A DNA stretch of 64,000 nt, from the NCBI RefSeq assembly GCF_000380165.1, contig NZ_KB904669.1:186185-250184 (forward strand), read 5' to 3'. Below the pieces are notes generated by a model, which had not been told where the DNA came from, did no database searches, and saw only the letters and a program-made list of their open reading frames with translations. The position numbers and the translations under genes were made by a program. Of this stretch, positions 1 through 64,000 are shown piece by piece (positions within the stretch are counted from its first letter, which is position 1; each line of letters begins with the position of its first letter). Source of the DNA: Wenjunlia vitaminophila DSM 41686 (lineage in GTDB: Bacteria; Actinomycetota; Actinomycetes; Streptomycetales; Streptomycetaceae).

Positions 1-910
1 GCGTGCCCCCGGCTCCCGGGTGCCGCTGCCTGGGCTGGTCGTCGCTGATCACCCGGGTGCGGTCGGCGTGGGACAGCAGCAGGTTGTCGAAGTCGTACAG
101 GAACCGTGGTGGGGCCGGCACGTCCTCGTCGGGGCGGGGGGCGTCCGGCAGGTCGAACAGCTCCCTGCCGCTCCCGTCGCGTAGGACCACCAGGTCGGGC
201 CGGAGCCGGTCGAACACCTCGGCGAGGCGGGTCAGGCCGCACCAGGTCTGCGCGTCCCGCACCGAGGCGGGGCCGAACGCGGCGAGGAAGCGCAGGAGCA
301 TGCGGTCGAGCGAGGGCCGGGGAGCCAGGTCACGGCCGAGCCAGGTCTCCACGGTGGTGTGCGCTATCGGGCCGCTGCGGCCCCAGAGACCTCGGGGCGG
401 GACCTGCACCAGGGGGAGTTGGCTGCGGATCGCGTGGACGAGTGAGGCGGGGGGCACGTCGGGCCAGCGTTCGCCCAGATCCGCGCCGAGCTGTTTGTTG
501 GTGAGGGGCCCCCGGGCGAGCAGTTCCCGGCCGGCGGCGGTCAGCGCGGCCGTGTCCACACCCCTCAGCGGTGCGGTGTGGGTGGAGCTCCGGGTCAGGT
601 CCCGGTCCGACACGGGCTGCGTCAGGGGGCGCAGTTCGATCGCGTCGGCGGCGCTGACGAGGTGGATCGTGGAGCGCATCAGGGCGATGCGGACCAGGGC
701 CCGGTCGGCGAGCGGACGGGCGGCCTGCTCGGGGCAGAACCCGGCGACCCGGCTCCACAGGCCGACGTACCAGCTCTGCGGGGTCTGTGCCTGGAGGCCG
801 ACCAGGTGCTCGACGGCGTCGATGACGGGGAGCGGGGAGCGGCGCAGCAGCAGTTGCCGGTCCAGGGTGGCGCGGTTGAGTCCGCGACGGCTGAGCGGCT
901 GGCCCACCAT
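1..910 (-). CDS. Winged-helix DNA glycosylase-like protein (AlkZ/HTH_42 family), 3'-truncated by window edge
   Basis: The frame opens with MVGQPLSRRGLNRATLDRQL at 910 and is still open at base 1, so only about 303 N-terminal residues are present. It reads as an HTH_42 (DUF1006) protein, the tandem winged-helix fold of the AlkZ/AlkX DNA glycosylases that remove bulky or crosslinked bases. The motif LVGLQAQTPQSWYVGLWSR near residue 37 contains the Q-x-Q pair that is catalytic in AlkZ, whereas the AlkX/YcaQ branch has Q-x-D. The start was chosen because GGGGGAGCC directly precedes the ATG. A glycosylase role is inferred from family; many actinobacterial members are untested. Confidence 0.8.
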   Translation of the reverse strand, partial: MVGQPLSRRGLNRATLDRQLLLRRSPLPVIDAVEHLVGLQAQTPQSWYVGLWSRVAGFCPEQAARPLADRALVRIALMRSTIHLVSAADAIELRPLTQPVSDRDLTRSSTHTAPLRGVDTAALTAAGRELLARGPLTNKQLGADLGERWPDVPPASLVHAIRSQLPLVQVPPRGLWGRSGPIAHTTVETWLGRDLAPRPSLDRMLLRFLAAFGPASVRDAQTWCGLTRLAEVFDRLRPDLVVLRDGSGRELFDLPDAPRPDEDVPAPPRFLYDFDNLLLSHADRTRVISDDQPRQRHPGAGGT

Positions 911-1034
911 GGCTCCCCCTGTGTCGGCGTGCGCCACGAGGGCGCGGTCGCCCCACGGTAGACGGTGCGGGTGGGGGCCGTGGGCGCGCGCACCAGGGGG
1001 AGGGGCGCCGGGTGACGGCCCCGTCGCGCGGCCG

Positions 1035-1505
1035 TCAGCGGGCAGCCGCGGGTCGCTCGGGCATGCCCGGTCCCGGGGTCGTGTGGACGGCGGCGGCGGG
1101 AACGGGGCCGCAGGTGTGACAGGTGAGGTCCTGCGTGATCGGGGCGCCGCAGTCGGCGTGCCGGAAGACCACCGGGGGCCCGTCCGGGGCCGCCCAGCGG
1201 TCTCCCCAGGCAGCGAGAGCGACGATCACCGGCAGCAGGTCGATGCCCTTCTCGGTCGGCAGGTACTCGTGGTGGTCGGGCTTGGCGGAGTAGCGGCGGC
1301 GTTCCAGCAGGCCCTCGGTGACCAACCGGTCCAGCCGGGTGGAGAGCACGTTCTTGGCCACCCCGAGGCTCGTGTGGAACTCGCCGAACCGGGTCATGCC
1401 GCGTAGCAGCGCGTCCCGCAGGATCAGCAGGGTCCAACGTTCGCCAACGACCTCCAGGGCGCGGGCGGCCGAGCAGTTCTGTCCCTCGTAGCTGCGACCA
1501 AGCAT
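1035..1505 (-). CDS. HxlR-family winged-helix transcriptional regulator
   Basis: This is a 156-residue protein starting MLGRSYEGQNCSAARALEVV. The HxlR core is clear: a conserved early Cys (NCSAARAL), the ERWTLLILRDALLRG helix, the recognition region GVAKNVLSTRLDRLV and the wing LLERRRYS. Some HxlR proteins use the N-terminal Cys as a redox or electrophile sensor. A C-terminal tail carries CGAPITQDLTCHTCG, three further cysteines that could form a small metal ribbon. The start is supported by GGAG just upstream; an in-frame extension to 1661 lacks family similarity. It stands alone, downstream of the DUF5324 gene, so its target cannot be read from context. Confidence 0.88.
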   Translation of the reverse strand: MLGRSYEGQNCSAARALEVVGERWTLLILRDALLRGMTRFGEFHTSLGVAKNVLSTRLDRLVTEGLLERRRYSAKPDHHEYLPTEKGIDLLPVIVALAAWGDRWAAPDGPPVVFRHADCGAPITQDLTCHTCGPVPAAAVHTTPGPGMPERPAAAR

Positions 1506-1791
1506 GGCTCCAGCGTAGTGGTGGCCTGATGGAGTGCGTAGGGGCTGGTTCTGAGCAGTTCCATCAGGAAACTGCGCAGGCCATGCACCGGGAGGAGTCA
1601 GGGGGAGATGACGGTCAGCGGAGGGCGGTGCCGCGGTGGACCCGGTCGCCGCCGCGGTCACCTCCTTTCGCGAGTGACCCCGGCCATCGGTGACCCCGGC
1701 TCACGGTGGTCCCGGCCCACGGCGTGGTGCGTCCGTGGCGGTGGCGCCGCCGGGACGGGTGGTGCCGCCGCCGGGACGCGCGGGGCCGCCC

Positions 1792-2538
1792 TCACTCGTG
1801 GGACCGGTGCCGCGCGGAGCGCTCCACCTCCTCCACGACCGCCTGTTCCGCCTGCTCGGCCTGGGCCTCCGGGACCGTCAGCCCCCCGGTGCCGGTGCCG
1901 GTGCCGGTGGCGGAGTCGTAGGCGGTGGCGGTGGCGCCGGCGGTGTCGAGGTCCACGCCCTCGGTCGCCTCGGCGGCCTCCACCAGCCAGTCCTGGTCGC
2001 TGCGGCGGCTCCACCAGGTCCAGGCGGCGCACGCGCCGCCGAAGGCGACGCCGGCGACGGCGAGCCGTTTGACCGTCTGTCCGCGGCGGGCACGGGCGCG
2101 GCGGGCCCGGGCCACGTCGGTCGGGGTGACCTGACCGCGAAGCGCGGCGACGGCGGCCGATCCCCGCGCCACGGCCTCCTGCCGGGCCGGCGCGGTGGTG
2201 GCGCGCGCGTTCTCCACCGCCTGACCCACCTTGGGCACCACGTCCGTGGCGACGCGGACGGAGCTCCGGGTGCGCTGGGCCACGCTGTCCACGGCGTGCT
2301 CGACCCGGGGCGGCAGCGCCTCGCGGGCCTGGCACACCACGAGCGTCACGCGGGGGCCGAGGCGTTGCCGGGCCAGGCCGGCGCCGCGCACCGCGGTGCT
2401 CGCGACCCTGCCCGCGTACGGCGTGGCCACGGTGGCGGCGCGCAGGACCCCCTTCTTGGCCCGGGGGGCCAGTTGCCGGTACTTGTCCTGGGCCGCGGCG
2501 ACGCGGACGTTGTCCGTGTAGTCAGCCAAGCGGGTCAC
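1792..2538 (-). CDS. DUF5324 family protein, one membrane segment
   Basis: The protein has 248 residues and begins VTRLADYTDNVRVAAAQDKY. The GTG at 2538 is preceded by an ideal AAGGAGGTTCCC, and the N-terminus matches the way DUF5324 proteins start (MTR... then AA-rich helices with TPYAG); an ATG at 2568 is a weaker alternative. It is dominated by Ala/Arg/Val-rich amphipathic helices, then has one hydrophobic segment (LAVAGVAFGGACAAWTWW) and an acidic, Gly/Thr-rich tail with TGTGTGTG repeats. DUF5324 proteins are found beside the cyclophilin gene in streptomycetes; the function is unknown. Confidence 0.85.
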   Translation of the reverse strand: MTRLADYTDNVRVAAAQDKYRQLAPRAKKGVLRAATVATPYAGRVASTAVRGAGLARQRLGPRVTLVVCQAREALPPRVEHAVDSVAQRTRSSVRVATDVVPKVGQAVENARATTAPARQEAVARGSAAVAALRGQVTPTDVARARRARARRGQTVKRLAVAGVAFGGACAAWTWWSRRSDQDWLVEAAEATEGVDLDTAGATATAYDSATGTGTGTGGLTVPEAQAEQAEQAVVEEVERSARHRSHE

Positions 2539-2764
2539 GGGAACCTCCTTCTCGGTGGCGTTCGGCATGGTCGCCTTTCCATCCAGTGAAAGATCATGCC
2601 TTTCCCGTGCTTTCCCGGCATGTGGAACTGGTCCGTCCGCGCTGGGCGTGACCACGTGTGGGATGCCGGTCGAGCGGGGGGACCGGGAGTCCACCGCGGT
2701 ACGGGTGACCCGCCGGGCGTGCGAGGATCTGACGTTGTTCGAGAAACCTCAGGGAAGGTGCACC
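2539..2764. promoter_or_regulatory. Divergent promoter region between DUF5324 gene and cyclophilin
   Basis: This 226-base interval separates two divergently read genes and must hold both promoters. The DUF5324 ribosome-binding site (AAGGAGG) and the cyclophilin one (AGGGAAGG) are visible at its ends. I see no clear -10/-35 pair or operator. Confidence 0.4.
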
Positions 2765-3295
2765 GTGGCCGAGCAGCTCTACGCCACCATCAAGACCAAC
2801 CAGGGCGACATCGACGTCCGGCTCCTGCCGAACCATGCGCCGAAAACCGTGAAGAACTTCGTGGAGCTGGCCGAGGGCACCCGCGAGTGGATCGACCCGA
2901 AGACCGGCCAGCCGACCAAGGCCCCGCTCTACGACGGGACGATCTTCCACCGGGTCATCTCCGGCTTTATGATCCAGGGCGGGGACCCGCTGGGGAACGG
3001 GACCGGTGGCCCCGGCTACCAGTTCGGTGACGAGTTCCACCCGGACCTGGCGTTCGACCGTCCCTACCTGCTCGCCATGGCCAACGCGGGTCCCGGCACC
3101 AACGGCTCGCAGTTCTTCGTCACCGTGGGCGCCACCGCGTGGCTCACCGGCAAGCACACCATCTTCGGCGAGGTCGCCGACCCGGCGAGCCAGAAGGTGG
3201 TGGACAAGATCGCCAACACCCAGACCAACCCGCGCACCGACCGCCCCACCAGCGACGTGGTCATCGAGACGATCAAGGTCCGCCGGGAGGGCTGA
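2765..3295 (+). CDS. ppiA: Cyclophilin-type peptidyl-prolyl cis-trans isomerase
   Basis: This 176-residue protein begins with GTG and catalyses prolyl cis-trans isomerisation during protein folding, probably in the cytoplasm since there is no signal peptide. The cyclophilin signature is complete: FHRVISGFMIQGGDP with the catalytic Arg, then MANAGPGTNGSQFFVT and the substrate-pocket residues WLTGKHTIFGEV. Its length is typical of single-domain bacterial cyclophilins. An AGGGAAGG Shine-Dalgarno lies 6 bases upstream of the GTG at 2765, so I reject the longer frame starting at 2555. It is followed 95 bases later by the rhomboid gene in the same direction. Confidence 0.95.
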   Translation: MAEQLYATIKTNQGDIDVRLLPNHAPKTVKNFVELAEGTREWIDPKTGQPTKAPLYDGTIFHRVISGFMIQGGDPLGNGTGGPGYQFGDEFHPDLAFDRPYLLAMANAGPGTNGSQFFVTVGATAWLTGKHTIFGEVADPASQKVVDKIANTQTNPRTDRPTSDVVIETIKVRREG

Positions 3296-3390
3296 CCCGG
3301 GAGCGAAGCGGCCCTCGGGAACAACCCGGCCGTCCCGTCCGTCCTGCCTGATAGGGCGGACGGGAGCGGCCGCCAGGAAGGGACTCGCAG

Positions 3391-4251
3391 ATGGACGGCG
3401 CACCCGCCACCCAGCAGATGTGCTACCGGCACCCGGACCGGGAGGCCAATGTGCGCTGCACCCGGTGCGACCGTCCGGTCTGCCCGGAGTGCATGGTCAG
3501 CGCCTCCGTCGGGTTCCAGTGCCCGCAGTGCGTTCAGCAGGGCCACCAGGGCTCCAGGGCTCCGCGCACCGCGTTCGGCGGGCGGGTGGTCTCCCACGAC
3601 GCCGTCGTCACCAAGAGCCTGATCGCCGTCAACGTGGTGGTGTGGCTGCTGGCGCTCTCGCTCGGGGACCACTTCGTGATGGACCTGGAGCTGGTCGGCC
3701 GGGGCGTGGACTACAGCGGTCAGCTCGTGGGTGTCGCGGAGGGGCCCGACCAGTGGTACCGCCTGCTCACCGCGATGTTCCTGCACCAGGCCGTCGCGCA
3801 CATCGCCCTGAACATGCTGTCCCTGTGGTGGCTCGGTCCTGCCCTGGAGACGGCGCTCGGCCGCGTCCGTTTCCTGACCCTCTACCTGTTGGCGGGGCTC
3901 GGCGGCTCAGCGGCGTCGTTCATGCTCGCCGACGCCAACCAGGCGTCGCTCGGCGCGTCCGGCGCGATCTTCGGTCTGCTGGGCGGGCTGGGGGTGGTGG
4001 TCCACAAGCTCGGCGGTGACACCCGCCCGATCATCATCGTGCTGGTGCTGAACCTCGCGATCACCTTCGCGTTCTCCGGCATCGACTGGCGCGCGCACAT
4101 CGGCGGGCTGGTGATGGGAGGCCTGGTGGCGGCGGGGATGGTGTACGCCCCGCGGCAGCGCCGCACGCAGGTGCAGGTCCTCACGTGTGTGGGTGCGGTG
4201 CTGCTGATCGTGGTGATGGTGTGGGTGGGCACGGTGCGCATCACCGGATGA
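3391..4251 (+). CDS. Rhomboid intramembrane serine protease with N-terminal zinc-ribbon/B-box
   Basis: The protein has 286 residues. Residues 11-47 hold eight Cys/His ligands (C11, H14, C23, C26, C31, C34, C44, C47) in a B-box-like zinc module, common in actinobacterial rhomboids. Six or seven transmembrane helices follow. The catalytic dyad is visible as Ser190 in GASGAIFG and His236 in WRAHIGG, with the conserved HIALNM motif (His137) in an earlier helix. It should cleave membrane protein segments within the bilayer; substrates are unknown. It lies downstream of the cyclophilin gene and just before the DnaA-box region. Confidence 0.95.
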   Translation: MDGAPATQQMCYRHPDREANVRCTRCDRPVCPECMVSASVGFQCPQCVQQGHQGSRAPRTAFGGRVVSHDAVVTKSLIAVNVVVWLLALSLGDHFVMDLELVGRGVDYSGQLVGVAEGPDQWYRLLTAMFLHQAVAHIALNMLSLWWLGPALETALGRVRFLTLYLLAGLGGSAASFMLADANQASLGASGAIFGLLGGLGVVVHKLGGDTRPIIIVLVLNLAITFAFSGIDWRAHIGGLVMGGLVAAGMVYAPRQRRTQVQVLTCVGAVLLIVVMVWVGTVRITG

Positions 4252-4259
4252 CCGAAGAG

Positions 4260-4456
4260 TTATCCACACCAGGTCGAAGGGGTGTGCACAGTGCCACCAC
4301 ACCGTGTGCAGCACCGCCACTCTGTGCGTTTCCCCAGCAAGATCGGGGTTTTACGGCTGGCCAGGGGCAGCGACGCAGTCATACCGACGGGAAAGCCCTA
4401 TGAGTTATCCACAGATCTTCCGACCTTTTCAACACTGTGGATAACCCTGTGGACAA
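4260..4456. promoter_or_regulatory. Cluster of four DnaA boxes
   Basis: Four 9-mers matching the DnaA box lie in the intergenic stretch after the rhomboid gene: TTATCCACA at 4260-4268 and 4405-4413, TGTGGATAA at 4436-4444, and TGTGGACAA (the Streptomyces-preferred TTGTCCACA read from the other strand) at 4448-4456. The last three sit within 52 bases and the final two face the opposite way. In Streptomyces coelicolor, DnaA-box clusters outside oriC (named H69, H24 and D78) have been described, and loss of D78 raises initiation frequency. A titration or regulatory role here is inference. The rest of the 4252-4654 gap has no gene; 4485-4515 contains CTGGCCAGCG twice. Confidence 0.85.
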
Positions 4457-4654
4457 ACGAGCGAGACCGCCGGGCCTGGGTACCTGGCCAGCGGGGCTGC
4501 CTGGCCAGCGAGCCCCGGCGCGACACGGCCAACGCCCCGGCGCGAACGCGGGCACCACGAAGAAACGGCGCGCGCCCCGGTGGGTCGGAGAGCTCGAGCC
4601 AGGGACCCCGGTGCGGTCACGCGTCCGGTGCGGCACCCAGTGGCGGTGCGGACC

Positions 4655-4912
4655 CTACTTCCACTGGGTGGAGACGACGAAGCCGACGGCGATGAAGCCG
4701 AAACCGGCGATGATGTTCCAGTCGCCCCACGACTCGACCGGCAGGTCGGTGTTGGTGACGTAGTACACCACGATCCAGGCCAGACCGATCAGGAACAGCG
4801 CCAGCATCACCGGCGCCACCCACTGGCGGTTGCCTCCGGACAACTTGACGGCGCCCTGCTTCTCCGGCGGGGGCGTGAACTCTGCCTTCTTGCGGATCCG
4901 TGACTTCGGCAC
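4655..4912 (-). CDS. crgA: CrgA, septation/cell-division inhibitor membrane protein
   Basis: This 85-residue protein begins with GTG ([18 protein letters not shown]...). The basic PKSRIRKK start, two transmembrane helices (about 33-53 and 66-81), the short WGDWN-type linker and the C-terminal TQWK are characteristic of CrgA, which in Streptomyces delays FtsZ-dependent septation and in mycobacteria bridges FtsZ, FtsI and FtsQ. A GGAG sits upstream of the GTG at 4912; the open frame extends upstream to 4987 but without family similarity. Orientation is opposite to its neighbours, with the DnaA-box cluster beyond its 3' end. Confidence 0.95.
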
Positions 4913-5046
4913 GAGTGGGTCTCCTGTCGATGCGCTGCGTAACCGCGCGGGCTCTTCGTACGGTCTGCTCCCCGGGCGCGCAACCACAGTCGTCCGGGCG
5001 TCCGTTAGCGTAGTGCCTCCCAGGGTGCTAAGGAGATAAGGATACG

Positions 5047-5811
5047 GTGCGCATTCGCCAGATGAGTCCGTCTCTCCGCTCCCTCGCGGGACAGGTTCCG
5101 CGACTGCTCTCCGCCGGGGTCTTCGCCCTGGCCGGCCTGTTGTTCTGGGTGAGCTTCGACACGGCCCAGGGGACCAACCTGCGCACCGACGACTCCCTGC
5201 TGCGGCTGTCCGACCTGATCGGCCAGCGCAGCGACCGCAACGCCGAGCTCGACGAGGACCTCTCCGCCCTGCACAAGCAGGTGGACCGGCGCAACCGCGA
5301 GGAGAACGGCCACCCGGCGGCCACCCGGCAACTCGACCGGCTGCGGGACGCCGCGGGAACCAAGCCGGTCCGCGGCCCCGCCGTCACCGTCACCCTCACC
5401 GACGCGCCCCCCGACGCCAGGCCCCGCATCCCGGAGGTGCCGGAGCCCTCCCCCAACGACCTGGTCATCCACCAGCAGGACCTCCAGGCCGTGGTCAACG
5501 CCCTGTGGCGGGGCGGTGCCACCGGGATACGGGTGATGGACCAGCGGCTGATCTCCACCAGCGCGGTGCGCTGCGTCGGCAACACCCTCATCCTCCAGGG
5601 ACGGGTCTACTCCCCGCCGTACACCGTCACGGCCGTCGGCGACCGCGACCGGCTGCGCGCCGCCCTTGACGACGACCCGGCGATCGAGAACTACCTCCAG
5701 TACGTCGAGGCCTACGGGTTGGGCTGGAAGGTGGAGGAGCACGGCATGGTGACGCTGCGCGGCTACTCGGGCACAGTGGACCTTCGACATGCCGAGCCCC
5801 TCGCGGAGTAG
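5047..5811 (+). CDS. DUF881 family membrane-anchored protein
   Basis: The protein is 254 residues from a GTG start. It has one N-terminal transmembrane segment (about 21-38), a heptad-like coiled-coil region (about 50-105, with [23 protein letters not shown] reading as alternating charged and hydrophobic positions), and then the globular DUF881 domain, containing [26 protein letters not shown] and [15 protein letters not shown]881 genes usually neighbour crgA and sortase genes in actinobacteria, so an envelope or division role is likely but not established. It starts the plus-strand sortase block. Confidence 0.88.
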
Positions 5812-5840
5812 CGGGGCGCCCACCGTCGCCGGGAGGATCC

Positions 5841-6551
5841 GTGCCGATCAGGCTGGTCGTCCGCACGCTCAGCGAAGTCTTCCTCACCCTCGGCACGGTC
5901 CTGCTGCTCTTCACCTTCTACACGCTGTACTGGACCGGGGTCACCTACGACCAGGGGGCGGACCGGGAACTCAGCAGCCTCAGGGAACGCTGGTCACAGG
6001 ACTCGACGGGCACCCGGCTCAACGGTGGCGCGGGGCAGGGCGCCCCGCCGGCCGGCGCCCCCTACCGCGAGGGCACCGCGTTCGCCGTGATGTACGCCCC
6101 CAGGCTCGGCGACGACTGGCGACAGCCGGTGCTCGAGGGGACGTCCGCGGGGGTGCTCCAGCGCGGGCTCGGCCACTACCGCGGCACCGGGCGGCTCGGC
6201 GAGGTCGGCAACTTCGCGGTCGCCGGGCACCGCAGGACCCACGGGGACCCGTTCCGCGACCTGCCCAGGCTCCGGCCCGGAGACGCGGTGGTGCTCACCG
6301 ACGGCGAGTCCTGGTTCACCTACCAGGTGGACGCCCAGCCCTACCGCACGCTTCCCGGGGACGGCGGGGTGGTCGCACCGACCCCCGCGCCGGCCGTGGC
6401 CGCGGCAGCCCCCTATCCCGGGCCGGGCCGCTACCTCACCCTGACCACCGGCGACCCCGAGTGGGGGCGCAGCCACCGGTTGGTCGTCTGGGCGCACCTG
6501 GTTGACGTGCTCCCCGCGGGCCAGGGAAAACCCGCCGCGTTGGCCGGTTGA
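5841..6551 (+). CDS. Class E sortase-like protein lacking the catalytic cysteine
   Basis: The protein has 236 residues with an N-terminal transmembrane anchor (about 10-31) and a class E sortase domain. The catalytic His (His130 in AGHRRTHG) and Arg (Arg213 in SHRLVVWA) are present. The TLTTCTP motif of the two downstream sortases is instead TLTTGDPEW, so the nucleophile position is Gly204 (GGC at 6450-6452). It also has an Ala/Pro-rich insertion (about 179-195) before the active-site strand. It cannot be a conventional transpeptidase; a scaffold, regulatory or partner role, or a decaying paralogue, is possible. It starts 29 bases after the DUF881 gene, probably in the same transcript. Confidence 0.85.
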   Translation: MPIRLVVRTLSEVFLTLGTVLLLFTFYTLYWTGVTYDQGADRELSSLRERWSQDSTGTRLNGGAGQGAPPAGAPYREGTAFAVMYAPRLGDDWRQPVLEGTSAGVLQRGLGHYRGTGRLGEVGNFAVAGHRRTHGDPFRDLPRLRPGDAVVLTDGESWFTYQVDAQPYRTLPGDGGVVAPTPAPAVAAAAPYPGPGRYLTLTTGDPEWGRSHRLVVWAHLVDVLPAGQGKPAALAG

Positions 6552-6607
6552 GCGGCGATCCCCCGTACCCTGGTGCGGATGGACGGAAGGCCGAGGAAGG
6601 GAGCGGG

Positions 6608-6793
6608 ATGTACGGCTGGATCTGGCGGCATCTCCCCGGCAACGCATGGGTGCGGGCGCTGATCTGCCTCCTGCTGGTGCTGGCCGTCGTCTACGTGCTC
6701 TTCCAGTACGTCTTCCCGTGGGCTGAGCCGCTGCTCCCGTTCGGTGACGTGACCGTCGACAGCGGAACCGGCACCGGTGGGGGCGACCGATGA
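6608..6793 (+). CDS. Small single-pass membrane protein
   Basis: The protein is 61 residues (MYGWIWRHLPGNAWVRALIC...). A single hydrophobic helix (about 17-38) is followed by a Pro-rich turn and an acidic, Gly-rich tail. AAGGGAGCGGG precedes the ATG, and its TGA overlaps the ATG of the PabA-like gene (ATGA, 6790-6793), so the two are translationally coupled. I recognise no domain; its place among sortase genes suggests an envelope role. Confidence 0.75.
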   Translation: MYGWIWRHLPGNAWVRALICLLLVLAVVYVLFQYVFPWAEPLLPFGDVTVDSGTGTGGGDR

Positions 6794-7431
6794 ACAGAAC
6801 CAGAATCCTCGTCGTCGACAACTACGACAGCTTCGTGTTCAACCTGGTCCAGTACCTGTACCAGTTGGGCGCCGAGTGCGAGGTGGCGCGGAACGACGAG
6901 GTGAGCACCGCCGACGCCGGCGACGGCTTCTCCGGGGTGCTGCTCTCGCCGGGCCCCGGCACGCCGGAGGAGGCCGGGGTCTGCGTGGACATGGTGCGGT
7001 ACTGCGCCGATCGGCGCCTGCCGGTCTTCGGGGTCTGCCTGGGCCTCCAGTCGATCGCCGTGGCCTACGGCGGGGTGGTCGGCCGGGCCCCGGAACTGCT
7101 CCACGGCAAGACGTCGGCGGTCGCGCACCGGGGCGTGGGCGTCTTCGCCGGGCTCCCGTCGCCGTTCACCGCCACCCGCTACCACTCGCTCGCCGTGGAC
7201 CCCGGTTCGATCCCGGAGGAGCTCGAGGTCACGGCGTGGACCGGGGAGGGTGGGAACCGGGTGGTGCAGGGGCTGCGCCACCCGCGCCTGGCGGTGGAGG
7301 GGGTGCAATTCCACCCGGAGTCGGTGCTCACCGAGTGGGGCCACCGGATGCTGGCCAACTGGCTGGCGGTGTGCGGGGACTCCGAGGCGGTGGGGCGGTC
7401 CACCGGACTCGCACCGGTGATCGGCAAGTGA
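6790..7431 (+). CDS. pabA: Class I glutamine amidotransferase, PabA/TrpG-like
   Basis: The protein has 213 residues. It reads as the glutaminase subunit of aminodeoxychorismate or anthranilate synthase: VVDNYDSFVFNLVQ start, oxyanion PGPGTPEEAG, nucleophile Cys83 in GVCLGLQ, and His175/Glu177 in FHPES. It would hydrolyse glutamine and pass ammonia to a chorismate-using partner (PabB or TrpE) making p-aminobenzoate for folate, or anthranilate. No such partner is in the window. It overlaps the small membrane gene upstream by ATGA and the sortase gene downstream by GTGA, so it is locked into a sortase operon. The choice between PabA and TrpG is uncertain. Confidence 0.88.
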   Translation: MNRTRILVVDNYDSFVFNLVQYLYQLGAECEVARNDEVSTADAGDGFSGVLLSPGPGTPEEAGVCVDMVRYCADRRLPVFGVCLGLQSIAVAYGGVVGRAPELLHGKTSAVAHRGVGVFAGLPSPFTATRYHSLAVDPGSIPEELEVTAWTGEGGNRVVQGLRHPRLAVEGVQFHPESVLTEWGHRMLANWLAVCGDSEAVGRSTGLAPVIGK

Positions 7432-8957
7432 CGGTGCTCCCTCCGGAGCGCGATGGCCAGTCGTCCGACCCCGCACGCTTCGTCGATGCGGTCGGGGGGC
7501 TCGCCGACCCGCTGAACGACCCGCTGCCGGGCCGGCAGCACAGCCCGTCGTTCGGTCCCCAGCCCCACCCGTCCAGTCCGTACCAGCCCGAGCTGCCCCC
7601 GCCGTCCGACGCCCACGCCCTCCAGCCGTACCCGTCCGACCAGTACCTCCCCGACGCGTACCTCCCCGACCCGTACCTCCCTGACCCGTACCTTCCCGAC
7701 GCGTACGGGCCGGAGCCGTTCGTCCAGGACCCGCAGCCGGTGGCCGGGGGGCCGGGCCCCGACTGGGTCCCGGTGCCGGCGCAGCGGTCGCTGGCCGCAC
7801 CTGACCAGACCGTTCCGCTGCCCCAGGTGGACCCGCTCGGGCTGCCGGGAGGGGCGGTGCCCGGGTCCCAGGACCCCCTCCCCGGCCCGAGCCCGCACCT
7901 GCCGTCTGGGGACCTGCCGTCTGCGGACCCGCCGTCCGGGGGCCGCGCCGCGCGGCGAAGGACGGCCCAGGCAGCCCAGGCGAGCCGGGCGGGCCGGGCG
8001 GCCCGGGACGAGGGGGCCCCGGCTGCTGCCGGCACGGGGTCCGCGTCAGAAGTGGGCGCCGAGCCGGCCCCCGGGGGCCGCGCCGCACGGCGCAGGGCCG
8101 CCCAGGAGGAGGCGCGACGACCGGTACGGGGCAAACGTCCCCCGGCTCACGGAAAGCGCGCCAGGAGGGCGTCCACGGCCTCGCTGCCCGCCGCGTCGGC
8201 TTCGGCCGGGGCCGAGGGGGAGTCCGCCGACGGCCAGCCGCTGAGCCGGCTCGAGGCGCGCAGGGCCGCACGGGCCGCCAAGGACGGGCCGGCTGTGGTG
8301 ATCAGCCGGGTGGCCGGCGAGCTGTTCATCACGCTGGGCGTGTTGATGCTGCTGTTCGTCGGTTACCAGCTCTGGTGGACCAACGTGATCGCGCACCGGG
8401 CGGCCAACGCCGCGGCCCGGGACCTGGAGGAGAAGTGGAGGGAGTCCGACGGTGAGCGCGAGCCCGGGGCCTTCGACGCGGGCGAGGGCTTCGCGATCAT
8501 CTACATCCCCAAGCTGGACGTCAAGACGCCGATCGCCGAGGGCATCGACAAGCACAAGGTCCTGGACAAGGGCATGGTCGGTCACTACTCGGGCAACCTC
8601 AAGTCCGCGATGCCGTGGGACAAGAAGGGGAACTTCGCGCTCGCCGGCCACCGCAACACCCACGGCGAGCCGTTCCGGTACGTCAACAAACTGGAACCGG
8701 GTGACCCGATCGTGGTGGAGACCCAGGACCACTACTACGTCTACGAGATGACCAGCATCCTGCCGCAGACCTCACCGTCCAACATCGGGGTGATAGGCCC
8801 GGTGCCACCGGAGTCCGGCTTCACCGAGCCGGGGCGCTACATCACGCTGACCACCTGCACTCCGGAGTTCACCTCCAAGTACCGAATGATCGTGTGGGGC
8901 AAGATGGTGGAGGAACGTCCGCGCAGCGAGGGGAAGCCCGACGCGCTGGTTGGGTAG
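7428..8957 (+). CDS. srtE: Class E sortase with long Pro-rich and basic N-terminal extension
   Basis: The protein has 509 residues; the GTG at 7428 overlaps the preceding stop (GTGA). Residues 1-290 are low complexity: tandem YLPDA/YLPDP pentapeptides at 73-92, a Pro/Gly-rich stretch, and two GGRAARRR(T/A)AQ repeats at 171-181 and 216-226. A transmembrane helix (about 292-314) is followed by a complete class E sortase domain with His408 (AGHRNTHG), Cys477 (TLTTCTPEF) and Arg486 (KYRMIVW). The topology puts the long extension in the cytoplasm. Class E sortases attach LAXTG-type proteins to peptidoglycan; in Streptomyces such enzymes anchor long chaplins. The function of the extension is unknown. 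Confidence 0.9.
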   Translation: MTVLPPERDGQSSDPARFVDAVGGLADPLNDPLPGRQHSPSFGPQPHPSSPYQPELPPPSDAHALQPYPSDQYLPDAYLPDPYLPDPYLPDAYGPEPFVQDPQPVAGGPGPDWVPVPAQRSLAAPDQTVPLPQVDPLGLPGGAVPGSQDPLPGPSPHLPSGDLPSADPPSGGRAARRRTAQAAQASRAGRAARDEGAPAAAGTGSASEVGAEPAPGGRAARRRAAQEEARRPVRGKRPPAHGKRARRASTASLPAASASAGAEGESADGQPLSRLEARRAARAAKDGPAVVISRVAGELFITLGVLMLLFVGYQLWWTNVIAHRAANAAARDLEEKWRESDGEREPGAFDAGEGFAIIYIPKLDVKTPIAEGIDKHKVLDKGMVGHYSGNLKSAMPWDKKGNFALAGHRNTHGEPFRYVNKLEPGDPIVVETQDHYYVYEMTSILPQTSPSNIGVIGPVPPESGFTEPGRYITLTTCTPEFTSKYRMIVWGKMVEERPRSEGKPDALVG

Positions 8958-8996
8958 TCGGGCCGCCCCGCCCGGCCACACGAGGGGGAGAACGCG

Positions 8997-9815
8997 GTGA
9001 CCACCGAGAACGACGACGTCCTGGAGACCGGCGGCGCCGGACAGGACTCCCCCCGGGCCCCCGGAGCCGAGACGAGCCCCGAAGACACCCCCGCCGGCCC
9101 CGACGCGGACACCGGTGCCGGGCCCCGGCGCCGTCGCGGCGGTGTGGCAGCGGTCGTCGGCGTCCTCGGTGAACTGCTGATAACCGTGGGGCTCGTCCTG
9201 GCCCTCTTCGTCGTCTACTCCCTGTGGTGGACCAACGTCGTCGCCAACCGGGAGGCCGCCCGGAAGAGTGAGAAGGTGCGGGAGCACTGGGCGCAGGAGG
9301 CGGAGGAGGCGCCGGGGCGGTCCTGGGACCCGCGGGACGGCGTCGGCTTCCTGCACCTGCCCGCCCTGGGCAAGGGCTACGAGGTGCTGATCGTCAAGGG
9401 CACCGGCACCGAGGAGCTGAACAAGGGCGTCGCCGGTTACTACACCGAGCCGGTGCGGGCCGCGATGCCCTGGGCGAAGCGGGGCAACTTCTCGCTCGCC
9501 GCGCACCGGGATGGCCACGGGGCGAAGTTCCACAAGCTCGACAAGCTGGACAAGGGCGACGTGGTGGTCGTGGAGACCAAGGACACCTGGTACGTGTACC
9601 GGGTCTTCAACACCCTGCCCGAGACCTCCAAGTACAACGTCGGGGCCCTCGAGCCGATACCCAAGGGCTCGGGGAAGAAGCGCGCGGGCCGCTACATCAC
9701 GCTGACCACCTGCACCCCGGTGTACACCTCCCGGCACCGCCTGATCGTCTGGGGCGAGATGGTGCGCACGCAGAAGGTGGACGACAAGCGCACGTTGCCG
9801 GCGGAACTGCGCTGA
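8997..9815 (+). CDS. srtE: Class E sortase
   Basis: The protein has 272 residues from a GTG preceded by GAGGGGGAG. An acidic Pro/Thr-rich cytoplasmic N-terminus (1-42), a basic RRRR stop and a transmembrane helix (about 50-76) lead into a sortase domain with His170 (AAHRDGHG), Cys239 (TLTTCTPVY) and Arg248 (RHRLIVWG). Its histidine motif differs from the AGHRNTHG of the upstream enzyme, so the two may differ in substrate preference. It is the third sortase-family gene in a row and the last gene of the block, converging on the HTTM gene. Confidence 0.93.
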   Translation: MTTENDDVLETGGAGQDSPRAPGAETSPEDTPAGPDADTGAGPRRRRGGVAAVVGVLGELLITVGLVLALFVVYSLWWTNVVANREAARKSEKVREHWAQEAEEAPGRSWDPRDGVGFLHLPALGKGYEVLIVKGTGTEELNKGVAGYYTEPVRAAMPWAKRGNFSLAAHRDGHGAKFHKLDKLDKGDVVVVETKDTWYVYRVFNTLPETSKYNVGALEPIPKGSGKKRAGRYITLTTCTPVYTSRHRLIVWGEMVRTQKVDDKRTLPAELR

Positions 9816-9842
9816 GCCGCGCCCCGGCTCCGGAACGGCCGG

Positions 9843-11054
9843 TCAACCGCCGGCGGCCACGCCGACGGCCGGCTCCACCGGCCGCGCCCTCCCCGTCCTG
9901 CGGGTGCGGAGCCGCGAGGTGAGTCCCGTGCAGTGGCCGCCGAGCGCGACCAGGAACGCCGTGGGCAGGAAGACCGCGTCACAGGCGATCATGACCAGCG
10001 AGAAGAAGGGGATGCCGAGCAGCACCGCGATCCCCAGGTGCTCCATGACCATCACCACGAGCAGCACGTTCTTGACCCTGCGCGCGCCCAGCGTGAACGG
10101 GAACGCCACCTGCACCATGACCGTGAGGTAGCCCAGCACGAGGAGCAACAGGCTGTGGCCCACCAGGGCTCCGGACAGCCAGGGCCACGGGGTGAAGTGG
10201 TCGAGGTGCATCACGTAGTGCAGGGCGCTGCCGTCCTGCCAGCGCAGACCCTGGATCTTGTACCAGCCGGCCGAGGCGTAGACCAGGCAGACCTGCGCGG
10301 CGATCACCAGCATCGCGCAGTTGTGCAGCATGGACGCGCAGTCGTCGAGCACCGCGCGGGCCTCGTGCCGCGGGAACCACCGGTTCGCCGCGTACCAGAG
10401 CGCGTGCCCGGCCCACAACGTCCAGAGCACCAGCGACCACCCCCCGGTCGGGGCGCCGAACCCCCAGGCCAGCAGCGGTCCGGTCACCGACCACAGGATC
10501 ACGCCCGTGCGGTCCTGCTGGTCGGCGGGCCCGCGGGCGGCGCGGCGTGCGTCCAGCGACCACACCTCGGCGCACCGGGTGAAGACCAGGTAGATCACCA
10601 TGATCCGGATGAGGTTGTCCCCGCCGTCGCCCAGCAGGGTGTTCCGGTTCTCCAGGGACAACATCCCGAGCATGAAGACCACGGACGCGGTCCGGGTGCG
10701 CCAGCCGACCAGCACGGCGACGGCCGCCGCGATCGCCAGGGTGTACACGACCTCGAACCACAGCCGCCCGCCGTACCAGTTCAGCACCGTGAAGGTGCCC
10801 TCGAGCCGGGTCAGGGTGTGGGCCAGGTCCCAGGACAGGGGGCTGCGGTCGCCGTACAGCGTCCTGCGGTGCGGCCACTCCCGCAGCAGGAAGAGGAGCA
10901 CAGAGCCGGCGAGCCCGATGCGGAAGACCGCGGCCTGGTACGGCGCCTGTGTGCCGCGGGCGAGCCGGCCGATCCGGACGAGGAGGTCCCCCAGCCACCG
11001 TCCCGTGGACGCCAGGAACCGGAGACGCGTGGACGTCGATGGCACGGTACTCAA
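9843..11054 (-). CDS. HTTM-domain multipass membrane protein (copy 1)
   Basis: This protein of about 403 residues has many transmembrane segments and the HTTM/vitamin-K-dependent carboxylase-like layout: LLREWPHRRTLYGDRSP, RLWFEVVYTLAI, GDGGDNLIRIMVIYLVFTRC and the near-invariant SAGWYKIQGLRWQDG. HTTM homologues in eukaryotes gamma-carboxylate glutamate; bacterial functions are largely unknown. The TTG start at 11054 is supported by GAGGG 8 bases upstream, with a GTG at 11045 as alternative. It follows the DUF5819 gene after 1 base. A second HTTM copy lies at 37759-39033; both share the YKIQG.RWQDG and VMVQVAFPFTL segments. Confidence 0.87.
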   Translation of the reverse strand: MSTVPSTSTRLRFLASTGRWLGDLLVRIGRLARGTQAPYQAAVFRIGLAGSVLLFLLREWPHRRTLYGDRSPLSWDLAHTLTRLEGTFTVLNWYGGRLWFEVVYTLAIAAAVAVLVGWRTRTASVVFMLGMLSLENRNTLLGDGGDNLIRIMVIYLVFTRCAEVWSLDARRAARGPADQQDRTGVILWSVTGPLLAWGFGAPTGGWSLVLWTLWAGHALWYAANRWFPRHEARAVLDDCASMLHNCAMLVIAAQVCLVYASAGWYKIQGLRWQDGSALHYVMHLDHFTPWPWLSGALVGHSLLLLVLGYLTVMVQVAFPFTLGARRVKNVLLVVMVMEHLGIAVLLGIPFFSLVMIACDAVFLPTAFLVALGGHCTGLTSRLRTRRTGRARPVEPAVGVAAGG

Positions 11055-11055
11055 C

Positions 11056-11859
11056 TCACAATCCCTCGTGGTCCCGCTCCGTCACCCGGGACCACGGCAG
11101 AATCCGGTAGGTGGTGGAGTCGGGATCGTCCTCTTCGGTCCATGCGGGCGGGGGCACCAGGGTGATGCGGCCCGCGATCTGCAGCCCGACGATGGGTTCC
11201 CCGTGCCGCTCGGTCCCCAGCCGCTGGAGCACCACCCGTTTGAGGTAGGCGGCGGCCACCCGGCCCAGCGGCCCGTTGGTCTGTTCCTTGTAGTTGTGGG
11301 AGTCGGTGTAGGCCTCCCAGGCCCGGCGGAGCATGTTCTGGTGCGCGTGGCTGGGCGCCGGGTTGCCCTTGATCGCCTCGATGTCCTTGGCCGTGATGTT
11401 GATCCAGTCCGAGGTGTGCACGGTCCCGTCGGCCCCCTGGGTGCGCACCCGGGCGCCGACGGCCTGGTTGAGCTGCGCGGGGTTGGGCGCGAACAGTTGC
11501 CAGTTCTGGCTGAACTCGGGTTGGACGTAGGTGTTGATCCGGTCCCGGTACTGCTTGCTGAGGGCGTTGGGCGGGGCGACGCTCAGGAAGAGCATGGCCA
11601 GGTGCACCAGCATGGCGCCGACCAGGACGATCGCCGTGAACGTGAGCACTCCGACCGCCCACGGCGAGCGCTGCCCGGCGGTTCCCCGCGGGCACCGCGG
11701 ACCGTCGTCGTGCCCGGGCCCCGGTGCGCCGGCGTCCCCCTCCCGGGGAGGCGGGAAGACCAGGCTCACCTCCGGTCCTTCCTGGTCCTTCGCGGCCAGC
11801 CCGGTCGGGAGGGCTGGGTCAGTCGGCCGGCTGGTGGTGGGCTCGCCGGATCGTTCCAT
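11056..11859 (-). CDS. DUF5819 family protein (copy 1)
   Basis: The protein has 267 residues: a Pro/Gly-rich cytoplasmic N-terminus (about 1-65), one transmembrane helix (about 68-93) and an extracellular domain with the diagnostic EFSQNWQLFAPNP motif, SDWINITAKD and the HAHQNMLRRAW element. DUF5819 proteins are regularly encoded next to HTTM proteins, as here, so the pair probably forms a complex. AGAAGGAAC supports the ATG at 11859. Its paralogue at 37082-37762 shares the QNW.LFAPNP, ITAKD/LTALD and PSHA.QN.LRRA segments. Confidence 0.87.
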   Translation of the reverse strand: MERSGEPTTSRPTDPALPTGLAAKDQEGPEVSLVFPPPREGDAGAPGPGHDDGPRCPRGTAGQRSPWAVGVLTFTAIVLVGAMLVHLAMLFLSVAPPNALSKQYRDRINTYVQPEFSQNWQLFAPNPAQLNQAVGARVRTQGADGTVHTSDWINITAKDIEAIKGNPAPSHAHQNMLRRAWEAYTDSHNYKEQTNGPLGRVAAAYLKRVVLQRLGTERHGEPIVGLQIAGRITLVPPPAWTEEDDPDSTTYRILPWSRVTERDHEGL

Positions 11860-11882
11860 CGGGTTCCTTCTGTTCCACGGCT

Positions 11883-11913
11883 CGCCGGGCAGGCGACGAA
11901 CGCCTGCCCGGCG
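11883..11913. terminator. Hairpin terminator between secreted protein gene and DUF5819 gene
   Basis: A 13-base perfect inverted repeat, CGCCGGGCAGGCG and its complement, encloses an ACGAA loop. It lies about 105 bases beyond the end of the minus-strand secreted-protein gene and immediately before the DUF5819 start, so it probably separates the two transcripts. Confidence 0.7.
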
Positions 11914-12018
11914 GGCCTTGCTCCGGGGCGGCCACCGGGGGTCTGCTCACCCGGAAGGGCGCCTCGGAGCCACATGGCGTCCTCGGCGCCCGACCGGTCC
12001 CGGTGGAGCGCGACGGGG

Positions 12019-12762
12019 TTACAGCGGGCAGTTGTCTACGCGGACACCCTCGTAGTTGATGTCGGGGTGGTTGGCGCTGAGCAGGTCGGCGACGTTGTTG
12101 GCCGCGTCACCGCCGTACCACTGCGGGTTGTCCACGACGGTGAACAGGGTCGGGTCGGTCGGGGCGCCCTGGGAGATGCCCAGCGGCGTCCGCTCCGGCG
12201 CGGAGCCGAAGAAGGCGCTGTACAGGTCGTCCGGGCTGATGCCGGTCGGGCCCCAGTCCGCCAGGTGGTTCTTCCAGAAGCCGGGCGAGCACCACTGAGC
12301 CGTACCAGGCGTGGTGGTGCCGGTCGTCACACCGGTCGTCACGCCGTTGGTGCCGGTGGTCGCGCCGGTGGTGGTGGTGCTGCCGGTGAGGGTGAACCGG
12401 CCGATCAGCACCGGCTTGAACACCACCTTCTTGGTGCAGTAGTCGAACGTGCTGTTCACGCAGGACTTGTTGAGCCGGTAGTACTTGTGGTCCTTCTTGG
12501 AGATGTGGATCTTGGTGCTCTTGTGGTAGTGGACCTTCTTGGACTTGTGGTGGTCGCGGTCGTGCCGGTCAGTCCGGATCTTCACGTACTTGACGTGCTT
12601 CCCGTGCTTCCCGTGCTTGTCGTGCTTGTCGTGCTTCCCGGCGTGGTTCGACGGCTGCCCCATACCGGGGCTGTTAAGACCCATCGCCTCGGCGGCGGTG
12701 AATCCGCCGAGCGACATGGCACCTGCGCAGACGCCGACGAGCAGAAGGCGAACGGCTCTCAC
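12019..12762 (-). CDS. Secreted His/Lys-rich protein with CSPGFWKNH module
   Basis: The protein has 247 residues from a GTG backed by GAGGAA. Residues 1-26 are a signal peptide (VRAVRLLLVGVCAGAMSLGG... ending AEA). A strongly basic segment of HDKH/HGKH units and Lys/His/Tyr-rich sequence follows, then two Cys, a Thr/Gly-rich linker, and a C-terminal module beginning WCSPGFWKNH and ending in a Cys. That module occurs in diverse secreted bacterial proteins but its role is unknown to me. The poly-His stretches suggest metal or polyanion binding. I find no C-terminal sortase signal. The base composition of the basic stretch (many AAG/CAC codons) is unlike its neighbours. Confidence 0.8.
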   Translation of the reverse strand: MRAVRLLLVGVCAGAMSLGGFTAAEAMGLNSPGMGQPSNHAGKHDKHDKHGKHGKHVKYVKIRTDRHDRDHHKSKKVHYHKSTKIHISKKDHKYYRLNKSCVNSTFDYCTKKVVFKPVLIGRFTLTGSTTTTGATTGTNGVTTGVTTGTTTPGTAQWCSPGFWKNHLADWGPTGISPDDLYSAFFGSAPERTPLGISQGAPTDPTLFTVVDNPQWYGGDAANNVADLLSANHPDINYEGVRVDNCPL

Positions 12763-12933
12763 AGTTCCTCGCTTTCTCCAGCGGAACAGGTAGCTGCTGT
12801 GAGAACCGAACGAGGAAATGGGGCACGCGTAACGAAATAACGTCCTGTATGTACTCCGTACGTGTTTGGACCCTTGTCTCACCGGGATTCCGGTCATCTC
12901 GGGGTGGTCCGCGGGGGCCCGGGCCCATGACGA

Positions 12934-12961
12934 GGGCCGCGGACCAGTCGGTCCGCGGCCC
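12934..12961. terminator. Strong hairpin terminator downstream of pknB
   Basis: GGGCCGCGGACC and its perfect complement enclose the loop AGTC, giving a 12-bp stem 20 bases past the stop of the minus-strand kinase gene. It also insulates the kinase operon from the divergent promoter region of the secreted protein. Confidence 0.8.
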
Positions 12962-12980
12962 CGAGCCGTGCGGTCGTGGG

Positions 12981-14996
12981 TCAGCCGGCGCTACCCATTT
13001 GGCCGAATATGGCCCCGTCGTCCGGCTTTCCCCCGTTTCCCCCGTCCCCGCCGCCGTCCCCGCCCTGGCTCATGTCGCCGGGAGCGACGGTGGTTACGTT
13101 CACCGTGGTGTTGGGATCGACCGGGGTCCCGCCCTGCGGGTCCTGGCCGGTGATGATGGCGGTCGGGTCGCCGGGGCCGTTGGCGACGCTCAATGTCAGC
13201 CCCATGCCCTGGAGCTCCGCCGTCGCGTCCTGGACGGTCTTGCCGAACAGCGTCGGGACGGGCACCTTGGTGACGACCTTGGGCACGGTGAGCGTGATCG
13301 TCTCGCTGGGGTTCACCTGGCTGCCCGGGGAGTGGCTCTGCTTGAAGACCACGTCCTGCGGCTTGTCCGGCGCGTCCTCCTCCACCTTCGCCACGTTCAG
13401 GCCCAGGTTCTTCAGCATCTGCTCGGCCGTGGCGTACGACTGGCCGACCACGTTGGGCACCTCGGTGAGCTGGGCCTCCGGCTTCACCGCCACGGTGATG
13501 GTCACGGTGGTGTTCGGCGGTTGCCGGCTGCCGCCCTCGGGGTCCTGGCTCAGCACGGTGCCCTCCGGCTGCTCGGACTCCTCGGTCTTCGTCTCCACCT
13601 TGAAGCCGGCGTCCTCGAGGTCGTTCCGGGCGGTGTCCTCGTCGTCGTTGACGACGTCCGGTACCTCCACCGTCTCCGGGCCCTGGGACAGGCTGACGGT
13701 GACCGTGTCCCCCTTGTCGACCGACTCACCGGCCTTCGGACTGGTGTCGCAGACGGTGCCCTTCGCCTCCTCGCAGTTCTTCGACTCGCCCTCCGCGTAG
13801 ACCAGGCCCTTGTTCTCCAGCGCCTGCTGGGCGGACTTGGCGGTCTCCCCGGTGAGGTTGGGCACGGTGGTGCTGGTGTTGGGGTCACTGCCGAAGAGTG
13901 ACTTCCCGATGAAGAACGTGCCCGCCAGCACCAGCACGGCCGCGAGGACCAGCAGGACCATCGAGGTGCTGCTCTTCTTCGTCTGGCGGCGGCTGGCCCG
14001 GCCACCGTACTCGTCGTCGTCCCCGTCACCCGCGACCGGCGGCATCATCGAGGTGCGCGGGCCGTCCTGCGGGGGCAGGGCCGTGGTGGGCGCCCCGTCC
14101 CCGTAGCCGTAGTCGCCGTAGCCACCGGCGCCGTGCACCGAGGGCGCGACCACCGGCACGCCGTCCAGGGCCCGTTCGATGTCCGCGCGCATCTCGTCCG
14201 CGGACTGGTAACGGTCGTCGGGGAGCTTGGCCAGCGCCTTGAGGACGATGGCGTCCTGCGCCGGGGTGACCTCCGGGTCGAAGGTGGACGGCGGCTGTGG
14301 TTCCTCCCGCACGTGCTGGTACGCCACCGCCACCGGGGAGTCCCCGACGAACGGCGGGCGCACGGTCAGCAGTTCGTACAGCAGGCAGCCGGTGGAGTAC
14401 AGGTCGGAACGGGCGTCCACCTGCTCGCCCTTGGCCTGCTCCGGCGAGAGGTACTGGGCGGTGCCGATCACCGCGGCGGTCTGGGTCATGGTCATGCCCG
14501 AGTCCGCCATGGCCCTGGCGATGCCGAAGTCCATCACCTTGACCTGGCCGGTACGGGTCAGCATGACGTTCGCCGGCTTGATGTCGCGGTGCACGATGCC
14601 GTTGCGGTGGCTGTACTCCAGCGCCTGCAGGATGCCGGCGGTCATCTCCAGGGCCCGCTCGGGCAGCAGCTTGCGACCGGAGTGCAGCAGCTCGCGCAGC
14701 GTGGACCCGTCCACGTACTCCATCACGATGTACGGGATGGAGACGCCGTCGACGTAGTCCTCGCCGGTGTCGTAGACCGCGACGATCGCCGGGTGGTTCA
14801 GCGACGCGGCCGACTGCGCCTCGCGACGGAACCGGGCCTGGAACGACGGGTCGCGTGCGAGGTCGGCACGGAGGGTCTTGACGGCGACGGTACGGCCGAG
14901 CCGGGTGTCATGGGCGAGATAGACCTCGGCCATGCCGCCGCGGCCGAGCACCGCACCCAGTTCGTACCGGCCGCCGAGGCGACGCGGCTCTTCCAT
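12981..14996 (-). CDS. pknB: PASTA-domain Ser/Thr protein kinase (PknB type)
   Basis: The protein has 671 residues from MEEPRRLGGRYEL. The kinase domain occupies about 10-280: glycine loop LGRGGMAEVY, Lys40 in VAVK, HRD at 137-139, DFG at 156-158 and GTAQYLSPEQ after the activation loop with TMTQTAAV. A linker rich in Gly/Asp, a transmembrane helix (about 346-366) and four extracellular PASTA repeats follow, ending in a Gly/Asp-rich tail. PASTA kinases sense muropeptides or lipid II and phosphorylate division and wall proteins. I prefer this ATG to upstream in-frame starts because the family begins here. It is the last gene of the pbpA/rodA/PP2C/FHA cluster. Confidence 0.96.
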   Translation of the reverse strand: MEEPRRLGGRYELGAVLGRGGMAEVYLAHDTRLGRTVAVKTLRADLARDPSFQARFRREAQSAASLNHPAIVAVYDTGEDYVDGVSIPYIVMEYVDGSTLRELLHSGRKLLPERALEMTAGILQALEYSHRNGIVHRDIKPANVMLTRTGQVKVMDFGIARAMADSGMTMTQTAAVIGTAQYLSPEQAKGEQVDARSDLYSTGCLLYELLTVRPPFVGDSPVAVAYQHVREEPQPPSTFDPEVTPAQDAIVLKALAKLPDDRYQSADEMRADIERALDGVPVVAPSVHGAGGYGDYGYGDGAPTTALPPQDGPRTSMMPPVAGDGDDDEYGGRASRRQTKKSSTSMVLLVLAAVLVLAGTFFIGKSLFGSDPNTSTTVPNLTGETAKSAQQALENKGLVYAEGESKNCEEAKGTVCDTSPKAGESVDKGDTVTVSLSQGPETVEVPDVVNDDEDTARNDLEDAGFKVETKTEESEQPEGTVLSQDPEGGSRQPPNTTVTITVAVKPEAQLTEVPNVVGQSYATAEQMLKNLGLNVAKVEEDAPDKPQDVVFKQSHSPGSQVNPSETITLTVPKVVTKVPVPTLFGKTVQDATAELQGMGLTLSVANGPGDPTAIITGQDPQGGTPVDPNTTVNVTTVAPGDMSQGGDGGGDGGNGGKPDDGAIFGQMGSAG

Positions 14997-15113
14997 AGCT
15001 CCAGCCCTCTCCCTCGCCGAATCATCGGCCTCGTGCTGCTCGCGCATACGGTACCCGCCCAGCCGGACGGAGCCCGGGTCGGACCGCGACCCGATACCCG
15101 ACCGGTATGCGGC

Positions 15114-15148
15114 CCCGGCCGGTGCCGGTGACCCCGGCACCGGCCGGG
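15114..15148. terminator. Stem-loop between pbpA and pknB
   Basis: CCCGGCCGGTGCCGG pairs perfectly with its downstream complement across a 5-base TGACC loop (15-bp stem), beginning 23 bases after the pbpA stop. Lying inside what is normally one operon, it may terminate or attenuate read-through into pknB. Confidence 0.65.
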
Positions 15149-15170
15149 CGGCGGTCCTCGGTCACCGCGC

Positions 15171-16634
15171 TCACTTCTTCAGCACGGCCTGCATGACGTC
15201 CTTGGCGATGGGCGCGGCGAGGCGGCCACCTGCGATGTCGTCACGGGCGGTGCCGCTGGCGTCCTCCACCACGACGGCGACGGCGACCGGGGAGCCGTCG
15301 TCGGTCTTGGCGTAGGAGATGAACCAGGCGTAGGGATTTCCGCTGTTGTCAACACCGTGCTGTGCGGTACCGGTCTTGCCACCCACCGTGACGCCGGAGA
15401 TCTTCGCGTTGGTTCCGGTGCCGCGCTCGACCACGTTCTCCATCATCTGCTGGAGCTTCTGGGCGGTCTCCGGGGAGACGGCGTCGGACATCTTCGACGG
15501 GTCGGTCTGCTCGATGACGTTGAGGTTGGGGGCGACGAGCTGCTGCACCAGGTACGGCTTCATCAGCTTGCCGTCGTTGGCGATGGCCGCGGCCACCATG
15601 GCCATCTGCAGCGGGGTGGCCCGGTTGCTGGCCTGGCCGATCCCGGCCATGGCGTTCTGCGGGCGGTTGTCCTCCGGGTAGACCGACTCGGCGGCCCGGG
15701 TCGGGGTGTCCACCTTGGGGTTGTTGAACCCGAACTTCTCCGCGTACTCCTGCATCTTCTCGTTGCCGACCTTGTCCGCGGCGGCGGCGAACACGGTGTT
15801 GCAGGACACCTCCAGCGCCTTCATCAGGGAGGCGTCCTCGCAGGGGAGGTTGCCCTCGTTCTTCAGCGGGGTGGTGGTCTGCGGCAGGATGTACGGCAGC
15901 GGGGAGTCGGTCTTGCCGTTGACGTCGTCGTAGATGCCCTCCTCCAGCGCCGCCGCCGCCGTGACCACCTTGAAGGTGGAACCGGGCGGGTAGGTCTGCC
16001 GCAGCGCTCGGTTGAGCATGGGGTCGTCCGAGTTGTTCTTCTTCTGCAGGGCGTTCCAGGCCTTGCCGTCCTCGTCGCTGCTCCCGGCGAAGGCGGAGGG
16101 GTCGTAGGACGGGGTGCTGACCAGGGCGAGGATGGCGCCGGTCTCCGGGTCGATGGCGGCGACCGCGCCCTTCTTGTCGCCCAGGCCCTCCCAGGCGGCC
16201 TTCTGCGCGTCGGGGTTGATCGTGGTCACCACGTCGCCGCCCTTCTTGGGCTTGCCGGTGAGCACGTCCAGGGTGCGGTTGAAGAACAGCCGGTCGTCGT
16301 CGCCGGTGAGGATCGAGTCCTGGAGGTTCTCGATCTGGGTGGTGCCGAAGACCTGCGAGGCGTACCCGGTGACCGGGGCGTACATCGGACCGTTCTTGTA
16401 GGTCCGCTTGTACTTGAAGTCACCGGTGTCCACCTTGACCGACCCGGTGATCGGCTCCCCGTCCACGATGATGTCGCCGCGCGGCTGGGCGTACCGCTCG
16501 ATCGGCACCCGGCGGTTGTTCTTGTGGTTCTTCAGGTCGTCCGCGGCCACGAACTGGATCCAGTTGTCGCGGACCAGCAGGGAGAGGATGAGCAGCCCGC
16601 AGAAGACCGCCACCCGACGCAGCGGCTTGTTCAT
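15171..16634 (-). CDS. pbpA: Class B penicillin-binding protein (transpeptidase), PbpA
   Basis: The protein has 487 residues. An N-terminal membrane anchor (about 6-22) precedes the PBP dimerisation region (NNRR, RGDIIVDG) and the transpeptidase domain: Ser219-Thr-Phe-Lys222 in PPGSTFK, Ser277-Cys-Asn279, and Lys420-Thr-Gly in GGKTGTA. It crosslinks peptidoglycan outside the membrane and normally works with the SEDS polymerase encoded immediately upstream. It lies 100 bases after rodA/ftsW in the same direction. Confidence 0.96.
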   Translation of the reverse strand: MNKPLRRVAVFCGLLILSLLVRDNWIQFVAADDLKNHKNNRRVPIERYAQPRGDIIVDGEPITGSVKVDTGDFKYKRTYKNGPMYAPVTGYASQVFGTTQIENLQDSILTGDDDRLFFNRTLDVLTGKPKKGGDVVTTINPDAQKAAWEGLGDKKGAVAAIDPETGAILALVSTPSYDPSAFAGSSDEDGKAWNALQKKNNSDDPMLNRALRQTYPPGSTFKVVTAAAALEEGIYDDVNGKTDSPLPYILPQTTTPLKNEGNLPCEDASLMKALEVSCNTVFAAAADKVGNEKMQEYAEKFGFNNPKVDTPTRAAESVYPEDNRPQNAMAGIGQASNRATPLQMAMVAAAIANDGKLMKPYLVQQLVAPNLNVIEQTDPSKMSDAVSPETAQKLQQMMENVVERGTGTNAKISGVTVGGKTGTAQHGVDNSGNPYAWFISYAKTDDGSPVAVAVVVEDASGTARDDIAGGRLAAPIAKDVMQAVLKK

Positions 16635-16734
16635 GTCAGGGCTCCTTCCTCGGTGTCGAGGTGAGTGGTGGTGGGCACCGCACCGGGGAACACGACCTGG
16701 TGGGGATCGGCTATGCGTCTGTCGGGCACGCCGA

Positions 16735-18153
16735 TCACAGTCGCACCACCTGTGTCGGTTCCGCGTCAGTGGTGGGCGCGGGGGCGGGCGCGGGTCTGCG
16801 CGCGGTGTCGCTGATCTTGAGCAGGATGGCCACGAGCGACCAGTTGGTGATGACGGAGGAGCCGCCCTGGGCCAGGAACGGCATCGTCATGCCGGTCAGC
16901 GGGATGAGGTTCATCACCCCGCCGGCCACGATGAAGACCTGGAGCGCGAACGCCGAGGACAGGCCCACGGCGAGCAGCTTGCCGAACGGGTCACGGGCGG
17001 CCAGGGCGGTGCGCATGCCGCGCTGCACCAGCAGGGCGTAGAGCAGCAGCACCGCCATCATCCCGGCGAGACCCAGCTCCTCGCCGACCGTGGCGAGGAT
17101 GAAGTCGCTCTTGGCGGCGAACCCGATGAGCTCGGAGTGGCCCTGGCCGAGCCCGGAGCCCAGCACCCCGCCGGAGCCGAAGGAGAACAGCGACTGGGCG
17201 GACTGGTCGGAGATCAGGCCCGCCGGCCGCTGGTCCTCCGGCAGGAAGATGTCCATCGGGTGCAGCCAGGCGGTGATCCGCTGCTGGACGTGCGGTTCGA
17301 AGGAGGCGACGAAGGCGGCGCCGGCCGCGGACATCAGCAGGCCGAAGACGATCCAACTGGTGCGCTCGGTGGCGACGTAGAGCATCACCACGAACAGGCC
17401 GAAGAACAGCAGCGAGGTGCCCAGGTCGGTCTCGAAGACCAGGATCAGGATGCTCAGCGCCCAGACCGCCAGGATCGGGCCGAGGTCGCGGCCGCGGGGC
17501 AGGTACAGGCCCATGAAGCGCCGGCTGGCCAGGGCCAGGGCGTCCCGCTTGACCATGAGGTAGCCGGCGAAGAAGATCGCGATGATGATCTTGGCGAACT
17601 CGCCCGGCTGGATGGAGAACGGGCCGATGTAGATCCAGATCTTGGCGCCGAAGGACTGCGCCCGGGCGGGGAAGAACGCCGGCGCGGCCAGCAGGATCAG
17701 CGCAACCACCATGGAGATGTAGGTGTAGCGCTGGAGGATGCGGTGGTCCTTCAACAGCACCAGGACGCCGACGAAGAAGGCGATGCCCAGGCAGGACCAC
17801 ATCAACTGGTTGGAGGTGCCCTCCCCCTGGCCCAGCCTGGCCAGGTACTTCGACTGGTCCAGCCGCCAGATCAGCACCAGCCCGAGGCCGTTGAGCAGGG
17901 TGGCGATGGGCAGCAGGATCGGGTCCGCGTAGGGGGCGAACTTCCGCACCACCAGGTGCGCGACCAGGGCCATCGCACCGAGTCCGAGGCCGTAGCCGAG
18001 CATGCCCGCGGGCAGCGAACCGTCGATCGCCAGACCCACGTTGGCGTAGGCGAAGACCGGGACCAGCACCGCGAAGGCGAGCAGGACCAACTCGGTGTTC
18101 CGCCGGTTGGGGGCTCCCTGTGGGGTGATGGTCGTGGTGTTGGAGCTACTCAC
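16735..18153 (-). CDS. rodA: SEDS peptidoglycan polymerase (FtsW/RodA/SpoVE family)
   Basis: The protein has 472 residues from a GTG start, with about 12 transmembrane helices. SEDS hallmarks are present: IQPGEFAKI, the VFETDLGTSLLFFG segment with the conserved Glu/Asp, FGSGGVLGSGLGQGHS and GMTMPFLAQGGSS. SEDS proteins polymerise glycan strands from lipid II and pair with a class B PBP, here PbpA. The C-terminal tail is Pro/Ala-rich. The start lies 12 bases after the PP2C stop. Whether it serves elongation (RodA) or division (FtsW) cannot be decided from sequence alone. Confidence 0.95.
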   Translation of the reverse strand: MSSSNTTTITPQGAPNRRNTELVLLAFAVLVPVFAYANVGLAIDGSLPAGMLGYGLGLGAMALVAHLVVRKFAPYADPILLPIATLLNGLGLVLIWRLDQSKYLARLGQGEGTSNQLMWSCLGIAFFVGVLVLLKDHRILQRYTYISMVVALILLAAPAFFPARAQSFGAKIWIYIGPFSIQPGEFAKIIIAIFFAGYLMVKRDALALASRRFMGLYLPRGRDLGPILAVWALSILILVFETDLGTSLLFFGLFVVMLYVATERTSWIVFGLLMSAAGAAFVASFEPHVQQRITAWLHPMDIFLPEDQRPAGLISDQSAQSLFSFGSGGVLGSGLGQGHSELIGFAAKSDFILATVGEELGLAGMMAVLLLYALLVQRGMRTALAARDPFGKLLAVGLSSAFALQVFIVAGGVMNLIPLTGMTMPFLAQGGSSVITNWSLVAILLKISDTARRPAPAPAPTTDAEPTQVVRL

Positions 18154-18165
18154 AACGATCCGGCC

Positions 18166-19779
18166 TCACCGCTGCCCGCACTGTTGGGCGAGCTTGCGCT
18201 CCTCGGGCGAGAACGAGCTCGTGGGGGAGGGGTCCTCGGCTGAGGAGTCCTTCGGGTTGGCCACGGTCGTGACCACGGAAAGGTCGGCCCCGGGGAAGAG
18301 GATGCGCTGGACGCCCCCGGTGTCCGCGCCACCCTGGTCGGCGCCGTCGGGGTTGGTGCCGGACGGCAGGCCGGTTTCGCCCCCGGGGGTCTGCGTCCCG
18401 GGCCGCTGCTCCCCGGTGTCGCCCTTGTCCTTGTCGGGCTTCTTCGCCTCGGCCTCGCGCTCGGCCTTGGCCTCGGCCTCGGCCACGATCTTGCAGACCT
18501 TGGCCTGCTGGCGCAGCGTGCCGATCCGGTCCTCGGCCTGGCCGAGGCTGCTGACCTGGATGTGGTCCCGCACCTGTTCGCGCTGGTAGCCCGGTAGGTA
18601 CTTCAGTTCGATGTCGGGGTGCTCCCGGTAGACATCGGACATCTTCACCCCGGCGAGTTCCTCGTCGATCCCCTGGTAGACCGCGACGTGGCCGTCCATC
18701 GCGCCCACGTAGTACTGGGTCTGGGTCCACCGGTACCCGCCGTACAACCCGCCGCCGACCAGTGCCAGCGCGGCGACGATGATGACCGAGCGCTTGATCC
18801 ACGGGTTGCGGCGGCGCTTCGGCTTGTCCGTGCCGTAGGGGCCGAAGTCCCCCTCCGGGTCCCCGGAGAGCGGCTGCGCCGGGCCGAACGCGCCGTCCGG
18901 CGCAGGGGACACCTGGGGGGCCGGGCGTCCGAGGCCCGAGGCCCGTCCCGCGGGGGTGTTCAGCGTCTTGTGGTCGGTGGCCGGGGGCGGGCTGTCCGCG
19001 ACCGCGCCGACCACCACCGGGGTGTCGTTGAGCTGGCCGGCCAGGGTGTCGCTGTCGTCCACGTCGAGGACGTCGGCGACGATGCAGGTGATGTTGTCGG
19101 GGCCGCCGCCGCGCAGCGCGAACTGGATCAGCTCCTGCACGGTCTCGTGCGGCGAGTGGTAGCCGGCGAGGGTCTCCTCGAGGGTCTGGTGGCTCACCGG
19201 CCCGGACAGGCCGTCGGAGCACAGCAGGTAGCGGTCGCCCGCCCGCACCTCGCGGATCGACAGGTCCGGCTCGACCTGGCCGCGTCCGTCCAGGGCGCGC
19301 ATCAGCAGCGAACGCTGCGGGTGGGTCTCCTTCTCCTCCTCGGTGATCCGGCCCTCGTCCACCAGCCGCTGCACCCAGGTGTGGTCCTGGGTGATCTGGG
19401 TGAGCACCCCGTCCCGCAGCAGGTAGGCCCGGGAGTCGCCGACGTGCACCATCCCCAGCCGCTGGCCGGTCCACAGCAGCGCGGTGAGGGTGGTCCCCAT
19501 CCCTTCCAACTGCGGGTCGTCCTCGACCATCTGCCGGAGTTGGTCGTTGGCCTGTTGCACCGCGCTGCCGAGCGCGGTGAGCAGGTCGGAACCCGGGATG
19601 TCGTCGTCGAGTTGGACCAGGGTGGAGATCACCTCGGAACTCGCCACCTCGCCGGCGGCCTGGCCGCCCATGCCGTCGGCGATCGCGAGCAGCCGCGGGC
19701 CGGCGTAGCCGGAGTCCTCGTTGCCCTCCCGGATCATGCCCTTGTGAGAACCGGCGGCGAAACGCAGAGACAGGCTCAT
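18166..19779 (-). CDS. pstP: PP2C-family Ser/Thr phosphatase, membrane-anchored (PstP/Stp1 type)
   Basis: The protein has 537 residues. An N-terminal PP2C domain (about 1-240) shows the metal-binding motifs GNEDSGY, ADGMGGQAAGE, SDGLSG and GGPDNIT. A proline-rich linker and basic RRRNPWIKR lead to a transmembrane helix (about 313-333) and an extracellular region with a Lys/Glu-rich, then Pro/Gly-rich tail. It should reverse PknB-type phosphorylation. I chose ATG 19779 because GGGGGAGG lies 5 bases upstream; a GTG at 19785 would overlap that site. Confidence 0.94.
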   Translation of the reverse strand: MSLSLRFAAGSHKGMIREGNEDSGYAGPRLLAIADGMGGQAAGEVASSEVISTLVQLDDDIPGSDLLTALGSAVQQANDQLRQMVEDDPQLEGMGTTLTALLWTGQRLGMVHVGDSRAYLLRDGVLTQITQDHTWVQRLVDEGRITEEEKETHPQRSLLMRALDGRGQVEPDLSIREVRAGDRYLLCSDGLSGPVSHQTLEETLAGYHSPHETVQELIQFALRGGGPDNITCIVADVLDVDDSDTLAGQLNDTPVVVGAVADSPPPATDHKTLNTPAGRASGLGRPAPQVSPAPDGAFGPAQPLSGDPEGDFGPYGTDKPKRRRNPWIKRSVIIVAALALVGGGLYGGYRWTQTQYYVGAMDGHVAVYQGIDEELAGVKMSDVYREHPDIELKYLPGYQREQVRDHIQVSSLGQAEDRIGTLRQQAKVCKIVAEAEAKAEREAEAKKPDKDKGDTGEQRPGTQTPGGETGLPSGTNPDGADQGGADTGGVQRILFPGADLSVVTTVANPKDSSAEDPSPTSSFSPEERKLAQQCGQR

Positions 19780-19863
19780 GCGCACCTCCCCCGTTGGCTC
19801 CGGGTACATCCGCACGGTGCCCACCCTCCGTGTTTGAGCTCGCCTCGTTCGCTCATTGTGCGA

Positions 19864-20379
19864 CTACTTCCGCAGCTCGATGACCGTCTTGCCAATGCGG
19901 ATCGGCACACCGAGCGGAATCGGTGTCGGAGTGGTGAGCCGAGACCGGTCCATGAAGGTGCCGTTGGTGGAGCCTAGGTCCTCGACGATCCACCGACCGT
20001 CACGGTCCGGGTAGATCCTGGCATGCCGACTGGACGCGTAGTCGTCGTCGAGCACGATGGTGGAGTCGTGGGCCCGGCCCAAAGTGATCGTTTGGCCCTG
20101 GAGCGTGACCACGGTACCGGTCAGCGAACCCTCGGTGACCACCAGTTTGGTGGGGGCACCCCGGCGCTGGCGGCCAGCGGAGCGGTTCTGCTGCCGGGGC
20201 GGCTGCTGCGCCGGTTGCCGGGCGGGCGGGCGGTCCTGGGTGGCGGCGCGCCGGGTGCTGCGCTGGGTCACCCGCGTGCCGAACAGGTCACTGCGGATGA
20301 CTTGTACCGCGACGATGACGAACAACCACAGCACGGCGAGGAAACCCAACCGCATGACCGTGAGGGTCAGCTCTGACAT
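19864..20379 (-). CDS. fhaB: FHA-domain protein FhaB (FipA)
   Basis: The protein has 171 residues. An N-terminal hydrophobic helix (about 6-28) anchors it, a Gln/Arg/Pro-rich linker follows, and a C-terminal FHA domain (about 75-171) has the phosphothreonine-binding residues in LGRAHDS, SSRHARI and LGSTNGTF. FHA proteins dock on phosphorylated PknB-type targets; mycobacterial FipA/FhaB links the kinase to septation. It is the second gene of the operon, starting 10 bases after fhaA. Confidence 0.94.
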   Translation of the reverse strand: MSELTLTVMRLGFLAVLWLFVIVAVQVIRSDLFGTRVTQRSTRRAATQDRPPARQPAQQPPRQQNRSAGRQRRGAPTKLVVTEGSLTGTVVTLQGQTITLGRAHDSTIVLDDDYASSRHARIYPDRDGRWIVEDLGSTNGTFMDRSRLTTPTPIPLGVPIRIGKTVIELRK

Positions 20380-20389
20380 TGCCCCCGCT

Positions 20390-21295
20390 TCACCCTTCGG
20401 CTTGCCGGTACACGATGGTGGTACTGCCCACGACGATGCGAGAGCCGTCGCGGAGCGTAGCGCGCTGAGTGTGCTGTCCGTCCACCACGATGCCGTTGGT
20501 CGAACCCAGGTCCTGGATGACCGACGGTGTTCCGGCGCGGATCTCCGCGTGCTTGCGCGAAACGCCCGGATCGTCGATCCGTACGTCCGCCTCCGTGCTG
20601 CGGCCCAGGACCAGCACGGAACGGGAGAGCTGGTGACGCACGCCGTTGATCTCCACCCAACGCCGGATGGTGGCCGGGCCACCTCCGGTGCCGGGGAAGC
20701 GGCTCACCGATCCGTGTCCGGGCGGCTGCCCCCGCGGCGGGCCGGGCGGCATGGGCGGCGGTGACGGTGGGGGGGACGGGTAGCCACCGCGCTGCGGACC
20801 AGGCCCGCCGTGCGTTGCCGGGGGACCCCCCTGCGCCCCTCCGTAGCCACCGTGCTGACCCCCGTGGGTCCCCGGGGCGCCGTGTGCGCCGCCGCCGGTC
20901 GCGGGCGGGGGCTGGGACTCGCTGGAGGCCAGGTTCCTGCTGCGCACCCGGTACAGACCGGTGTCGAGGTCGTCGGCCCGTTGCAGGTGCACCCGGACCG
21001 GCCCCATGAAGGTGTACCGCTGTTGCGCGGCGTAGTCCCGCACCATTCCGGAGAGCTCTTCGCCGAGCTGCGTCGCGTAGGGGCTGAGCCGCTCGTAGTC
21101 GGTGGCGCTCAGCTCGACGACGAAGTCGTTGGGCACGACGGTGCGGTCGCGGTTCCAGATCGTGGCGTTGTTGTCGCACTCGCGTTGGAGCGCACCCGCG
21201 ATCTCGACCGGCTGCACCTCCGACTTGAACACCTTGGCGAAGGTGCCGTTGACGATGCCCTCCAACCGCTGCTCAAAACGCTTGAGGACGCCCAC
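20390..21295 (-). CDS. fhaA: FHA-domain protein FhaA (DUF3662 + FHA)
   Basis: The protein has 301 residues. It begins with a DUF3662 domain (about 1-115, FEQRLEGIVNGTFAKVFKSEVQPVEIA), continues with a Gly/Pro/His-rich linker (about 125-200) and ends in an FHA domain with LGRSTEADVRI, SRKHAEI and LGSTNGIVVDG. In mycobacteria FhaA binds the phosphorylated MviN pseudokinase domain and affects wall synthesis. The GTG start has a GAGGAGGGAGGTG ribosome-binding site. It heads the minus-strand signalling operon, so its upstream gap should carry the main promoter. Confidence 0.94.
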   Translation of the reverse strand: MGVLKRFEQRLEGIVNGTFAKVFKSEVQPVEIAGALQRECDNNATIWNRDRTVVPNDFVVELSATDYERLSPYATQLGEELSGMVRDYAAQQRYTFMGPVRVHLQRADDLDTGLYRVRSRNLASSESQPPPATGGGAHGAPGTHGGQHGGYGGAQGGPPATHGGPGPQRGGYPSPPPSPPPMPPGPPRGQPPGHGSVSRFPGTGGGPATIRRWVEINGVRHQLSRSVLVLGRSTEADVRIDDPGVSRKHAEIRAGTPSVIQDLGSTNGIVVDGQHTQRATLRDGSRIVVGSTTIVYRQAEG

Positions 21296-21924
21296 CTGGC
21301 ACCTCCCTCCTCAACGTCCGACGCATGTGCTCTGCCTGGTGCCGCGTACTGCCTACCTGGACTGCCTACCTGGTACTGCTTACTGATCGTATCCACGCTC
21401 CGGGAAATCCCGTGGTTCCCCGTTTCCGCCCACACGGTGAGTGTCGCCACTCACACGTCTCGTGAGCGTCCGGGCCGGTGCCCGTCGCCCGTCAGGTGTC
21501 CGACGCCCGCGGCCTGCCGCTGCTCTCCCGTTGGCTGTGCGTGCCGCCCCGGTCGCCGGTGTCCGGCCGGCCTCCCCCGGGTCTCCGTTAGGGGGATGGT
21601 AGAGGGGGCCTGCTCCAGTGTCCCGCAAGCCTTGGTGAATCCGTGCACCCGGGGGAACGGGTACGGCCACGAGGGCCCGCACCGGGCGGACCTTATCGAG
21701 ATGATTCACACCGGCGCCGCGTGCTAGTGTCAGTGGTGTCGCGAGGCGCTCTCCCAGCGAGACCCGACACCTCGGCTCACCAGTGACCTGAGAGGCCAGT
21801 GTTCTCGGTCACCAGTGATCCTGGTCAACCAGTGGTACTGGTCGGTGATCGGTGAACCGGGGATTGTGATCATGGATTCGTTCCATGGTCGTAGGCTGTG
21901 AGAGAATCTCATGACAACACCCAT
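21296..21924. other. 629-base intergenic region between fhaA and tRNA-Leu
   Basis: I see no credible gene here. It must hold the promoter of the fhaA operon (minus) and of the tRNA (plus). Near the start, GCCTACCTGG occurs twice (21350-21371). Close to the tRNA, tandem ACCAG-N5-CTGGT dyads occur (separate entry). A TAGGCT (21892-21897) and GAGAAT sequence precede the tRNA but no convincing -35 accompanies them. Confidence 0.5.
21811..21842. repeat. Tandem dyads ACCAG-N5-CTGGT upstream of tRNA-Leu
   Basis: ACCAGTGATCCTGGT (21811-21825) and ACCAGTGGTACTGGT (21828-21842) are two 15-base dyads with identical 5-base arms, spaced 17 bases apart. A partial third copy, ACCAGTGACCTG, begins at 21779. 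The arrangement resembles a tandem operator, or hairpins in a leader RNA. Confidence 0.6.
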
Positions 21925-22011
21925 GCGCGGGTGGCGGAATAGGCAGACGCGCTGGATTCAGGTTCCAGTGCCCGAAAGGGCGTGGGGGTTCAACTCCCCC
22001 CTCGCGCACCA
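21925..22011 (+). tRNA. tRNA-Leu (CAG anticodon)
   Basis: This 87-base gene includes an encoded CCA. The acceptor stem GCGCGGG pairs with CTCGCGC, one pair being a G-T wobble. The anticodon stem CTGGA/TCCAG encloses TTCAGGT, giving anticodon CAG, which reads CUG. The long class II variable arm (TGCCCGAAAGGGCGT) and T-arm GGGGGTTCAACTCCCCC confirm leucine identity. The gene sits at the head of a region with two strong hairpins. Confidence 0.97.
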
Positions 22012-22045
22012 GGGAGCACCTGTGAAGGTGCCACCCCAGAACACT

Positions 22046-22081
22046 GAGCGGGCCCCGTCGTGACGACGACGGGGCCCGCTC
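22046..22081. terminator. Hairpin terminator after tRNA-Leu
   Basis: GAGCGGGCCCCGTCGT and its perfect complement (16 bp) enclose a GACG loop, starting 35 bases after the tRNA. TGTTGTGT follows instead of a poly-T run, as is usual in streptomycetes. Confidence 0.85.
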
Positions 22082-22138
22082 TGTTGTGTCCGCGCCCCGC
22101 TCTGTCGTGTCGCGGTCCTGCCCCGTCGTACGGGAAGT

Positions 22139-22172
22139 GCCCGCGGCCGTCCGCTCGTTGACGGCCGCGGGC
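22139..22172. terminator. Second stem-loop downstream of tRNA-Leu
   Basis: GCCCGCGGCCGTC pairs perfectly with GACGGCCGCGGGC (13 bp) around an 8-base loop, 57 bases after the first terminator. It may be a back-up terminator for either strand. Confidence 0.6.
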
Positions 22173-22860
22173 GGAGGTCCGGTGCTGCCGGGGCGGCGGC
22201 GGGTCTGCTCAGGAACTCGCGGACCACGAGGGGTGGTTCCGGCGGTGTCGGCCGCGGTGTGAGGCAGACGCCGTGTCCCGCGTCCGGTGGGGAGGGTCGG
22301 TGCTCGGTCCCGGTGGGCCCCCGAACGCCGGACCGCAGGGGGACCTCCCGCCCTGCCCGGCGAGCAGCGTTCGATACCTGTCCGGATCTGTTCGGTCGTG
22401 GCGAGTGACGGCCCCGGTCGACCCCAGGACCGGCCAGTGATTTTGCCTGACTTTTGCTTATCCTTGAGGTGAGTGCGCACTTGTGAGTGCGCCCGGGTAA
22501 GTGTTCGAATGGTGCGGCACTGGACGAACCGGCGATCCGAGCGCCGGATGTCAGCGAAGGGGGCACGTCATGGGCGAGGACGTCCGCGTCACGTGCCCAC
22601 CCGTCGTTGACGGTGCCCGCACCTGTCCGGCCTCGCGTTCCCCCCGCGCCGTGCGCGTCCACAACGCCGCCCGGGACAGCGTTCCCGAAGCCGCCCCGAC
22701 AGCCGGCGCCATCGAGCGCCCAGCCCGCGGCTGACCGCCCCCGACCGACGCGGACCGGCCGGGCCGCGGTGACCCACCCCGTGCGCCCGGCAGGGTCCGC
22801 AGCCCGCGCACGCTCGTGGTCGCCGCCCGTCCCCATCCGCGCCCCCTGGAGCACAGAACC
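22173..22860. other. Intergenic region/possible long leader upstream of the K+/H+ antiporter genes
   Basis: No convincing large gene is present. A 10-base direct repeat GTGAGTGCGC occurs at 22469-22478 and 22483-22492, just after a TATCCT that could act as a -10 element. If transcription begins there, the antiporter transcript would have a leader of nearly 400 bases containing the small frame at 22570-22734. I could not match the leader to a known riboswitch. Confidence 0.4.
22570..22734 (+). CDS. Possible small ORF in antiporter leader
   Basis: This is a 54-residue frame (MGEDVRVTCPPVVDG...) with GAAGGGGGC eight bases upstream of its ATG. It has no recognisable domain and no clear third-position GC bias test was possible by eye. 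It could be a leader peptide, or chance. Confidence 0.25.
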   Translation: MGEDVRVTCPPVVDGARTCPASRSPRAVRVHNAARDSVPEAAPTAGAIERPARG

Positions 22861-23346
22861 ATGGAACACCCAGCCCACACCAGCAGGACCCCGCTGCCCG
22901 GCGTCGGCACCCGCTACGACCTCGCCACCGCGGCGGGCAAGCACCTGTCCCTCGTCGTCCACCAGGACGGTCGGCGCATCCTCGCCTTCCACGACCCCGA
23001 GGACGACGACAACTGCAAGGACGCGGCGACACTCACCACCGCCGAGGCCACCGCCCTGGCCGAGCTGCTCACCCCCGACCCGGTCTCCCACCTGCACCAG
23101 CACCTGGAGATCGACCTGGTCACCGAGCACATCGAGGTCACCAAACGCTCCCCGTACGCCGGCCGCCCCCTGGGGGCCACCCAGGCACGGACCCGCACCG
23201 GCGCCTCCATCGTCGCCGTGCTGCGCCGGACCGCCGCGGTTCCCTCACCCACCCCCGACTTCCGCCTCGCCATCGGTGACACCCTCGTCGTCGTCGGCAC
23301 CAGGGAGGGCGTGGACGCCGTCGCCGAGCTCATCACCGGGGGGTAA
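22861..23346 (+). CDS. khtT: Cation:proton antiporter regulatory subunit (KhtT/TrkA-C type)
   Basis: The protein has 161 residues: an N-terminal domain (LPGVGTRYDLATAAGKHLSLVVH) as in KhtT, and a C-terminal RCK_C/TrkA-C domain (about 70-161, ending FRLAIGDTLVVVGTREGVDAVAELI). RCK_C domains bind nucleotides such as c-di-AMP and gate the partner antiporter. GGAG lies 10 bases before the ATG at 22861. The membrane subunit starts 5 bases after its stop, so the two are one operon and presumably one complex. Confidence 0.9.
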   Translation: MEHPAHTSRTPLPGVGTRYDLATAAGKHLSLVVHQDGRRILAFHDPEDDDNCKDAATLTTAEATALAELLTPDPVSHLHQHLEIDLVTEHIEVTKRSPYAGRPLGATQARTRTGASIVAVLRRTAAVPSPTPDFRLAIGDTLVVVGTREGVDAVAELITGG

Positions 23347-23351
23347 CGCCG

Positions 23352-24593
23352 ATGCACGACCCCACCGCCATGCTCATCGAGCTCGGGGCCATCCTGCTCG
23401 CCCTCGGCCTGCTCGGACGCCTCGCCGGACGTGTCGGGTTCTCCCCCATACCCCTGTACCTGCTCGCCGGACTCGCCTTCGGCCAGGGCGGCATCCTGCC
23501 GTTGACGGCCAGCGAGGAGTTCGTCGCCACCGGCGCGGAGATCGGCGTCATCCTGCTGCTGCTCCTGCTGGGCCTGGAGTACAGCGCGTCGGACCTCGTC
23601 ACCAACCTCAAGACCCAGTACCCCTCCGGCGCCGTGGACTTCCTGCTCAACGCCGTGCCCGGGGCCGTGGCCGCGCTGCTCCTCGGCTGGGGGCCGGTCG
23701 CCGCGGTGGCCCTTGCCGGCGTCACCTGGATCTCTTCCTCCGGCGTCATCGCCAAGGTGCTCGGCGACCTCGGCCGCCTCGGCAACCGCGAAACCCCGGT
23801 CATCCTGGGCGTCCTGGTCATCGAGGACCTGGCGATGGCCGTCTACCTGCCCATCCTCACCGCCCTGCTGGCCGGGGTGAGCCTGGCCGGTGGCAGCCTG
23901 ACCCTGCTGATCTCCCTCGGCACCGTCGGGGCCGTCCTCTACGTGGCCCTGCGCCACGGCCGGGTGATCAGCCGCGCCGTCTCCTCGGACAACGCGGAGA
24001 TGCTGCTGCTCGTCGTCCTCGGCCTCACCCTCCTGGTGGCCGGGGTCGCCCAGGAGCTCCAGGTGTCCGCCGCGGTCGGCGCCTTCCTCGTCGGGATCGC
24101 ACTGTCCGGTGAGGTCGCCGAGGGGGCGAGCAACCTGCTCACCCCGCTGCGGGACCTGTTCGCCGCCGTCTTCTTCGTCTTCTTCGGCCTGTCCACCGAC
24201 CCCACGGACATCCCACCGGTGCTGCTGCCCGCCCTGGCGCTGGCCCTGGTCACCTCGCTGACCAAGGTCGCCACCGGCTGGTACGCCGCCCGCCGGGCCG
24301 GGATCAAGCCGGCCGGCCGCTGGCGGGCCGGGGGCACCCTGGTGGCCCGGGGCGAGTTCTCCATCGTCATCGCCGGTCTCGCGGTGGGCACCGAGCCCCG
24401 CATCGGCCCGCTGGCCACCGCGTACGTGCTGATCCTGGTGATCCTCGGCCCGCTCGCCGCACGCTGGACCGAACCCCTGGGCAAACGCCTGACTCGCGGA
24501 CGCACCCCACCGGCCACCCGTGCGGTGGGCCGCCCCGCCGGGGAGCCGGGGGCGCCGGCGGCGGAGCCCGAGGTGACCGCGGTGTCCGACTGA
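23352..24593 (+). CDS. khtU: K+/H+ antiporter membrane subunit (CPA2, KhtU/KefB type)
   Basis: The protein has 413 residues with about 12 transmembrane helices. It shows the CPA2 pattern: GLAFGQGGILP, LLLLLLGLEYSASDL, SSSGVIAKVLGDLGRL, VIEDLAMAVYLP and FVFFGLSTDP. It should exchange K+ (or another monovalent cation) for protons under control of the KhtT-like protein. A hydrophilic Pro/Ala-rich tail (about 375-413) is cytoplasmic. Confidence 0.92.
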   Translation: MHDPTAMLIELGAILLALGLLGRLAGRVGFSPIPLYLLAGLAFGQGGILPLTASEEFVATGAEIGVILLLLLLGLEYSASDLVTNLKTQYPSGAVDFLLNAVPGAVAALLLGWGPVAAVALAGVTWISSSGVIAKVLGDLGRLGNRETPVILGVLVIEDLAMAVYLPILTALLAGVSLAGGSLTLLISLGTVGAVLYVALRHGRVISRAVSSDNAEMLLLVVLGLTLLVAGVAQELQVSAAVGAFLVGIALSGEVAEGASNLLTPLRDLFAAVFFVFFGLSTDPTDIPPVLLPALALALVTSLTKVATGWYAARRAGIKPAGRWRAGGTLVARGEFSIVIAGLAVGTEPRIGPLATAYVLILVILGPLAARWTEPLGKRLTRGRTPPATRAVGRPAGEPGAPAAEPEVTAVSD

Positions 24594-24746
24594 GCTGCCC
24601 GGGAGGGACCTCGCCCGCCCCGCCCGGCCAGCCGGGGACACCTTCGGGCCGGGCGTCGTCAGCACCGAGGAGGGCTCCGTCCGCGGTGCGATGATCTCTC
24701 GTGTCGACCGACGACCGGCGGTCGAACCCCGTGAAAGGACCTTGAG

Positions 24747-26777
24747 GTGTCCGACCTGACCATTGAGTGGGGCAGCGACAGCCTGTGCGCCACCTTCCTG
24801 TGCGGTGACCATCCGGTGCTGCTCGCCCACCTGTCGGCGGGCAACGGCGGCCCGGGCATGGTCCACGCGCAGCCGCTGGTTGAGGTGTTCACCGCGGCGG
24901 AACAGCGTGGCCGGACCAGCCAGGGCTACGTGCGTTCCGCGGTGGGTGAACGACTGCGCTACCGCGATCACACCGCGGACGAGAGAACCCTGAGCATCCG
25001 ACAGTTCGACGTGGTCAGCGGCTTGCTGGTGACGTCGGAGTTCGAGATCGCGCCGGGGACGAGCGGGCTGCGGGCCATGGTCACCGTCATCAACGAGTCG
25101 GAGCACGACGTGGTGCTGACCGCGATGACAACGTTGACATTGGGTCTTGGTGACCCCGCCGACCTCCGGCTGCTGTGGGGCGAGAGCGAGTGGCTCGCGG
25201 AGGGCCGCTGGCACGAGCAACCGTTGCGCCAGGCACTGCCCGACCTCAACCTCGCGCTGCACGGCCAGGACGGCCGGGGCAGGTTCACCCGGACCAGTCA
25301 CGGCTCCTGGTCAACCGGGGAGTTCCTGCCGACAGGCGTCCTCTTCGGGCGGTCGGGGCTCGCCTGGCAGGTGGAGAGCAGCGCGGGCTGGCACTGGGAG
25401 CTGGGCCAGACCGCGCGCGGCTGCTACCTGAGCCTGCTGGGGCCCACCGACGCCGAGCACCAGTTCGCCCAGCGCCTCGCGCCCGGGCAGTCGTTCACCA
25501 CGGTGCCCGTGGGCGTCGCGGTGGCCGACGGCGGACGGGACGCGGCGCTCGCGGCGCTCACCGACTACCGCAGGACGCTGCGCCCGCCACAGGGGCAGCT
25601 CCCGGTCATCTACAACGACTTCATGAACACCCTGATGGCCGACCCGAGCACCGAGAAGCTGCTGCCGCTGATCGGCGCGGCTGCCGAGGCCGGGGCCGAG
25701 TACTTCTGCGTGGACGCGGGCTGGTTCGACGACAGCAAGGACTGGTGGAGTTCGATCGGCGCCTGGCAGGAGGCGCCCACCCGCTTCACCGGCGGGCTGT
25801 CCTCGGTCTTCGGGGCGATCCACGCCGCCGGCATGAGGTCGGGGATCTGGCTGGAACCGGAGATCGTCGGAATCGACTCGCCCGTCGCCGGTGAACTGCC
25901 CGACGAGGCGTTCTTCCGCCGGTTCGGCACCCGGGTGGTGGAGGACCGCCGCTACCACCTGGACCTGCGGCACCCCGCGGCGGTCGAACACCTGGACCGC
26001 ACCGTGGACCGACTCGTCGCCGACCTCGGCATCTCGTTCCTCAAGCTGGACTACAACATCAACCCCGGCGTGGGCACCGGCGAGCACGCCGGCGCCGGAC
26101 TGCTCGGCCACACCCGCGCGTTGCGGAGCTGGCTGCGGTCCATACAGCACCGCCACCCGGGCCTGCTCGTCGAGAACTGCGCGTCCGGCGCCATGCGGAT
26201 GGACTACTCGCTGCTGTCCGTCACCCACCTGCAGTCCACCAGTGACCAGCAGGACCACCTGCGCTACCCACCGATCGCGGTGTCGGCGCCCGCCAGCGTG
26301 CTGCCGGAACAGTGCGGCAACTGGGCCTACCCCTCGGCGGCGATGACCGACCAGGAGACCGTCTTCGCGATGGTGTCCGGAATCATGGGCCGGCTCTACC
26401 TGTCGGGGTTCCTCCCCGAACTCCGGCCGTCCCAGCGCCACCTGGTGCACCAGGCCGTCGAGGTGCACAAGCGGTGGCGGTCCCGCATCGCCCTGGCCCA
26501 CCCCCGCTGGCCGCTCGGCCTGCCAGGCTGGGACGACGACGTCCTGGCACTGGCCCTGCAGGCACCGGGCGAGGACGCCCTGCTCGCCGTCTGGTCCCGC
26601 GGCGCGGGCCGTCAGGTCCGGCTCGACGGACTCGATGCCCGGGAGGTCTCGGTGGTCTACCCCGCCGACGCCGACCCGTGGCACGCGCACGCGGACGGGT
26701 CGGTCACCCTTGACGTGCCCGACGGCCCCGCGGCCCGGGTGTTCTCGGTGCGTTCGACGCGGAAGGCCACCTGGTAG
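24747..26777 (+). CDS. Alpha-galactosidase, glycoside hydrolase family 36
   Basis: The protein has 676 residues from a GTG start, cytoplasmic (no signal peptide). An N-terminal beta-sandwich (about 1-275) is followed by a (beta/alpha)8 barrel with the GH36 signatures: the nucleophile Asp435 in FLKLDYN and the acid/base Asp500 in STSDQQDH, plus VDAGWFDD and GIWLEPEIVG. It releases terminal alpha-galactose from raffinose-type sugars. It stands alone, without an adjacent transporter. TCGACC-N10-GGTCGA at 24704-24725 lies just upstream and could be an operator. Confidence 0.93.
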   Translation: MSDLTIEWGSDSLCATFLCGDHPVLLAHLSAGNGGPGMVHAQPLVEVFTAAEQRGRTSQGYVRSAVGERLRYRDHTADERTLSIRQFDVVSGLLVTSEFEIAPGTSGLRAMVTVINESEHDVVLTAMTTLTLGLGDPADLRLLWGESEWLAEGRWHEQPLRQALPDLNLALHGQDGRGRFTRTSHGSWSTGEFLPTGVLFGRSGLAWQVESSAGWHWELGQTARGCYLSLLGPTDAEHQFAQRLAPGQSFTTVPVGVAVADGGRDAALAALTDYRRTLRPPQGQLPVIYNDFMNTLMADPSTEKLLPLIGAAAEAGAEYFCVDAGWFDDSKDWWSSIGAWQEAPTRFTGGLSSVFGAIHAAGMRSGIWLEPEIVGIDSPVAGELPDEAFFRRFGTRVVEDRRYHLDLRHPAAVEHLDRTVDRLVADLGISFLKLDYNINPGVGTGEHAGAGLLGHTRALRSWLRSIQHRHPGLLVENCASGAMRMDYSLLSVTHLQSTSDQQDHLRYPPIAVSAPASVLPEQCGNWAYPSAAMTDQETVFAMVSGIMGRLYLSGFLPELRPSQRHLVHQAVEVHKRWRSRIALAHPRWPLGLPGWDDDVLALALQAPGEDALLAVWSRGAGRQVRLDGLDAREVSVVYPADADPWHAHADGSVTLDVPDGPAARVFSVRSTRKATW

Positions 26778-26806
26778 GCAGCCGCTCCCGGGCACGGACG
26801 AGTGGG

Positions 26807-26815
26807 TTGTCCACA
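26807..26815. promoter_or_regulatory. Isolated DnaA box
   Basis: TTGTCCACA, the preferred Streptomyces DnaA box, lies in the short intergenic region after the alpha-galactosidase gene. It is single, so any role is uncertain. Confidence 0.4.
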
Positions 26816-26829
26816 GGTGGTGGCCGCGA

Positions 26830-26871
26830 CTCCGTGCGTCTCCTACGGTGTGTCGTAGGAGACGCACGGAG
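26830..26871. promoter_or_regulatory. 18-bp perfect inverted repeat overlapping the ribosome-binding site of the next gene
   Basis: CTCCGTGCGTCTCCTACG at 26830-26847 is perfectly complementary to 26854-26871, with a GTGTGT spacer. The 3' arm ends in GGAG, the start of the GGAGGGGG ribosome-binding site for the GTG at 26883. As RNA the hairpin would hide that site; as DNA it is a long palindromic operator. Confidence 0.8.
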
Positions 26872-26882
26872 GGGGCACTGCG

Positions 26883-27341
26883 GTGGAGGCGGAGTTGGCG
26901 GCGCTGGCCGTTTCCGGGGCGACGACCCTGGTCGGGTCGATGGTCACGGACTCCTGGGCCCACGTGAGGGACCGGGTGGCGGCCTTCCTGGGCAGGGACA
27001 GGGACGGGCAGACGGAGCAGCTCGCGGCCGAGTTGGAGGCGGCTCGGGGCGAGGTGACGGCGGCGCAGGAGTCCGAGTCCGCCTCGGTCACGGAGGAGAT
27101 CCAGGCGGAGTGGCGGTCCCGGCTGCGCAGGGTGCTGCGTCAGGACCCGGCGCTCGCCCAGGAGTTGCGGGCCCTGCTCGAGGAGTTCGAGCCGCCGGCC
27201 GAGGGCGCCCGCTGTGCCGGGTCGATAAGCAACTCGGTCAGCGGAGGGGTACAGAACGCACCGGTGGTCCAGGGACAGGACTTCTACGGACTGTCCATCA
27301 ACTTCGGCGGCGCCATACCCCCGGGCTCCGCGCAGGGGTGA
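26883..27341 (+). CDS. Hypothetical protein with hydrophobic N-terminus, coiled coil and Gly/Val/Gln tail
   Basis: The protein has 152 residues from a GTG start. An Ala/Val-rich N-terminal helix (AALAVSGATTLVGSMVTDSW) is followed by a charged helical, probably coiled-coil region (about 40-105) and a tail SNSVSGGVQNAPVVQGQDFYG. Similar tails (SGGV..GPVVQ) occur, as I recall, in small streptomycete proteins and in some predicted conflict or NTPase systems; I cannot confirm homology. Its expression may be controlled by the inverted repeat over its ribosome-binding site. No partner gene is adjacent on the same strand. Confidence 0.65.
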   Translation: MEAELAALAVSGATTLVGSMVTDSWAHVRDRVAAFLGRDRDGQTEQLAAELEAARGEVTAAQESESASVTEEIQAEWRSRLRRVLRQDPALAQELRALLEEFEPPAEGARCAGSISNSVSGGVQNAPVVQGQDFYGLSINFGGAIPPGSAQG

Positions 27342-27442
27342 CGCCGGCTGCGGCCGGTCCAGGCCGTGGTCGGTCTCGGTGACGGGTGTCCCTGCCGTCC
27401 TCCCGGGCCCGTGCCGGTTCCTCGGGCCCGGGGCGCGGTCCA

Positions 27443-27468
27443 GGTCGGGCGGCCCGGGGCGCCCGACC
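27443..27468. terminator. Bidirectional hairpin between convergent genes
   Basis: GGTCGGGCG and its complement CGCCCGACC enclose an 8-base GC loop, between the hypothetical gene (plus) and the SpoIIE-type gene (minus), whose stop is 7 bases away. Confidence 0.55.
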
Positions 27469-27474
27469 GGGGAG

Positions 27475-30003
27475 TCAGTCCTGTGCCGTTCCGTGCGGCA
27501 GCGGCAGTTCGAACCACACCACCTTGCCCACGGCCTGCCTGCTCGTCCCCCACCGGGCGGACAGGTTGCTGACCAGGGCCAGGCCCCGACCGGCCTCGTC
27601 GTGCCCTTCGGCACGGCGCAGCAACGGCAGGTTGTGGTCGTCGTCGGTGACCTCGACCAGCAGTTTGCCCACCCGCATCAGGCGTAGCTCAAGTGAGCGG
27701 CTCGCCGCCCGCAGGGCGTTGGTGACCAGTTCGCTGACCAGGAGCTCGGCCAGGTCACCGAGGGCACCGAGCCCCCATTCGGTGAGCTGCTTGCGGGTGA
27801 GTGCCCTCGCCGTGCGCACCTCGGTCGGGTTGAGGGCCAGCTTCCACTCGGCGACGTCCTGCGAGGGGATTCCCTCGAACCTGGCGACCAGCAGCGCCAC
27901 GTCGTCGCTGCGGTCCTCGCTGTGCAGCCGCCCCAGGATGGTGCCGCAGACCTCCTCCGGGGTCTGGTCGGGTTCGATGACGTTCTCGCACAGGGCGGCG
28001 AGTCCCGCGCCTATTCCACCCTCGTCACGCACTTCCACCAGCCCGTCCGTGCACAGCACCAGCCAGCTCCCGTCCGGTACCCGGATCTCCGCGGTCTCGA
28101 AGGGGACGCCGCCGACCCCGATGGGTGCGCCGGCCGGCACCTGGAGGAGCTGGCTGGGGCCGTCGGCGGAGGACAGCACCGGCGGCACGTGGCCGGCGTT
28201 GGCCAGGGTGAGGGTTCGCCTGACCGGGTCGTAGATGGTGTAGATGCAGGTGGCCAGGTGGTCGGGCCCCAGCTTGTGGGCCAGGTTGTCCAGGTGCCGC
28301 AGGAGCTGCGCCGGCGGCAGGTCGAGGGCGGCCATGGTCTGCACGGCGGTGCGGAACTGCCCCATGACCGCGGCCGAGTGCAGGCCGTGGCCCATCACGT
28401 CCCCGACGACCAGGGCCACCCGTCCGCCGGGTAGCTGCACCGCGTCGAACCAGTCGCCGCCGACCTGGGCCTGCCGGTCACCCGGCCGGTAGTGGTGGGC
28501 GATCCGCACCCCGGGCAGCCGGGGCGGGCTGGTGGGCAGCATGCTGCGTTGCAGGGTGGCGGCTGCCTTGGACTCCAGCAGGTGCATCCGGGCGCTGTGC
28601 AGCCGGAGGGCTCCCTGGGTGGCGAGTCGGGCGGCGGTGGTGAGGTCCTCGTGGTCGAACGGGCGGCGACCGGCTCCACGCAGCAGCAGCATCCGGCCGA
28701 GCACGGTGCCCCGTGCCGGCAGCGGAACACTGAGCAGGGAGTGCCCGACCAGCAGGGGCGCGCAGTCCGGTGCTCCGAGGTCCCGGGACAGTTCCTCGGC
28801 GAGCGCCGCGGTCACCACGGTGGTGAGCATCGGCTCGGCGAACCGGCCCCACGGGGTGCCGGGCACCGGGTCGAGCAGCTCGCCCTCGGGGGCCAGCTCG
28901 GTCGTGGCGGCCGGCAGCCCGGAGTGTTCGACCGCCAGCCGGCGCAGCACCACCATCTCGTCGGGGCGCTGGTCGCGCGGTGGTTCGGCGTGTTCGATGA
29001 GCTGGTCCACCACCTCGACTGCGGCGAGGTCGGCGAACCGCGGCACCACCAGGGAGCACAGCGCCCGGGCGGTGGCGTCCAGGTCAAGCGCGGTGTCGAG
29101 GGACCCCATCGCGTCCGCCTGGAGCAGCGCCGACCGCTCCCGTTGGGCCTCCTGGCGGCGGCCCGGGGCACGGGGGTCCTCCGGCGGCGCTGCCCCGGTC
29201 CCGGTGACGCCGTTCTCCGCCGCGGACCGGCCGGGCTCCGCGGACGGCCGGTCCGCGCCGCGCCGGCCGTTCGGCCTGTTGCGGTGGTCGGCGGAGACCT
29301 CCTGGGGGAGCACCGCGAACGGCCCCGCGTCGTCCACCGTGAGGACGGGGTAGCCGAGGGACACCAGTTCCCGGGCCATCCGGTCCAGCCGGGCCGGGTT
29401 GGCCCGGGGCAGGGTGGTGCTCAGCCGGCTGCCCAGCCGCTCGGCGAGCACCTCGTCCGCGACCTTGGCGAACCCGACGGTCAGCCGCAGCTCACCGGCG
29501 CGGGACGGCCCCGTGCTGGCGTAGTCGAGCAGCCGGTCGCCCACCGCCAGCCGGGGTCCCGTGGTCCGCAGCGGCTCGGCGTTGGCGGCGAGCACCAGCA
29601 GGTCGGGGCCCGGGGACTCGGTCAGCCGGTAGGACCACCACAGCACGTCCTTGGCCCGCCCGTCGCGGTCCATCGCGGCCATGGGCCCGGCCCACACCGG
29701 GGCGGTGGACTGGTGCAGCCGGTCCAGGGCGTCCAGGTGCGGCCGGGGTGCGGTGCCGCCGCCGGCCGGCTCCGGGGGGCCACCGGTGGGGCGCCGTGCG
29801 GAGGGCACGGTCACCTGCTGCTCCACCGTCGGCAGCAACCCCAGGGCGCGACGGCCGAAGACGTCGTCCCACCGGTGGCCGAAGAGCTCCTCGGCTCCCC
29901 GGTTCCAGTAGACGATCGACCCGTCCGCGTCCACGGACAGGATGGCGAGGCGCAGGCAGGCGACCACGCCTGCGGTGGTGAGAGGCCCGGTGTGCAGGAT
30001 CAT
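27475..30003 (-). CDS. SpoIIE-type PP2C phosphatase with PAS, GAF and HATPase (anti-sigma kinase-like) domains
   Basis: The protein has 842 residues. A PAS-like domain (about 5-110, LSVDADGSIVYWNRGAEELFG) leads, a GAF-like region lies near 350-500, followed by a SpoIIE/PP2C domain (about 510-705) with QVGGDWFDAVQL, GDVMGHGLHSA, ANAGHVPP and LCTDGLVEVRD. A C-terminal HATPase_c domain of the SpoIIAB/RsbW kind has SELVTNALRAA and EAGRGLALVSNL. Such fusions act in partner-switching control of sigma factors, dephosphorylating an anti-anti-sigma while a kinase module opposes it. The start at 30003 has GGAG 11 bases upstream; longer in-frame starts up to 30168 lack similarity. Confidence 0.92.
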   Translation of the reverse strand: MILHTGPLTTAGVVACLRLAILSVDADGSIVYWNRGAEELFGHRWDDVFGRRALGLLPTVEQQVTVPSARRPTGGPPEPAGGGTAPRPHLDALDRLHQSTAPVWAGPMAAMDRDGRAKDVLWWSYRLTESPGPDLLVLAANAEPLRTTGPRLAVGDRLLDYASTGPSRAGELRLTVGFAKVADEVLAERLGSRLSTTLPRANPARLDRMARELVSLGYPVLTVDDAGPFAVLPQEVSADHRNRPNGRRGADRPSAEPGRSAAENGVTGTGAAPPEDPRAPGRRQEAQRERSALLQADAMGSLDTALDLDATARALCSLVVPRFADLAAVEVVDQLIEHAEPPRDQRPDEMVVLRRLAVEHSGLPAATTELAPEGELLDPVPGTPWGRFAEPMLTTVVTAALAEELSRDLGAPDCAPLLVGHSLLSVPLPARGTVLGRMLLLRGAGRRPFDHEDLTTAARLATQGALRLHSARMHLLESKAAATLQRSMLPTSPPRLPGVRIAHHYRPGDRQAQVGGDWFDAVQLPGGRVALVVGDVMGHGLHSAAVMGQFRTAVQTMAALDLPPAQLLRHLDNLAHKLGPDHLATCIYTIYDPVRRTLTLANAGHVPPVLSSADGPSQLLQVPAGAPIGVGGVPFETAEIRVPDGSWLVLCTDGLVEVRDEGGIGAGLAALCENVIEPDQTPEEVCGTILGRLHSEDRSDDVALLVARFEGIPSQDVAEWKLALNPTEVRTARALTRKQLTEWGLGALGDLAELLVSELVTNALRAASRSLELRLMRVGKLLVEVTDDDHNLPLLRRAEGHDEAGRGLALVSNLSARWGTSRQAVGKVVWFELPLPHGTAQD

Positions 30004-30381
30004 CTCAGGTGTGTCTCCGCTGGTGGATTCCGTCGCTGGGGTGGCGCGGACAGTGCGGTGGTGTGCGTTCCCGTCGTGGTGTGTGACGTGCGAGCGGGGG
30101 TGCACGTACCTACTGGAGGGTGGGAACGGTGCGGTGATCGCCCCTATGACACCGGTGGCGCGCCGCAAGCACAGCGAAACATGAAACGTCTGGTGAAGAC
30201 GGCGGATTGGCGAGAATGCCCCCCAAGTGTGACCTGAGTGCTATAGGCAATACGGGAGTGACCGCTTTACAGGAACGTTTTGTCAGAGGGGCTCCCCGAG
30301 CGGCCAGACAGGGATGAGACTGCCGGTGACACGGAGGCGGCGGGCCGGGGACCGGCCGTCGAGCGGGAGGAGGGTGCGGTG
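30004..30381. other. Divergent intergenic region between SpoIIE-type and DUF2252 genes
   Basis: This 378-base interval contains no convincing gene. It must carry both promoters. A TATAGG at 30242 and CAATAC at 30248 are AT-richer than the surroundings, but no spaced -35 is evident. An in-frame TTG at 30280 could extend the DUF2252 gene, though its GC-rich early codons and lack of a ribosome-binding site argue against this. Confidence 0.4.
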
Positions 30382-31893
30382 ATGCCGGACGCCGCGCGGA
30401 TGGCGCCAGCGCCGGGTGAAGGCGGAGGCGCGCAGTTGACGGAGGCGGTCGGCAGGACCGGACCGCGTCCGGCTCGGGCAGGGACGCGCGAACCCGAACC
30501 GGGCGGTGGCCCGCGGGTGCCCGCGGTGCCCGGATTCGCCTCCTGGCCCTCCCCGGTGTCACCCCGGCGGGTGGGCAAGGACCTGCGGTCCCGGGTCCCC
30601 CGGGCGGAGCACGCCGGGTACGCGCCCGTACCGGGACGGATCTCCCCGGTCGAGGCGGTGATCCGGTCGAACGAGGACCGGTTGCCCGAACTGGTGCCCA
30701 TCCGGGTCGGACGCATGTGCGCAAGCCCGTTCGCGTTCCTGCGGGGCAGCGCCGGGCTGATGGCCGCCGACCTGGTGCACACCCCGACCACCGGGGTGGT
30801 GGCGCACCTGTGCGGCGACGCCCACGCGGCGAACTTCGGACTGTACGGGGACGCCACCGGTCGGCTGGTCATCGACATCAACGACTTCGACGAGACGGCC
30901 CCCGGCCCCTGGGAGTGGGACCTGAAGCGGCTGGCCACCTCGCTGGTCCTGGCGGGACGGGAGTCAGGGGCCGGCGCCGACGCCTGCCGGACCGCCGCGC
31001 TCGACGCCGTGGCCGCGTACCGGCACACGGTGCGGCTGCTCGCCGGGCTGCCCGCCCTCGACGCGTGGAACGCCATCGCCGACGAGGACCTGGTCCGGCA
31101 CGCCGACGCCAGGGACCTGCTGGGCACCCTCGAACAGGTGGCGGGCAAGGCGCGCCGGAACACCAGCGCCAGGTTCGCCGCCCGCAGCACCGTGCGGGTG
31201 CCCGGCGGTGGCCTCCGCTTCACCGACGCCCCGCCGGTACTGCGCCGGGTACCGGACAAGGAGGCCGCCGCGGTCGCCGGCGCACTCCCCTCCTACCTAG
31301 ACACCCTCCCCGCCGACCGGTTGCCCCTGCTGGCCCGGTACACCGTGCAGGACGTGGCCTTCCGGGTGGTCGGGACCGGCAGCGTGGGCACCCGCTCCTA
31401 CGTGGTGCTGCTGACCGACCACCGGGGGCAGGCCCTGGTCCTCCAGGTGAAGGAGGCCCGCCCCTCGGCGCTCCTGCCCCACCTGGCCAGGGCCGGCCTG
31501 CCCGTCCCCGACACCGGGCACCAGGGCCGCCGGGTGGTGCTGGGGCAGCGGCGGATGCAGGTGGTCAGCGACCACCTCCTCGGCTGGACCTCGATCGAGG
31601 GCCGGGACTACCAGGTGCGGCAGTTCCGCAACCGCAAGGGCAGCGTGGACCCCGCCGCGCTGGCCCCCGGGCAGTTGGACGACTACGGCAGGCTCACCGG
31701 GGCGCTGCTGGCCCGGGCACACACGCACAGCGTGGACCCGCGGCTGCTCGCCGGGTACTGCGGGAAGAACGGCGAACTGGACGAGGCGGTGGCCGCGTTC
31801 GCGGTGGCCTACGCCGACCAGACCGAGGCCGACCACGCCCAACTCGTGGCCGCTGTCCGCGCCGGGCGCCTGGCCGCGCGGACCGACGTGTGA
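30382..31893 (+). CDS. DUF2252 family protein
   Basis: The protein has 503 residues. DUF2252 proteins have a kinase-like fold, and the motifs here include the metal-binding-like HLCGDAHAANFG (resembling the catalytic HGD.H..N loop of aminoglycoside phosphotransferases), DINDFDETAPGPWEWDLKRLATSL, and RQFRNRKGSVD. The substrate is unknown. I start at ATG 30382 because GGGAGGAGGG lies 7 bases upstream. The first 55 residues are Gly/Pro-rich and probably disordered. Confidence 0.88.
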   Translation: MPDAARMAPAPGEGGGAQLTEAVGRTGPRPARAGTREPEPGGGPRVPAVPGFASWPSPVSPRRVGKDLRSRVPRAEHAGYAPVPGRISPVEAVIRSNEDRLPELVPIRVGRMCASPFAFLRGSAGLMAADLVHTPTTGVVAHLCGDAHAANFGLYGDATGRLVIDINDFDETAPGPWEWDLKRLATSLVLAGRESGAGADACRTAALDAVAAYRHTVRLLAGLPALDAWNAIADEDLVRHADARDLLGTLEQVAGKARRNTSARFAARSTVRVPGGGLRFTDAPPVLRRVPDKEAAAVAGALPSYLDTLPADRLPLLARYTVQDVAFRVVGTGSVGTRSYVVLLTDHRGQALVLQVKEARPSALLPHLARAGLPVPDTGHQGRRVVLGQRRMQVVSDHLLGWTSIEGRDYQVRQFRNRKGSVDPAALAPGQLDDYGRLTGALLARAHTHSVDPRLLAGYCGKNGELDEAVAAFAVAYADQTEADHAQLVAAVRAGRLAARTDV

Positions 31894-31939
31894 CGAAGGA
31901 CCGGCCTGCGCCTGGTAGCGGGGTCGTTACGCTGTCCCG

Positions 31940-32770
31940 GTGGGTGAGGACAACGCCAGGACAGACAGCGCTGCGCGGGACGACGAGGAACGGCTGAGCC
32001 AGGCCGTGTCCACGGCGGAACAGGCACTGATCGAGTTCGAGATCGCCGTGGAGACGTTCCGGGTCGAGGTGGACAACTTCGCCCGGCTGCACCACCAGCG
32101 GCTGGGACCGATGTACGCCCGCCTCGACGAGCTGGACGCGCTGATAGCGGAGGCGGTCGCGGCGAGAACCGGGGACCCGGAGGACATCCTCCGCGCCCAG
32201 CAGGCGCGGGCCTTCGTCCAGCCGATGCCGGACGTGGACGAACTGTTCGGCCGGGCGGGCGGGGGACCGTGGGCCGGCCGGGACCCGGCGGACCCCGGGC
32301 TGCCCGACGACGCCCCCCTGTCCAGCCGGGTCCGGCCCAGCAGGGAGGCGCAGCGGCTCTACCGCGAACTGGCCCGCCGGGCCCACCCCGACCTCGCCCA
32401 GGAGGACGGCGAGCAGCGGCGGCGCAGCGCCTTCATCGCCCGGGTCAACGAGGCGTACGCCCGGGGCGACGAGGCCGCCCTGCGGCAGCTCGCCGAGGAG
32501 TGGGACTCGGGCCCGGAACAACCCGCCGCGGCACCGGCCACCGAGAACCGGCTACAGACCCTCTACGCCAGGCTGGAGTGGCTCGCGGCCCGCAGGGACG
32601 CTCTGGCGGCCCGCTCTTCCGAGCTCGAGCAGAGCGCCATGGGCGCCATGCTGCGGCTCGCCCCCCAGGACCCGGACGGGCTGCTCAACGAGATCGCCGA
32701 GCAGCTCCTCGCCCAGGTCGCGGAGCGCGAGGCCCGGCTCGGCGAGCTCCTCCACCCGGCGAGGGACTGA
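31940..32770 (+). CDS. J-domain-like protein with flanking coiled coils
   Basis: The protein has 276 residues from a GTG start. Residues 15-90 form a charged helical coiled coil. Residues 135-190 resemble a J domain: LYRELARRAHPDLAQ has the HPD triad at 149-151, followed by the FIARVNEAYA helix. A second helical region covers 205-270. A J domain would stimulate an Hsp70 (DnaK) ATPase. The domain is internal, unlike classical DnaJ, and there are no zinc fingers. It lies between DUF2252 and rhodanese genes, 46 bases after the former. Confidence 0.75.
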   Translation: MGEDNARTDSAARDDEERLSQAVSTAEQALIEFEIAVETFRVEVDNFARLHHQRLGPMYARLDELDALIAEAVAARTGDPEDILRAQQARAFVQPMPDVDELFGRAGGGPWAGRDPADPGLPDDAPLSSRVRPSREAQRLYRELARRAHPDLAQEDGEQRRRSAFIARVNEAYARGDEAALRQLAEEWDSGPEQPAAAPATENRLQTLYARLEWLAARRDALAARSSELEQSAMGAMLRLAPQDPDGLLNEIAEQLLAQVAEREARLGELLHPARD

Positions 32771-32850
32771 CCCGGGTCCCCACCGCGCTGCCCGGTCGCT
32801 CCTGGCCGCCGCCGCAGCCCCCACCGACTCCCCTCAGGAAAGGCCAACCC

Positions 32851-33183
32851 GTGTACGACGCCCAGATCCCCGCCGTGCCCGCCGCCGACGTGCCCCAGGA
32901 CGCCTATGTGCTGGACGTGCGGGAGCCCGACGAGTGGGCGGCCGGCCACGCCGAGGGCGCCACCCACATCCCCATGTCCGAGGTGGTGGGCCGGATCGAG
33001 GAACTGCCCCGGGACACCCGGGTGCACGTGATGTGCCGGGTCGGCGGCCGGTCGGCCCGGGTGGCCCAGTACCTGCTGGGCCAGGGCCGGGACGTGGTCA
33101 ACGTGGACGGCGGCATGACGGCCTGGGCCGCGGCCGGGCGCCCGGTGGTCACCGACGACGGCACCGCGGGGACGGTACTGTAG
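32851..33183 (+). CDS. Single-domain rhodanese (sulfurtransferase)
   Basis: The protein has 110 residues from a GTG start with AGGAAAGG upstream. The rhodanese fold is evident: YVLDVREPDEWAAGHAEGATHIP, active-site loop MCRVGGRSAR with Cys62 as the persulfide-forming residue, and NVDGGMTAW. It probably moves sulfane sulfur in the cytoplasm. It is last in the plus-strand group and converges on paaE, separated by a hairpin. Confidence 0.93.
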   Translation: MYDAQIPAVPAADVPQDAYVLDVREPDEWAAGHAEGATHIPMSEVVGRIEELPRDTRVHVMCRVGGRSARVAQYLLGQGRDVVNVDGGMTAWAAAGRPVVTDDGTAGTVL

Positions 33184-33201
33184 CGGCTTCCGCCGGGGCG
33201 G

Positions 33202-33238
33202 CCCCGGCGCCGTTCCGCGGGCGCGGGCGGCGCCGGGG
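33202..33238. terminator. Bidirectional terminator between rhodanese gene and paaE
   Basis: CCCCGGCGCC (33202-33211) and GGCGCCGGGG (33229-33238) form a 10-bp perfect stem with a 17-base loop between two convergent genes whose stops are 19 and 3 bases away. Confidence 0.6.
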
Positions 33239-33240
33239 GC

Positions 33241-34362
33241 TCAGCGGTCGAAGTCCAGCTCCACCACGGGGGAGGTCGGGTGGGACTGGCAGGCCAGCAC
33301 GTGGCCGGCGTCCAGCTCGTCCGGCTCCAGGGCGTAGTTGCGGTCCATGCGGACCGTGCCGGACACCAGCAGCGCCCTGCAGGTGCCGCACACCCCGCCC
33401 CGGCAGGCGTACGGGGCGTCGGGGCGGTGCCTGAGCACCGTCTCCAGCGCCGTCTCCCCCGGCTGGCCCACCCAGCTCCCGGACCGCCCGCCGAGCACCG
33501 CGGTGACGGTGTGCCCTCCGGCTCCGGCGTCGTCGTCAGCCCCGAAGGCACCCGCGGTGCCGCGATCGGCCAGGGTCCCGTCCCCGGGGGGCGGCTCGCT
33601 GTCCACGTGGAAGATCTCCTGGTGGACGCGGGAGCGGTCCACCCCCAGGCGCCGCAGCGCCCCGGCGGACTGCTCGATCAGCCGGTGCGGTCCGCACAGG
33701 AACCAGCCGGCCACCTCGCCCACCGGGAGCAGGGCGGGGAGCAGGGCGGTGAGCCTGTCCTCGTCCAGCCGCCCCGCCTCCAGGCCGGCCTGGCGCTCCT
33801 CACGGGTGAGGACCTGCACCAGGTGCAGGCGTCGCGGGTGGCGGTCCTTCAGCTCGGCGACCTCGTCGAGGAACATCGCCGAGGCCACCGTGCGGTCGCT
33901 GCGCACCAGGCAGAACTCGGCGTCGGGCTCCTCGGCGAGCAGCGTGGAGACCAGGGAGAGGACCGGGGTGATGCCGCTGCCGCCGACCACGGCGGCGTAC
34001 CGGCCCGGCCGCGGCACGAGGGTGAACCGGCCGGTCGGCGTCATCACGTCCAGCAGGTCCCCGGGGGCGAGCTCCTTGTGGGCGAAGGTCGAGAACTCGC
34101 CGCCCTGCACCCTGCGGATGCCCACCCGCAGGGTGGCCGGCCCGTCCGGCCCCGGAGCGGGGGCACAGATCGAGTAGGTGCGCCTGATCTCCTGAGGGGT
34201 GCCGTCCTGGTCGGACGTCACCCTGCGCAGGATCAGGTGCTGACCCGCCGTGTAGCGGTAGGCCGGACGCAACTCGGGCGGGACGGCGAAGGTCACCGCG
34301 ACCGCATCCTCGGTCAACGGCTGGACCTCGGTCACCCGCAGCGGGTGGAAGCCACCGGCCAC
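33241..34362 (-). CDS. paaE: Phenylacetyl-CoA epoxidase reductase subunit PaaE
   Basis: The protein has 373 residues. An FAD-binding ferredoxin-reductase domain (RRTYSICAPAP), an NAD(P)-binding domain (VVGGSGITPVLSLVSTLLAEEP, FLCGPHRLIEQ) and a C-terminal plant-type 2Fe-2S ferredoxin domain (ACRGGVCGTCRALLVSG...CQSHP) are in the order typical of PaaE. It passes electrons from NADPH to the PaaA di-iron site. An AAGGAGGTG inside the paaD end drives its GTG start. It is the last gene of paaABCDE. Confidence 0.95.
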   Translation of the reverse strand: MAGGFHPLRVTEVQPLTEDAVAVTFAVPPELRPAYRYTAGQHLILRRVTSDQDGTPQEIRRTYSICAPAPGPDGPATLRVGIRRVQGGEFSTFAHKELAPGDLLDVMTPTGRFTLVPRPGRYAAVVGGSGITPVLSLVSTLLAEEPDAEFCLVRSDRTVASAMFLDEVAELKDRHPRRLHLVQVLTREERQAGLEAGRLDEDRLTALLPALLPVGEVAGWFLCGPHRLIEQSAGALRRLGVDRSRVHQEIFHVDSEPPPGDGTLADRGTAGAFGADDDAGAGGHTVTAVLGGRSGSWVGQPGETALETVLRHRPDAPYACRGGVCGTCRALLVSGTVRMDRNYALEPDELDAGHVLACQSHPTSPVVELDFDR

Positions 34363-34365
34363 CGG

Positions 34366-34899
34366 CTACACCTCCTTGAAGTGCTCGAACGGCTCGTCGC
34401 AGGCACGGCACCGGCGCAGCGCCTTGCACGCGGTCGAGGAGAAGCGGCTGAGCAGGGCCGTGTCGGGGGAGCCGCAGCGCGGACAGCGCACCGACAGCTC
34501 CACCGGGACGGGGCCGGACCGCGGCCGGGCCGGCCCGGGCGGCGCGATGCCGTACTCCCGGAGCTTGCGCCGTCCCTCCGCGGAGATCCAGTCCGTGGAC
34601 CAGGCCGGACTGAGCACCGTGCGCACCTCCGCCTGCCAACCGTGCGCGGCCAGCACCCCGGTGACGTCGGCGGCCATCGACTCCACCGCGGGGCAGCCGG
34701 TGTAGGTGGGGGTGAGGTCCACCTCGGCCCGTCCGGGGCCGAGCACCCGCACGGCGCGCAGCACCCCGAGGTCCTCCAGGGTCAGCACCGGCAGTTCCGG
34801 GTCGGGCACCGCGCCGGCGAGCCGCCGCAGTTCCGCCTCGGTGGTCGTCCCGCCCGGCGCGGTTCCCCCCGCGCCGGTGCGTCCCGGTGCCGTGCTCAC
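34366..34899 (-). CDS. paaD: PaaD, Fe-S/maturation protein of phenylacetyl-CoA epoxidase
   Basis: The protein has 177 residues from a GTG overlapping the paaC stop (GTGA). It has a DUF59/MIP18 domain (VPDPELPVLTLEDLG, TYTGCPAVESM) and a C-terminal zinc-like cluster CPRCGSPDTALLSRFSSTACKALRRC..C, typical of PaaD (PaaJ). It is needed for epoxidase function, probably for metal-centre assembly. Confidence 0.95.
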   Translation of the reverse strand: MSTAPGRTGAGGTAPGGTTTEAELRRLAGAVPDPELPVLTLEDLGVLRAVRVLGPGRAEVDLTPTYTGCPAVESMAADVTGVLAAHGWQAEVRTVLSPAWSTDWISAEGRRKLREYGIAPPGPARPRSGPVPVELSVRCPRCGSPDTALLSRFSSTACKALRRCRACDEPFEHFKEV

Positions 34900-35651
34900 C
34901 AGCGCGCTCCGGGGTGGCTGCGGGGCAGGTGCTGCATCTCGGCGAGCAACCGCCCGAACGCCTCGGTGTGCACCCCGTCCCGGCCACCGCCGGCCGCCCA
35001 GGCCGCCCGGTCGGGCCCGGAGGGCAGGCGCAGGGTGGCGCGTTCCACGACCTCGGTGACGTCCCGCAGCCACGGTGCGCGCAGCGCCGGCAGGTCCACC
35101 GGCAGCCCGGGCACGGGGTCGAACAGCTCACCGGTGTACCGCCACAGCGCGTCCAGGGCCCGCTGCATCCGGGTCCGGCTCTCCTCGGTGCCGTCCCCCA
35201 GCCGCAGCGTCCACTGCACGGCGTGGTCGCGGTGGTAGGCCACCTCGTGGACCGTCTTCCCGGCGAGCCCGGCCAGCGGGGAGTCGCTGGCGGCGAGCTC
35301 CCGGTGGACCAGCGACTGGGCGCAGGAGAAGTAGAGCTGACGGGCGATGGTGTGGGCGAAGTCCCCGTTGGGCTGCTCCACCAACTGCAGGTTCCGGAAC
35401 TCCCGCTCGTCCCGGTGGAACGCCAGCTCGTCCTCGTCGCCCACCAGGCCCAGCAGGTGCCTGGCCTGGCCGAGCAGGTCGAGGCCGATGTTGGTGAGCG
35501 CCACGTCCTCCTCGAGGGTGGGGGCGTTGCCGGTCCACTCCCCGAGCCGCTGGGCCAGGACGAGCGCGTCGTCACCGAGCGCCAGGGCGGCGTGGAGGTG
35601 CTCGGCCGGGCCGGCGTCCGCCGCGGGGGTCTCGGGTCGGGCGGTGGTCAC
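34896..35651 (-). CDS. paaC: PaaC, structural subunit of phenylacetyl-CoA epoxidase
   Basis: The protein has 251 residues with the ferritin-like helical pattern of PaaC (LALGDDALVLAQRLGEWTGNAPTLEEDVALTNI, GLDLLGQARHLL). PaaC lacks a functional di-iron site and stabilises PaaA. The GTG start overlaps the paaB stop and its stop overlaps paaD, so the operon is translationally coupled. Confidence 0.95.
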   Translation of the reverse strand: MTTARPETPAADAGPAEHLHAALALGDDALVLAQRLGEWTGNAPTLEEDVALTNIGLDLLGQARHLLGLVGDEDELAFHRDEREFRNLQLVEQPNGDFAHTIARQLYFSCAQSLVHRELAASDSPLAGLAGKTVHEVAYHRDHAVQWTLRLGDGTEESRTRMQRALDALWRYTGELFDPVPGLPVDLPALRAPWLRDVTEVVERATLRLPSGPDRAAWAAGGGRDGVHTEAFGRLLAEMQHLPRSHPGARW

Positions 35652-35929
35652 AGGTTCCGCACCCCTTCGGGCACCTCGTAGAAGGTCGGGTGCCGGTAGG
35701 GCTTGTCCCCGGCCGGGGCGAAGAACGGGTCCTTCTCGTCCGGCGAGGACGCGGTGACGGCGGTGGACGGCACCACCCAGATGCTCACGCCCTCCTGCCG
35801 ACGGGTGTAGAGGTCCCGGGCGTTGCGCAGCGCCATCTCGGCGTCGGGCGCGTGCAGGCTGCCGACGTGGGTGTGGGACAGGCCGCGGCGGCTGCGCACG
35901 AAGACCTCCCAGAGCTGGCCCTGACTCAT
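35648..35929 (-). CDS. paaB: PaaB, subunit of phenylacetyl-CoA epoxidase
   Basis: The protein has 93 residues ([27 protein letters not shown]...). The WEVFVR.RRGLSH..VGSLHA signature and usual length identify PaaB, which bridges PaaAC dimers. CGGAGGAG precedes its ATG, which overlaps the paaA stop (ATGA). Confidence 0.96.
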
Positions 35930-36921
35930 CGCTCCTCCGGTCCGTGTTTGGCCGCGTACGCGGACGCCGCCTCGCGTACCCAGGCGCCGTTGTCGTGCGC
36001 CCGGCGCCGACGGGTGAGCCGCTGCTCGTTGCACGGCCCGTTGCCCCGCAGCACCTGCTGGAACTCGTCCCAGTCGATGGCGCCGTAGTCGTAGTGCCCG
36101 CGCTCGTCGTTCCACCGCAGCTCGGGGTCGGGCAGGGTGAGGCCGAGGGCCTCGGCCTGCGGGACGCAGATGTCCACGAAGCGCTGGCGCAGCTCGTCGT
36201 TGGAGTGCCGCTTGATCTTCCAGGCCATGGACTGGGCGGAGTGGGTGGAGTCGGCGTCCGGCGGCCCGAACATCATCAGCGACGGCCACCACCAGCGGTC
36301 CACCGCGTCCTGCGCCATCGCGTGCTGTTCCGGGGTGCCCTGACTGAGCGCCAGCAGGGACTCGAACCCCTGCCGCTGGTGGAAGCTCTCCTCCTTGCAG
36401 ATCCGCACCATGGCGCGGGCGTAGGGGCCGTACGAGCAGCGGCACAGCGGAACCTGGTTGATGATCGCCGCGCCGTCCACCAGCCAGCCGATGGCGCCGA
36501 CGTCAGCCCAGGTCAGCGTCGGGTAGTTGAAGATCGAGCTGTACCGTTGGCGCCCCGAGTGGAGCTTGTCGAGCAGCTCGTCGCGGCTGGCGCCCAGCGT
36601 CTCGGCGGCGCTGTACAGGTACAGCCCGTGCCCGGCCTCGTCCTGGACCTTGGCCATCAGGATCGCCTTGCGGCGCAGCGAGGGCGCGCGGGTGATCCAG
36701 TTGGCCTCCGGCTGCATGCCGATGATCTCGGAGTGCGCGTGCTGCGCGATCTGACGGATCAGGGTGGCCCGGTACCCGTCGGGCATCCAGTCCCGTGGTT
36801 CCACGCGCTCGTCGGCCGCCAGGGTGGCTTCGAACACCGCCTCGAGCCCGGCGTCCGCGGCTTCGTGTCCTGCGTCGGGGGCGGACCGCGACGCTGGGGG
36901 AGTCTCTCGTACGGCGGTCAT
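35926..36921 (-). CDS. paaA: PaaA, catalytic di-iron subunit of phenylacetyl-CoA epoxidase
   Basis: The protein has 331 residues. Di-iron ligands are visible in the [11 protein letters not shown] and [12 protein letters not shown] helices, and the C-terminal [11 protein letters not shown]...LRGNGPCN region is PaaA-specific. The enzyme epoxidises phenylacetyl-CoA, the entry to aerobic ring cleavage. I begin at ATG 36921 (GGAGAGG upstream); in-frame codons back to 36987 run through the operator and are unlikely to be translated. Leading residues are Ala/Glu-rich. It is the first gene of paaABCDE. Confidence 0.96.
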
Positions 36922-36985
36922 CGCCAGACCTCTCCACTGACCCCTGCCGGCCCCTGCCGGGTGCCGGATCTGTTCGAGTGCTACC

Positions 36986-37001
36986 AACCGACCGTTCGGT
37001 T
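36986..37001. promoter_or_regulatory. Putative PaaR operator upstream of paaA
   Basis: AACCGACCGTTCGGTT contains ACCGA-N4-TCGGT, a dyad of the kind bound by TetR regulators. The same dyad occurs between paaN and paaH and upstream of the bkd operon. It lies 65 bases before the paaA start, in the divergent region with the second DUF5819 gene. Confidence 0.7.
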
Positions 37002-37081
37002 CGATGATGCGGGCCTGCTGGGAACTCTGTCAAGGTCGTATCTTGGCGGCGTCACCACAGCAGGCAGGCGGGCGGGGAATC

Positions 37082-37762
37082 ATGACGGAACCAACGCTGG
37101 ACGGCGAGCGGCGCGCCGAGGAGGTGCTCCCCGACCCGCCGGGCGGTGGCGAGTGGTCGATACCCGCGCGGATAGCCATCGCGGGCGCGGTCGCCGCGGT
37201 CTGTGTCGCCGTCGTGGTCCACGCGCTCGCCGTCTTCCTCTACCTCGCGCCCTCCAACACGGTGTCCCGGCAGAACAACGACGAGATCAACGAGTACGTC
37301 CTCCCGGAGTTCGAGCAGAACTGGAAGCTGTTCGCCCCCAACCCGGTCCAGCAGAACGTCGCGGTGCACGCGCGGGCCGAGGTCCGACGGAACGACGGGA
37401 AGCTCACCGTCACCGGCTGGGTGGACCTCACCGCCCTGGACACCTCGCAGATCAAGCACCACCCCGCGCCGAGCCACGCCGACCAGAACCTGCTGCGCCG
37501 GGCGTTCGACTTCTACGGCAACTCCCACGACCAGAACGGCGCCCCCCGCGGTGAACGCGGCGAGATCTCCGAGGAGTACCTGCGCCGGATCGCCGCCCAC
37601 CGCCTCGGCCCGGAGCTCAACGGCGGCCGGGTGAACCGCATCCAGCTCCGCTCGGTGTCCACCCCGGTGGCCGCGCCGGACTGGAGCAACGAGAACCTGA
37701 ACACCAACCCGACCACCCGGGAACTGCCCTGGTGGACCGTCTTCGACGAGGACTTCTCATGA
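37082..37762 (+). CDS. DUF5819 family protein (copy 2)
   Basis: The protein has 226 residues: an acidic N-terminus, a transmembrane helix (about 30-55) and the extracellular DUF5819 domain with EFEQNWKLFAPNP, VTGWVDLTALD and PSHADQNLLRRAF. It is shorter than copy 1 (267 residues) mainly because it lacks the Pro-rich N-terminus. Its stop overlaps the start of the HTTM gene (ATGA), so synthesis is coupled. It splits the Paa locus and shares its upstream region with paaA. Confidence 0.86.
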   Translation: MTEPTLDGERRAEEVLPDPPGGGEWSIPARIAIAGAVAAVCVAVVVHALAVFLYLAPSNTVSRQNNDEINEYVLPEFEQNWKLFAPNPVQQNVAVHARAEVRRNDGKLTVTGWVDLTALDTSQIKHHPAPSHADQNLLRRAFDFYGNSHDQNGAPRGERGEISEEYLRRIAAHRLGPELNGGRVNRIQLRSVSTPVAAPDWSNENLNTNPTTRELPWWTVFDEDFS

Positions 37763-39033
37763 GCGCGCCCGCCTCACCGCTCGCCGGCGCAGGCGCCCGG
37801 CTCGACGCGACCCTGGCCAGGGGACTGCGGCGGATCACCGGCAGCGCGCTGGCCCCGTACCAGGCGGCGATCGTCCGGATCGGCTTCGCGCTCACCTTCA
37901 CCGTCTTCCTGCTCCGCGAGTGGCCCAACCGCAGTGAGCTCTACGGCGACACCAGCCCCTGGAGCATCGACCTGGCCCGTCGGCTGATCGCCACCAACGA
38001 CGCGTTCACCGTGCTGATCTGGTCGGACAGCCGGCTGTGGTTCGAGGTGGTCTACCACGGGGCGATCCTCGCCGGGGTGCTGCTGCTGCTGGGCTGGCGG
38101 ACCCGGACGGCGTCGGTGCTGTTCATGATCGGCGTGCTGTCGGTGCAGAACCGCAGCGTCTTCATGGGGGACGGCGGCGACAACGTCGTCCACCTGATGG
38201 CGATCTACCTGGTGTTCGTCCGGTGCGGGCAGGTCTGGTCACTGGACGCCCGCCGGGCGCGGCGTGCCGCCGGGCAGGACCCCGCCGACCCGGTCGCCGG
38301 AGCCGTGAACGACAAGGTGGGTATGGCACTGTGGTCGCTGTGCGGCGCGCTGCTGCTCGTCGCCCACGCCAGTGGCTTCGCCGACCTGCCGTTCTTCGAC
38401 CAGGAGGGGCTGCTGCCCCTGATGGGCTGGGGCCTGCTGCTGTGGGGACTGTGGGCGCTGCACGGGGTGCGGTGGTGCCTCGACCGCTACTACCCCAGGT
38501 CCCAGGCGCGCGGTGTCTTCCAGATCATGGGCAACCTGATCCACAACGGCGCCATGGTGGTCATCGTGATCGAGGTCTGCCTCATCTACTCCACCGCGGG
38601 CTGGTACAAGATCCAGGGATCGCGGTGGCAGGACGGAACGGCCTCCTACTACCCGTTCAACCTGGACTACTTCAACCCCTGGCCCGAGGTCACCGACGTC
38701 CTTTCCGCCAGCGGGCTGCTGATCATGCTGTTCACCTACGGCACCGTGATGGTGCAGGTGGCCTTCCCGTTCACCCTGTTCAACCGGAAGGTCAAGAATG
38801 TCCTGCTGGTCCTGATGATGGCCGAGCACGCCGGCATAGCGGTGCTGATGGGCCTGCCGTTCTTCTCCCTCGCCATGATCTCCGCGGACGCGGTGTTCCT
38901 GCCCACCGCCTTCCTGGTGTGGTCCGGCGCCAGGACCACCACCGCGGTGCGCCGGTTGACGGGCACCGGGTCACGGCCCAGCACCCCGACACCCCCGCCG
39001 GCCGACGCCTCCAAGACGGTGGCCCTGGGCTGA
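37759..39033 (+). CDS. HTTM-domain multipass membrane protein (copy 2)
   Basis: The protein has 424 residues with the same motifs as copy 1: LLREWPNRSELYGDTSPWS, RLWFEVVYHGAIL, GDGGDNVVHLMAIYLVFVRC, STAGWYKIQGSRWQDG and VMVQVAFPFTLFNRK. Multiple transmembrane helices span most of its length and the C-terminus is Pro/Thr-rich. An HTTM role in bacteria is unproven. ATG 37759 is chosen for the ATGA overlap. Confidence 0.88.
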   Translation: MSAPASPLAGAGARLDATLARGLRRITGSALAPYQAAIVRIGFALTFTVFLLREWPNRSELYGDTSPWSIDLARRLIATNDAFTVLIWSDSRLWFEVVYHGAILAGVLLLLGWRTRTASVLFMIGVLSVQNRSVFMGDGGDNVVHLMAIYLVFVRCGQVWSLDARRARRAAGQDPADPVAGAVNDKVGMALWSLCGALLLVAHASGFADLPFFDQEGLLPLMGWGLLLWGLWALHGVRWCLDRYYPRSQARGVFQIMGNLIHNGAMVVIVIEVCLIYSTAGWYKIQGSRWQDGTASYYPFNLDYFNPWPEVTDVLSASGLLIMLFTYGTVMVQVAFPFTLFNRKVKNVLLVLMMAEHAGIAVLMGLPFFSLAMISADAVFLPTAFLVWSGARTTTAVRRLTGTGSRPSTPTPPPADASKTVALG

Positions 39034-39063
39034 CCGGGCGCCGGTGCGGGGTGGACCGGCGGC

Positions 39064-39507
39064 TCACAGGGGGAGGTCGTCGGGTAGGACCCGGAAGGCC
39101 TTGTGGCGGCCGAGTGGGCGCAGGGCCCTGAAGTCGCGGCGGTCGAGGGTCAGGATCGCGTCCGTGTCATAGTCGGCGGCGAAAGCGACGTTCACCGCGT
39201 CGGCGAGGTCGAGTCCGAGCGCTTGGTGGCGGGCTCGGACGGACTGGGCGGCCTCCAGGTGATCCGCCGTGATCTGGGGCACCACGACGCGGCCCCTGCG
39301 CATCCAGTGCCGGATATCGCTGACCGCGCTGAGAGCTGCCTGACGGCCCAGTTCACGCGTAGCGACGTGGTCCAGTTCGGCGAGCAGGAGCGGGGAGATG
39401 ACCAGGAGCCCCGCGGAAAGGATGGTCTCGCTCGCCGCCGCGTGCTCTGGATGCCCGGAGTCGAGGGCGGCAAGCAGGCCGGAGGCGTCGGCGATGACGA
39501 TGATCAC
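39064..39507 (-). CDS. vapC: PIN-domain ribonuclease toxin (VapC-like)
   Basis: The protein has 147 residues from GTG (MIIVIADASGLLAALDSGHPEH). The PIN acidic residues are visible: Asp7 in ADASGLL, the Glu in LLLAELDHVA, and Asp residues in LDLADAVNVAFAADYDTDAILTLDRRDF. VapC toxins cleave specific tRNA or rRNA. Its start overlaps the antitoxin stop (GTGA), the standard antitoxin-first arrangement. Confidence 0.9.
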   Translation of the reverse strand: MIIVIADASGLLAALDSGHPEHAAASETILSAGLLVISPLLLAELDHVATRELGRQAALSAVSDIRHWMRRGRVVVPQITADHLEAAQSVRARHQALGLDLADAVNVAFAADYDTDAILTLDRRDFRALRPLGRHKAFRVLPDDLPL

Positions 39508-39764
39508 GCGGCGGTTCCGGGCTCCGTCTCGTGGGTGACGGCGTCGGCCACCGCGTCACGGACCTCGGCCCGCGACATCGTGCGGCCCGGTCCCTGGAAG
39601 GTGCGAGAGAACAGGGGCTCGTCCCAGACGCGGTTGGCCATGGCCGCGAGGTGGATTCCCTGGCGGATGATCTCGGCCTCGCTGACCCCCCGACGCTTGG
39701 CGGCCTCCTTGATGACCGCCAGGTCCTCGGGATCGGCGTAGACGTTCGTGCGCTTCATGGCCAT
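39504..39764 (-). CDS. vapB: VapB-like ribbon-helix-helix antitoxin
   Basis: The protein has 86 residues (MAMKRTNVYADPEDLAVIKEAA...). The N-terminal ribbon-helix-helix (KRTNVYADPEDLAVIKEAAKRRGVSEAEIIRQGI) binds the operator; the C-terminal region should neutralise VapC. An ATG at 39758 is an alternative start. TAATCT 6 bases upstream of ATG 39764 could be a -10 element, which would make the message leaderless. Confidence 0.88.
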   Translation of the reverse strand: MAMKRTNVYADPEDLAVIKEAAKRRGVSEAEIIRQGIHLAAMANRVWDEPLFSRTFQGPGRTMSRAEVRDAVADAVTHETEPGTAA

Positions 39765-39792
39765 GTACCAAGATTAGCGTATGTACCAGATT
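39763..39792. promoter_or_regulatory. Repeated ATGTACCA(A)GATT motif, putative VapB operator
   Basis: ATGTACCAAGATT (39763-39775) and ATGTACCAGATT (39781-39792) are near-identical direct repeats overlapping the vapB start. Their position suits autoregulation by the ribbon-helix-helix antitoxin. Confidence 0.6.
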
Positions 39793-39908
39793 GGTGTATG
39801 CCTTCGCCGCCCTGGCCACGCTGCTCGAGCCCGCGGTACGGACCGGCGCCGGGACCGGGCGAGCCCGGTGCGGGCGCCGGTCGGCCGCGGTCCACGTACC
39901 CTTCCCGT

Positions 39909-40583
39909 GTGAGTGATGAGGCGGGTGAGCCCCTGCAGTACGACGACGGTCTCGCCGGTGCGGTGGGCGTGGGGCCGTGGCCCGGCCCCTGGCCCCGGGA
40001 CGAGCGGTACGACCCGGAGCTGCTGGCCCACGGGGACCGGCGCAACGTGGTGGACCGCTACCGCTACTGGCGGCGGGAGGCCATCGTCGCGGACCTCGAC
40101 ACCCGCCGGCACACCTTCCACGTCGCGGTGGAGAACCTCCAGCACGACTTCAACATCGGCTCCGTGGTCCGCACCGCCAACGCCTTCCTCGCCGCCGAGG
40201 TGCACATCGTGGGGCGCCGTCGGTGGAACCGCCGCGGGGCCATGGTCACCGACCGCTACCAGCACCTGCGGCACCACCCCGACGTGGACGCGCTCGCCGC
40301 CTACGCCGACGCGAACGACCTGCCGCTGATCGGCATCGACAACCTCCCCGGCGCCGTGCCCCTGGAGACCACCGAGCTGCCCCGGCGGTGCGTGCTGCTG
40401 TTCGGGCAGGAGGGGCCCGGCCTCAGCGCCCAGGCGTGGAAGCACGCCGAGAGGGTGTGTTCCATCGCCCAGTTCGGCTCGACCCGGTCGATCAACGCCG
40501 GGGCCGCCGCCGCCATCGCCATGCACGCGTGGATAAGCCGCTGGGCCGTGCCGGCGGCAGAACCGGCGCCGCCCGCCCGGTGA
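39909..40583 (+). CDS. TrmH/SpoU-family RNA 2'-O-methyltransferase
   Basis: The protein has 224 residues from GTG. The SPOUT trefoil-knot motifs are present: NLQHDFNIGSVVRTANAF (motif 1), LLFGQEGPGLS (motif 2) and STRSINAGAAAAIAMHAW (motif 3). It methylates a ribose in rRNA or tRNA using S-adenosylmethionine. Which RNA cannot be inferred. The Trp/Pro-rich N-terminus (WPGPWPRDERYDPELL) is seen in actinobacterial members. Confidence 0.9.
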   Translation: MSDEAGEPLQYDDGLAGAVGVGPWPGPWPRDERYDPELLAHGDRRNVVDRYRYWRREAIVADLDTRRHTFHVAVENLQHDFNIGSVVRTANAFLAAEVHIVGRRRWNRRGAMVTDRYQHLRHHPDVDALAAYADANDLPLIGIDNLPGAVPLETTELPRRCVLLFGQEGPGLSAQAWKHAERVCSIAQFGSTRSINAGAAAAIAMHAWISRWAVPAAEPAPPAR

Positions 40584-40641
40584 CCCACGTCACGGGAACC
40601 AGCCGTGGGCGCCCGGACAGGGCAGTGGTGTGGAGACGAAC

Positions 40642-41244
40642 ATGCGGACACGTGTCCGCGAGGGGGACCGCGACGCGTTCGCCGAGCTCTTCGACGCCTA
40701 CGCGCGTTCGGTGTACAACCACGCCTTCCGCCTGACGTGGGACTGGTCGGTCGCCGAGGACGTGGTCTCGTTGACCTTCCTCGAGGCGTGGCGGTTACGC
40801 GGGCGGGTGGACGCCGAGGGCGGGTCGCTGCGCCCGTGGCTGCTCGGGATCGCCACCAACGTCGTGCGCAACACCCGGCGCGCCGCCCGCCGGCACGCGG
40901 CGGCGCTGTCCCGGTTGACCGCGGAGGAGGCGCTGCCTGACATCGCGGACGAGGTCGCCGGGCGCCTCGACGACGCCGCCTCGCTGGCCGCCGTCCAGCA
41001 GGCCCTACAGACCCTGCGCCGCCCCGAACGCGAGGTGCTCGCGCTGTGCGTGTGGTCCGGCTTGGACTACGCCTCGGCGGCGCGGGCGCTTCGGGTGCCG
41101 GTCGGCACGGTCAGGTCCCGGTTGTCCAGGGCGCGCAGGAAACTCGCGGCAGCCGCGGAGAGACGGGAACCCCGACCGGACCGGGGACAGGTGAGAGATG
41201 GCCGCGTCGTTGCGGCCAGGCCCATACAGGAGGGAAACCGATGA
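40642..41244 (+). CDS. ECF-type RNA polymerase sigma factor
   Basis: The protein has 200 residues. Sigma region 2 (EGDRDAFAELFDAYARSVYNHAFRLTWDWSVAEDVVSLTFLEAWR) and region 4 (LRRPEREVLALCVWSGLDYASAARALRVPVGTVRSRLSRARRKL) are both present. I prefer ATG 40642, with GGAGA 6 bases upstream, to GTG 40630. A GGGAACC at 40594 resembles an ECF -35 element and may allow autoregulation. It overlaps the next gene by ATGA. No typical zinc anti-sigma factor is adjacent, so the CU044_5270 protein may fill that role. Confidence 0.9.
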   Translation: MRTRVREGDRDAFAELFDAYARSVYNHAFRLTWDWSVAEDVVSLTFLEAWRLRGRVDAEGGSLRPWLLGIATNVVRNTRRAARRHAAALSRLTAEEALPDIADEVAGRLDDAASLAAVQQALQTLRRPEREVLALCVWSGLDYASAARALRVPVGTVRSRLSRARRKLAAAAERREPRPDRGQVRDGRVVAARPIQEGNR

Positions 41245-42317
41245 ACGACACCCCGTCGCTTCCCGAGCGCGACCTCCCGCCGGGCCGTCACCGACAGCTC
41301 AAGGAGCACCTGATGCGCGAGATACGACGCGACGACACCGCTGACAAGGCCCCGTCCCGGCCCCGGTGGCTGCGTCCGGCCGTCGCCGCACCCGCCGCCG
41401 CGGGCGTGCTGACCCTGGCGTTGGTCGCGGGCGTCACGGTGCTCGGCGGTTCGCACGGCGACGGCACGCCGACGGCGAAGGACCGCGGGAACGCCTCCCA
41501 GGTCACCCCGCACACCCCCGATGACCCGAGCGACCCCGTGCCGCTCCTCGACCGCATCGCCACGGTCGCGGCCGAGTCCACGGTGCCGGCGCACATCCGG
41601 GACGACCAGTTCGTCTACGTCCGCAGCATGGACACCTCCGTGGTCCAGACCCTGGACGTGGACAAGGACGGGAAGGCGAAGCCGACGAGGACGAAGGTCA
41701 TCCCCCTCCACAAACGGGAGGTGTGGCACTCGGTGGACGGCACCCGCGGGATCCTGATCCGCGACCGGGTGGCCCTCGGGCGCGACATCGACGTCACCGA
41801 GCCCGATCCGGCCCCCGGCGAGACCGGGTACGAGTACAGCAACAACTACCGTCACCTGGAGACCCTGCCCACCGACCCCGACGAGATGCTCCAGTGGCTG
41901 CTGTCGAACGGCGTCAAGGGAGAGGACCGCGACGCGAACCAGGAGGCGTTCAACCTCGTCCGGGACCTCATGGGCGAGGCACTGGTGCCGCCGGACGTCA
42001 GCGCGGCCATGTACCGGGCGGCGGGCAGGATTCCCGGAGTGATCGTCGTTCCCGACGTCAAGGACGCGGCGGGGCGTCCCGCCGTCGCCATCGCCCGGGT
42101 GGACTCGTACAACGGCGGCTGGTGCGACCAGGCCCTCTTCGACGAGAAGACCCTGGAGTTCCTGGGCAACCGCTCCGTCTGGATCAAGCCGGGCAAGGGG
42201 ACCGCCGGTAAGAAGATGACCACCCTGGAGCGGATCAGGGCAGGGAAGGTCACGAGCTCCAGCGCCGTGCTGGAGGTCACCGTCGTGGACAAGAAGGGCC
42301 AACTGCCCAAGGGCTGA
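41241..42317 (+). CDS. CU044_5270 family membrane-anchored protein
   Basis: The protein has 358 residues: a cytoplasmic N-terminus of about 50 residues (RDLPPGRHRQLKEHLMREIRRDD), one transmembrane helix (about 56-74), and an extracellular domain with IRDDQFVYVRSMDT, LHKREVWHSVDGTRG and VDSYNGGWCDQALF. CU044_5270 proteins are commonly encoded just after ECF-like sigma genes, as here (ATGA overlap), and probably act in signal transfer or as anti-sigma. The function is unproven. Confidence 0.85.
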   Translation: MNDTPSLPERDLPPGRHRQLKEHLMREIRRDDTADKAPSRPRWLRPAVAAPAAAGVLTLALVAGVTVLGGSHGDGTPTAKDRGNASQVTPHTPDDPSDPVPLLDRIATVAAESTVPAHIRDDQFVYVRSMDTSVVQTLDVDKDGKAKPTRTKVIPLHKREVWHSVDGTRGILIRDRVALGRDIDVTEPDPAPGETGYEYSNNYRHLETLPTDPDEMLQWLLSNGVKGEDRDANQEAFNLVRDLMGEALVPPDVSAAMYRAAGRIPGVIVVPDVKDAAGRPAVAIARVDSYNGGWCDQALFDEKTLEFLGNRSVWIKPGKGTAGKKMTTLERIRAGKVTSSSAVLEVTVVDKKGQLPKG

Positions 42318-42323
42318 CCCGAA

Positions 42324-42374
42324 CCCTGGGTCTCGGGTCCGGCGTGCGACGCGGACTCCAGCACGCCGGACCCG
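42324..42374. repeat. 51-bp hairpin repeat, copy 1
   Basis: This sequence recurs 1066 bases downstream (43390-43440) in the same orientation with a single difference (C at 42358, T at 43424). Each copy folds into a 14-bp stem, CGGGTCCGGCGTGC and its complement, around a 13-base loop (copy 1: 42334-42374). Copy 1 lies 7 bases after the CU044_5270 stop and can act as its terminator. Confidence 0.85.
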
Positions 42375-42488
42375 GGGGTTCTGCCACAGGAACGCCGCCG
42401 ACCGCCGTTGGGTGAGGGTGACCGCGACATGGGTTCGGGGGCGTCCACGACAACCGTTTGTCCGGACACTCTCCGACGCGGCCCCCGC

Positions 42489-42854
42489 TCACCGCGCCGG
42501 GGGGTCCGTGGCCCGCGGGTGGCCGGTCCCCGCGAAGGTGATCCAACACGTGGCGTTCGGGGTGTCCAGCAGGTACCAGATCCGGCCGCCCGAGGTCACC
42601 TCTATCTGCCACTGCTCGCAGGTCCGACCACGGTAAGTGCCGTGCGCGAGCTTGCCCTTCAGACGGTGGTGGCGCGAGGTCTCCGTCATCGGTGCCGGGT
42701 CGGTGCGCAGGGTGAGCCAGGCGCGGTAGGTGTTCTCCGCGGCCTGTTGGGAAAGGCACAACCAGCCCTTGGCGGAGGCCGCGTCGGCGAACCGCACCTC
42801 CCACTGCCCCTCCGGTGCGGGCGGTGCCGCCCGGTCCCCGCGCCCAGGGGTCAC
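42489..42854 (-). CDS. Small basic protein, probable RelE/ParE-like toxin
   Basis: The protein has 121 residues from a GTG that overlaps the upstream stop (GTGA). It contains WEVRFADAASAKGWLCL, a central LRTDPAPMTETSRHHRLKGKLAHGTYRG and EQWQIEVTSGGRIWYLLD. The strand-helix start and the later Leu-Lys-Gly-Lys, Gln-Trp and Arg-Ile-Trp-Tyr elements are in the order seen in RelE-type mRNA endonucleases (LKGKL..G..R..Y.I..GGRIWY). This is weak similarity judged by eye. Coupling to a Phd-like gene supports a toxin role. Confidence 0.6.
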   Translation of the reverse strand: MTPGRGDRAAPPAPEGQWEVRFADAASAKGWLCLSQQAAENTYRAWLTLRTDPAPMTETSRHHRLKGKLAHGTYRGRTCEQWQIEVTSGGRIWYLLDTPNATCWITFAGTGHPRATDPPAR

Positions 42855-43330
42855 GCGTCTTCCCTGGGGTCGGGAACGGGGCCGTGGTCGGTGTCGTGGC
42901 TCCTGGTCAGGGCGGCCAGTAGCTCGGGATCGGAGTGGATCTCGGCGGTGTGCTGCCAGGCGGTGAGCAACTGTGCCACGGACGCGCTGTTGGCGACGGA
43001 GTCCGCGGCGCGCATGGTGTCCACCAGTTCGACGGCGAACGTGTGGAGGTCCGGCTCCGGCAGGAAACGCACCCAGGGAAACGCGTCCGGCAGGATGTCG
43101 AGGAGCAGCTCCATGCTGCCGGGCTCCCGCCGGGCCATGGCGGAGAGCATGCGCGTGGCGGCGGAGACCACCGTCCGGTCCTGCTCGTCCCTGGCGGCCG
43201 TGGTGAGGACCAGGTCCTCCCCGTCCCGCCGGTGCAACACGAGCCGTGGCGACTCCTTGAGTCTGGCGAGCGTCTGCTTGTTTCGGTTCACCAGATCCGA
43301 GAAGTTCACCGCGGTGTTGTCGGAACCCAT
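42851..43330 (-). CDS. Phd/YefM-like antitoxin with C-terminal extension
   Basis: The protein has 159 residues from ATG (MGSDNTAVNFSDLVNRNKQTLARLKESPRLVLHRR). The N-terminal 60 residues have the Phd/YefM pattern (NFSDLV, LARLKESPRLVLHRRDGEDLVLTTAARD). The remaining 100 residues are acidic helices that may bind the toxin. A palindrome lies immediately upstream. A TTG at 43339 is an alternative start; TAGTTT 7 bases before the ATG could serve as -10 for a leaderless message. Confidence 0.65.
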   Translation of the reverse strand: MGSDNTAVNFSDLVNRNKQTLARLKESPRLVLHRRDGEDLVLTTAARDEQDRTVVSAATRMLSAMARREPGSMELLLDILPDAFPWVRFLPEPDLHTFAVELVDTMRAADSVANSASVAQLLTAWQHTAEIHSDPELLAALTRSHDTDHGPVPDPREDA

Positions 43331-43332
43331 GA

Positions 43333-43352
43333 GTTTCAAACTACTTCGAAAC
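43333..43352. promoter_or_regulatory. Imperfect 20-base palindrome upstream of the Phd-like gene
   Basis: GTTTCAAACTACTTCGAAAC is symmetric at 16 of 20 positions and sits 2 bases before the start codon. Its place suits autoregulation by the antitoxin. Confidence 0.55.
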
Positions 43353-43389
43353 CTGGGCGGGAGACTATCGCCCGGGAGGCTGAACCCCT

Positions 43390-43440
43390 CCCTGGGTCTC
43401 GGGTCCGGCGTGCGACGCGGACTTCAGCACGCCGGACCCG
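43390..43440. repeat. 51-bp hairpin repeat, copy 2
   Basis: This copy matches copy 1 (42324-42374) at 50 of 51 positions. It lies 17 bases beyond the end of paaN (minus) and can form the same 14-bp hairpin (43400-43440), so it may terminate paaN. Confidence 0.85.
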
Positions 43441-43457
43441 AGGGCTCTTCGGGGGGG

Positions 43458-45146
43458 TCAGCGGTGCCGCCGCACCTCCACCGTCCGGAAACGGTTGGCG
43501 ACGAACGCGCCGTCGCTCAGCGCGATGTTGGCCGCCGGGTTGCCGCCGGTGCCGTGGAAGTCGGAGAACGCAGCGGTCTGGTTGACGTACACCCCGCCGG
43601 TGAGGTTGAGCGACAGCGACGCGCAGGTGTCCAGGCACACCCGCTCCACGTCCGCCTCCACCTGCGGCGAGGTCGTGTAGGCGCCGACCGTCATGGCGCC
43701 CTTCTCCTTCACCGTCCGGCGGAGCAGCTCGAGCGCGTGGGCGGTGGAGTCCACGGCCACCGCGAACGCCACCGGTCCGAAGCACTCCGCCAGGAACGCG
43801 GCGTGGTCGTCGGGCTTGCCGGCGTCCAGCTTGACCAGGGCCGGGGTGCGGACGGTGGCGTCGGGGAACTCCGGGTGCGCCACGGTGCGCGACGCCAGGG
43901 CCACCTCGCCGAGCTCGTCCGCCCGCTCGAGCCGGGCCAGCACGTCGGGGTTGACGATGGCGCCGAGCAGGGCGTTGGCGCGGGCGTCGTCGCCGAGCAG
44001 CTTGCCCACGGCGGTGGTCAGGTCGGCCACCACCTCGTCGAAGGTGCGGTGCCCGGCGTCGGTGTCGATGCCGCCGCGGGGGACCAGCAGGTTCTGCGGG
44101 GTGGTGCACATCTGGCCGCTGTACAGGGACAGGGAGAACGCCAGGTTGTTCAGCATGCCGCGGTAGTCGTCGGTGGAGTCCACCACGACGGTGTTGACCC
44201 CGGACTTCTCCGTGTAGACCTGCGCCTGGCGGGCGTTGTCCTCGAGCCAGTCGCCGAACGCCGAGGAGCCGGTGTAGTCGATGATCCGGATCTCGGGCCG
44301 GGTGGCCAGGGACATGGCCAGGCCCTCGCCCGCGTCCTCGGCGGCGAGGCAGACCAGGTTGGGGTCGAGGCCGGCCTCGCCGAGCACCTCGCGGGCCACC
44401 GCCACGGTGAGCGCCAGCGGGAGCACCGCCCGGGGGTGCGGCTTGACCAGCACGGGGTTGCCGGTGGCGAGCGAGGCGAAGAGGCCCGGGAACCCGTTCC
44501 AGGTGGGGAACGTGTTGCAGCCGATGACCAGGGCGATGCCGCGCGGCACGGCGGTGAAGGTCTTGGTCATCGCCAGCGGGTCCCGCTTGCCCTGGGGCTT
44601 GGTCCAGTCGGCCTGGGCGGGGGTGCGGGTCTGCTCGGCGTAGGCGTAGGCCACGGCTTCGAGGCCGCGGTCCTGGGCGTGCGGGCCACCCGCCTGGAAC
44701 GCCATGGTGAACGCCTGGCCGGTGGTGTGCATCACCGCGTGCGCGAACTCCATCGACCTGGCGTTGATCCGGGCCAGGACCTCCAGGCACACCGCGGCGC
44801 GCGCCTCGGGCCCGGCGTCGCGCCATGCCGGCAGCGCCGCCTCCATGGCGGCCAGCAGGGCGTCCGGGTCCGGGCGCGGGTAGGTGATGCCCAGGTCGAT
44901 GCCGTACGGGGACACCTCTGCGCCCACCGGGCCGCCGTCGCCCGGCTGACCGAGCTCGAAGTGGCGGTTGAGCAACGCGTCGAACGCGGCCCTGCCGGCG
45001 GCGGGCGCCTGCTCGCCGTACGCCTTGGGGTGCTCCGGGTAGGGCGTCCAGTAGTCGCGGGTGCGGATCGCTTCCAGGGCCTTGCCGAGGGTCTCCCGGT
45101 GGCGTTCGATCAGCTCCGTGGTGACGTTGCCGGGTGCCATGAGCAT
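43458..45146 (-). CDS. paaN: PaaN, aldehyde dehydrogenase-family phenylacetic acid degradation protein
   Basis: The protein has 562 residues. It belongs to the long actinobacterial PaaN branch of aldehyde dehydrogenases: FTAVPRGIALVIGCNTFPTWNGFPG, the glycine strand IIDYTGSSAFGDWL and the catalytic Cys in YSGQMCTTPQN. It lacks the MaoC hydratase domain of E. coli PaaZ. It probably oxidises the ring-opened semialdehyde-CoA. Two ATGs fit (45146 and 45140); the second has better spacing from AAGGGAG. It is divergent from paaH across a putative PaaR operator. Confidence 0.92.
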   Translation of the reverse strand: MLMAPGNVTTELIERHRETLGKALEAIRTRDYWTPYPEHPKAYGEQAPAAGRAAFDALLNRHFELGQPGDGGPVGAEVSPYGIDLGITYPRPDPDALLAAMEAALPAWRDAGPEARAAVCLEVLARINARSMEFAHAVMHTTGQAFTMAFQAGGPHAQDRGLEAVAYAYAEQTRTPAQADWTKPQGKRDPLAMTKTFTAVPRGIALVIGCNTFPTWNGFPGLFASLATGNPVLVKPHPRAVLPLALTVAVAREVLGEAGLDPNLVCLAAEDAGEGLAMSLATRPEIRIIDYTGSSAFGDWLEDNARQAQVYTEKSGVNTVVVDSTDDYRGMLNNLAFSLSLYSGQMCTTPQNLLVPRGGIDTDAGHRTFDEVVADLTTAVGKLLGDDARANALLGAIVNPDVLARLERADELGEVALASRTVAHPEFPDATVRTPALVKLDAGKPDDHAAFLAECFGPVAFAVAVDSTAHALELLRRTVKEKGAMTVGAYTTSPQVEADVERVCLDTCASLSLNLTGGVYVNQTAAFSDFHGTGGNPAANIALSDGAFVANRFRTVEVRRHR

Positions 45147-45212
45147 GCTCTCCCTTGCCGGCCGGGGCCGGGGTCGTGGTCTGGGCAGAGACGAGCGGTG
45201 AGGGCTAGGTTA

Positions 45213-45226
45213 ACCGAATGGTCGGT
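45213..45226. promoter_or_regulatory. Putative PaaR operator between paaN and paaH
   Basis: ACCGAATGGTCGGT has the same ACCGA-N4-TCGGT arms as the paaA site, within the larger AACCGAATGGTCGGTCGGTT. It is centred 74 bases from the paaN start and about 57 bases from the paaH start, so one site could control both directions. Confidence 0.72.
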
Positions 45227-45276
45227 CGGTTCAAGGGCGCGGCCACTGATTCCGTACGTTCGAGGGAGCGCGAGCA

Positions 45277-46845
45277 ATGGACGGGCTTACTCCTGAGCAC
45301 CCCGTTGGTGTCGTCGGCACCGGGACCATGGGGCGCGGCATCGCCCAGGTCGCCCTGGTCGCGGGCCACCGGGTGCTCCTCCACGACGCCGAACCCGGCA
45401 GGGCGGCGGAGGCGGTCACCGCGATCGTCGAGCGGCTCGACCGCCAGGTGGCCAAGGGCCGGATGAGCGAGGCCCAGCGGGCCGGGGCCACCGCCCGGCT
45501 GGCGGTCGCCGACGACCTGTCCCACCTGGCCGACGCGGCCCTGGTGGTGGAGGCCGTGGTGGAGGACATCGCGGTCAAACGCCGGCTCTTCGCCGACCTC
45601 GAGGCGGTGGTCGGTGACGACTGCCTGCTGGCCACCAACACCTCCTCCCTCCCGGTCACCGCGGTGGGCGCCGCCCTGAAGCTCCCCGGTCGCCTGCTCG
45701 GCCTGCACTTCTTCAACCCGGCGCCGGTGCTGCCGCTGGTCGAGGTGGTCAGCGGGGCCGCCACCGACCCCGCGGTGGCCGAACGCGCCAGGGCCACGGT
45801 CCTGGCCTGGGGCAAGACCCCGGTGGCCTGCGCCGACACCCCGGGTTTCCTGGTCAACCGGCTGGCCCGCCCCTACTACGCCGAGGCGTTCGCGCTGTTC
45901 GAGGAGCGCGCCGCCGACCCGGCGACCATCGACGCGGTGCTCCGCGAGAGCGGCGGTTTCCGGATGGGCCCGTTCGAGCTCACCGACCTGATCGGTCACG
46001 ACGTGAACGAGGCGGTGACCCGTTCGGTGTGGACGGCGTTCCACCACGACCCCAGGTTCGTCCCCTCGCTGGCGCAGCGGCAGCTCGTCGAGGCGGGACG
46101 GCTGGGGCGCAAGAGCGGGCAGGGCTGGTACGGGTACCGGGACGGTGAGCCGCGCCCCGAGCCGCGCACCGCGCCACCCGCGGCGGCCCCGTCGGAGGTG
46201 GCGGCGTACGGCGACCTCGGCCCCGCCGGGGAACTGCTGGGGCTGGTCGAGGAGGCGGGGATCGAGGTTCGCCGGGAGTCCGTCGCGTCGGGGGTCCTCG
46301 ACCCCGGGGCCCTGGTCCTGCCGGACGGCACCGAGCTCGCCCTGGTCGGGACCAGGGAGCACGCCGGGTTCGAGCCGGTGATCCACTTCGACCTGGCGCT
46401 GGACTACCGTGCCGCCACCCGGATCGCGTTGGCCGCCTCCCCCACGGCGCGGCCGGAGGCCCTGGACGCCGCCGTGGGGCTGTTCCAGGCGCTGGGCAAG
46501 CAGGTCAGCGTCGTGGAGGAGGTCGCCGGACTGGTCGTCGCCCGGACCGTCGCCATGGTGGTGAACCTGGCGGTGGACGCCGTGGACCGGGGGGTTGCCA
46601 CCCCCGGGGACGTGGACACGGCCATGCGACTGGGGGTCAACTACCCGCTAGGTCCCCTGGAGTGGGCCGGGAAGCTGGGGTGGACCTGGGTGTCGCAGGT
46701 GTTGGCGTCGTTGCACACCACCTACCCCACCGGCCGCTACGCCCCGGCGCCGGGGCTGCGCCGCCGCTGGGTCGCCGAGCGGTACCAGGGCCCGGCCGCG
46801 GCCGGCTCCACGGGCCCGGGCACCGAGGGAGGGACGTCACGGTGA
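45277..46845 (+). CDS. paaH: 3-hydroxyacyl-CoA dehydrogenase PaaH
   Basis: The protein has 522 residues. The NAD-binding domain (GVVGTGTMGRGIAQVAL, TNTSSLPV) is followed by a 3HCDH domain (HFFNPAPVLPLVEVV, DTPGFLVNRL) and a second, degenerate half (about 380-500, GLVVARTVAMVVNLAVDAVDRGVATPGDVDTAMRLG). This tandem form oxidises 3-hydroxyadipyl-CoA in phenylacetate catabolism. GGAG lies 8 bases before the ATG. It is first in a plus-strand group with paaK and paaR. Confidence 0.94.
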   Translation: MDGLTPEHPVGVVGTGTMGRGIAQVALVAGHRVLLHDAEPGRAAEAVTAIVERLDRQVAKGRMSEAQRAGATARLAVADDLSHLADAALVVEAVVEDIAVKRRLFADLEAVVGDDCLLATNTSSLPVTAVGAALKLPGRLLGLHFFNPAPVLPLVEVVSGAATDPAVAERARATVLAWGKTPVACADTPGFLVNRLARPYYAEAFALFEERAADPATIDAVLRESGGFRMGPFELTDLIGHDVNEAVTRSVWTAFHHDPRFVPSLAQRQLVEAGRLGRKSGQGWYGYRDGEPRPEPRTAPPAAAPSEVAAYGDLGPAGELLGLVEEAGIEVRRESVASGVLDPGALVLPDGTELALVGTREHAGFEPVIHFDLALDYRAATRIALAASPTARPEALDAAVGLFQALGKQVSVVEEVAGLVVARTVAMVVNLAVDAVDRGVATPGDVDTAMRLGVNYPLGPLEWAGKLGWTWVSQVLASLHTTYPTGRYAPAPGLRRRWVAERYQGPAAAGSTGPGTEGGTSR

Positions 46846-46851
46846 CGGATG

Positions 46852-46865
46852 GTTTCACGCGAAAC
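46852..46865. promoter_or_regulatory. parS-like site (one mismatch)
   Basis: GTTTCACGCGAAAC matches the bacterial ParB-binding consensus GTTTCACGTGAAAC at 13 of 14 positions. It lies in the 61-base gap between paaH and paaK. Streptomyces chromosomes carry many parS sites around oriC, which fits the location inferred for this window. Confidence 0.6.
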
Positions 46866-46906
46866 ATACGCGGGGCGAGGACGCCGGCCCGTCGGGGAGG
46901 ACGGGC

Positions 46907-48295
46907 ATGACGCCCCGGGTGCCCCGGCCGGGTGGACCGGGCCCCGGCGAGGGCCGGGTGGGCCTGGACGCGGTGGAGACGGCGTCCCGGGACGAGCTCG
47001 GCGCCCTGCAACTGGAGCGGCTGCGGGCCACCCTACGGCGGGTCTACGACCGGGTCCCGCACTACCGGGCCGCGTTCGACGCCCACGGGGTGCACCCCGA
47101 CGACTGCCGGGACCTGGCGGACCTGGCCAGGTTCCCGTTCACCAGCAAGGACGACCTGCGCGGCAGGTACCCGTTCGGGATGTTCGCGGTGGACCGGGAA
47201 CAGGTGGTGCGGGTGCACGCCTCGTCCGGGACCACCGGCCAGCCCACCGTCGTCGGGTACACCGCGGGGGACGTGGACACCTGGGCCCACCTGGTCGCGA
47301 GGTCGCTGTACGCCTCCGGGGTGCGGCCCGGGATGATCGTCCACGTCGCGTACGGGTACGGCCTGTTCACCGGGGGACTCGGGGCGCACTACGGGGCGGA
47401 GCGGCTGGGCTGCACCGTCGTCCCGGTCTCCGGCGGGCAGACCGAGCGGCAGGTCAGGCTGATCCGGGACCTCCGCCCTGACGCGATCATGGTGACCCCG
47501 TCCTACCTGCTGGTCATCGCCGACGCCCTCCGGGCGGCCGGCACGGACCCGGCCGCGACCTCGCTGCGCTACGGGGTGCTCGGCGCGGAGCCGTGGACCG
47601 AGACCATGCGGGCCGAGATCGAGACCACGCTGGGCATCGACGCGGTGGACATCTACGGCCTGTCCGAGGTCCTGGGGCCCGGGGTGGCCAACGAGTGCGT
47701 GGAGACCAAGGACGGCCCCACCATCTGGGAGGACCACTTCTACCCGGAGGTGGTGGACCCGATCGACGGCACCCCGGTGCCCGACGGGGCGTTCGGCGAG
47801 CTGGTCCTCACCTCGTTGACCAGGCAGGCCATGCCCGTGGTGCGGTACCGCACCCGCGACCTGACCCGGCTGCTCCCCGGGACCGCGCGCACCATGCGCC
47901 GGATGGAGCGGGTCACCGGACGTGGTGACGACATGATGATCGTACGAGGGGTGAACGTCTTCCCCACCCAGATCGAGGAGCACGTCCTGCGCACCGCGGG
48001 TCTCGGGCCGCACTTCGAGTGCGTACTGACCCGACCGGGACGGCTCGACGAGCTCACCGTGCGGGCGGAACGCCGCGAGCCGGACCCGGCCGCGGGACCG
48101 GTGGACCCCGGCTCCGACACCGACGTCGCCCAGGAACTACGGCGCCGGATCAAGGAGGGGACGGGGGTGTCGGCCCAGGTGGAGGTGGTGTCCCCGGGCA
48201 CGTTGACCCGCTCGCTCGGCAAGGCCAAACGCATCGTCGATCTGCGTGTCCGCGCCCTGGACACGACATCGACCGAACGTCCGGCCGGGACATAA
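46907..48295 (+). CDS. paaK: Phenylacetate-CoA ligase PaaK
   Basis: The protein has 462 residues. Adenylate-forming motifs are clear: HASSGTTGQPTVVGYT (P-loop), GAEPWTETMR, DIYGLSEVLGPG, RYRTRDLTRLLPG and DDMMIVRGVNVFPTQIE; the catalytic Lys is in SLGKAKRIVDLR. It activates phenylacetate to phenylacetyl-CoA, the PaaABCE substrate. GGGAGG precedes the ATG at 46907. Confidence 0.95.
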   Translation: MTPRVPRPGGPGPGEGRVGLDAVETASRDELGALQLERLRATLRRVYDRVPHYRAAFDAHGVHPDDCRDLADLARFPFTSKDDLRGRYPFGMFAVDREQVVRVHASSGTTGQPTVVGYTAGDVDTWAHLVARSLYASGVRPGMIVHVAYGYGLFTGGLGAHYGAERLGCTVVPVSGGQTERQVRLIRDLRPDAIMVTPSYLLVIADALRAAGTDPAATSLRYGVLGAEPWTETMRAEIETTLGIDAVDIYGLSEVLGPGVANECVETKDGPTIWEDHFYPEVVDPIDGTPVPDGAFGELVLTSLTRQAMPVVRYRTRDLTRLLPGTARTMRRMERVTGRGDDMMIVRGVNVFPTQIEEHVLRTAGLGPHFECVLTRPGRLDELTVRAERREPDPAAGPVDPGSDTDVAQELRRRIKEGTGVSAQVEVVSPGTLTRSLGKAKRIVDLRVRALDTTSTERPAGT

Positions 48296-48302
48296 TCACG
48301 CC

Positions 48303-48920
48303 ATGGCACCCACCCCTGGCGTTCCCGGCACGTCGGCGCACCGGCGCGAGTCCTACACCACGGAGTCGTTGCTCGCCGTCGCCGTCGAGGTCTTCAACGA
48401 GCGCGGCTACGACGGTACCTCCATGGAGCACCTGTCCAAGGCGGCCGGCATCTCCAAGTCGTCCATCTACCACCACGTGCGCGGCAAGGAGGAACTGCTG
48501 GAACGCGCCGTGGGCCGGGCGTTGGACGGCCTGTTCGGCATCCTCGACGAGTCCGGTGCCCGCCACGGCCGCGCCCTGGCCAGGCTGGAGCACGTGGTGC
48601 GCCGCACGGTCGAGGTCCTGGTCGCCGAACTCCCCTACGTGACGCTGCTGCTGCGGGTGCGCGGCAACACCAGCACCGAACGCTGGGCGCTGGAGCGGCG
48701 CCGGGAGTTCGACCACCGGGTCGCCGAACTGCTGCGGGAGGCGGTGGCCGACGGCGACCTCCGCGCCGACGTGGACGTCCGCCTGGCCACCCGGCTCCTC
48801 TTCGGGATGGTCAACTCCATCGTCGAGTGGTACCGGCCCGCGGGCAGCGGCGCGGCCAGCGGCGACCAGATCGCGGACGCGGTGACCCGCCTGGCCTTCG
48901 CCGGCCTGCGGCGGCCCTGA
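48303..48920 (+). CDS. paaR: TetR-family regulator, probable PaaR
   Basis: The protein has 205 residues. Its helix-turn-helix (about 18-60) is VAVEVFNERGYDGTSMEHLSKAAGISKSSIYHHVRGKEELLERAV; the ligand domain is of the actinobacterial Paa type (TLLLRVRGNTSTERWALERRREFDHRV). PaaR repressors respond to phenylacetyl-CoA. There is no ribosome-binding site; CATAAT 6 bases before the ATG could be a -10, giving a leaderless mRNA. It lies 7 bases after the paaK stop. Confidence 0.85.
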   Translation: MAPTPGVPGTSAHRRESYTTESLLAVAVEVFNERGYDGTSMEHLSKAAGISKSSIYHHVRGKEELLERAVGRALDGLFGILDESGARHGRALARLEHVVRRTVEVLVAELPYVTLLLRVRGNTSTERWALERRREFDHRVAELLREAVADGDLRADVDVRLATRLLFGMVNSIVEWYRPAGSGAASGDQIADAVTRLAFAGLRRP

Positions 48921-48995
48921 GCGGCGGGCCCGAACCGACAGGGCCTGACCGGCGGGCCCGGCCGATGGTCACGAAGCCCTGGTGGTCGAGGCCCT

Positions 48996-49334
48996 CTACG
49001 ACGACCGCTGACCGGTCCGGGGCGGCCCGACCGTCGTCGGTGGGACCGGCCGCAGCCGCCGGACCCCGGGCGCGGGCCCCGGCGCCGCGACGAACGCACG
49101 GGTCACCTCGATGGTCCTGGAGACGCCGAGGACGTACGCGTTCCCGTCGTCGAACCCGAGCCACCTGCGCCCCGGGTACACCTCGCGCATGTCCCGCACC
49201 CGGTGCGGGATGCCCCCGACGGTGACCACGTCACCGACGCGCACCCCGGCGCCGGTCACGGTCAACTGCCTGATCACCACCTGCGGCCTGGCCCCCGCGG
49301 GACGCTGGACCCGTTGGCCCGGTACCCGCGTCAT
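48996..49334 (-). CDS. Small hypothetical protein, third gene of a coupled trio
   Basis: The protein has 112 residues. The middle (VVIRQLTVTGAGVRVGDVVTVGGIPHRVRDMREVYPGRRWLGFDDGNAYVLG) is a predicted beta-rich domain; both ends are Arg/Pro-rich. It is conserved, to my recollection, in streptomycetes next to XRE/DUF397 regulators. Its ATG overlaps the upstream stop (ATGA). Function unknown. Confidence 0.75.
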   Translation of the reverse strand: MTRVPGQRVQRPAGARPQVVIRQLTVTGAGVRVGDVVTVGGIPHRVRDMREVYPGRRWLGFDDGNAYVLGVSRTIEVTRAFVAAPGPAPGVRRLRPVPPTTVGPPRTGQRSS

Positions 49335-49507
49335 CGCGCCCCCCGTCCCAGGTGCCGGTGGATCTCCCGGAGCAGGGCGTCGGCCCGCTGCCGCAGTTCC
49401 TCCGTCGTCGGTTGTTCCTCGCGGTCACCGTCGCCGGGCTCTCCGCCCGGCGGCGGTGGCGACGGCGGTGACGGGGGTGACGGAGGCGTCGTCGGAACGG
49501 TGCTCAC
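49331..49507 (-). CDS. Small hypothetical protein, second gene of a coupled trio
   Basis: The protein has 58 residues (MSTVPTTPPSPPSPPSPPPPG...). A Pro/Ser-rich first half precedes a charged helix EELRQRADALLREIHRHLGRG. GGGAGG lies 7 bases before the GTG, and both ends overlap neighbours (GTGA with the upstream ORF, ATGA with the downstream gene). Function unknown. Confidence 0.7.
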   Translation of the reverse strand: MSTVPTTPPSPPSPPSPPPPGGEPGDGDREEQPTTEELRQRADALLREIHRHLGRGAR

Positions 49508-49629
49508 AGCGCCGCCTCCCGCACCAGCCGGTGTGCGCCCCGGGGCCGGACCGGCAACCGGTGGCGTCCGGTGGCTGGAAGCAGCACTCCGAGCAGCGCG
49601 CGGAGCAACGCCCGGCTATTTTTGAACAC
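49504..49629 (-). CDS. Very small basic protein, first gene of a coupled trio
   Basis: The protein has 41 residues (VFKNSRALLRALLGVLLPATG...), with an amphipathic or membrane-active helix and an Arg/His/Pro-rich tail. A perfect TAGGAGG lies 8 bases upstream of the GTG at 49629, and its stop overlaps the next start (GTGA). The strong ribosome-binding site argues it is real despite its size. Confidence 0.65.
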   Translation of the reverse strand: MFKNSRALLRALLGVLLPATGRHRLPVRPRGAHRLVREAAL

Positions 49630-49848
49630 GTCGTCAACCTCCTAGAGCGTTGCGGCCACACCCCCGGACGTGCGCCCGTCGCGGGGGTACTTGCATGGCC
49701 TTCGCGGTCACCCGTATGGATACGAGCCATAGCAATTCAGTCAGCGGGACCGGCGACGTCCAATAGCGTCAGGGCACTTGAAAGGCAGGGTTCAGGTCTG
49801 CTGCCGGCAGCGGCGCGGAGCGAGAGCACATGTCGAGAGGTCACGACG
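49630..49848. promoter_or_regulatory. Divergent region between the small-ORF trio and the XRE gene
   Basis: This 219-base interval is visibly less GC-rich around 49720-49770 (ATACGAGCCATAGCAATTCAG). It must carry promoters for both units and possibly the XRE operator. I cannot assign elements with confidence. Confidence 0.4.
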
Positions 49849-50679
49849 TTGGACGAGACGACCCCACCCCAGCACTTGAATCCGCTTCAGCGGTTCGGTC
49901 GTGACGTCAAACAGGTCCGGCTGGCGCGCAAACTCACGCAGAAGCACCTGGGCAGAGCGGCGGGCTACTCGGAGGCGTACGTCAGCAAGGTCGAGGCGGG
50001 GAAGCTGCTGCCCCGGCCGAGCCACAGGTTCGCCGAGGGCTGTGACACGGCTTTCGGAACAGGTGGGTTGTTCGCCGGTCTGTTGCGGAGGATCGACGAG
50101 GGCGATCATCCGTCGTGGTTCGTGCCGTACCTCAACCTGGAGCGGAAGGCGTCGCGCATCCTCGACTACTCAGCGAACCTCGTGATGGGCCTCGTTCAGA
50201 CCGAGGAGTACGCGCGAGCCATCTTCCGGGCCTACTACCCGTTGGAACAGGCGGAGGAGATCGAGGGAAAGGTAGCTGCCCGATTGCGACGGCGCGAGGT
50301 GTTCGCGCAGGAGTCCCCACCCTTCCTATGGGTCATCCTCCACGAAGCTTGTCTGCGGACGGTGGTCGGTGGGACCGAGATCATGGCCGGGCAACTGGAA
50401 CACCTTTTGATGACGTCCGGAACCCCCAACATCAAACTGCAGGTTCTGCCATTCTCCGCGGGTGCACCGGCGGCACATGCGAAACCGTTCACAGTGCTCC
50501 GCTTTGCCGACTCACCCGCGGTGTTGTACACGGAGAGCCGGGTAGGGGGCAGGATGCATGACTCCGAGCAGGCGGTTGTTGCGGCTCTGGATGACTACGA
50601 TCTGCTCAGGGCGCACGCGCTATCCCCAGACCAGTCCCTAGCCCTGATCAACGCCCTGCTGAAGGAGTGTTTCGCATGA
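49849..50679 (+). CDS. XRE-family regulator with DUF5753 sensor domain
   Basis: The protein has 276 residues from a TTG with GAGAGGT 7 bases upstream. An N-terminal helix-turn-helix (LTQKHLGRAAGYSEAYVSKVEAGKLLP) is followed by a DUF5753 domain (WFVPYLNLERKASRILDYSANLVMGLVQTEEYARAIF ... FTVLRFADSPAVLYTE). These regulators are abundant in Streptomyces and pair with DUF397 proteins, as here; the pair works as a toxin-antitoxin-like or developmental switch (WhiJ type). GC content is lower than in neighbouring genes. Confidence 0.92.
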   Translation: MDETTPPQHLNPLQRFGRDVKQVRLARKLTQKHLGRAAGYSEAYVSKVEAGKLLPRPSHRFAEGCDTAFGTGGLFAGLLRRIDEGDHPSWFVPYLNLERKASRILDYSANLVMGLVQTEEYARAIFRAYYPLEQAEEIEGKVAARLRRREVFAQESPPFLWVILHEACLRTVVGGTEIMAGQLEHLLMTSGTPNIKLQVLPFSAGAPAAHAKPFTVLRFADSPAVLYTESRVGGRMHDSEQAVVAALDDYDLLRAHALSPDQSLALINALLKECFA

Positions 50680-50894
50680 GCGCTGAACCGGCTTTCGCTG
50701 CTGTCAAGTGGGTCAAGTCGTCCTACAGCGATGCGAGTGGCGGGCAGTGTGTTGAGTGCTCCCGTGATCTCCTGCCGTCCGGTGTCGTCCACGTGCGGGA
50801 CAGCAAAGATCCCCATGGCAGTGTCCTGGCGTTCTCCGCCGACGGCTGGTCGTCGTTCGTCTCGGCGGTGAAGCGCGGGGAGTTCCCCGCCTGA
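50676..50894 (+). CDS. DUF397 protein
   Basis: The protein has 72 residues from an ATG overlapping the XRE stop (ATGA). DUF397 features include WVKSSYSDASGGQCVECS, VHVRDSKDPHGSVLAFSADGW and FVSAVKRGEF. DUF397 proteins bind or antagonise the partner XRE regulator. The 3' two thirds overlap the tyrosine phosphatase frame on the other strand. Confidence 0.93.
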   Translation: MSAEPAFAAVKWVKSSYSDASGGQCVECSRDLLPSGVVHVRDSKDPHGSVLAFSADGWSSFVSAVKRGEFPA

Positions 50895-51415
50895 GCCGTG
50901 GCGGCGGATGCGGGCCCGCCCGTGGCGTCGCCCTGGCTGCGGGCCGTTGTCGCCCATTCCTCGGCCCAGGCGAGGCGTTGTTCGCCGACCCCTTCCGCGG
51001 TCGCGCCGCGCAGCCGGGTGAGGGTGGACATCGCCTCGTCCGGCTCCAGGCCACAGGTGCGCAGCAGCGCGTAGGTGAACATCCCGGTGCGGTGGATGCC
51101 GGCGGAGCAGTGTATGACCACCGTGGCGCCGGTGCGGATGATCTTGGCCAACCTGGTCAGGGCCGCGACGATCTCGCGCTGGCGCCGCGGAGGGGGTTGC
51201 CGGGCGTCGGCGAGCTCGACCCAGATCCACTCCAGCCCGGCCGCCGTGGCCGCGGAGCGCATGACGAGGGCCCCCTCACGTCTGGACAGCAGGGTGACCA
51301 GGTGGGTCACGCCGGCGGTCCTGAACGTCGGCAGCAGCTTGAGCCTGGGGCGGTGCGTCACGGCGAGGGCACCTGAGCCGACGGGGACGAGGTTGAGGCT
51401 CGGCGTCTGGGCCAT
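50723..51415 (-). CDS. Dual-specificity/tyrosine phosphatase-like protein with antisense C-terminus
   Basis: The protein has 230 residues. The CX5R signature is HCSAGIHRTG with Cys103 and Arg109; the general acid is probably in WVELAD. The phosphatase fold ends near residue 160. The remaining 70 or so residues are low complexity, and the last 172 bases of the frame are antisense to the DUF397 gene. The stop may therefore have been acquired late, by loss of an earlier terminator codon. No clear ribosome-binding site precedes ATG 51415. Confidence 0.78.
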   Translation of the reverse strand: MAQTPSLNLVPVGSGALAVTHRPRLKLLPTFRTAGVTHLVTLLSRREGALVMRSAATAAGLEWIWVELADARQPPPRRQREIVAALTRLAKIIRTGATVVIHCSAGIHRTGMFTYALLRTCGLEPDEAMSTLTRLRGATAEGVGEQRLAWAEEWATTARSQGDATGGPASAATAQAGNSPRFTAETNDDQPSAENARTLPWGSLLSRTWTTPDGRRSREHSTHCPPLASL

Positions 51416-51711
51416 GGGGGCACATGCTAGGAGCGTGGGCCGGTCCCGGTCACCGCGTTTCTGCCAGGGCGTTCCGCCGCCGGGCCGTCGGCCCAGGTCC
51501 GCGCCGGGTGGGTGCGGCCGTTGGCCGGCAGCCCCGACGGCAGTGGCGCACGAGCTCGGCAGTTCCCGGATCAATGTCCGAAAGCGTTCCGTTCCGCCGT
51601 TCGCACCGGTCTGCCGCGTCACATCCTCCGCTCGCCAGGTGTCATGGGAGTGGACCCACGAGTTCCGGCCGAGGCGACCGGGGCTCGATCGAACGACCCT
51701 GGAGAGAGACC
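51416..51711. other. Divergent intergenic region between phosphatase and oxidoreductase genes
   Basis: This 296-base interval contains no gene I can support. GAGAGAGACC before the oxidoreductase ATG is its ribosome-binding site. No operator is evident. Confidence 0.35.
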
Positions 51712-52473
51712 ATGACGTCACCCATCCTGCTCACTGGTGGCACGGGCACGCTCGGGCGCCACGTGGTGCCGCTGCTGCGGGACGCGGGCTGTGAGGTCCG
51801 GGTGCTCAGCCGGCGCGCCCACCAGCCCGTGGAGGGCGTCCAGTACGCCACCGGTGACCTGCTCAAGGGCGAGGGGATCGAGTCCGCGGTGGACGGGGCA
51901 GAGGTCGTGCTGCACCTCGCGGGCGATGCCAAGAACGACGAGGTGACGACCCGGAACCTGGTGCGGGTCGCGTCGCAGGCCGGGGTGCGGCACGTGGTGT
52001 ACATCTCGGTCATCGCGGCGGACCGGGTGCCGCTGGGGTACTTCCGGGCCAAGCTGGGCGCGGAGCGGGCCGTGTCCGAGTCCGGCGTGCCGTGGACGAC
52101 GCTGCGGGCCGCGCAGTTCCACGACCTGGTGCTCACCGTGCTGGGGAAGATGACGAAGCTCCCAGTGGTGCCGGCCCCTGGTGCGGTGCGGCTCCAGCCG
52201 GTGGACTCGCGGGAGGTGGCGGCCCGGCTCGTGGAGCTGACCTTGGACAAGCCGGCCGGCCTGGTCCCGGACCTGGCGGGGCCGAAGGTGTACTCGATGC
52301 CGGACCTGGTCCGCTCCTACCTGCGGGTGCGTGGCCAGCGCAAGCCGCTGGTGCCGGTTCCGATGCCGGGGAAGGTGGGCAGGGTGTACCGGGCCGGGGG
52401 GAACCTGACCCTGGAGGGCGCCGACCTGGGCGAGCGGACCTGGGAGGACTTCCTCGCGGAGCGGGTGCGTTAG
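51712..52473 (+). CDS. NAD(P)-binding oxidoreductase, atypical SDR (NmrA-like)
   Basis: The protein has 253 residues. The Rossmann motif LLTGGTGTLGRHVVPLL, AEVVLHLAG and RHVVYISVIAADRVP followed by YFRAKLGAERAV identify an atypical short-chain dehydrogenase of the SDR_a5 kind. The usual catalytic Tyr-x3-Lys pair is present as YFRAK, though many relatives act as sensors. GGAGAG precedes the ATG. Substrate unknown. Confidence 0.85.
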   Translation: MTSPILLTGGTGTLGRHVVPLLRDAGCEVRVLSRRAHQPVEGVQYATGDLLKGEGIESAVDGAEVVLHLAGDAKNDEVTTRNLVRVASQAGVRHVVYISVIAADRVPLGYFRAKLGAERAVSESGVPWTTLRAAQFHDLVLTVLGKMTKLPVVPAPGAVRLQPVDSREVAARLVELTLDKPAGLVPDLAGPKVYSMPDLVRSYLRVRGQRKPLVPVPMPGKVGRVYRAGGNLTLEGADLGERTWEDFLAERVR

Positions 52474-52547
52474 GGGCTTCCGCGGCGGTTCCCCGCGCGG
52501 AACGACCTCCCCAGCTCGGGACTCCGCGGGTGTCCTGCCGACGGGGC

Positions 52548-53393
52548 TCACCCGCGGCTGCCGGGCTGCTCCGCGGACTCGTTGCCCGTGGGCAGGAGGA
52601 CGCGGGCCGTGGCGGCCAGCGCCGCCTGCTCGTCGCCGGTCAGCCGTCCCCGCCGCAGGGCCGCGTACAGCGCGTGGAGTGCCCGCGGGGCGTGCAGGTC
52701 GTCGCTGATGGCCCGGTCGAGGAGGTCGAGGCGGCGCCTGCCCTCGCCGGAGCCGAGGGCTCGGACGGTCTCGGCGTGGGAGCGCAGGTCGGGCAGCGGT
52801 TCGGCCCGTCGGACCAGGCGCTCGAACCGGCGCCTGGTGGTGCGCGCGTCGTCGAAGCACCAGCCGCTGTGGACGTCGTTGCACCAGAAGTGGCGTGGGT
52901 GGCGGTAGTGCCCGGCCGCGAGCATGGCGAAGCGGAGGTCCGGCACCAGGTGGTTCTTCGCGAGTGCGGCCAACGTGGCGCGCCCGTGCTCGCGGTGTGC
53001 TCCGAACATGCACCGGACGCCCTCCAGGGCCGGGCCCACCAGCACGTGGCACAGCGGTTCGGTCTCGCCGGACACCGGGGACTCCCCACCGGGGGCCCAC
53101 ACGTCGACGCAGTACCAGTTGCCCCGCGACGCCCTGGGGCAGGTGCCGTGGCCGGGGCCACCCGGGACGGACTCGTCCTGGACCCGGACGCGATGCCCTT
53201 TCCAGGCCAGCACGCGGCACAGGAACTCGGCGAGCACCACCCCGCGCTCCCGGTCCACCGAGTGCGTGCCGTCGGCCTCGCGGGCGGCGAAGCGTACGGT
53301 GACCGGCCCTTCGGCGGGCTCTGGCAGCGGCACGTACCGTCTGCGCCGCGCGTCGAACAGACGGACCGTGGCTCCCGAGTTCATGCCGGGCAT
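52548..53393 (-). CDS. Cysteinyl-tRNA synthetase/MshC-like protein lacking the HIGH and KMSKS motifs
   Basis: The protein has about 281 residues. The opening VRLFDARRRRYVPLPEP matches the start of CysRS and MshC, VVLAEFLCRVLAWKGHRVRV matches the segment after HIGH, PDLRFAMLAAGHYRHPRHF matches the (A/L)RLALL..HYR helix, and DDLHAPRALHALYAALR matches the CysRS helical domain. No HIGH sequence and no KMSKS are present; around the KMSKS position I read ATLAALAKNHLVP. It should not activate cysteine. The start is uncertain (53393 or 53384). These alignments are by eye. Confidence 0.6.
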   Translation of the reverse strand: MPGMNSGATVRLFDARRRRYVPLPEPAEGPVTVRFAAREADGTHSVDRERGVVLAEFLCRVLAWKGHRVRVQDESVPGGPGHGTCPRASRGNWYCVDVWAPGGESPVSGETEPLCHVLVGPALEGVRCMFGAHREHGRATLAALAKNHLVPDLRFAMLAAGHYRHPRHFWCNDVHSGWCFDDARTTRRRFERLVRRAEPLPDLRSHAETVRALGSGEGRRRLDLLDRAISDDLHAPRALHALYAALRRGRLTGDEQAALAATARVLLPTGNESAEQPGSRG

Positions 53394-53509
53394 CACACCA
53401 CGCGGGGTCCCGGACGACGTCGGGTTCCTGGACCCGCGCGGTCCGGTGGGGCTTCCGCCGGGCCGATCCCCCCGGCCACCGGTCCCCGGTGGCGGCACGG
53501 GAGCGCGTC

Positions 53510-54001
53510 TCAGTCGGTGACCACCAGGTCGGTCTCCTCGAAGACCAGCAGGGTGCGGGTGCTGAGGACCTCGGGGATGTTCTGGATGCGGGTGAGCACC
53601 AGCTCGCGCAGCGCCCGGTTGTCCTGGGTGTGGACCAGGAGCAGGACGTCGAAGTCCCCGCTGACCAGGGCGATGTGCGCGGTGCCCGGTAGGGCGAGGA
53701 GTTGTTGGCGTACCGTGCGCCAGGAGTTCTGGACGATCTTGAGCGTGATGTAGGCGGAGGCGCCCTGGCCCGCCCGTTCGTGGTCCACCCGGGCGGTGAA
53801 GCCGCGGATCACCCCGTCCTCGATGAGACGGTTGATCCGGGCGTAGGCGTTGGCCCGGGAGACGTGCACCCGGTCCGCGACCGAGCGTATGGACGCCCGC
53901 CCGTCCGTCTGGAGGAGCCGCAGGATCGCCCGGTCGATGGCGTCCAGGGGACGCGGAGGAGTCGGGCGTTGCTCGTTTCCGGCCATCTGTTCAGCCGTCA
54001 T
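53510..54001 (-). CDS. bkdR: Lrp/AsnC-family regulator, probable BkdR
   Basis: The protein has 163 residues. An N-terminal helix-turn-helix (LDAIDRAILRLLQTDGRASIRSVADRVHVSRANAYARINRLIEDGVI) is followed by an AsnC ligand domain (AYITLKIVQ..., VSGDFDVLLLVHTQDNRALRELVL). It is divergent from the branched-chain keto-acid dehydrogenase genes, the usual place of BkdR. AGGAG lies 10 bases before ATG 54001. Ligands are probably branched-chain amino acids. Confidence 0.9.
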   Translation of the reverse strand: MTAEQMAGNEQRPTPPRPLDAIDRAILRLLQTDGRASIRSVADRVHVSRANAYARINRLIEDGVIRGFTARVDHERAGQGASAYITLKIVQNSWRTVRQQLLALPGTAHIALVSGDFDVLLLVHTQDNRALRELVLTRIQNIPEVLSTRTLLVFEETDLVVTD

Positions 54002-54356
54002 GCCCGCAAGTCTCCTCCGTTTGGACGTCCGGAGTCCATGAGACGGGCTGGTGAACCGTTTGTCCACCGCCTGCTCCCGAGTGTGGCCAAAGTGACCCTC
54101 TCGACCGAACAATCGGTAGGTGAGCGCACCGCGGTGCGCCCGTCCCGCGTCCACCGACCCCGTCCTTGCCGTCCGCCGACCGACCCCCAGTGGCCGGATC
54201 ATGTCGAACGGTACCCCCACACCCGCGTTCGAACAGATAACCAAGGTCACACCGCGACGTTCGAGTCCGAGCCGCTCAGGTCGCAGCCGCGCGTCCCGTG
54301 CCCCCGCGCCCGGAGCTCGGCGTTCGAGTCAGCGCATTCGCATAGGAGGCGCGCCC
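54002..54356. promoter_or_regulatory. bkd control region with phased CGTTCGA repeats and a PaaR-like dyad
   Basis: This 355-base divergent region carries ACCGAACAATCGGT (54104-54117), the same ACCGA-N4-TCGGT dyad found in the Paa locus. It also carries CGTTCGAAC at 54226-54234 and two identical CGTTCGAGTC at 54258-54267 and 54321-54330, spaced 32 and 63 bases, close to 3 and 6 helical turns. Such phasing suits an Lrp octamer. AGGAGG precedes the first bkd gene. Confidence 0.7.
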
Positions 54357-55520
54357 ATGACCGTTCTCCACCAGCCCGGCACCGGAGCCGACACCGGTGG
54401 CGTTCCCGAGTGGCGGCCCCGGGTGGCACCCGAACCGCTGCTCCCGGACGCGCGTCCGGTGCGCGTACTCGGCACCCCCGCCCTCAAGGAGCGGGACCCG
54501 GAGCTGCTGCGCGACCTGTACCGGCACCTCGTCGTCGGTCGCCGGTACAACGAGCAGGCCACCGCGCTGACCCGGCAGGGCCGCCTCGCCGTGTACCCGT
54601 CGAGCACCGGGCAGGAGGCCTGCCAGGTCGCCGCGGCGCTGGCGCTCAGCCCGCAGGACTGGCTGTTCCCCAGCTACCGGGACACCCTGGCGGTCACCGC
54701 GCGCGGGGTGGACCCGGTGGAGACGCTCACCCTGCTCCGCGGTGACTGGCACAGCGGCTACGACCCGCACCGGTGGCGGGTGGCCCCGCTGAGCACCCCG
54801 TTGGCCACGCAGTTGCCGCACGCGGTCGGACTGGCCCACGCGGCCCGGCTGCGCGGTGACGACACCGTGGCCCTGGCGCTGGTCGGCGACGGGGGCACCA
54901 GCGAGGGGGACTTCCACGAGGCGCTGAACTTCGCCGCGGTCTGGCGCGCCCCGGTGGTCTTCCTGGTGCAGAACAACGGCTTCGCCATCTCCGTGCCGCT
55001 GGCCAAGCAGAGCGCCGCGCCGTCGCTCGCGCACAAGGCCGTCGGCTACGGCATGCCGGGACGGCTGGTGGACGGCAACGACGCCCCCGCCGTGCACGCC
55101 GTGCTCACCGAGGCCGTCGAGCGGGCCCGCCACGGCGGTGGCCCCACCCTCGTCGAGGCCCTCACCTACCGGGTCGAGGCGCACACCAACGCGGACGACG
55201 CCACCCGCTACCGCGACGCGGACGAGGTGGAGGTCTGGCGCCGCCACGACCCGGTCCGGCTGTTGGAACAGGGCCTGCGCGAACTGGGGCTGCTGACGGA
55301 CGCCGACGCCGAGCAGGCCGCCGCGGCAGCCGAGACGATGGCCGCGGACCTGCGCGAACGCATGCACAGCGACCCGAGCCTCGACCCGATGGAGCTGTTC
55401 GCCCACGTCTACGCCGAACCCACCCCCCAACTGCGGGAGCAGGAGGCGCTGCTCCGGGCCGAGCTGGACGCCGAATCGGCCGCCGGCACCGGGACGGGAA
55501 CCGAAGGAGCGGGTCGATGA
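54357..55520 (+). CDS. bkdA: Branched-chain 2-oxoacid dehydrogenase E1 alpha subunit
   Basis: The protein has 387 residues. The thiamine-diphosphate motif is GDGGTSEGDFHEALNFAAVWRAPVVFLVQNN, ending in the NN pair. The phosphorylation-loop-like ISVPLAKQ and the hydrophobic-pocket region YPSSTGQEA match branched-chain E1 alpha. It decarboxylates branched 2-oxoacids; the product feeds branched fatty-acid starters. It begins 7 bases after AGGAGG and overlaps bkdB by ATGA. Confidence 0.93.
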   Translation: MTVLHQPGTGADTGGVPEWRPRVAPEPLLPDARPVRVLGTPALKERDPELLRDLYRHLVVGRRYNEQATALTRQGRLAVYPSSTGQEACQVAAALALSPQDWLFPSYRDTLAVTARGVDPVETLTLLRGDWHSGYDPHRWRVAPLSTPLATQLPHAVGLAHAARLRGDDTVALALVGDGGTSEGDFHEALNFAAVWRAPVVFLVQNNGFAISVPLAKQSAAPSLAHKAVGYGMPGRLVDGNDAPAVHAVLTEAVERARHGGGPTLVEALTYRVEAHTNADDATRYRDADEVEVWRRHDPVRLLEQGLRELGLLTDADAEQAAAAAETMAADLRERMHSDPSLDPMELFAHVYAEPTPQLREQEALLRAELDAESAAGTGTGTEGAGR

Positions 55521-56611
55521 CCACCACCGCCACCCGGCACCAACCCACCGCCACGGAGACACCCGCGACCAGCATGGCGCAGGCCCTCAACGCCGCCCTG
55601 CGGGACGCCCTGCGTGACGACCCCACCGTCCACGTCCTCGGCGAGGACGTGGGCACCCTGGGCGGGGTCTTCCGGATCACCGACGGGCTGGCCGCGGAGT
55701 TCGGTGACGACCGCTGCACCGACACCCCGCTGGCCGAGGCCGGCATCCTGGGCACCGCGGTGGGCATGGCCATGTACGGACTGCGCCCCGTGGTGGAGAT
55801 GCAGTTCGACGCGTTCGCCTACCCTGCCTTCGAGCAACTGGTCAGCCACGTCGCCCGGATGCGCAACCGCACCCGGGGCGCCATGCCGCTGCCCATCACC
55901 ATCCGCATCCCCTACGGCGGGGGGATCGGCGGCGTCGAGCACCACAGCGACGCCTCCGAGGCCTACTACCTGCACACCCCCGGGCTCCACGTGGTCACCC
56001 CGGCCACCGTCGCCGATGCCTACGGCCTGCTGCGCGCGGCCATCGCCTCCGACGACCCGGTGGTCTTCCTCGAACCCAAGCGCCTCTACTGGTCCAAGGC
56101 CCCGTGGTCCGCGCAGGACCCGACGGCGGTGGCCCCGCTGGGCCGCGCCGAGGTCCGCCGCACCGGGCACTCGGCCACCCTGGTCACCTACGGCCCCTGT
56201 GTACCGGTGTGCCTGGAGGCCGCGGAAGCGGCCCGGGAGGAGGGCTGGGACCTGGAGGTGGTGGACCTGAGGACCCTGGTGCCGTTCGACGACGAGACGG
56301 TCAGCGCCTCCGTCCGCCGCACCGGACGCGCGGTGGTGGTCCACGAGTCAGCCGGCTTCGCCGGCGCGGGTGCGGAGATCGCCGCGCGCATCACCGAGCG
56401 CTGTTTCCACTACCTCGACGCCCCGGTGCTCCGGGTGGCCGGTTTCGACATCCCCTACCCCCCGCCGATGCTCGAACGGCACCACCTCCCGAGCACGGAC
56501 CGAATCCTGGACGCGGTGGCCCGTCTCCAGTGGGAGTCGGAGTACACCGCACCGGGTGCCGGCGGCGGGCGGACCGCGGGTGAGGAGGGCCGAGATGGCC
56601 GAGGTGCGTGA
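55517..56611 (+). CDS. bkdB: Branched-chain 2-oxoacid dehydrogenase E1 beta subunit
   Basis: The protein has 364 residues. E1 beta signatures are GEDVGTLGGVFRITDGL, FGDDRCTDTPLAEAGILGTAVGMA, IRIPYGGGIGGVEHHSD and the C-terminal domain VVHESAGFAGAGAEIAARI. It pairs with E1 alpha, and overlaps genes on both sides (ATGA with bkdA; 17 bases with bkdC). Confidence 0.94.
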   Translation: MTTTATRHQPTATETPATSMAQALNAALRDALRDDPTVHVLGEDVGTLGGVFRITDGLAAEFGDDRCTDTPLAEAGILGTAVGMAMYGLRPVVEMQFDAFAYPAFEQLVSHVARMRNRTRGAMPLPITIRIPYGGGIGGVEHHSDASEAYYLHTPGLHVVTPATVADAYGLLRAAIASDDPVVFLEPKRLYWSKAPWSAQDPTAVAPLGRAEVRRTGHSATLVTYGPCVPVCLEAAEAAREEGWDLEVVDLRTLVPFDDETVSASVRRTGRAVVVHESAGFAGAGAEIAARITERCFHYLDAPVLRVAGFDIPYPPPMLERHHLPSTDRILDAVARLQWESEYTAPGAGGGRTAGEEGRDGRGA

Positions 56612-58070
56612 GTTCCTCCTTCCCGACCTCGGCGAAGGACTGACCGAGGCGCTGATCGTCCGCTGGCTCGTCGAGGTCGGTGAGGTGGTCGCGGTGGACC
56701 AGCCCGTGGTGGAGGTGGAGACCGCCAAGGCCATGGTCGAGGTGCCGTGCCCCTACGGCGGTGTCGTCACCGCGCGCTACGGCGAGGAGGGCACCGAGAT
56801 CCCGGTCGGGGCCACCCTGGTGGCGGTCGCCGTGGGCACCGCGCCGACGCCCCCCGGCGCGGGCGGTCCGAACGGTGCCCCGAGTACCGCCACGGCCACC
56901 GACGGCGCCGCGACCGCCCCCGGCGGGCGGCCAGGTCCCGGCGCGGGCTTCACCGACGGCTCCGGTGACGCGGCGCCGCGGAACGGCTCCGGCAACGTGC
57001 TCGTCGGCTACGGCACCGGCGGCGCGGCCCCACGCCGTCGCCGGGTCAGGACACCGAGCCCCGCGCCCGCACACGCCCCCGCACATGCCGCCGCCGCACC
57101 GCCCGCACCGGTCCCGGCAGTGGCCCGCCCGCGTTCCGCCGCCGTGGCCGAGGCCGGCCGTCCGGTCAGCTCCGGCGCCACCTCGGCTCCCGCACCGGCC
57201 CCGGTTCGGGTGATCTCCCCACTGGTCCGCAGGCTCGCCCGGCAGCACAGCCTCGACCTGCGCACGGTGACCGGCACCGGCCCCGACGGGCTGATCCTGC
57301 GCCGGGACATCGAGCGGGCCGTCGAGCAGGCCACCGCGCCGCCCGCCACCGCGCCCGGGCGCGCGCCGCGCCTCCCCGACGAGGCGACCAGGGTTCCGCT
57401 CAAGGGCCTGCGCCGGACCGTGGCCGACAAGCTCTCCCGCAGCCGCCGGGAGATCCCCGACGCCACCTGCTGGGTGGACGTTGACGCCACCGAGCTGCTC
57501 GCCGCCAGGACCGCCATGAACGCCGGGGCGGACCGGCGGATCAGCCTGCTGGCCGTGCTCGCCCGGATCACCACGGCCGCCCTGGCCCGCTTCCCCGCGC
57601 TCAACTCCACCGTTGACCTCGACCGTCAGGACATCGTCCACCTCCCGTCCGTGCACCTCGGCTTCGCCGCGCAGACCGAGCGTGGCCTCGTCGTGCCCGT
57701 CGTCCGCGACGCACACCGGCTGACCACCGCGGAGCTGTCCGCGGAGATCACCAGACTCACCGACGCCGCCCGCGCGGGAACCCTCACCCCCGCGGAACTC
57801 ACCGGAGGCACCTTCACGCTCAACAACTACGGCGTGTTCGGCGTGGACGGCTCCACGCCGATCATCAACCACCCCGAGGCCGGCATGCTCGGCATCGGCC
57901 GCATCGCTCCCAAACCCTGGGTGCACCAGGGCGAACTGGCGGTCCGCCAGGTCACCCAGCTCTCGTTCACCTTCGACCACCGGGTCTGTGACGGCGGCAC
58001 GGCCGGCGGCTTCCTGCGGTTCGTCGCCGACTGCGTGGAACAGCCAGCCGTTCTGCTCCGACACCTGTGA
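56595..58070 (+). CDS. bkdC: Dihydrolipoamide acyltransferase E2 of the branched-chain dehydrogenase
   Basis: The protein has 491 residues. A lipoyl domain (1-80) carries the lipoyl Lys45 in ETAKA. A long Ala/Pro linker, a peripheral-subunit-binding domain (about 208-245, SPLVRRLARQHSLDLRTVTGTGPDGLILRRDI) and the catalytic domain follow, with HRVCDGG near the end as the HxxxDG active site. It transfers the acyl group to CoA. GAGGAGGG precedes its ATG inside bkdB. Confidence 0.95.
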   Translation: MAEVREFLLPDLGEGLTEALIVRWLVEVGEVVAVDQPVVEVETAKAMVEVPCPYGGVVTARYGEEGTEIPVGATLVAVAVGTAPTPPGAGGPNGAPSTATATDGAATAPGGRPGPGAGFTDGSGDAAPRNGSGNVLVGYGTGGAAPRRRRVRTPSPAPAHAPAHAAAAPPAPVPAVARPRSAAVAEAGRPVSSGATSAPAPAPVRVISPLVRRLARQHSLDLRTVTGTGPDGLILRRDIERAVEQATAPPATAPGRAPRLPDEATRVPLKGLRRTVADKLSRSRREIPDATCWVDVDATELLAARTAMNAGADRRISLLAVLARITTAALARFPALNSTVDLDRQDIVHLPSVHLGFAAQTERGLVVPVVRDAHRLTTAELSAEITRLTDAARAGTLTPAELTGGTFTLNNYGVFGVDGSTPIINHPEAGMLGIGRIAPKPWVHQGELAVRQVTQLSFTFDHRVCDGGTAGGFLRFVADCVEQPAVLLRHL

Positions 58071-58076
58071 CCCCGG

Positions 58077-58107
58077 GGCGCCCGTGACCCAGGACGTCAC
58101 GGGCGCC
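58077..58107. terminator. Terminator of the bkd operon
   Basis: GGCGCCCGTGAC pairs perfectly with GTCACGGGCGCC around a 7-base loop, starting 7 bases after the bkdC stop. Confidence 0.8.
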
Positions 58108-58178
58108 ACCCGAGCGGGCATCGACCCACCACGGCATCGGCCGTCCCGCGGGCCGGGCCCCGCGGCGATACTCGGACC

Positions 58179-58886
58179 ATGCTCACCGGTGTCACGGACT
58201 ATGACGCGATCATCCTCGCGGGGGGACAGGCACGCCGTCTGGGGGGTGTGGACAAACCCGGACTGCGGGTGGGCGGCAGCAGCCTGCTGGAACGGGTCCT
58301 CGGCGCCTGCGCCGGGGCGGCGCGGCTGATCGTGGTCGGCCCGCCCCGCCCGGTGGCCGAGCCGCACACCGCGGCGTCGGTGCGCTGGACCCGCGAGAAC
58401 CCGCCCGGCGGCGGCCCCCTCCCCGCGCTCGCCGCCGGGCTGGAACTGGTGACCGCGGACCTGGTGCTGCTGCTCGCCGCCGACCTGCCGTTCATGAACG
58501 CGGGAACGGTACGGAGACTGCTCGCCGAGGCCGTGTCCACCGACACGTTCACGCCTGGCGACACGTCCGCGCCCGCCGGTGCGCCCGCCGGTGCGCCCGC
58601 CGATGTGCCTGGCGGCGCCTCGGGCGGTGCCGACACGCCCGACGGCGCCGTGCTCGTCGATGCCGACGGCCATGACCAGCCACTGGCCGCCGCCTACCGG
58701 ACCGAGTCGCTCCGGGCCGGCCTCGACCGGCTCACCGCCGAGCACGGCACCCTGGCCGGCGTCGCCCTGCGCCGCCTGGTCTCCCCACTGACGCTGCGCC
58801 GGGTCGCGGACCGGGAGGGCACCTCGTTCGACTGTGACACCTGGGACGACGTCACCGCGGTGCGGGCCCGCATGGGGGAGGTCTGA
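58179..58886 (+). CDS. mobA: Molybdenum cofactor guanylyltransferase-like protein (MobA)
   Basis: The protein has 235 residues. The nucleotidyltransferase signature is IILAGGQARRLGGVDKPGL at about 10-28, with LAADLPFM and DQPLAAAYR later. It should convert Mo-molybdopterin to its guanine dinucleotide. A Pro/Gly/Ala repeat (about 131-155) is an unusual insertion. Its 3' 69 bases (58818-58886) recur in decayed form at 61501-61569 next to DUF6457. A TGTGGACAA DnaA-box match at 58247 lies in the coding sequence and is probably codon-driven. Confidence 0.88.
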   Translation: MLTGVTDYDAIILAGGQARRLGGVDKPGLRVGGSSLLERVLGACAGAARLIVVGPPRPVAEPHTAASVRWTRENPPGGGPLPALAAGLELVTADLVLLLAADLPFMNAGTVRRLLAEAVSTDTFTPGDTSAPAGAPAGAPADVPGGASGGADTPDGAVLVDADGHDQPLAAAYRTESLRAGLDRLTAEHGTLAGVALRRLVSPLTLRRVADREGTSFDCDTWDDVTAVRARMGEV

Positions 58887-58911
58887 GGCCGCCGGCGCCC
58901 GGCACCCGCGC

Positions 58912-59014
58912 CTTCACCGTCAGTTCACCCCGGCACTACCCGGGCTCTGTCGCACCGTCGGTACCGTGGCCGACGCTTACGCCGACCGTTCACCCCGCTG
59001 ACCTTTCACCCCGG
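58912..59014 (+). promoter_or_regulatory. PHO-box-like direct repeats upstream of the phosphodiesterase gene
   Basis: CTTCACCGTCA and GTTCACCCCGG (58912-58933) are two adjacent 11-base units matching the Streptomyces PhoP direct-repeat pattern GTTCACC-N4. GTTCACCCCGC (58988-58998) and TTTCACCCCGG (59004-59014) lie nearer the gene. PhoP control of glpQ genes is known in S. coelicolor, so phosphate-dependent expression is a reasonable inference. Confidence 0.7.
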
Positions 59015-59068
59015 AGACCCGGTGCCCTCCCGCCGCCGGGCGCTCGTCCCACCACACGAAGGCTGACC

Positions 59069-60160
59069 ATGAACCGCTGGCGCACGCTCGTCCCCGCAGC
59101 ACTGCTCGCCGGCACCGCGGTCCTCACCGCCGTGCCGGCAACCGCCTCCGCAGACCCCGCCCGGCCCACCGGTGACGGCCCCGTGGCCGGACAGCACCGG
59201 GGCGGCTTCGACCTCCAGGCGCACCGCGGCGGCCTCGGGCTGCGTCCGGAGTCCACCCTGGCCTCGTTCGCCAACGGCCTGGAGGTGGGCGTCTCCACGC
59301 TCGAACTCGACGTGCAGATCACCGAGGACGGCCAGGCCGTGGTCACCCACGACCGGAAGGTCAACGGTGCCAAGTGCCGCGACACCGCGCCGGTGGTCCC
59401 CGGTGACCCGGAGTTCCCCTACGCCGGCAAGTACGTCAACACCCTGACGCTGGCCCAGGTGCGGACGCTGGACTGCGGCTCGCAGACGCTGCCGCAGTTC
59501 CCCGAGCAGGTGCCCGCCCCGGGCGCCAGGATGCCCCTGCTGAGTGAGGTGTTCGACCTCGTCAAGCAGTACCGCGCCTACGACGTGAAGCTCAACGTGG
59601 AGACGAAGGTGGAGGCCGGGGCGCCGTCCGAGACGGCGCCGCGCGAGCAGTTCGTGCAGGTCACCGCGCGGGAGATCCGCCGGGCCGGCATGCTCCGCCA
59701 GGTCACCGTGCAGAGCTTCGACTGGGGCGCGCTGATGCGGATGCGCGAGGTGGAGCCCCGTCTGCCGCTGGTCGCCCTGGACAACGGCAGCTTCCTCCAG
59801 GTGGGTCGGCCGGGCGCCTCCCCGTGGCTCGGCGGCATCGACATCGACGACTTCGGCGGCGACCCGCTGAAGGCCGTGAAGTCGTTCGGGGCGAGCGCCT
59901 ACTCGCCGGTGCACGGCAACCCGCAGAACGGCACCGTGCAGGACCCGGACTACGTGCCCTACGTCACCGCGGACACGGTGCGGCGGGCCCACCGGCTCGG
60001 CCTGAAGGTCGTTCCGTGGACCGTCGATGACGCCCCCACCATGCACAAGCTGATCGACGACGGCGTGGACGGCATCATCACGGACTACCCGGACCGGCTC
60101 CGCGAGGTGCTCGCCGACCGCGGCTACCCGCTCCCCAGGCAGCACCGCGCCCACAACTGA
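59069..60160 (+). CDS. glpQ: Secreted glycerophosphodiester phosphodiesterase (GlpQ-like)
   Basis: The protein has 363 residues. A signal peptide (about 1-29, ending ATASA) directs export. The GDPD barrel has QAHRGGLGLRPESTLASF with the catalytic His, LELDVQITEDGQAVVTHDRKV with metal ligands and second His, VQSFDWGAL, and DGIITDYPDRL near the end. It releases glycerol phosphate from deacylated phospholipids or teichoic acid fragments outside the cell. PHO-box-like repeats precede it. Confidence 0.93.
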   Translation: MNRWRTLVPAALLAGTAVLTAVPATASADPARPTGDGPVAGQHRGGFDLQAHRGGLGLRPESTLASFANGLEVGVSTLELDVQITEDGQAVVTHDRKVNGAKCRDTAPVVPGDPEFPYAGKYVNTLTLAQVRTLDCGSQTLPQFPEQVPAPGARMPLLSEVFDLVKQYRAYDVKLNVETKVEAGAPSETAPREQFVQVTAREIRRAGMLRQVTVQSFDWGALMRMREVEPRLPLVALDNGSFLQVGRPGASPWLGGIDIDDFGGDPLKAVKSFGASAYSPVHGNPQNGTVQDPDYVPYVTADTVRRAHRLGLKVVPWTVDDAPTMHKLIDDGVDGIITDYPDRLREVLADRGYPLPRQHRAHN

Positions 60161-60178
60161 GCCCACAACTGAGCCCGC

Positions 60179-60213
60179 ACCCGGGCGCCGCGCGGTCCGT
60201 GCGGCGCCCGGGT
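60179..60213. terminator. Terminator after the phosphodiesterase gene, followed by short tandem repeats
   Basis: ACCCGGGCGCCGC pairs with GCGGCGCCCGGGT (13 bp) around a 9-base loop. Right after it, TCCGTGTGGCGCCC occurs twice at 16-base spacing; before it CCCACAACTGAG is partly duplicated. The repeats suggest slippage in a hairpin-rich spacer. Confidence 0.75.
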
Positions 60214-60363
60214 CCGTGTGGCGCCCGGGTCCGTGTGGCGCCCCGGGGTCGCGGTCCGTGTGACGTCCGGCGCCGGCCGGGGAGGCGCCGCGCGGCTGGC
60301 GGGCCACGGCGGCTTCGTGGGGCGTTCACCCGCTGGTCGCCCGCGGGCCCTACGGTTCCGGCC

Positions 60364-61425
60364 ATGCGCGATCACCGTCCTTCCCGACGCTCCCTGCTGG
60401 CCGGCTCCCTGGGTGGGGCCGCCGCCCTGGCCCTCGGCCCCGGGCCCGCCGCCGCCGCCGACGACGTCCAGCACCGTCCCCGACGGCGGCTGAGCGTGCT
60501 CGTCGCCTCCAACGAACCGTGGGGCACCTACCACACCAGACCGCTGCTCGCCGAGGCCGCCCGCCAGGGCCACCGGCTGACGCACCTGGTCCCCGACCTC
60601 TCCCGGGTCGCCGCGGGCGACCCGGTGCCGGTGGCCGTCCCCGGCGCGGAGCCGCCCGCGGACCTGCTGGTCGTCACCGGCGCCGGGGACTGGCCCGTGG
60701 ACTGCGCGGCCCGCCTGCTGACACGTCCCGGGCTGCCCCTGGTGGCCTCCTCCCTCGCCTACCTCAAGCCCGAGCGGGCCCCGCGCGCGGGCGAGCTGCG
60801 CCGGCGGCTGCGCGCGGTCACCTCCTCCTCCCCGGCCGAGGCGCGGGCCTTCTCCGCGTACCTCGGCACCGACCGGCCGGTCCGCGTGGTCGGCTCGCCA
60901 CAGACCGACGACCTGCCGCCCCGCCGGCCGGAGAAGGACCTGGTGCTGGTCCTCACCAGCGTCACCCACCCCGACGCCACCGGAGCCGCCGCTCCCGGCA
61001 CCGAACTGCTGCTCGCCTCCGCCGGGGAACTCGCCGCCGCCGGGAAGAGAGTGCTGGTCGGACTGCACCCCCGCGAGGACCGCTCGCTGTGGGACCGGTA
61101 CGAGATCAGCGACGTCCCCTCGGTGACCGCCGCCGCCCGTGCCGAGGCGGCGATCGGCATCCCCGGCACCGTCTTCCCCCTGGTCGCCGCGGTCGGCACC
61201 CCGGTGGTGGGCTGCACCGACCCCCGGCTCGCCGTCCCCGACTACCTGCTGGACGTCTGCTCCAGCACCGTCGCCGACGCCGGCCAGGCGGTTCCCGCCG
61301 TGGCGGGCGCCCGCCTCCCGGCCGCCGACGTGCTGGCCGACGCCGTGGGGCCGGTCGGCGGCTCGGCGCGCCGCCTGTTGGGGGTCTGGGCCGACGCCGT
61401 CCACGGTGGTGGCCCCGCCCGGTGA
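60364..61425 (+). CDS. Protein with Tat signal peptide and glycosyltransferase-B-like fold, function unknown
   Basis: The protein has 353 residues. It starts MRDHRPSRRSLLAGSLGGAA, a twin-arginine signal ending near AAAAD (about 33). The mature part has alternating strands and helices (RRLSVLVASNEPWGTYHTRPLLAEA, LLVVTGAGDWPV, VRVVGSPQTDDLPP, VLVLTSVTHP, KRVLVGLHPRED, AAIGIPGTVFPLVAAVGTPVVG) resembling glycosyltransferase-B or CDP-glycerol glycerophosphotransferase-like domains. No catalytic residues can be assigned. It shares the interruption of the mobA-DUF6457 locus with the phosphodiesterase. Confidence 0.7.
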   Translation: MRDHRPSRRSLLAGSLGGAAALALGPGPAAAADDVQHRPRRRLSVLVASNEPWGTYHTRPLLAEAARQGHRLTHLVPDLSRVAAGDPVPVAVPGAEPPADLLVVTGAGDWPVDCAARLLTRPGLPLVASSLAYLKPERAPRAGELRRRLRAVTSSSPAEARAFSAYLGTDRPVRVVGSPQTDDLPPRRPEKDLVLVLTSVTHPDATGAAAPGTELLLASAGELAAAGKRVLVGLHPREDRSLWDRYEISDVPSVTAAARAEAAIGIPGTVFPLVAAVGTPVVGCTDPRLAVPDYLLDVCSSTVADAGQAVPAVAGARLPAADVLADAVGPVGGSARRLLGVWADAVHGGGPAR

Positions 61426-61500
61426 CGCGGGGCGGCCCCGGTGGTGACGGTCTCCCGGTCGGCCCCTGGTCCCCCGCCCGGCGGGGCGGGGGACCGACCT

Positions 61501-61569
61501 GGCACCTCGTTCGACTACGACACCTGGGACGACGTCACCGCGGTGCGAGCCGGCATCGGTAAGGATTGA
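61501..61569 (+). pseudogene. Residual 3' end of a mobA copy
   Basis: These 69 bases match the 3' end of mobA (58818-58886) at 60 positions, including the stop codon. They would encode GTSFDYDTWDDVTAVRAGIGKD and then stop, with no upstream mobA sequence. They lie directly before the DUF6457 gene, where mobA would be expected. Confidence 0.85.
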
Positions 61570-61572
61570 CTC

Positions 61573-61839
61573 GTGCTGGAGACATGGATCGCTCAGGTCA
61601 AGTCCGAACTCGGCATCGAGCTGGAGGTGGACACCGCCGTACTGCTCGACCTCGCCCGGGACGCCGCGCACGGGGTGGCCAGGCCGGCCGCGCCGCTCAC
61701 CACCTTCCTGGTCGGCTACGCCGCGGGACGGGCCGGCGGTGATCCGCAGGCGGTGGCGGAGGCCGCGCGGAAGGCCCAGTCGCTCGCGCTGGCCTGGGCC
61801 GAACAGCAGGAACGCGCAGCCGAAGAGCCCACGCCATGA
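61573..61839 (+). CDS. DUF6457 protein associated with molybdenum cofactor genes
   Basis: The protein has 88 residues from GTG (MLETWIAQVKSELGIELEVDTAVLLDLARDAAHGV...). It is a small helical domain (TTFLVGYAAGRAGG) that in actinobacteria is encoded after, or fused to, MobA. It starts 3 bases after the mobA remnant and overlaps moeA by ATGA. The function is unknown; context points to cofactor delivery. Confidence 0.85.
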   Translation: MLETWIAQVKSELGIELEVDTAVLLDLARDAAHGVARPAAPLTTFLVGYAAGRAGGDPQAVAEAARKAQSLALAWAEQQERAAEEPTP

Positions 61840-63200
61840 CGTCCAGGACCGAGTCCGACCAGGCCCGTCCTCCCGGCGACCCGGCCCCCGCGCAGCCGTC
61901 GTCCGCCCCGCCGCCGGACCCCGCAGCGACGGACGAGGGCCCCCGGGGCACCCCCCGCCACCCCGCCCACCGCAACTCCGTCGACTGGCCCGAGGCGCGG
62001 CGGATCGCCGCGGACGCCCCCACGGGGCCGCTCCCGACGGTCGTGCTGCCCCTGGCCGAGGCCAGAGGCAGGGTCCTCGCGCAGCCACTGACCGCGCTCA
62101 CCGACCTGCCGGCGTTCGACACCTCCGCCATGGACGGTTGGGCCGTCGCAGGACCGGGCCCCTGGCGGCTCAGCGGCAGGGTGCTCGCCGGTGAACAGGG
62201 CCCGGTGTCGCTCCCGGACGGCACCGCCGTCGGCATCGCCACCGGCGCCCGACTCCCCCGGGGCGCCACCGCGGTGCTGCGCAGCGAACACGGCACCGTG
62301 CGCCGGGGCACCCTGCACGCCACCGAGCCGGGCGGCCCGCAGCCCGGACAGGACGTGCGGCCCCGCGGCCAGGAGTGCCACTCCGGGGACGAGTTGCTCC
62401 CGGCCGGCGCCGTCGTCACGCCGGTGGTCCTGGGGCTCGCCGCCGCCGCCGGGTACGACGAGCTGGCGCTGTTCCCCCGGCCCACGGTCGAGGTGCTGGT
62501 GCTCGGCGACGAACTGCTCACCGCGGGGCTCCCCGAGGACGGCCGCATCCGCGACGCCCTCGGGCCCTTCCTCCACCCCTGGTTGTGCGCGCTCGGTGCC
62601 GAGGTGCTGGCCACCCGGCGGATCACCGACGAGGCCGAGGCCCTGCTGGACGCCGTGGCGAACAGCGCCGCCGACGTGGTCGTCACCACCGGCGGCACCG
62701 CGTCCGGCCCCGTCGACTTCGTCAAGCCGGTCCTGCGCAGGCTCGGCGCCGGCCTCCTGGTGGACGGGGTGCGGGTGCGGCCGGGGCATCCCATGCTGCT
62801 CGCCGAACTGCCCGGCGGACGCCACTTGGTCGGACTGCCCGGGAACCCCCTGGCCGCGGTCTCCGGCGTGGTCACCCTGGTGCAGCCCCTGCTGCGTGCC
62901 CTCGCCGGACACCCGGCGCCCCCCACCGGCACCGCACGTGCCGCCGCCGCCGTTCCGGGCCACCCGGTGGACACCCGTCTGGTCCCGGTCGCCCTCGGCT
63001 CCGGGGCGGAGGTTCCGCCGTTGGCCCGTCCGCTGCGCTTCAACGGTCCGGCGATGCTGCGCGGGTTGGCCACCGCGGACGCCCTCGCCGTCGTCCCACC
63101 CGGCGGTTCCGCGGCCGGCGACGACGTCGAGCTGCTGGCCCTGCCCTGGGCCCGTACCGCCCTTCCCGCGGGAGCCTCCGAGTCGCCTTCGCCCACCTGA
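61836..63200 (+). CDS. moeA: Molybdopterin molybdenumtransferase (MoeA)
   Basis: The protein has 454 residues. After a Pro-rich, probably disordered N-terminus (about 1-45) come MoeA motifs: LPAFDTSAMDGWAV, IATGARLPRGATAVLRSE, DVVVTTGGTASGPVDFVKPVL, LPGNPLAAVSGVVTLV. It inserts molybdate into adenylylated molybdopterin. Coupled to DUF6457, it completes the cofactor set with mobA. Confidence 0.93.
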   Translation: MTSRTESDQARPPGDPAPAQPSSAPPPDPAATDEGPRGTPRHPAHRNSVDWPEARRIAADAPTGPLPTVVLPLAEARGRVLAQPLTALTDLPAFDTSAMDGWAVAGPGPWRLSGRVLAGEQGPVSLPDGTAVGIATGARLPRGATAVLRSEHGTVRRGTLHATEPGGPQPGQDVRPRGQECHSGDELLPAGAVVTPVVLGLAAAAGYDELALFPRPTVEVLVLGDELLTAGLPEDGRIRDALGPFLHPWLCALGAEVLATRRITDEAEALLDAVANSAADVVVTTGGTASGPVDFVKPVLRRLGAGLLVDGVRVRPGHPMLLAELPGGRHLVGLPGNPLAAVSGVVTLVQPLLRALAGHPAPPTGTARAAAAVPGHPVDTRLVPVALGSGAEVPPLARPLRFNGPAMLRGLATADALAVVPPGGSAAGDDVELLALPWARTALPAGASESPSPT

Positions 63201-63522
63201 CCCGCGTCGCCTCCCCCCGAACCGCTGGGCCGCACACCCGGAGGACGGCGGGCGCAGGGAGGCTCGGGGGCGGAAAAACGTTGGCCCGTCCGCGCCGGGC
63301 TGCCGCATCCTCGTTTCCATGCCCGTTCCCCAACGACCGACGACGGACCAGCCTCCCGGCAGCACCCCACCCCGATGCGCCGTCCGGGCCGTGCACACCG
63401 CCTCCACGGTCACCGTCTACCTCTGATCTTGCGTAGTGCTCCGTGCTTTAGGGCGGAGGTGAAGCGCGTCCTTGGCCCGGAGGTGCGAAGCGCTGGAGTT
63501 CTCTGCGCTTGCGGGGTGACGG
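63201..63522. other. Intergenic region between moeA and the IS200/IS605 transposase
   Basis: No gene is supported. The left part is ordinary GC-rich spacer. From about 63426 the sequence becomes the end of the transposable element, with the CTCCG/CGGAG hairpin at 63439-63458 and AAGCG repeats (GAAGCGCG, GCGAAGCGC). Confidence 0.5.
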
Positions 63523-63951
63523 TCAGACAGGCCGTTTCTGGTTCTCGATGTACTGCTTTACGACGGTCAGTGGTGTGCCGCCGCAGCTTCCGGCGAAGTA
63601 GGAGCCGGACCAGAAGTGTCCCCCCCACAGGTACCGGCGGACGTGGCTGTCGTACTCCTTGCGCAGCAGACGGGCCGAGACGCCCTTGAGGGAGTTGACC
63701 AGCTTGGAGAGCTGGACCTTGGGCGGGTAGTGCACCAGGAGGTGCACGTGGTCGTCCTCGCCGTTGAACTGCTTGAGTTCGGCCTCGAAGTCCTCGCAGA
63801 CCTCCCGCATGATCTCCTCACAGCGCGTGAGCATGGCGTCCGTCATGGCCTTGCGCCGGTACTTCGTGACGAAAACCAAGTGGACATGCAGGTGGTAGAC
63901 GACGTGACGTCCAGTACGTACGTCGGGATTGGGGTTCCATCTCGGTGACAT
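63523..63951 (-). CDS. tnpA: IS200/IS605 TnpA transposase (HUH Y1)
   Basis: The protein has 142 residues, full length for TnpA. The HUH motif is His68-Val-His70 in DDHVHLLVHYPP, and the nucleophile is Tyr134 in VKQYIENQ. The fold elements YHLHVHLVFVTKYRR and LWGGHFWSGSYF match the family. It cuts and joins single-stranded ends, usually at hairpins. No frameshift is seen, so the gene may be active. Confidence 0.95.
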   Translation of the reverse strand: MSPRWNPNPDVRTGRHVVYHLHVHLVFVTKYRRKAMTDAMLTRCEEIMREVCEDFEAELKQFNGEDDHVHLLVHYPPKVQLSKLVNSLKGVSARLLRKEYDSHVRRYLWGGHFWSGSYFAGSCGGTPLTVVKQYIENQKRPV

Positions 63952-63974
63952 GAACCAAACGATAGAGTGATCGC

Positions 63975-64000
63975 ATGAACTCGGAACTTGACCTGGTCAA
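63975..64000 (+). CDS. Probable start of TnpB-like gene (partial)
   Basis: ATG at 63975 begins MNSELDLV, divergent from tnpA at 23 bases' distance, the IS605 arrangement for tnpB. Only eight codons are visible, so identity rests on context alone. TnpB proteins are RNA-guided nucleases. Confidence 0.4.

Follow-up and report, generated by a model that had tools for sequence, protein, structure and literature searches.

A 2.6-kb insertion bordered by a duplicated mobA end separates mobA from DUF6457 in Wenjunlia vitaminophila

In Wenjunlia vitaminophila DSM 41686 a 2.6-kb insertion lies between the genes mobA and DUF6457, and the end of mobA occurs a second time, as a remnant, directly before DUF6457 (Table 1). 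The locus was studied in a window of 64,000 nucleotides, the whole stretch of DNA that was analysed (NCBI RefSeq assembly GCF_000380165.1, contig NZ_KB904669.1, positions 186,185 to 250,184). The history that we favour, and regard as probable, is the fission of a fused gene by a TGA stop codon, followed by an illegitimate insertion of the 2.6-kb segment in which about 69 bp of the mobA end were duplicated.

Table 1. Features of the mobA-DUF6457-moeA locus, with positions in the window.
Feature	Position	Strand	Evidence
mobA, MobA-like NTP transferase, intact, ending in TGA	58179..58886	+	PF12804 E=1.8e-28; orthologues at the same locus in relatives
End of mobA, forming the left repeat (69 bp, direct)	58818..58886	+	60/69 identical to 61501-61569
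Inserted segment, 2.6-kb	58887..61500	.	Not between mobA and DUF6457 in any relative examined
Secreted glycerophosphodiester phosphodiesterase (GDPD)	59069..60160	+	PF03009 E=4.5e-40; 70-77% identity to proteins elsewhere
Promoter-like signal GTTCAC-N21-TACGGT, 5' of the Tat gene	60324..60356	+	Kept before orthologues, spacer 21-22 nt
Tat-signal protein gene (Tat gene)	60364..61425	+	Sub-threshold TAT_signal match
Perfect 12-bp GC-rich hairpin just 5' of the remnant; possible terminator without T tract	61468..61495	+	
Remnant: second mobA 3' end (right repeat), 22 codons without a stop, then TGA	61501..61569	+	Repeat alignment
DUF6457 gene	61573..61839	+	PF20058 E=1.6e-28; fused to MobA in 100/111 relative loci
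moeA	61836..63200	+	PF03453, PF00994, PF03454

The initial annotation had described the last 69 bases of mobA as repeated with nine changes before DUF6457, and alignment gives exactly that: the two copies are 69 nt each and differ by nine mismatches with no gaps, and TGA ends both at the same codon. The local alignment score of the repeat was 44, against a maximum of 16 in a control in which mobA was compared with 200-bp pieces from elsewhere in the window (380 pieces). Homology is limited on the right by the mobA TGA and on the left at about 61501; when the repeat is extended left to 61481, identity falls to ~81% over 89 nt. The remnant translates as GTSFDYDTWDDVTAVRAGIGKD followed by a stop, in a frame with no upstream stop until 61423. 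Identity between the two tails is 87%, compared with 72-75% to the tail of Wenjunlia tyrosinilytica. A third apparent copy (G000:C90:84698) was taken as a chance match, being 83% identical over 44 nt with no MobA match there. The MobA-like NTP transferase domain of the mobA product scores well above the Pfam cut-off (PF12804, 100.2 bits vs 27), and the NCBIfam equivalog MobA models match it below their cut-offs only. In the literature searched no mention of DUF6457 was found.

Relatives were compared at the 111 loci which carry both mobA and DUF6457 (a few genomes enter twice). The two form one continuous reading frame in 100 of these loci; the remaining 11 have them split yet within about 330 nt of each other. 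The adjacency or fusion of the genes that the initial annotation gave for Streptomyces is borne out. None of the 111 loci has a gene between them, and moeA comes next. The contiguity of mobA, DUF6457 and moeA that had been predicted for relatives is therefore what the comparison gives, with neither the phosphodiesterase nor the Tat gene in between, and the arrangement named as speaking against it, the phosphodiesterase flanked by two full mobA genes, was seen in no relative examined. The proposal that an insertion placed both genes between mobA and DUF6457 is upheld by their absence from that position in relatives. Fusion of DUF6457 to MobA is found in most Streptomycetaceae examined, and W. 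tyrosinilytica, the sole genus-mate compared, has the fused gene. Judged from these gene orders, MobA and DUF6457 most likely shared one open reading frame in the ancestor.

The two tails have derived bases in common which are rare or absent in relatives, at tail positions 4, 44, 45, 64 and 67, the last being the T of the TGA. Because these bases, the TGA included, occur in both copies, the tails are each other's closest relatives and go back to a single tail of this lineage in which the stop codon was already present. The split by the TGA, as read from the tails, came before the duplication and insertion. The intact copy accounts for about four of the nine differences (positions 18, 57, 65 and 66) and the remnant for another four (17, 52, 60 and 61); at position 48 the copy that changed is ambiguous. 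The remnant had been portrayed as now decaying, which is not demonstrated: changes are about equal between the copies and its frame is still open. One Cys codon, almost invariant among relatives, has been lost from it; this would be consistent with relaxed constraint, although 69 bp are too short to test that.

Divergence at fourfold sites between the window and W. tyrosinilytica is 43-51% in E2, MobA and MoeA and 32% of 25 sites in DUF6457, values which are probably near saturation at the given G+C content. The repeat copies have diverged at 9/69 positions (13%). Since this is set against 43-51% at fourfold sites, the event is placed after the genus split: on this comparison the insertion and duplication appear clearly younger than the split, and perhaps younger by several-fold. 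Dating the remnant by divergence, as had been suggested, thus yields a relative age and cannot yield an absolute date; with one other genome of the genus compared, the insertion can be neither placed within the species nor well dated.

The insert holds the GDPD and Tat genes only, with no recombinase, integrase, transposase or phage gene in its 2.6 kb, and no further copy of it was found in the genome. Neither a close GDPD (best match E 8e-8) nor a Tat gene was found in W. tyrosinilytica. Relatives of the GDPD that are 70-77% identical lie at unrelated loci in three genera (g2, g5 and g15). The Tat protein has no Pfam domain above cut-off and no NCBIfam or PDB relative, and its single-sequence AlphaFold model has a pLDDT of 36.6. 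Its orthologues are 77% identical in genome G015 and 62-73% identical in Nonomuraea and family f21. With the genome of the window included, the Tat gene is present in 2 of 120 relatives and, within the class, in 12 of 198 genomes, the other 11 of which all belong to family f21; in the plasmid collection its sole match is a chromosome-sized Nonomuraea record. In none of the surroundings examined in other genomes does a GDPD adjoin the Tat gene, and G015 carries both at unrelated loci. Because they are not adjacent elsewhere, the two genes may have come in two steps.

Just 5' of the Tat gene start codon is the signal GTTCAC-N21/22-TACSGT, which has six occurrences in 2.96 Mb, all at the Tat gene, and was found again at 10 of 11 further homologue loci, some from the same genomes. 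The signal is kept across families (60324-60366), and with it the start of the Tat gene seems to be leaderless or nearly so. GTTCAC resembles part of the PhoP-binding repeats of Streptomyces. Two GTTCACC motifs also stand 5' of the GDPD gene, at 58923 and 58988; none were seen before GDPD orthologues. In Streptomyces, PhoP controls glpQ1 and glpQ2, which encode secreted GDPDs, and the PHO box consists of two 11-nt direct repeats (PMC7866108). A PhoP-regulated gene is recognised by two such repeats overlapping the -35 region; before the Tat gene the GTTCAC element is kept at fixed spacing, and no clear second repeat accompanies it. We treat a response of both insert genes to phosphate starvation as a lead and do not count it as a result.

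Downstream, the hairpin stands between the Tat gene and the remnant. No T-tract terminator was found, and the fold of the wider stretch around the hairpin is unexceptional (z -1.47). Within the remnant, AAGGA lies seven bases 5' of the DUF6457 GTG, and the computed anti-SD pairing for DUF6457 is weak (-5.6 kcal/mol). We infer that DUF6457 may now use the remnant as its leader and ribosome-binding region.

The favoured history would begin with an ancestor carrying one MobA-DUF6457 fusion gene followed by moeA. A TGA would have arisen at the domain junction and split mobA from DUF6457, with a restart at the GTG 3 nt downstream. Later the segment with genes for the secreted phosphodiesterase and the Tat-exported protein would have entered the junction, presumably as a single event, and an illegitimate process such as end-joining or template-switch would have left the final ~69 bp of mobA in two copies. 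The one on the left would then complete mobA, and the one on the right would stay before DUF6457 in the leader role suggested above. Illegitimate insertion with target duplication is our best guess because the insert is without a recombinase or transposon. A transposon is not indicated: there is no transposase inside the insert and terminal inverted repeats were not found, the inverted repeats that were found being local hairpins (arms were searched up to 60 nt apart). An IS200-like transposase gene (63523-63951, minus strand; PF01797 E=4.7e-46) lies directly 3' of moeA near the contig end, and is thus outside the insert.

Other routes to this layout were weighed. The repeats could be attL/attR-like, left by an element that used the mobA 3' end as attP and has since lost its integrase. 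The arrangement fits, since foreign genes lie between a gene that is intact and a repeat of that gene's 3' end; however, the 2.6 kb hold no integrase or phage gene, none of the 111 relative loci has an insertion here, so the site is not a recurrent target, and the lineage-specific bases common to the tails mean that the element must have taken its tail from the same lineage. We consider site-specific integration unlikely. Also unlikely is a rearrangement in which the mobA-DUF6457 junction was duplicated in tandem and the first DUF6457 was replaced by the GDPD and Tat genes, possibly separately. The unrelated loci of these two genes in every other genome examined, G015 included, would suit such a path, but it requires more events, and no remains of another DUF6457 follow the first TGA.

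It is more doubtful still that the full-length mobA is foreign, having arrived from a sister lineage together with the GDPD and Tat genes and leaving the 69-bp remnant as the last of the native mobA. This would account for the free tree, in which the window MobA falls outside a pairing with W. tyrosinilytica (95/90 branch). A clade of the two is nevertheless not rejected (p-AU 0.19), MoeA, which lies outside the insert, behaves in the same way in the tree test, the E2 gene order upstream of mobA is native by comparison with relatives, and the private bases common to the tails demand a very close donor.

Elsewhere in the window there is a second pair of direct repeats of ~71 bp and 90% identity (42312-42382 and 43378-43448), each a GC-rich hairpin. 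Between them are two minus-strand open reading frames, 42489-42854 and 42851-43339, of which the second matches DUF6247 below threshold. In the corresponding regions of 10 relatives, the genes of this second islet were not found next to the PaaN-like gene. The idea that small gene sets are captured repeatedly at gene ends in this genome, through a mechanism that copies ~70 bp of the gene end, is highly speculative and unlikely to hold; if it were true and general, it would represent an undescribed recombinase-free capture route for small gene sets.

The mobA-DUF6457 locus is a well-documented scar of an otherwise ordinary rearrangement. Its value lies in being a polarised record, from fused gene to stop codon to insertion with a duplicated junction, of stepwise fission and gene gain. 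It also shows that the physical linkage of MobA and DUF6457 is dispensable, and so opens the role of the fusion to testing.

Compared with known systems, the locus is like other insertions with target duplication by illegitimate recombination in that foreign genes are flanked by duplicated host sequence and the host genes are intact. Target duplications made by transposons are much shorter than 69 bp, and they differ further in that no transposase is present here. Genomic islets at gene 3' ends with att-like repeats are similar in that the repeat equals the 3' end and the gene stays intact, and here too a direct repeat of the gene 3' end is found at both ends; they differ in that this insert has no recombinase, the site is unused in relatives and there are two cargo genes only. 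As in gene fission of other two-domain proteins, a fused MobA-DUF6457 would have become two genes through a stop codon and then physical separation, but here the duplicated tail preserves a record of the fission at the site itself.
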